This document shows, piece after piece, positions 1 to 17,520 of a DNA stretch of 17,520 nucleotides. A program made the position numbers and the translations under genes. Under the pieces are notes generated by a model. That model searched no databases. It had not been told where the DNA came from and was given only the letters and a program-made list of their open reading frames with translations. The DNA comes from Polyrhizophydium stewartii. Taxonomy: Eukaryota; Chytridiomycota; Chytridiomycetes; Rhizophydiales. The stretch lies in the NCBI GenBank assembly GCA_027604665.1, contig JADGIZ010000269.1:1-17520 (forward strand), given 5' to 3'. Each line of letters opens with the position of its first letter. Within the stretch, counting starts at the first letter, position 1.

Positions 1-87
1 TTCGTGCAGCTGTTCTGCCGCATCCTGCGGCGTTTGCGGGCTCTGGCGGCGGTTTTGTGGGTTCTGCGAGCGTTTTTCCACACTTGA
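1..87 (+). other. Possible edge of an unidentified neighbouring gene
   Basis: GC-rich sequence from the window edge is open on the plus strand for 28 codons and ends in TGA at 85-87, after which composition turns AT-rich. This could be the C-terminal end of a plus-strand gene convergent with CFAP58. The minus strand is also open here: one frame has an ATG at 107-105 running out of the window, and another frame reads as a Gln/Pro-rich peptide. I cannot decide between these, and no family is recognisable in about 28 residues. Confidence 0.25.
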
Positions 88-198
88 TTGAGATCTGACG
101 GTTGCATGTGATTCAGTATTAATCGGTCGTCGCAACAAACATATAGAACAAAATTAGTCACGAGCTCATGATTTTTAATCTTTCTATATTTTGGGCTT
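88..198. other. AT-rich intergenic spacer / CFAP58 3' flank
   Basis: This stretch is clearly AT-richer than the flanking exons and lies just downstream of the CFAP58 stop codon (minus strand). On the minus strand it contains ATTAAA (complement of 174-179), a common variant polyadenylation hexamer about 20 bases after the stop. That assignment is weak because such hexamers occur by chance in AT-rich DNA. No gene seen. Confidence 0.4.
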
Positions 199-3100
199 CT
201 ACTTGGTCTCTTTGCCTCCATCAGCTGATTCTGCGACGAGTTCGATCGCTTCTTCCTCAGCAGCCTCTTCGAGGATCGGAATGCTGCCGAGGCCATGCGG
301 CTCGATTGCGTTCACTTCACTTGCGTTGTTGCGTACGTTCTCTAGTGATGCTGCACCTGTGTCTTTTTCTGGCAACATTGGAAGGTATTTTGGCTCAGCG
401 CTTGCCGCCGCCGTTGCGCTTGCGTCGGACGCCGCCGATGCAGCAGGGAAACCAGGCTGAGCGACGAGATCGGGCTTGCTTGCAATCCGCGCCTGTGGAG
501 CCGCGCCAGAGCGCATTAGTTCGACGCGCTGTCTGTAGAGCTCGAGGAATTGCTTCTTGTATCCGGCGAGCAGAGAGTCGAGCTGGCCGATCGAGTACTT
601 GTACTCGCGCACCTGAGCCTGGTACATATTCAGCTCGGTGTCCATGTGCCGGAGCTGCACATGCTTCTGCTTGAGCTGGGCTTCGAGCTCCGAGATCTGC
701 TCAATCGCCTCTGGGCCGACCTGCTTGGCGAGCATTTGCTTGAGGTGCAGGTAGAGCTCTTCCTGCACCTTTATGAACTCCTCCTTCTCCTTGTCTTCCT
801 TGTTCTTGACAATCAGTTTCTTTTGCAGCGTGTGCAGCAGCTGGATCATGTCAAACGCCTGCGGGTTGCTGCCTTCGAGCTTGCGCCACCTATGAACGTT
901 AATCGGATTCTCGAGCTCTTGCTCGAGTGCCTTGACGCGCATCTGCTCCTGCATCACTTCACTCTGCAGGCGCACAATCGTTTTGGACATGCCATCGAGC
1001 CCCGACGTCGCCTCGGCAAGCATCTCCGACAACTGCCGAGTCTCGTGTATCTCGCCGCGCAGCTGTGCAATAATTTTGAGCTTCTCCTTGTAGTAGAGCT
1101 CGCCGCGAAGGAGCGCCAGCTGCTGCGTCTTGATTTTGTCGTAGACGTGCGTGAGCTCGTCGTTTCGGCGGATGAGCTGAGCGCTGAGATTGTCCCGTTC
1201 CGAGATCAAGACTTGCAGCGCATTTTCTTGGCGCGCACGCTCAACCTCGGCCTCCTTGACAAACTGATCGAGCTTGACTTCCTCGGCCAGCTGGCTGCGG
1301 ATGTACGCCTGCGCAAGCTCATTTTGGTTTTTGAGCTTCTTGATCTCGTCCTTGATCTGGTCGATGTCCTTCTTGAGCTTCACATGTTCCTCGTTCTCGC
1401 GTGTCAGGGTCGCTTCCTTGGAGTTGATGTCGTCCTTGTAGCCGTTGATCTGAAAATTCATGATCTTGAGCTTGCGCTTCATTTCTGCGATCTCAGACTG
1501 CGATTCGATCAGGTGCTTCGAATGCAGGTTGCGCTCGCTCTGCACCGCCTCGTAGAGATTCTGCTGGTGCTTCAGCTTGGCCTCGGACTGCGACATCTGG
1601 CGCTTAAACTCAAAGATCTTGAGCTCCTGCTCCTTGAGCTCGTGCAGGCCGTTGACGCATTGAGCCTGCATCCGCGCAGCCTCGGCAATGTACTCGTCGC
1701 GCTCCACTTCGATGCGCCGCGCCTCCTTGGTGTGCTCGAGCGTCTCTTTGCGGAACTGCGCGACTTCGAGCTCAATGTTGTACCGCTGCTGCTTTTGCAG
1801 GATGACAAGATTCGTGAGCTTCTGCGTCTCGCTTTGCGCCTTGAGGAAGTTGCCGGAGAGGATGTCCTTTTCGCGCGACAGATCGTCAATGTTCTTCTTC
1901 ATGACCTCGACCTGACGGTGCAGACGATCGACTGCGACCATGAGCGCATCGTTCTCGGACCGAATCGCCTTGCGCTCCATCTCGGCCTGGATTTTCTGCT
2001 CCTCGAGGAGCCGATTCTTCTTGAGCAGCGCCTCCTTGATGCGCGTCACTTTCTTGACCTCGGCCTTGTGGCTTGCGAGCTCCTTCTCCTTGAGCTTGAG
2101 CTCGTTCATGGCCGTCTCGTTTTCATCCATGAGCTGCGAGGTCTGGCTCATTTGCTCGTCGTAGTCCTGCTGGAGCTTGACGGTGCGCGTTCCGAGTGAC
2201 TCTTGGTCGCGCAGCAGCTTTTCGATCATTTGCTTCTGCTGGCGGATCTGGTTCTCGATGACGGCAATGTCCTCTGTCGCGCGATTGACAGCGTCTTGCT
2301 TGCTCTGGACTTCTTGCGACTTGACCGTGACAATGACGCGCAGCTCGCGCAGTTCGCGATCGAGACGGTCCTTGTTGCGCAGCTCGGTGTCGATCTCCAT
2401 CTTTTTGTTGACGTTCTTCTCCTTGAGCGAAAAGATCTCGCGCTCAAAGTCGCGCTTCTGGTTCTCGGTGATCTTGATGCTCTCGGAGATCTCGGTCAAG
2501 CTGTTGCGCAGCGTCACGATTTTCTCGAGCTCGTTCTCCAGCTCCTTCGTCATCTGCTCCTTGGCGGCGACGAGATTGTTGATCGTCCGCTCCTGGACCG
2601 CGCTCAGGCCAACGCCCTGCTTGATCGTCGTTGTCAAACTGGTAATATCATGCTTGAGCTGCCGCAGGTCGTTTTTTGCAAGATCCTCGCGCTTGTTGCT
2701 CTGCTCGAGCATCTGCTCGGCGCGCTTGATCTGCTGCCGAAGGGTGCGCAGCGTCTGCTGGTCGTGGTCGAGTGCCTTGACGCCGTCTGCCTGCTGCTCG
2801 ACGTTGCTGAGGAATTCGCGTTGGATCTCCTCAAACTGCACAAAGAGCTCTGACGCGTGGCTCTGTGTGCGCTCGAGTGCTCGGAAGACCTTTTTGTATT
2901 CGGATGCGAACCGAAAGAACGTGTCTTCCGCAGAATCGGCCTCGCTTTTGATCTCAAGAAACTCGTGTTGCATCTTGGCGAACTCGGCCTCCCACATCTC
3001 CTTCTCCTTGCGCGCGGCGACGATCTCGGAGCCGTCGAGCGGCGCGGGGGTGCCGCCAGATGTGTCGGCACCCCCAGCTTGCGCAGTTGCGGCCAAACCG

Positions 3101-3330
3101 GCTCCCCTCAGGACCGTCTCGGACTGCGCGGACGCGACGGCAGATCCGCCAGCTTGGTCGGTTTGCTGCGAAGCGAGAACGGGATGCGAGCCCTGCATGG
3201 CCGGGATGGCGCGCGTGGCAGCGTTTCTCTTTGGGCCGCCGAGGAGTGAGCTGCTCGATGCAGCCACTTCACGCTCTCTGCCCAACTTGGCCGGCGCCTC
3301 GCCGGGTGCGGGCTTTGCGGGGTCAGACAT
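199..3330 (-). CDS. CFAP58: Cilia- and flagella-associated protein 58 (CFAP58/CCDC147)
   Basis: A single open frame of 1043 residues, almost entirely charged coiled coil (about residues 105-935; Glu/Lys/Gln/Leu heptads). Family-diagnostic stretches are visible: a QQNLYEAV..RN.. segment followed by EMKRKLKIM near residue 600, an ERD..AQLIRRNDEL segment near 710, and the conserved NVHRWRKLEGSNP block near 812, followed by a C-terminal ELNMYQAQ..EYKY motif. Known CFAP58 proteins are axonemal or basal-body-associated coiled-coil proteins needed for normal flagellar structure and motility; this role is from the family. Length exceeds the human protein (about 870 aa) because of an Ala/Ser/Gly/Pro-rich N-terminal extension of about 100 residues and an Ala-rich, acidic tail of about 100 residues. 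No intron is needed, unlike its neighbours. The ATG is the first in the frame and lies 7 bases from the proposed start of the divergent CatSper-like gene. Confidence 0.93.
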   Translation of the reverse strand: MSDPAKPAPGEAPAKLGREREVAASSSSLLGGPKRNAATRAIPAMQGSHPVLASQQTDQAGGSAVASAQSETVLRGAGLAATAQAGGADTSGGTPAPLDGSEIVAARKEKEMWEAEFAKMQHEFLEIKSEADSAEDTFFRFASEYKKVFRALERTQSHASELFVQFEEIQREFLSNVEQQADGVKALDHDQQTLRTLRQQIKRAEQMLEQSNKREDLAKNDLRQLKHDITSLTTTIKQGVGLSAVQERTINNLVAAKEQMTKELENELEKIVTLRNSLTEISESIKITENQKRDFEREIFSLKEKNVNKKMEIDTELRNKDRLDRELRELRVIVTVKSQEVQSKQDAVNRATEDIAVIENQIRQQKQMIEKLLRDQESLGTRTVKLQQDYDEQMSQTSQLMDENETAMNELKLKEKELASHKAEVKKVTRIKEALLKKNRLLEEQKIQAEMERKAIRSENDALMVAVDRLHRQVEVMKKNIDDLSREKDILSGNFLKAQSETQKLTNLVILQKQQRYNIELEVAQFRKETLEHTKEARRIEVERDEYIAEAARMQAQCVNGLHELKEQELKIFEFKRQMSQSEAKLKHQQNLYEAVQSERNLHSKHLIESQSEIAEMKRKLKIMNFQINGYKDDINSKEATLTRENEEHVKLKKDIDQIKDEIKKLKNQNELAQAYIRSQLAEEVKLDQFVKEAEVERARQENALQVLISERDNLSAQLIRRNDELTHVYDKIKTQQLALLRGELYYKEKLKIIAQLRGEIHETRQLSEMLAEATSGLDGMSKTIVRLQSEVMQEQMRVKALEQELENPINVHRWRKLEGSNPQAFDMIQLLHTLQKKLIVKNKEDKEKEEFIKVQEELYLHLKQMLAKQVGPEAIEQISELEAQLKQKHVQLRHMDTELNMYQAQVREYKYSIGQLDSLLAGYKKQFLELYRQRVELMRSGAAPQARIASKPDLVAQPGFPAASAASDASATAAASAEPKYLPMLPEKDTGAASLENVRNNASEVNAIEPHGLGSIPILEEAAEEEAIELVAESADGGKETK

Positions 3331-3337
3331 GATTTAG
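3331..3337. promoter_or_regulatory. Minimal spacer between divergent CFAP58 and CatSper-like start codons
   Basis: Only seven bases (gatttag) separate the CFAP58 ATG (minus, 3330-3328) from the first possible ATG of the CatSper-like gene (plus, 3338). The plus frame has a TAG directly before that ATG. If both starts are right, the two 5' untranslated regions must overlap and each promoter must lie inside the other gene. If the CatSper start is really further downstream, the shared promoter would be 3331 to about 3545. No TATA box or convincing RFX X-box is visible. Confidence 0.35.
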
Positions 3338-4944
3338 ATGCAGACAAGGGCTGCGCGATTCGCAAGACCGGACAGCTCACGCCCTCAGGTCATTCTTATC
3401 CGCTCTGCGGCCACTCTTTTTGTTTGCTGGCACGCCACGCGCCGCGATGCCCTGTGAGACATGCCGCAGCGCGGGCGGGCCTGCGCCGCTGCCGCTGATG
3501 AAGCCTGCTCCACCAAGCCGCACACCCGCCGCTGCCTGACTTTCGCAGCCTCCTGAAAAACCTCATGAAGGCACGTTGTTGGCGGTGCCGGGCTTCCACG
3601 CGACGTTGACCCTCACTCTGCGTAGTCTTCCACCTACGAGTTGTTCATGCTCGTTTTCGTGTGCGTTGATGCCGCAAAAACCGTCTTCGAGACGGATCTG
3701 CTCGCCGAGTCCGAAAGCAACGCCTCAACCGCCATCTACGGCGCCATGCAAATCTTCACGCTGGTTGCCATAGGCATCTACATTCTCGACATTTCCGTGC
3801 GCATCTACATCGAGCGACTCGCGTTCTGGCGCAACGCTTACAACACATTGGATTTTGTTGTTGTGCTCATCTATGTCGCGTTCTGGATCACGTCTATCGC
3901 GATGCCGACGTATGCCGTGTATTCTTCGCTGCGCATTCTGCGAGGTAGTTGGCAACACGACGCCAGGAATCAGCACACAGGTGGCTGACACGAGATTGCA
4001 GCTGCACGGATCGTCCGAATTTTTCGAATTATTCCATTGATCAGAGGATTGCAAGTTGTCGTTGACGCTTTGGCGCGCACAATGTGCACAAATGTTGTCG
4101 ACCTCATTATCTTGCTCGTGCTTTTTCTTTTCATTTTCTCTGTCATTGGCCATTTCTTGTTCGGCATCGAGGGGGCACCCAATGCCAGTCGGGACTGGGG
4201 CACGCTGCTAGAGTCGTTCAACACGCTTTGGGTCTACGTCTGCGCAGACGGTTGGACTCCGTACCAGGACAATCTCACCACTGATGGCTTCACAAACTCG
4301 CCCGCCTTCACGGTGATTTTGATTTCCCTGGGCAACTTCATCATCGCTAACTTGTTCATTGGCGTCATCTGCCAGGCAAGCGACCCTTGCCCATGCGATG
4401 CTGGCCGTGCGGACGCTAACGATAAACAAAGAACATTGACGAGGCGTCGCGCGCCGAGCGTCAGAGACACGCACATCAGCGGCGGCAGGCAAAGATTGCG
4501 AAGCGAGAACTATTTTTGCGGAAGCAGCGGCGAGATATGCTGCAGCTCGTTGCACAGGTTGGCAGTGGGTTTGCGCAGCTGTTTTCTTGTCCAAAGCCTG
4601 ACACGGGCGAGGGGCGACGCAGAAGTCGAAAAAGGACCTCGATTTCCAGAGCATGGTCAAGGACATGGTTGGCACGCTGCGCCACGACGAGATCATCCCC
4701 ACGAAACACCTATCACTCAATCTCACGTGGCTCGAGACATTTGTCGTGACACTGCATTATCACGAGAACACCATGTTTCGATGCCAGCAATGCCATTTCG
4801 CCATGGCGCACGCTCTCGCCGAGTACGGTAAGTCTGGCGCTCTAAAGGCACCAGCTGCGACGTGAGTTGCTGACGCAAATATTCCGATATATTTTGCGTC
4901 GCCAATCAGTCGACAAGCGCCTTGCCTCGAAGCAGGAGCTCTAA
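3338..4944 (+). CDS. CATSPER3: CatSper-type voltage-gated calcium channel subunit, closest to CatSper3
   Basis: Spliced model: 3338-3453, 3549-3570, 3626-3944, 4002-4375, 4432-4557, 4623-4827, 4910-4944; all phases agree, giving 398 aa, the length of human CatSper3. It encodes one six-helix ion-transport domain. S1 begins near residue 50. S4 reads RILRAARIVRIFR, with arginines every third residue, assembled across the intron at 3945-4001. The pore helix and filter contain CADGW (Asp near residue 235), matching the T/A-x-DGW pattern of CatSper3. S6 ends GVICQ, followed by a basic coiled coil and a C-terminal block similar to CatSper3. CatSper channels are flagellar-membrane, pH-sensitive calcium channels assembled from four different subunits; that role is family knowledge. 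Exons from 3626 on are firm. The first two, including the ATG and a 22-nt microexon, rest on phase and weak similarity. Confidence 0.85.
3571..3625 (+). other. Probable GC-AG intron in the CatSper-like gene
   Basis: The donor is AAG|gcacgt and the acceptor ctctgcgtag, with a TTGAC branch-like site 14-18 bases upstream of the acceptor. At 55 bp it matches the local intron size. Removing it joins microexon codons (CTC ATG AAG) to the S1 exon (TCT TCC ACC) in phase. It depends on the less certain 5' part of the gene model. Confidence 0.5.
4376..4431 (+). other. GC-AG intron in the CatSper-like gene
   Basis: The donor is CAG|gcaagc and the acceptor aaacaaag, with a GCTAAC branch-like site. Length is 56 bp. 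It joins the end of S6 (GVICQ) in phase 0 to a charged coiled-coil exon starting NIDEASRAERQ. No GT donor nearby keeps the frame, so the GC donor is well supported. Confidence 0.85.
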
Positions 4945-7900
4945 AGAGTTTCGCCTTCGAAAGTAAATGGCGCGTCGATACTTTTGATCATCGTCTCGCC
5001 GCAGAGCACGCACTCCTGCACAAGCAGATCGTCGAGTTCGTCCTGCCATTTCATCAAGTGGTTAAGCTATCGCATTCAATAAGCATGCGGCTCGCCGGTC
5101 CTACCTTGAGGCGTGCCTTGTTTGCCGAGACGAGCGCAGAGGCATGGTCCTTGACCTCCTGCTCAATTTGCGCCTTCAGGTGAAGCACCTTTCTCCCGCG
5201 GACGGAGTCGCGCACAATCTATAACACGACTTGCGTTAGGCATGCGCATGTAAGCTTGCAGCTCGTTGAGAAACGTACCGCATCGATCAAGCAGTCTGCG
5301 TGGAAGGTGTGCATGCACGGAAAAGCAAAAAACTGCCTAGTCATGAGCGGACGGTCGCAGGCATGGCAAAGCTCTGCCACGGGAATCACAGCGTATCTGT
5401 GCGCGTGTCAGTCAGACATTCGGTGCACAACGGCCAGTCCGATTGCCGCACCTGTTCTTGAGTTCGCGTATGTCCAGGCGGATGCTTTCGGACGCCTTTG
5501 TGGCCTCGTCGAGATCAGTCTTGAGCGCACTGATATAGGCGTTATAGTCCTCGAGCGCGTTGCAGAGCTCTTCTTTGAAGTCGTCGATAAGCACAAAGTC
5601 TGGGAAGAAAGGCAGGATCTCTTCGATCTTGAGGTTGCCGACCTTGAGATATTCCAGTGCGCTGGGCGTCCATGAACCACGTGAGCAGCCGCAATCGACC
5701 TCTACCTCCCGTTGCACCAGTCACCTGTTGACGCTGGTGGAGTTGCTGATGACGTGCTGAGCGATACGCAGCCAAAGCTTCTTTCGCTCGTCGTCGTGCT
5801 CGTCGGGTTTGTTTGCAACGATGCGCGCGAGATCCAGGTCGTTGTTCTGCCGCGTTGCTGTCAATACCAAATCCAACCGCCGCATCGTTGCAAGAAAGTC
5901 TACCTTGAGAGCGAGGTCTACAGCCTCGTCGAACAGTCCCATAATGGCGTACAGCTGCACGGCGCTCTGCATAAGTCCACGCTGGAGGCAGACTCTGAGG
6001 GAGTACGGCACGTCGAACAGCGGCGACTCTCGCTTGGCGCGACAACCCTCTGCATCAGCAGACGAAGTGCATGCGAAAAAACTCGCGTCTCTCCAACCTG
6101 CGAGTTGACGAACGCAAGCACGGGTGTCTCGTTGTCCGGCGTCGAGTCGGCTGCGTACAGCTGCATCAGAAAGTTTTGAATGACTCTGTCGCGGTTGCCA
6201 CTGCTGACAAGATACTCGAGGTATCCAATCAGCGCCGCCTAAGCGCAGCACCATCAGCAACACTGCGACACAAGCGCGTCGTGGTGTGGCCGCTCACCCT
6301 TGAAGCGGGCAATGCCGACCCGCTGCTGCTCAGGTTGAGCATCGAGGGCATCAGAAAACGCGGATTCAGGCTCGGTACTTTCATCCACAGCCCAATGACT
6401 TCGCGGGGAATGTGCTGGATCAGCACTGACGAGTGCTTGTAGTAGAAATCGACCGAGTCCTGTGTTTTCGGACATCTCAGCGCCAGAAAACATCAAAATG
6501 AATTTTGGTTGTACGCACCTGACGGCTGATGACCTCGAGAGCCTTGTGCCATTCGTGGTGTTCGATGAAGAACGTCACCAACCTGTCCCAGTCCGAAATC
6601 AGCTCCGCAAAGTAGATAAGCTCCGCAGTGCGGCCGTGCGACCCGAGCAGATTATAAACAGTTGGATGGTGCAGACGATCCTAGCCACACCGTCAGCGGC
6701 GCGAGTAGACAGCCTCTGCATTTTTTGGCGGAAATCACCTTGTACTCTGACAGAAGCGAACGGAGCTGGATTGTCAGACTGTCGAACTCTTGGCGCGCGC
6801 TGTCCAAGCTGGGGCGAATCTGCTGCTCTAGTTCGGGCGAGAGTTTGAGCTGGTGCGCAAGCGCATCGGAAGCTTGTTCACTTGCGCAGAGTTTGCCAGC
6901 CAGGAGCTCCATCAGCCAGGTCCCAATCAACGTCGTCTGTGTCAGATCCTGGCGCCGAAGAAGAGACAGCTTCTTCCTCAAATAGACCGCCAATGCCGCA
7001 TCCTCTTTGAGCGATACAAAACGCAAGCAGACGTCCTCAAACGACAGATCTGTCTCGGCATAGAGGCCAGCCGCAGCGGCATACTGCTTCTGCGCAAACA
7101 GGTGGTCCGCCTGTTTCTCCTTGACAATGCCGCGCTGTTCGGGGGTCTGGATGAGGATTAGCGGTCAGCATGGACGTATTAGAGAAGCCATAAAGCCGTC
7201 CAATGCCGACCTTGGCGTACTCTGAGGCAAGCTCGTAGTTCTTTTTGTCGAGATAAATCTTCCACAAATCGCGGTCCTCATCAGTCACAATCAGCTCGTA
7301 CAGCGAGAGGTTCGTGTGGACCCAATATGTGCGCCGCGACTCGTCACTGGCCATGCCTAGCACGCGCTCATCCATGGCCTGCACATGTGGGCGTCAGATG
7401 AAGCCCGCGATAGTCGCATGCCCCTGCCGCCACCTACCAGAGGAATGCTTTCCCATGCCACAATCTGGCTGTCCAGAGTCGAGATGGCGACAATCGAATC
7501 CTCCAGCAGAAGCACAAAGTGAAAGTCCGACAGGATGAATGACACGAGCGAGTTGACGAGGCTTGACTGCGAGCGGCTGTCTGGGGCCGCGTAGCTGCAC
7601 GGGAATGTCAACGACAATGCAGCAAGTGATGCACATGTTGTGCCCCGACGCACGGGAAAACCTGGGGCGACTCGATTGTGGCATCTTTGTGAGTATACCC
7701 GCCAGTCGCAATCTTGCCTATGTAGACTCCGGTGCCTTTGTAGACTGGTCAGTCGAAAGTTGGGGTTGGTGATGGACGCAATCGGGGCCGCACCAGTCAT
7801 CCACCCAAGCGCGGTCACCAGACTGCCGTCCGGCTGCTTTGTGCGGATCGTGCGCACCGTAGACGCCCCAAGATTTCCCGGCATTTCCTGAAAGTCTGTC

Positions 7901-9023
7901 GGTGCAATCCGTCAGCGCCATGTCTGCGTGAGACGCAAGGGCAACTCGCTGACCATTGCTTCCGTCAAGCCGTGCAAAAAATGAGGCAAAGAACCCCGAG
8001 TCGCTTGGTCGCGAGTCGCCAACAAACTGATAGATGCGGCTCGTTGATGCGATCGCGATGAGGAAGCGGCTGTTGCCGCGGGAGAGCTGCTCAACGTGGA
8101 TGCCGACGATCGGCGCGTCGCGGTGGAGCGAGAACACTTGGGCAAAGTATCGCTCTTCTTTCTTGAAAAAGTCCTCGCGCGGATTGAGCTCCGTCTCAAA
8201 AACATGGCCCTGGGCTGAGCCGAGCAGCAGAGGGCCCGTTGTTTCGGCCGACTCTCCCGGACCCCAGGCGACCGAGGTGATGCGCACTCCCTGCAACGCG
8301 GGAAGTGAGTGGAGGGATCCACTCTCGTCGACGTTGCACCAGAACGACGTACGCGGATTTTCGAGAGCAAGTGCGGCTTGTTCCAGCGCTCGTGCAAATA
8401 GTAGTTGTCGCCCGAATAGCACGAGATGATGAGATGATGCGCAAGCGGGCTGTAGAAGACGGCCTGGATGGCGTCGTCGCGCTGCTTGGTCACAAAGACA
8501 ATGTCTGGAGCAACTACAGGCATGAGCGCTTGCGCACGAGTGCACCCAGCAGCCGTTACGCACCCTCGATGGCGTCGGGCTTGTCGAGGTCGATGCGAAG
8601 CAGCCGCAGACGAGTCTGCTCCTTTGGAGCAGTGAACGTCCGCAACGCCACGGCAAGCATGTTGCTCGCGACGGTGACACACTGCAGTTCGTCCGGGAAC
8701 GAAAACTGGACCTTGTCGAGCATGAACTTTGGCGGGCCGGCGTCGCCGTCGGTGTGCGCGGACCTGCGGTGGACGTCCGGCGCCAGCTCCTGCGCATCCG
8801 GCGGCGGCGCCCACCGAGGCACCGAGGAAAGCGCCAGGGTTTGGCCAGCAAGGCGCCGGAGCAGGTCGTGTGGCCGGCTGGGTCAGCGGACGCAACATGC
8901 CGCGCGCCAGCAGCAGCAAGGTCGGCAGTGTGTCCGCACCAGCTGCAGCGATGAGCGCGGCGCTGCCGCCGGCGAGGCGAGTGCGCGCGGCGCCGGATCC
9001 TCAAAGTGGTCGAGGAGCGACAT
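4941..9023 (-). CDS. VPS18: Vacuolar protein sorting-associated protein 18 (HOPS/CORVET core)
   Basis: Exons, right to left: 9023-8940, 8789-8564, 8504-8353, 8290-7954, 7895-7794, 7744-7654, 7594-7438, 7378-7211, 7146-6739, 6680-6519, 6459-6298, 6238-6098, 6047-5904, 5846-5725, 5661-5452, 5396-5279, 5218-5105, 5042-4941; about 999 aa (human 973). The N-terminal half is the beta-propeller region, with GSAQGHVFETEL and IYQFVGD. An alpha-solenoid follows. The most conserved part is NLKIEEILPFFPDFVLIDDF. A C-terminal RING-H2 follows, with CHAC, CMHTFHADC and a final CVLCG pair split by a helical insert. VPS18 bridges subunits of the HOPS and CORVET tethers on endosomes and lysosomes or vacuoles; this is family knowledge. 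The start at 9023 resembles the short VPS18 N-termini (MSLLDHFED). An in-frame ATG at 9170 would add 49 residues. The junction after exon 1 (8790-8939, 150 bp) is the only uncertain one. Confidence 0.92.
5847..5903 (-). other. Stop-free 57-bp intron in VPS18
   Basis: Donor AAG|gtagac, acceptor gcggcag, branch-like ATTGAC. Its length is a multiple of three and it has no in-frame stop. Called as an intron because removing it restores the family alignment (EAVDLALK followed by NNDLDLAR). Retention would insert 19 residues into the alpha-solenoid without breaking the frame. Confidence 0.75.
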
Positions 9024-9289
9024 GAGTTCTGGGCAAAGCCGCGGCTCGATCGTTTTGAACAGCCCAACGCTCGGGAGATTGACCGACAGGCAGCAATCGT
9101 CTTGCGCCAGCCGTGCTCTGCGAGTGCTGGAATGCGCATCCTGCACGAGCTGCGGCCGCGGCCGAGACACACAATCTAAATACGGCCCGTTCGCGGCGCG
9201 ATGCAGCCAGAGTGCAAGGAGACTGGAGGATCCCCTGAGGACGCGGCGCGAACGGGCTTGGGTGCGGGCCGCCCCAACGCTTTCCGGAC
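9024..9289. promoter_or_regulatory. Divergent intergenic region between VPS18 and NUP205
   Basis: About 266 bp separate the chosen VPS18 start (minus) and the NUP205 start (plus), so it presumably carries both promoters and both 5' untranslated regions. The only AT-rich patch is ctaaata near 9176-9182, roughly 110 bases before the NUP205 ATG. I would not call it a TATA box with confidence. The minus strand stays open through 9170, so part of this region could instead encode a longer VPS18 N-terminus. Confidence 0.4.
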
Positions 9290-12200
9290 ATGGCTGCCGC
9301 GCGACCCCCCGCTGCCGCCGCGCTGGGGCGCCCGTCGGCGACGCCGCTGCCGCCCGCGTCTCTCGACTGGGAGCCCGCAGTCTTTCAAGGCCTGCACGAC
9401 CTGCTCGTGCGCGCGCTGACGGACCCGTCGCCCGCGACGCTGGCCAAGCTGCACACGGCGCTGATCCAGCGCCGCGCCGACTTTGGGCTGATCTTCCATG
9501 AGCCGCCGCGCGACAAGCAGCTGCGTCAGGCGCTCGATGCCGGTGCGCCGCCGCTCGCTTGCGCAGAGCCGTCTACGCGGACGTGAGCCTCTAGTGTTGC
9601 CGTGCTGACGCCCTGCCTGCGTTTGCTCGGTTTCCCTGGCCTTGCAAACCATAGGCTCGGTCACCATCCGAGGCAAGGTGCGCCAGGCCAACCAGTCCTT
9701 CTGTCGCGGCGTTGCTCAGCTGGCCGACCTGCTCGACCTGAACGAGGCGCGCGCTGCAGCGCTCTACAACGCAGCCATTGCGCAGCGCGCACGCTTCGGC
9801 GATGCATCTGATCTCGAGGCTTGCCTCAACCTCTACTTTGCGGAGCGCGAGTGCCTGCTCAACTGCCTCGAGACCATGCTGTCGCAGTTCAACTCCCACG
9901 ATGCCGCCGCCGAGTCGCGCCGCATCGTTGCCATGTTCCTCGCCGAGTTGCTTCCGATGCTCAGCGGTGACCACGCCGACCCAAACGCCGCGGGATCGCA
10001 GTCGTTGGTCATCAGGCTGCTGGCCCTCTTCCGCCAAAGCAGCGCGCAGATTGCCGCCGCGCTCGCGTCGGCTCAGCAAGCCGCCCAATCCGGCCAACAG
10101 CAGCCGCAGCAGCGCGATCGTGGCGAGATGCAGGCTCTTTGCATGCTCCGCGCACGCAGTCTTTCTCGCGAGCAGTTCTGCCTCGCCAACCTGCTTGTCC
10201 TTGCCGCCCATGATCATCGGTTGACGGCGGCCGAGCTTGCGGGTCTCGTTCGCCTGATTCAAGAAACCCCCCGCTCCGATAGCACTTTTCCATACCTGGT
10301 TTGCGCGCTTCTTGCTCAGCTCGATAACAACAGCCTTGCAAGCCAGAGCCTCGCACCGCGCTTTGTTCTCGGCGAGCAGGCATACCGCCAGCTGCGCGAG
10401 CTGTTCATCTCGGCCCAGTGGAACGACTCGACGGCGAAAGGTGTCGCCTGGCTCGCGTGGATCATCTTCCTCGACCCCTACGCGCGCTCTTCGGCGCTCG
10501 CGGACCCGATTGTGCGTGGCTTGGCCGACCAGGAACTCGACGGGTCGCGCCGCACGTGGTTCTCGCAGTTTGGAAACGACCCTGCCACCTACCGGCTTTT
10601 GACCGAATGCCTGCTGCTCTCGGACCGAGGCGATTCTGAAAAGCCTGGCTTGCGCACGTCCTCCACAGCGCGCGGCGACGCAACTGCTCGCGGCAGAAGC
10701 GCGCCGGCTGCTGGCGCGCAGCCAGGCGGGCCGAGCTTGGACGGCGGTGTCTCGGCCGCACCGCAAACTCCTGCTGAGCAGCTTGCCAAGGTCATCGAGA
10801 CGCTTGCCCCCGATGTTCGCGAGGACGTTTCGGCACGCGCAATTGTGATTGTCGAGGGCCTTGTACGCACCCTCGTACTGCGCATGCGAAGGTACTTGCG
10901 CTCGTCCATGACGACGGACCAGGACATTGCCATGGCGCAAGAGTCGCAGCAACTCAACTTTGCATCGCGGGCTGCGGCGGGCCTCGCCAGAGCGGCCGCG
11001 CACGCCGCCCAACCGTCAATCACCAGCTGGGAGGCGTTCCTTGCCTTGCTTACGCGGCTCTACGCAGGCCGTCCCGACGCTGCGGTCGACTGGTTTGCGC
11101 ACGCTGAGCTGTTTGGCTTCCTCAAGATGAGCTCCGAGGTCCAGCTGCCGCGCTTTATCGTGGCGTTTGTGGACTTTCTCACGGCCATCGCCGAAGGTCC
11201 CGTGTGCGCGTTCCAGACCCATGAGATCCTCAACAACGACCAGGCATGCGAGTTTGGGCACATTCTTTGGAGCACATTCTTTCGCACGCTCAACGGCTAC
11301 ATCGATCGCCTGAACCAGCCCGTGCCCGCCGCCGAGCTGCAGCCTGACGAAGCGCAACTGATTGCGGCATTTCTGCGCCTTCTTGCACGTGTCGTCTCGT
11401 CGTCGTTCACGGCCCGCCGCGTGCTGTGCGAAAACCAGCATTTCAGAGCACTGCACACGCTGTTCATGCTGCTCGTCAGCCGCATCCATGTCGAGATGAA
11501 GGCCGCTTTCCTCGAAGCCATCGCTGCGTTTTGCACCCCCACGGACGAGGGTGCCGAGATTGTTCAGCAAGTCTGGATTCTCCTTGAACAGTCGCAAATC
11601 GTGCCGACTTTATCAACGGCGACCGGAGCCGGTGCGCCAGCGTCCGGTGATAGGCGTGTAGGCCTGCAGGGTGACGCCTTGCTTGCAGGTGCACAAGGAA
11701 TCGCGTTTGACCTGCTCGAGATCGAAACATCGCTCCAAACGTACCCCGAAACTCTGGCCTTTTTGCGTCTGCTCAAAACGCTTCTTTCCAATCCGCCCAA
11801 CTCACTTGTTGCAGCCGTTTACGAGAACCTCGGCTCGCCCGACCGCGTCGGGGGCATCCGCCCGTACTTGCGCTTTGTGATCGACGACGTGCTACTGCGT
11901 ATCTCAGAGCGACCCTTTGCAAACCCGCGCGAGCGATGGGTGGTTATCGAGGCGTGCCTCCAAATTATACAGCTCTCGGTCGCCCTCTTTGACATGTCGG
12001 AGCTGCAGCTTGCCCGCGACAGCGATTTGGCCGCGGCTTCTGGCGCCGGTGCGGCCGTGTCACAGTCTGGCGTCGCGGCCGGTCGCGCGCTCGCGAGCGG
12101 CACATCCGCTGGCCACAGTTTACAGACGCGCGCACCGGCGCGTTCGCTCGCTGCGCAGCCTGGCTTTGAGGTTGTCTGCCGCGTGCTGCAGGGATCACGC

Positions 12201-15200
12201 CTCACAACGACTTTGTTTTCGATCTTGAACGCGGGAGTCGCGGAGCTCAGTGCATCCTCGACTATGCTTGACCAAGAGCACTCCCATGCGCCGCTCAGCT
12301 CTGTCGGGTCGATCTTGCGCATTGTGCTGGACATCCTCGCGAACCAGCGGGTCTTTCTCGAGATCCTGGCTCCCGCCCTGGTCGAGTCGGGCGACGAGGT
12401 TGTTTTCCAGCTCCCTGTCTCGATGGTCGGTCTCGACCAGCTGCTGGCGTACAACAAGCAAGCCATTGTCGACATCTCGTCGCTCGTCACCAGTGCCGAC
12501 TCGGGCGTGTGCCTCGCCTCGATCGGGATTTTGTCGCATCTCTCGGTTTCGCCCGTCTTCTCGGCCATCGACTCGTCTGGCGCCTTTGGTGGGAGCCCGA
12601 ATCGGCTTGTCAGCGTTCTGCTGGGCTCAGATGAAAGCAACCGCATTCTGCAGGGCTTTGTTGATCGCCTCGAGCTCGACGAGCCCGAGGAGTCGACCGA
12701 CACGGCCTTTGATCTTGCATTCTTTGGCGGAGCCCGCTCTCGGCCCAGCCAGTCCGGCGAACAAAACGGGCAATTCTTTGGACTCGACATGCCGGGGAGC
12801 GCGCGCATGGGCGGCGACCGCAAAGGCGCTGCGCCGGCGATCCGCTGCGCCATCCTGGATTTGCTTTTGACCAACCTGCGGCGTGTCGGAGGACCCAATC
12901 TGGCGCACTTTTTGTTGGGCTTTGACTGCCAGCGCGACATGGCGTCGTCTGAGCTCGTTGATCCAAGCACGCCCAAGGGCCGCATCAACTGCTTCCACGC
13001 CATCATTGAACTGCTGGCGCGCGGCATTGTTCGCAGAGCCGGAGATGACGATCAGGCCGTCGGCGGTGCCCATGACGATGAGCTTGCGTTTTCTGCACCG
13101 CCTGCACCGGGCGATCGTGTCTCCGGTGCTCTGCCGCTCTCAGCCACGCACCCCATGCTGAGCGAAAAGTGCTTCCATCTCATCTACCAGCTCTGCAAGG
13201 ACCGCGTCACGGGCCCGCCGACAATGCGGTATCTGCGCACGCGCGAGGACTTTTTCCTGCTCCAGCTGGTTGCCCTGGACCCGGCTAACGTGCGATCTGA
13301 CGTGGGCGACATGCCGCCGTCCGAGGCGCTTGTGGCGCGGCTGCACCAGCAAGCGTGGCTGATTCGCGCCGTGACGCTGGAGCTGCACACGACGTGGCTT
13401 GCTGGCCAGCGCACGCATATCGTGCGTCTTCTCAACCATCTGTTTGGCCTCTCTGCGGCTTCAGCAAGCATCGTCCGCACCGCGCGCGCACAGCACGACG
13501 TTGCCGATTATGGCAACAGCAGCACAGACGCGAGCAACATGGACCAAGACGTCGAGTACGAACAGCCGCTCGCCAAAATCCTTGACCTGCTCAAGTCCAT
13601 GGACTTTTCCGAGCCCCCTCGCCCGGACCTGGACTGGAGCTTTGTTGCGCAGGGAATCAGCCTCGACGACTTTGTGCGTCGCGACGAGCGCGACCTGGAC
13701 CTGTATGACCTGCGCGCAATCTACTATGCCCTTGTGAGCGCCGCACGCAACAGCGAGCGCCAGTTTAGCCTTGGCGGCCTGCCCATCGTGGGCGGCTCGA
13801 GCTCCAACGGCGCCAGGGGTGTTGGCGCCGCCGGCGCGAGCCTTGACTCGGGCGTCCTGAGCCGCGATGCCGTCAAGGACTTTGTCAAGGGCGTCTTTGC
13901 CATCAACGAGACGCACAAGCTATCCAATGCGCGGTTCGAGATCGCCACGGCTTGGGGCCAGCTGGTGCTTGTCGCGACGCTCGAGTGCGTCGAGATGATC
14001 CCGGCGGAGCTCCGTGAGCTGCGCATCTTTGAGCTTCTTTCTGGACTGCTGCAGAAGCTCTCGCGCGGCGGTACTGCGATGCCGATTGGCAAGGCGCTGT
14101 CCGAGGTTGTGACGGCGCTGATGTCGCGCCTTCATCTGGACAGCCGCGCGCAGGGCATCTTCAAGGGAATGCCGGTTTCGATGGATCCTGGCAAGCTGGA
14201 CTCGTGGCAGCACACGATCCTACGCGGGATCATTGACGGCATGCTTGTTCCGGGCACGTCGCTCGCGATGCGCGGCAACTACTACTCTGCCTTAATCACC
14301 TATGCGCAGTACGTAAGCCCCTACGACGCCGCTGCAAGCCCGCCTAACGCGGCGGGGCTTGTCGGCGACACTGCGGGCGGCGCGGTGCTCTCTTCAAAGC
14401 GTTTCCTGGCGTCGCTTTCGATCATCAACAGCTACGGCGACCGATTGATCGAGACAATCTGCCGCGACGCGTCGGACGGCGAGCTCGTGTGGCAGACGGT
14501 TGCATACGCCGCCTTGGCCAGCTTGTGCAATCTGTGCAACCTTGAGGGCGTGGCGCGCGGTGCCAAGTTCAACCCGATCCTCGACTTCCTTGTCCGGCGC
14601 AACTTCCTGGGGCACTTTGTGCAGACGATCAAGGCCGTGGACGACGGGCATTTGCGCGCGCTGCTCAGCTCGACTTCGGGTGAGATACGCCGCGCTCGTG
14701 AGCGATGCTGCCGACTTCTCGCCATGCTGACCAACCCGCATTCCCAGACGTTCTCAACGCCAAATATGTTTACGATCTCAAGATGTCGCTTCTGCTCAAG
14801 ATTGCCGACACCAAGCTCGGTGCCGACCGGCTTGTCAACATCGGCATCCTGGAGGCACTCGCCGAGGTTCAGTTCATTGACGAGCGGCCGGACTATGGCA
14901 GCGCCGAGAACGGTGAGCGAGGCATCGGTGCTTGGAGCAGCGTGTCTGCGTGTCCTGTAGCAAGAACTGACGATGGCTTAGGCATCGAACAAGAGAGATA
15001 CCATGACGCCATCATGCCCGTGTTGCAGCTGGTGCTTTCGATCCAAAGCCACTACCAGCCGACCAATGCCGTTGTGCGCGCCAAGGCAAGCGACTCGATG
15101 GGCGTTGGGAACGCAATCGCTGCGCGAGCTGACTCGTGGTGCGGCGTCTGCCTTTTAGATTGCGCGATTTATGGATGCCCACCGCGATATTGTTGCTGTG

Positions 15201-16457
15201 AGCCTGCGCGACAAGACGCCCAAGGCGACGATCTCGTCGCTCTCGCAGCTGCGTCTGTTCACGAGCATCCTTGTTTGGATGCGCGGGGAGACGGCTCTCC
15301 TCACCAAAAAGGTCTGCGCGCGCAACTTGCGCATGTGCCAAGAGCCAAGGGCGGTAAATTGCTGACAGAGCTTGTGCAGCTTCCTGGACCTGGGCAGAGC
15401 TCCTTTGATGATTTGATGATGCAGCTGCTCAGCAAGTACGTGCTGTCGAGCGAGTGGAAGTCCAACGTTGTTGCCGTGACCGAGCTCGAGATCGAGAAGA
15501 CGCGCACGGTGCCGGCCAAGGGTGAGCCCGGGATGCCAGTGGTGGAGATCGGACTGTGCTTCAACTCGCTGACAATTGTGCTCGTGCGCCTGCTTCGCAG
15601 TCCTATCGCCTGTTTCCGCAATGTCCGTCTTTGCCATCGAGGCCGAGGAGTTGGGCGAGCAGATTGCGGTGAATTTGCTGACTTACTTTATCGAGCGGGG
15701 TCTCTCTGGTATGGTGTTTTTGCGGAGCATCGTGCACGAGGAGGCGTATAATGGGCGTGGTGCTGACGTGGGTTGCGGGCGCAGAAGCGGCTCTTGGCGG
15801 TCGCGAAGCAAGCGCTACGATGCCGTACCTTGCCGAGCGCCGTGAGTGCAAACAGGCTTTGCAGGCCCGAAATGCGCTTGCGACGGCGCGGCTGTGATGC
15901 TGACGCCCGAGCCCGGATGACAGGGGATGTGATGGTGGGACGCTCTGTGGACATGCTGCGCGGCTTCAGCGAGCGGCTGCTCCAGGCGGTGTCTCGACTC
16001 AAGACGATCCAGATGAAAGCTGCGGATATCAGCCAGGTGTCGGTTGACGAAATCAACGAGGCAAGCACTCTGCCAAGGCGGCGGCAGCACGCACGCGAAC
16101 CCCCCCACCACCACCACCACCGCATTGAATGCGCTGACAGTTTGTATTTGGCCTCTGCAGATTGCGCAGTCGTTCAACCGCGCTGCGTTTGAGGAGCTGT
16201 CGCCGTCGCAGCGGCAGATGCTTGCGTGGCGCGATCTCAAGAGCGCGGAGCAGCAAGTGAGCAAGGAGATCCAGCGGCTGCAGGCGCTTGTGGAGATGGC
16301 GTCGCTGTTTCTGCTGCGCCTGGTCGAGGGCGGCGGGGTGTCGGCCGACGACGCATCGGCGTCCAAGGCGGCGGCGGCGGTGCCTGTGCTCGAGAAGCTT
16401 CTTGCGGCGAACCTGGGCGACGACTTTCTGCGCCTGTGCGTGCGCTGCCTTGCGTGA
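9290..16457 (+). CDS. NUP205: Nucleoporin NUP205 / Nup192 (nuclear pore inner-ring scaffold)
   Basis: Exons: 9290-9542, 9655-14679, 14748-14912, 14982-15085, 15159-15311, 15371-15521, 15601-15708, 15785-15841, 15924-16060, 16161-16457; all phases agree, about 2149 aa (human 2012). It is an all-helical scaffold. Conserved landmarks are FCRGVAQLADLLDLNE near residue 100, SWEAFLALLTRLYAG near 545, TMRYLRTREDFFLLQ near 1274, YVYDLKMSLLLKIAD after the first 3' intron, and a C-terminal block FEELSPSQRQML. NUP205/Nup192 binds NUP93 and NUP35 in the inner ring of the nuclear pore; this is family knowledge. Three Ala/Gly/Ser-rich insertions (about residues 415-460, 875-915, 1463-1483) look like disordered loops. 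The 5' intron (9543-9654, 112 bp) is the least certain; an attractive gtgagc donor at 9583 breaks the frame. A final extra intron (16454-16555) is possible. Confidence 0.92.
15086..15158 (+). other. GC-AG intron in NUP205
   Basis: Donor AAG|gcaagc, acceptor tgccttttag, branch-like AGCTGAC. Length 73 bp, phase 0. It joins NAVVRAK to IARFMDAHRDIV, restoring the helical repeat. The donor hexamer is the same as at 4376 and 16061. Confidence 0.85.
16061..16160 (+). other. GC-AG intron in NUP205 with C-run and CCA repeats
   Basis: Donor GAG|gcaagc, acceptor gcctctgcag, branch-like GCGCTGAC. Length 100 bp, phase 0. It joins VSVDEINE to IAQSFNRAAFEEL. A run of C followed by about five CCA/ACC units (16100-16122) inside accounts for its larger size. 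Confidence 0.85.
16100..16122 (+). repeat. C-run and CCA trinucleotide repeat inside a NUP205 intron
   Basis: About seven consecutive C residues followed by tandem CCA/ACC units. It is a simple-sequence repeat within the GC-AG intron at 16061-16160 and is expected to vary in length between isolates. Confidence 0.85.
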
Positions 16458-17036
16458 GAGGCGACGCAGCCGGAGCCATTGTGAGCGTCCGCTGTCCTCC
16501 CCGGGCCCTCTTTCTCCCCCTCTCCCTCCCTCTCTCCCTCTCTCTCTCTCTCCAGATATGGAAGGCGGCCAATGAAAGGCGTAGTTGTGATCAGAACAAG
16601 ATAATCTCAGTTTACTGGTTGCGCGCGAGCCGGGGCGGCGTGGGCCGTGGGGCTTTTGCTGGAGCCTCTTGCAAACGAGGCAAGAGGCGGCGAGTGTGCG
16701 GGTGGTACATATGCGAATGGGCGGATGCACGCCGGCGGCAAGACGCGGAGTGGCGGAGGGATCAGGCACGGCGGGCATGCAATGTTGCTGTGGATGGCGA
16801 AGAACGATGGAGTTGATGCTGGGAAGGGGGTTGCGATGGACAACAAAGGGGAGGGGGCCTTGAAACCCATGGGAGCAAAGAAGGAAAGAGAGACGGAGTG
16901 GAGAGATGATGGCTTGTGAGGCTGACCGACGGCAGGCGGCGGTCGCGGCGTGCGGTGCCAGCCTGCGAGGGCGCGCCAAGCAACCGGGGCGACGAGGCGC
17001 CGGGCGGCTGGCGGGCGGGCGGGCGGACAGGGCTGC
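16458..17036. other. Low-complexity convergent intergenic region
   Basis: Between the NUP205 stop (plus) and the G-gamma stop (minus). It holds a long pyrimidine tract (16497-16555), then purine-rich and G-rich sequence, including four GGG runs near 17002-17023. Short open frames here have skewed composition and no recognisable domain, so I call no gene. If the terminal NUP205 intron 16454-16555 is real, coding sequence would extend to a TAA at 16602-16604. Confidence 0.6.
16497..16555 (+). repeat. CT-rich microsatellite ending in CAG
   Basis: Nearly pure pyrimidine tract of about 55 bases ending in eight CT/TC units and tccag. It looks like a strong mammalian-type polypyrimidine 3' splice site, unlike every other intron in the window. 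It may be only a microsatellite in the NUP205 3' flank. It could also be the acceptor of an optional last intron whose donor gtgaga overlaps the NUP205 TGA. Confidence 0.8.
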
Positions 17037-17520
17037 TCAAGAAATGACGCACTGGTCCTTGAAGCCCTGGACCTTGTATGTGACGGTGAAGGGGTTGCTG
17101 ATGCCGTTCTTCTTGGCGTTGCGGGCGCCAATCACCAGGGGGTCCTGGGTGGTCATGGCAAAGTGCACCACGCTGCGTGTGGGGCGTTGTTTTGGAGGCG
17201 GCGGCATTGCGTCGCGCGGCACAAGGACAAAGCAGCGGGGCGGCGGGCGGCAGGCGGCAGGTGGACGGCACGCGGCAGGCGGCAGGTGGGCACGACGTCC
17301 GGCGTCCGGCACGGGGCGGGGCGGCGCGAGGCGGCGGGGCCGTATCAGGCCGAGAACAGCGGCCGGCGGGGATCCAAAGCAGCATATGTCAGCAGCGGGA
17401 TCCCGTGGCGACGCCGCATCTGGCGCCAGTGCACGGAGACGCACGACTTGCACGCATCGGACACGCGGATGCGCGGCAGGTTATCCGACATCCTGAGCTT
17501 CTCCAGGTACGCTGCGGGCG
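17037..17520 (-). CDS. Heterotrimeric G-protein gamma subunit (GGL domain, prenylated), 3' part
   Basis: Two exons are visible: 17520-17445 (to the window edge, or starting at an acceptor near 17511) and 17172-17037, joined in phase 2 to give 69 residues. The first exon shows the GGL helix pattern YLEKLR..LPRIRVSDACK, equivalent to the L..LR...RIKVSKA segment of G-gamma. The second carries the DPL motif, an NPF motif and a C-terminal CAAX box CVIS, as in rod transducin gamma. G-gamma forms an obligate coiled-coil dimer with G-beta at the plasma membrane, held by a prenyl group on the CAAX cysteine (family knowledge). The NPF-to-cysteine spacing (12 residues between) is longer than the usual animal spacing of about six. 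The start codon is beyond the window, probably only a few codons away. A strong donor gtgcgt (17444) and acceptor acgcag support the intron. Confidence 0.82.
17173..17444 (-). other. Long GC-rich intron in the G-gamma gene
   Basis: At 272 bp this is about four times the usual intron of the window. Donor gtgcgt and acceptor cacacgcag. It joins DACKS to VVHFAMTTQDPL in phase 2, which restores the GGL domain. It is extremely GC-rich and contains a 25-bp tandem duplication. Confidence 0.75.
17248..17289 (+). repeat. 25-bp-period GC-rich tandem repeat in the G-gamma intron
   Basis: The 17-mer cggcaggcggcaggtgg occurs at 17248-17264 and again at 17273-17289, a period of 25 bases, within wider ggcggc-rich sequence. 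It probably expanded by replication slippage. Confidence 0.85.

Follow-up and report, generated by a model that had tools for sequence, protein, structure and literature searches.

CFAP58 and a CatSper3 gene as divergent neighbors, probably paired by chance, in the chytrid Polyrhizophydium stewartii

The window analyzed here is a stretch of 17,520 nucleotides of Polyrhizophydium stewartii DNA that makes up one whole contig (C269, JADGIZ010000269.1) of a genome assembly of 12.86 Mb and 690 contigs. A gene on the minus strand (199-3330) consists of a single open frame of 1043 amino acids plus stop, which begins at the start codon at 3328-3330 and closes at 199. Its product matches the Pfam family CFAP58_CC (PF21771) with 218 bits against a cut-off of 27 (E 1.9e-64), and seven CFAP58-type chains were matched in a search of solved structures, the best being 8glv_LP (E 4.8e-154, residues 109-961). 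With both the central coiled coil and a near full-length match to axonemal CFAP58, this gene is CFAP58, the name given to it in the preliminary description of the locus. The protein resembles CFAP58 of PDB entries 8glv, 8j07, and 9fqr over residues 109-961 but extends past the matched part at both the N- and C-terminus. The closest of the 37 homologues listed (one of which is the window's own) is the eukprot entry Hompol1 (70%), which we take to be Homolaphlyctis polyrhiza, followed by Batrachochytrium dendrobatidis (68%); the host is thus a chytrid and, judged by CFAP58, is near Batrachochytrium. A second, intron-containing CFAP58-family gene adjoins a metacaspase gene on another contig (C115:14314-15432).

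The plus-strand gene next to CFAP58, which ends at 4944, encodes a channel with a single six-helix Ion_trans domain (PF00520, 100.7 bits) and six basic residues in S4. Its exons at 3626-3944 (S1 to the start of S4), 4002-4375 (S4 to S6, including the pore), 4432-4557 (tail), 4623-4827 (conserved tail), and 4910-4944 (last exon, with stop codon TAA) join in phase. The intron at 4376-4431, and probably also that at 3571-3625, is of the GC-AG type. The stop codon (TAA, 4942-4944) overlaps the stop of VPS18 on the opposite strand (CTA, 4941-4943; VPS18 end by our own reading), the two genes being arranged tail to tail.

When the channel domain was searched against solved structures, the top two chains were CatSper3 (96.8 and 95.8 bits), and the match to mammalian CatSper3 (PDB 9ubw and 7eeb), the highest-scoring solved structure, spans S2 to S6. 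Cav and Nav chains come close behind (95.7 bits for Cav), which might suggest some other six-helix cation channel instead of CatSper3; however, the Cav score is the sum of several weak repeats, the best single one having 31.6 bits versus 96.5 for CatSper3. The pore could be read in the same direction, in that the CatSper filter is T-x-D-x-W and that of mammalian CatSper3 is TVDGW, whereas the window protein has CADGW, with D and W kept and T replaced. Across 18 aligned rows, the first filter position is C in 14, T in three, and F in one. The form C-x-D-x-W was observed in 14 of these 18 rows, and P0014 (TASNW) and P0018 (TSSGW), presumably blastoclads, have no acidic residue. Against another kind of channel, animal CatSper3 can be aligned to the tail that follows the channel domain (for the exon at about 4623-4827, 39% identity to the Saccoglossus protein in an alignment of 67 residues, E 2.2e-10), and 20 of the 31 homologues carry the source-given name CatSper3 or CatSper3-like, the rest having a general name or none. 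The best of these 31 is Entophlyctis helioformis P0001, with 68% identity over the whole query. This protein and that of Kappamyces (P0002) are similar to the window protein in length, in the S1-S6 channel domain, and in a tail conserved to the last residues (LASKQEL, compared with LLSKQEL in P0001), and differ from it by ordinary divergence only. We consider it very improbable that the gene encodes a channel other than CatSper3. With CatSper3 as the best solved match and chytrid CatSper3 proteins as the best relatives, the earlier assignment to a CatSper3-like channel holds, and by sequence comparison the plus-strand gene qualifies as a CatSper3 orthologue, whose product would function as a channel.

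CFAP58 (minus strand) and the channel gene (plus strand) are divergent, as had been claimed. Their spacing had been put at 7 bp, and an ATG at 3338 is indeed this close to the start of CFAP58, but the simplest gene model from this ATG drops a helix encoded at 3520-3570, and an ATG at 3447, 116 bp away, fits better. Gene models that keep phase were listed for each ATG between 3331 and 3619, allowing at most two introns. In the simplest one from 3338, 3338-3388 is joined to 3626; this model was set aside because the matched helix is lost, and its intron would be 237 bases long, compared with 56-82 bases for the four introns further downstream. Within this helix, FRSLLKNLMK (3541-3570) aligns gap-free to the segment FSSYLRTLLK in P0001, the closest relative. 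In comparison with P0001 it is the top-scoring 10-mer in the interval, and its score is reached by two of 1000 shuffles and by none of the 116 blocks taken from elsewhere in the contig. When the comparison is made with the mean of 13 relatives (four of the 17 have gaps and were left out), FRSLLKNLMK again marks the top position, but weakly so, as its score is reached in 50 shuffles out of 1000 and in 16 of the 116 blocks. Codon scores are -0.18 for 3338-3388 and +0.50 for 3520-3570, each over only 17 codons, and +0.28 for another frame of 3338-3388.

Starting from ATG 3447, introns at 3454-3517 and 3571-3625 yield an in-phase gene. Its probable first coding exon is 3447-3453 (ATGCCCT); the intron after it (3454-3517) is of the GT-AG type, with GTGAGA as donor and CTGAT as a branch-like site, and leads to a probable second coding exon (3518-3570) containing the pre-S1 helix HPPLPDFRSLLKNLMK. 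A reading with GT-AG introns only, which includes a small exon at 3549-3584 (PPEKPHEGTLLA), is also in phase but was rejected, being like no relative in the alignment. A two-intron model from ATG 3338 (exons 3338-3453 and 3504-3570; introns 3454-3503 and 3571-3625) is likewise in phase and retains the helix, and would place the channel start 7 bp from that of CFAP58 with overlapping 5' ends. We regard this start as unlikely: 3338-3451 has a codon score close to zero (+0.01), the 41 residues that the two-intron model adds find no match in the alignment, and N-termini are short in several relatives, though long in P0008 and P0018. Most likely, CatSper3 would start at ATG 3447, leaving a probable intergenic stretch of 116 bp (3331-3446) with the 5' ends of both genes.

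That both products are linked to the flagellum was rightly stated in the preliminary description: CFAP58 is an axonemal coiled-coil protein, and CatSper3 would be one pore-forming subunit of a flagellar calcium channel. Their genes form a divergent pair whose start codons are 116 bp (or 7 bp) apart. This short gap has to accommodate the two proximal promoters at least, which makes some shared regulation physically possible. The earlier proposal of a shared bidirectional promoter can be extended to a selected, co-regulated flagellar unit, in which a promoter in 3331-3446 turns on both genes during zoospore formation, and the divergent order, the short gap, and the flagellar nature of both products would agree with it. 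According to the accessible text of one study, flagellum-specific genes of the chytrid Rhizoclosmatium globosum are preferentially expressed in flagellated stages (PMC13358043). A comparable arrangement, as described in the accessible parts of two further papers, is the NeoR/RGC photoreceptor cluster of chytrids, which likewise consists of divergent genes for zoospore functions and for which transcription from one region has been proposed (PMC12264004, PMC8815786). However, these sources describe NeoR/RGC as common in various chytrids and as encoding subunits of one complex, whereas none of the relatives tested showed the CFAP58/CatSper3 pair, whose products form no known complex.

The same head-to-head order might be expected in related flagellated genomes if the pair were such a unit, but it was not seen in any of the four species common to both homologue lists, where CFAP58 and CatSper3 are located on contigs of differing size: 331,197 and 133,994 in Boothiomyces JEL0866, 625,471 and 108,443 in Boothiomyces JEL0838, 6,575 and 13,449 in Kappamyces JEL0680, and 4,199 and 23,054 in Quaeritorhiza haematococci. 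No contig size is common to the two lists as a whole (30 and 36 listed contigs). Separation is firm for the two Boothiomyces strains only, since the contigs of Kappamyces and Quaeritorhiza are short and an assembly break could part neighbors there; in addition, the Kappamyces CFAP58 row comprises four member sequences, and its contig may therefore be that of another strain. Of the closest relatives, Hompol1 is without contig data and E. helioformis has no CFAP58 among the 37 listed. In Hompol1, the two genes have widely separated numbers (HPOL_001162 and HPOL_001881), which is a hint only.

Regulatory sites of the RFX/FOXJ1 type, which had been suggested for 3331-3625, give little encouragement either. 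The contig as a whole lacks a strict X-box, and the interval contains one of the 16 degenerate X-box matches of the contig (at 3548, inside the probable coding exon) and one of its 11 forkhead-like matches (at 3421), the latter near chance density. RFX and forkhead genes were not found in the genome, but the controls of this search were without any eukaryote and no conclusion follows. The missing X-boxes are weak evidence: in the accessible text of a study on the chytrid Spizellomyces punctatus, ciliary promoters showed no enriched motif (PMC10530576), so that a missing X-box is in keeping with chytrids and is by itself no disproof of co-regulation.

Short divergent gaps are also found between genes of unrelated function. 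On the same contig, VPS18 (minus) and NUP205 (plus), identified by Pep3_Vps18 and Nup192 matches, are head to head with 266 bp between start codons (9024-9289, starts by our own reading) and served as an internal control with unrelated functions. The second CFAP58-family gene has the metacaspase gene (Peptidase_C14) as its divergent neighbor, with about 191 bp between starts as read, and a Pfam search of its downstream neighbor gave no match. The CatSper2 gene of this genome has no identified flagellar neighbor. From 184-342 flagellar orthogroups (PMC13358043) and a rough guess of 4,800-6,000 genes, chance alone would yield roughly 1.4 to 6.1 divergent pairs of flagellar genes. With contigs of differing size in all four species, no strict X-box, and unrelated divergent pairs at such distances, a meaningful shared promoter is unsupported, and a selected, co-regulated flagellar unit appears quite improbable. 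Slightly less probable still would be, in this chytrid lineage, one compact promoter that times the production of axoneme and calcium channel together under a regulator other than RFX. We infer that CFAP58 and CatSper3 are two ordinary flagellar genes, whose divergent position, most likely 116 bp apart, would result from the dense packing of a 12.9-Mb genome, and that their pairing most probably arose by chance.

An Ion_trans search of the genome up to E 10 yielded six loci, including the window channel and the CatSper2 gene on contig C26. In the solved-structure search, the latter has 64.8 bits to CatSper2 versus 34.2 to CatSper4 and 32.5 to CatSper3, with three Cav chains scoring higher, and its fuller joined translation has 41 protein matches, of which the best is from E. 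helioformis (63%) and several are named CatSper2. A BAR_2 gene lies on one side of it and a TRIP4-like (zf-C2HC5) gene on the other. Its pore reads TLDQW by our own splicing. The remaining four loci are HCN-like, BK-like, TRP-like, and two-pore K+ channel-like, by our own reading of the translations only. No CatSper1 or CatSper4 was present among the six loci, in a search limited by introns, and the CATSPERB_C and CATSPERD propeller profiles had no match in the genome, from which no conclusion follows because the controls were equally silent.

No report of a linked CFAP58-CatSper pair was found in the open literature, which leaves most subscription papers outside this scope. The locus represents no new kind of system but a correct annotation and an ordinary adjacency, and it matters little by itself. 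If the pair were co-regulated, it would offer a handle on how chytrids, which seemingly do not use RFX for cilia, time the building of the flagellum. The accessible texts of earlier studies indicate that CatSper1-4 have an early eukaryotic origin with lineage-specific losses (PMC5362262, PMC2572835) and that CatSper subunits are present in some flagellated fungi but not universally kept (PMC13358043). To the chytrid record, the present analysis adds one CatSper3 and one CatSper2. Batrachochytrium rows are present among the CFAP58 homologues, yet no Batrachochytrium-named row occurs among the 31 CatSper3 or 41 CatSper2 homologues (six and 15 of which, respectively, are without organism name), which hints at a possible loss of CatSper in Batrachochytrium. 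Considering that the host is near Batrachochytrium by CFAP58, this group may help to place CatSper losses in fungi.
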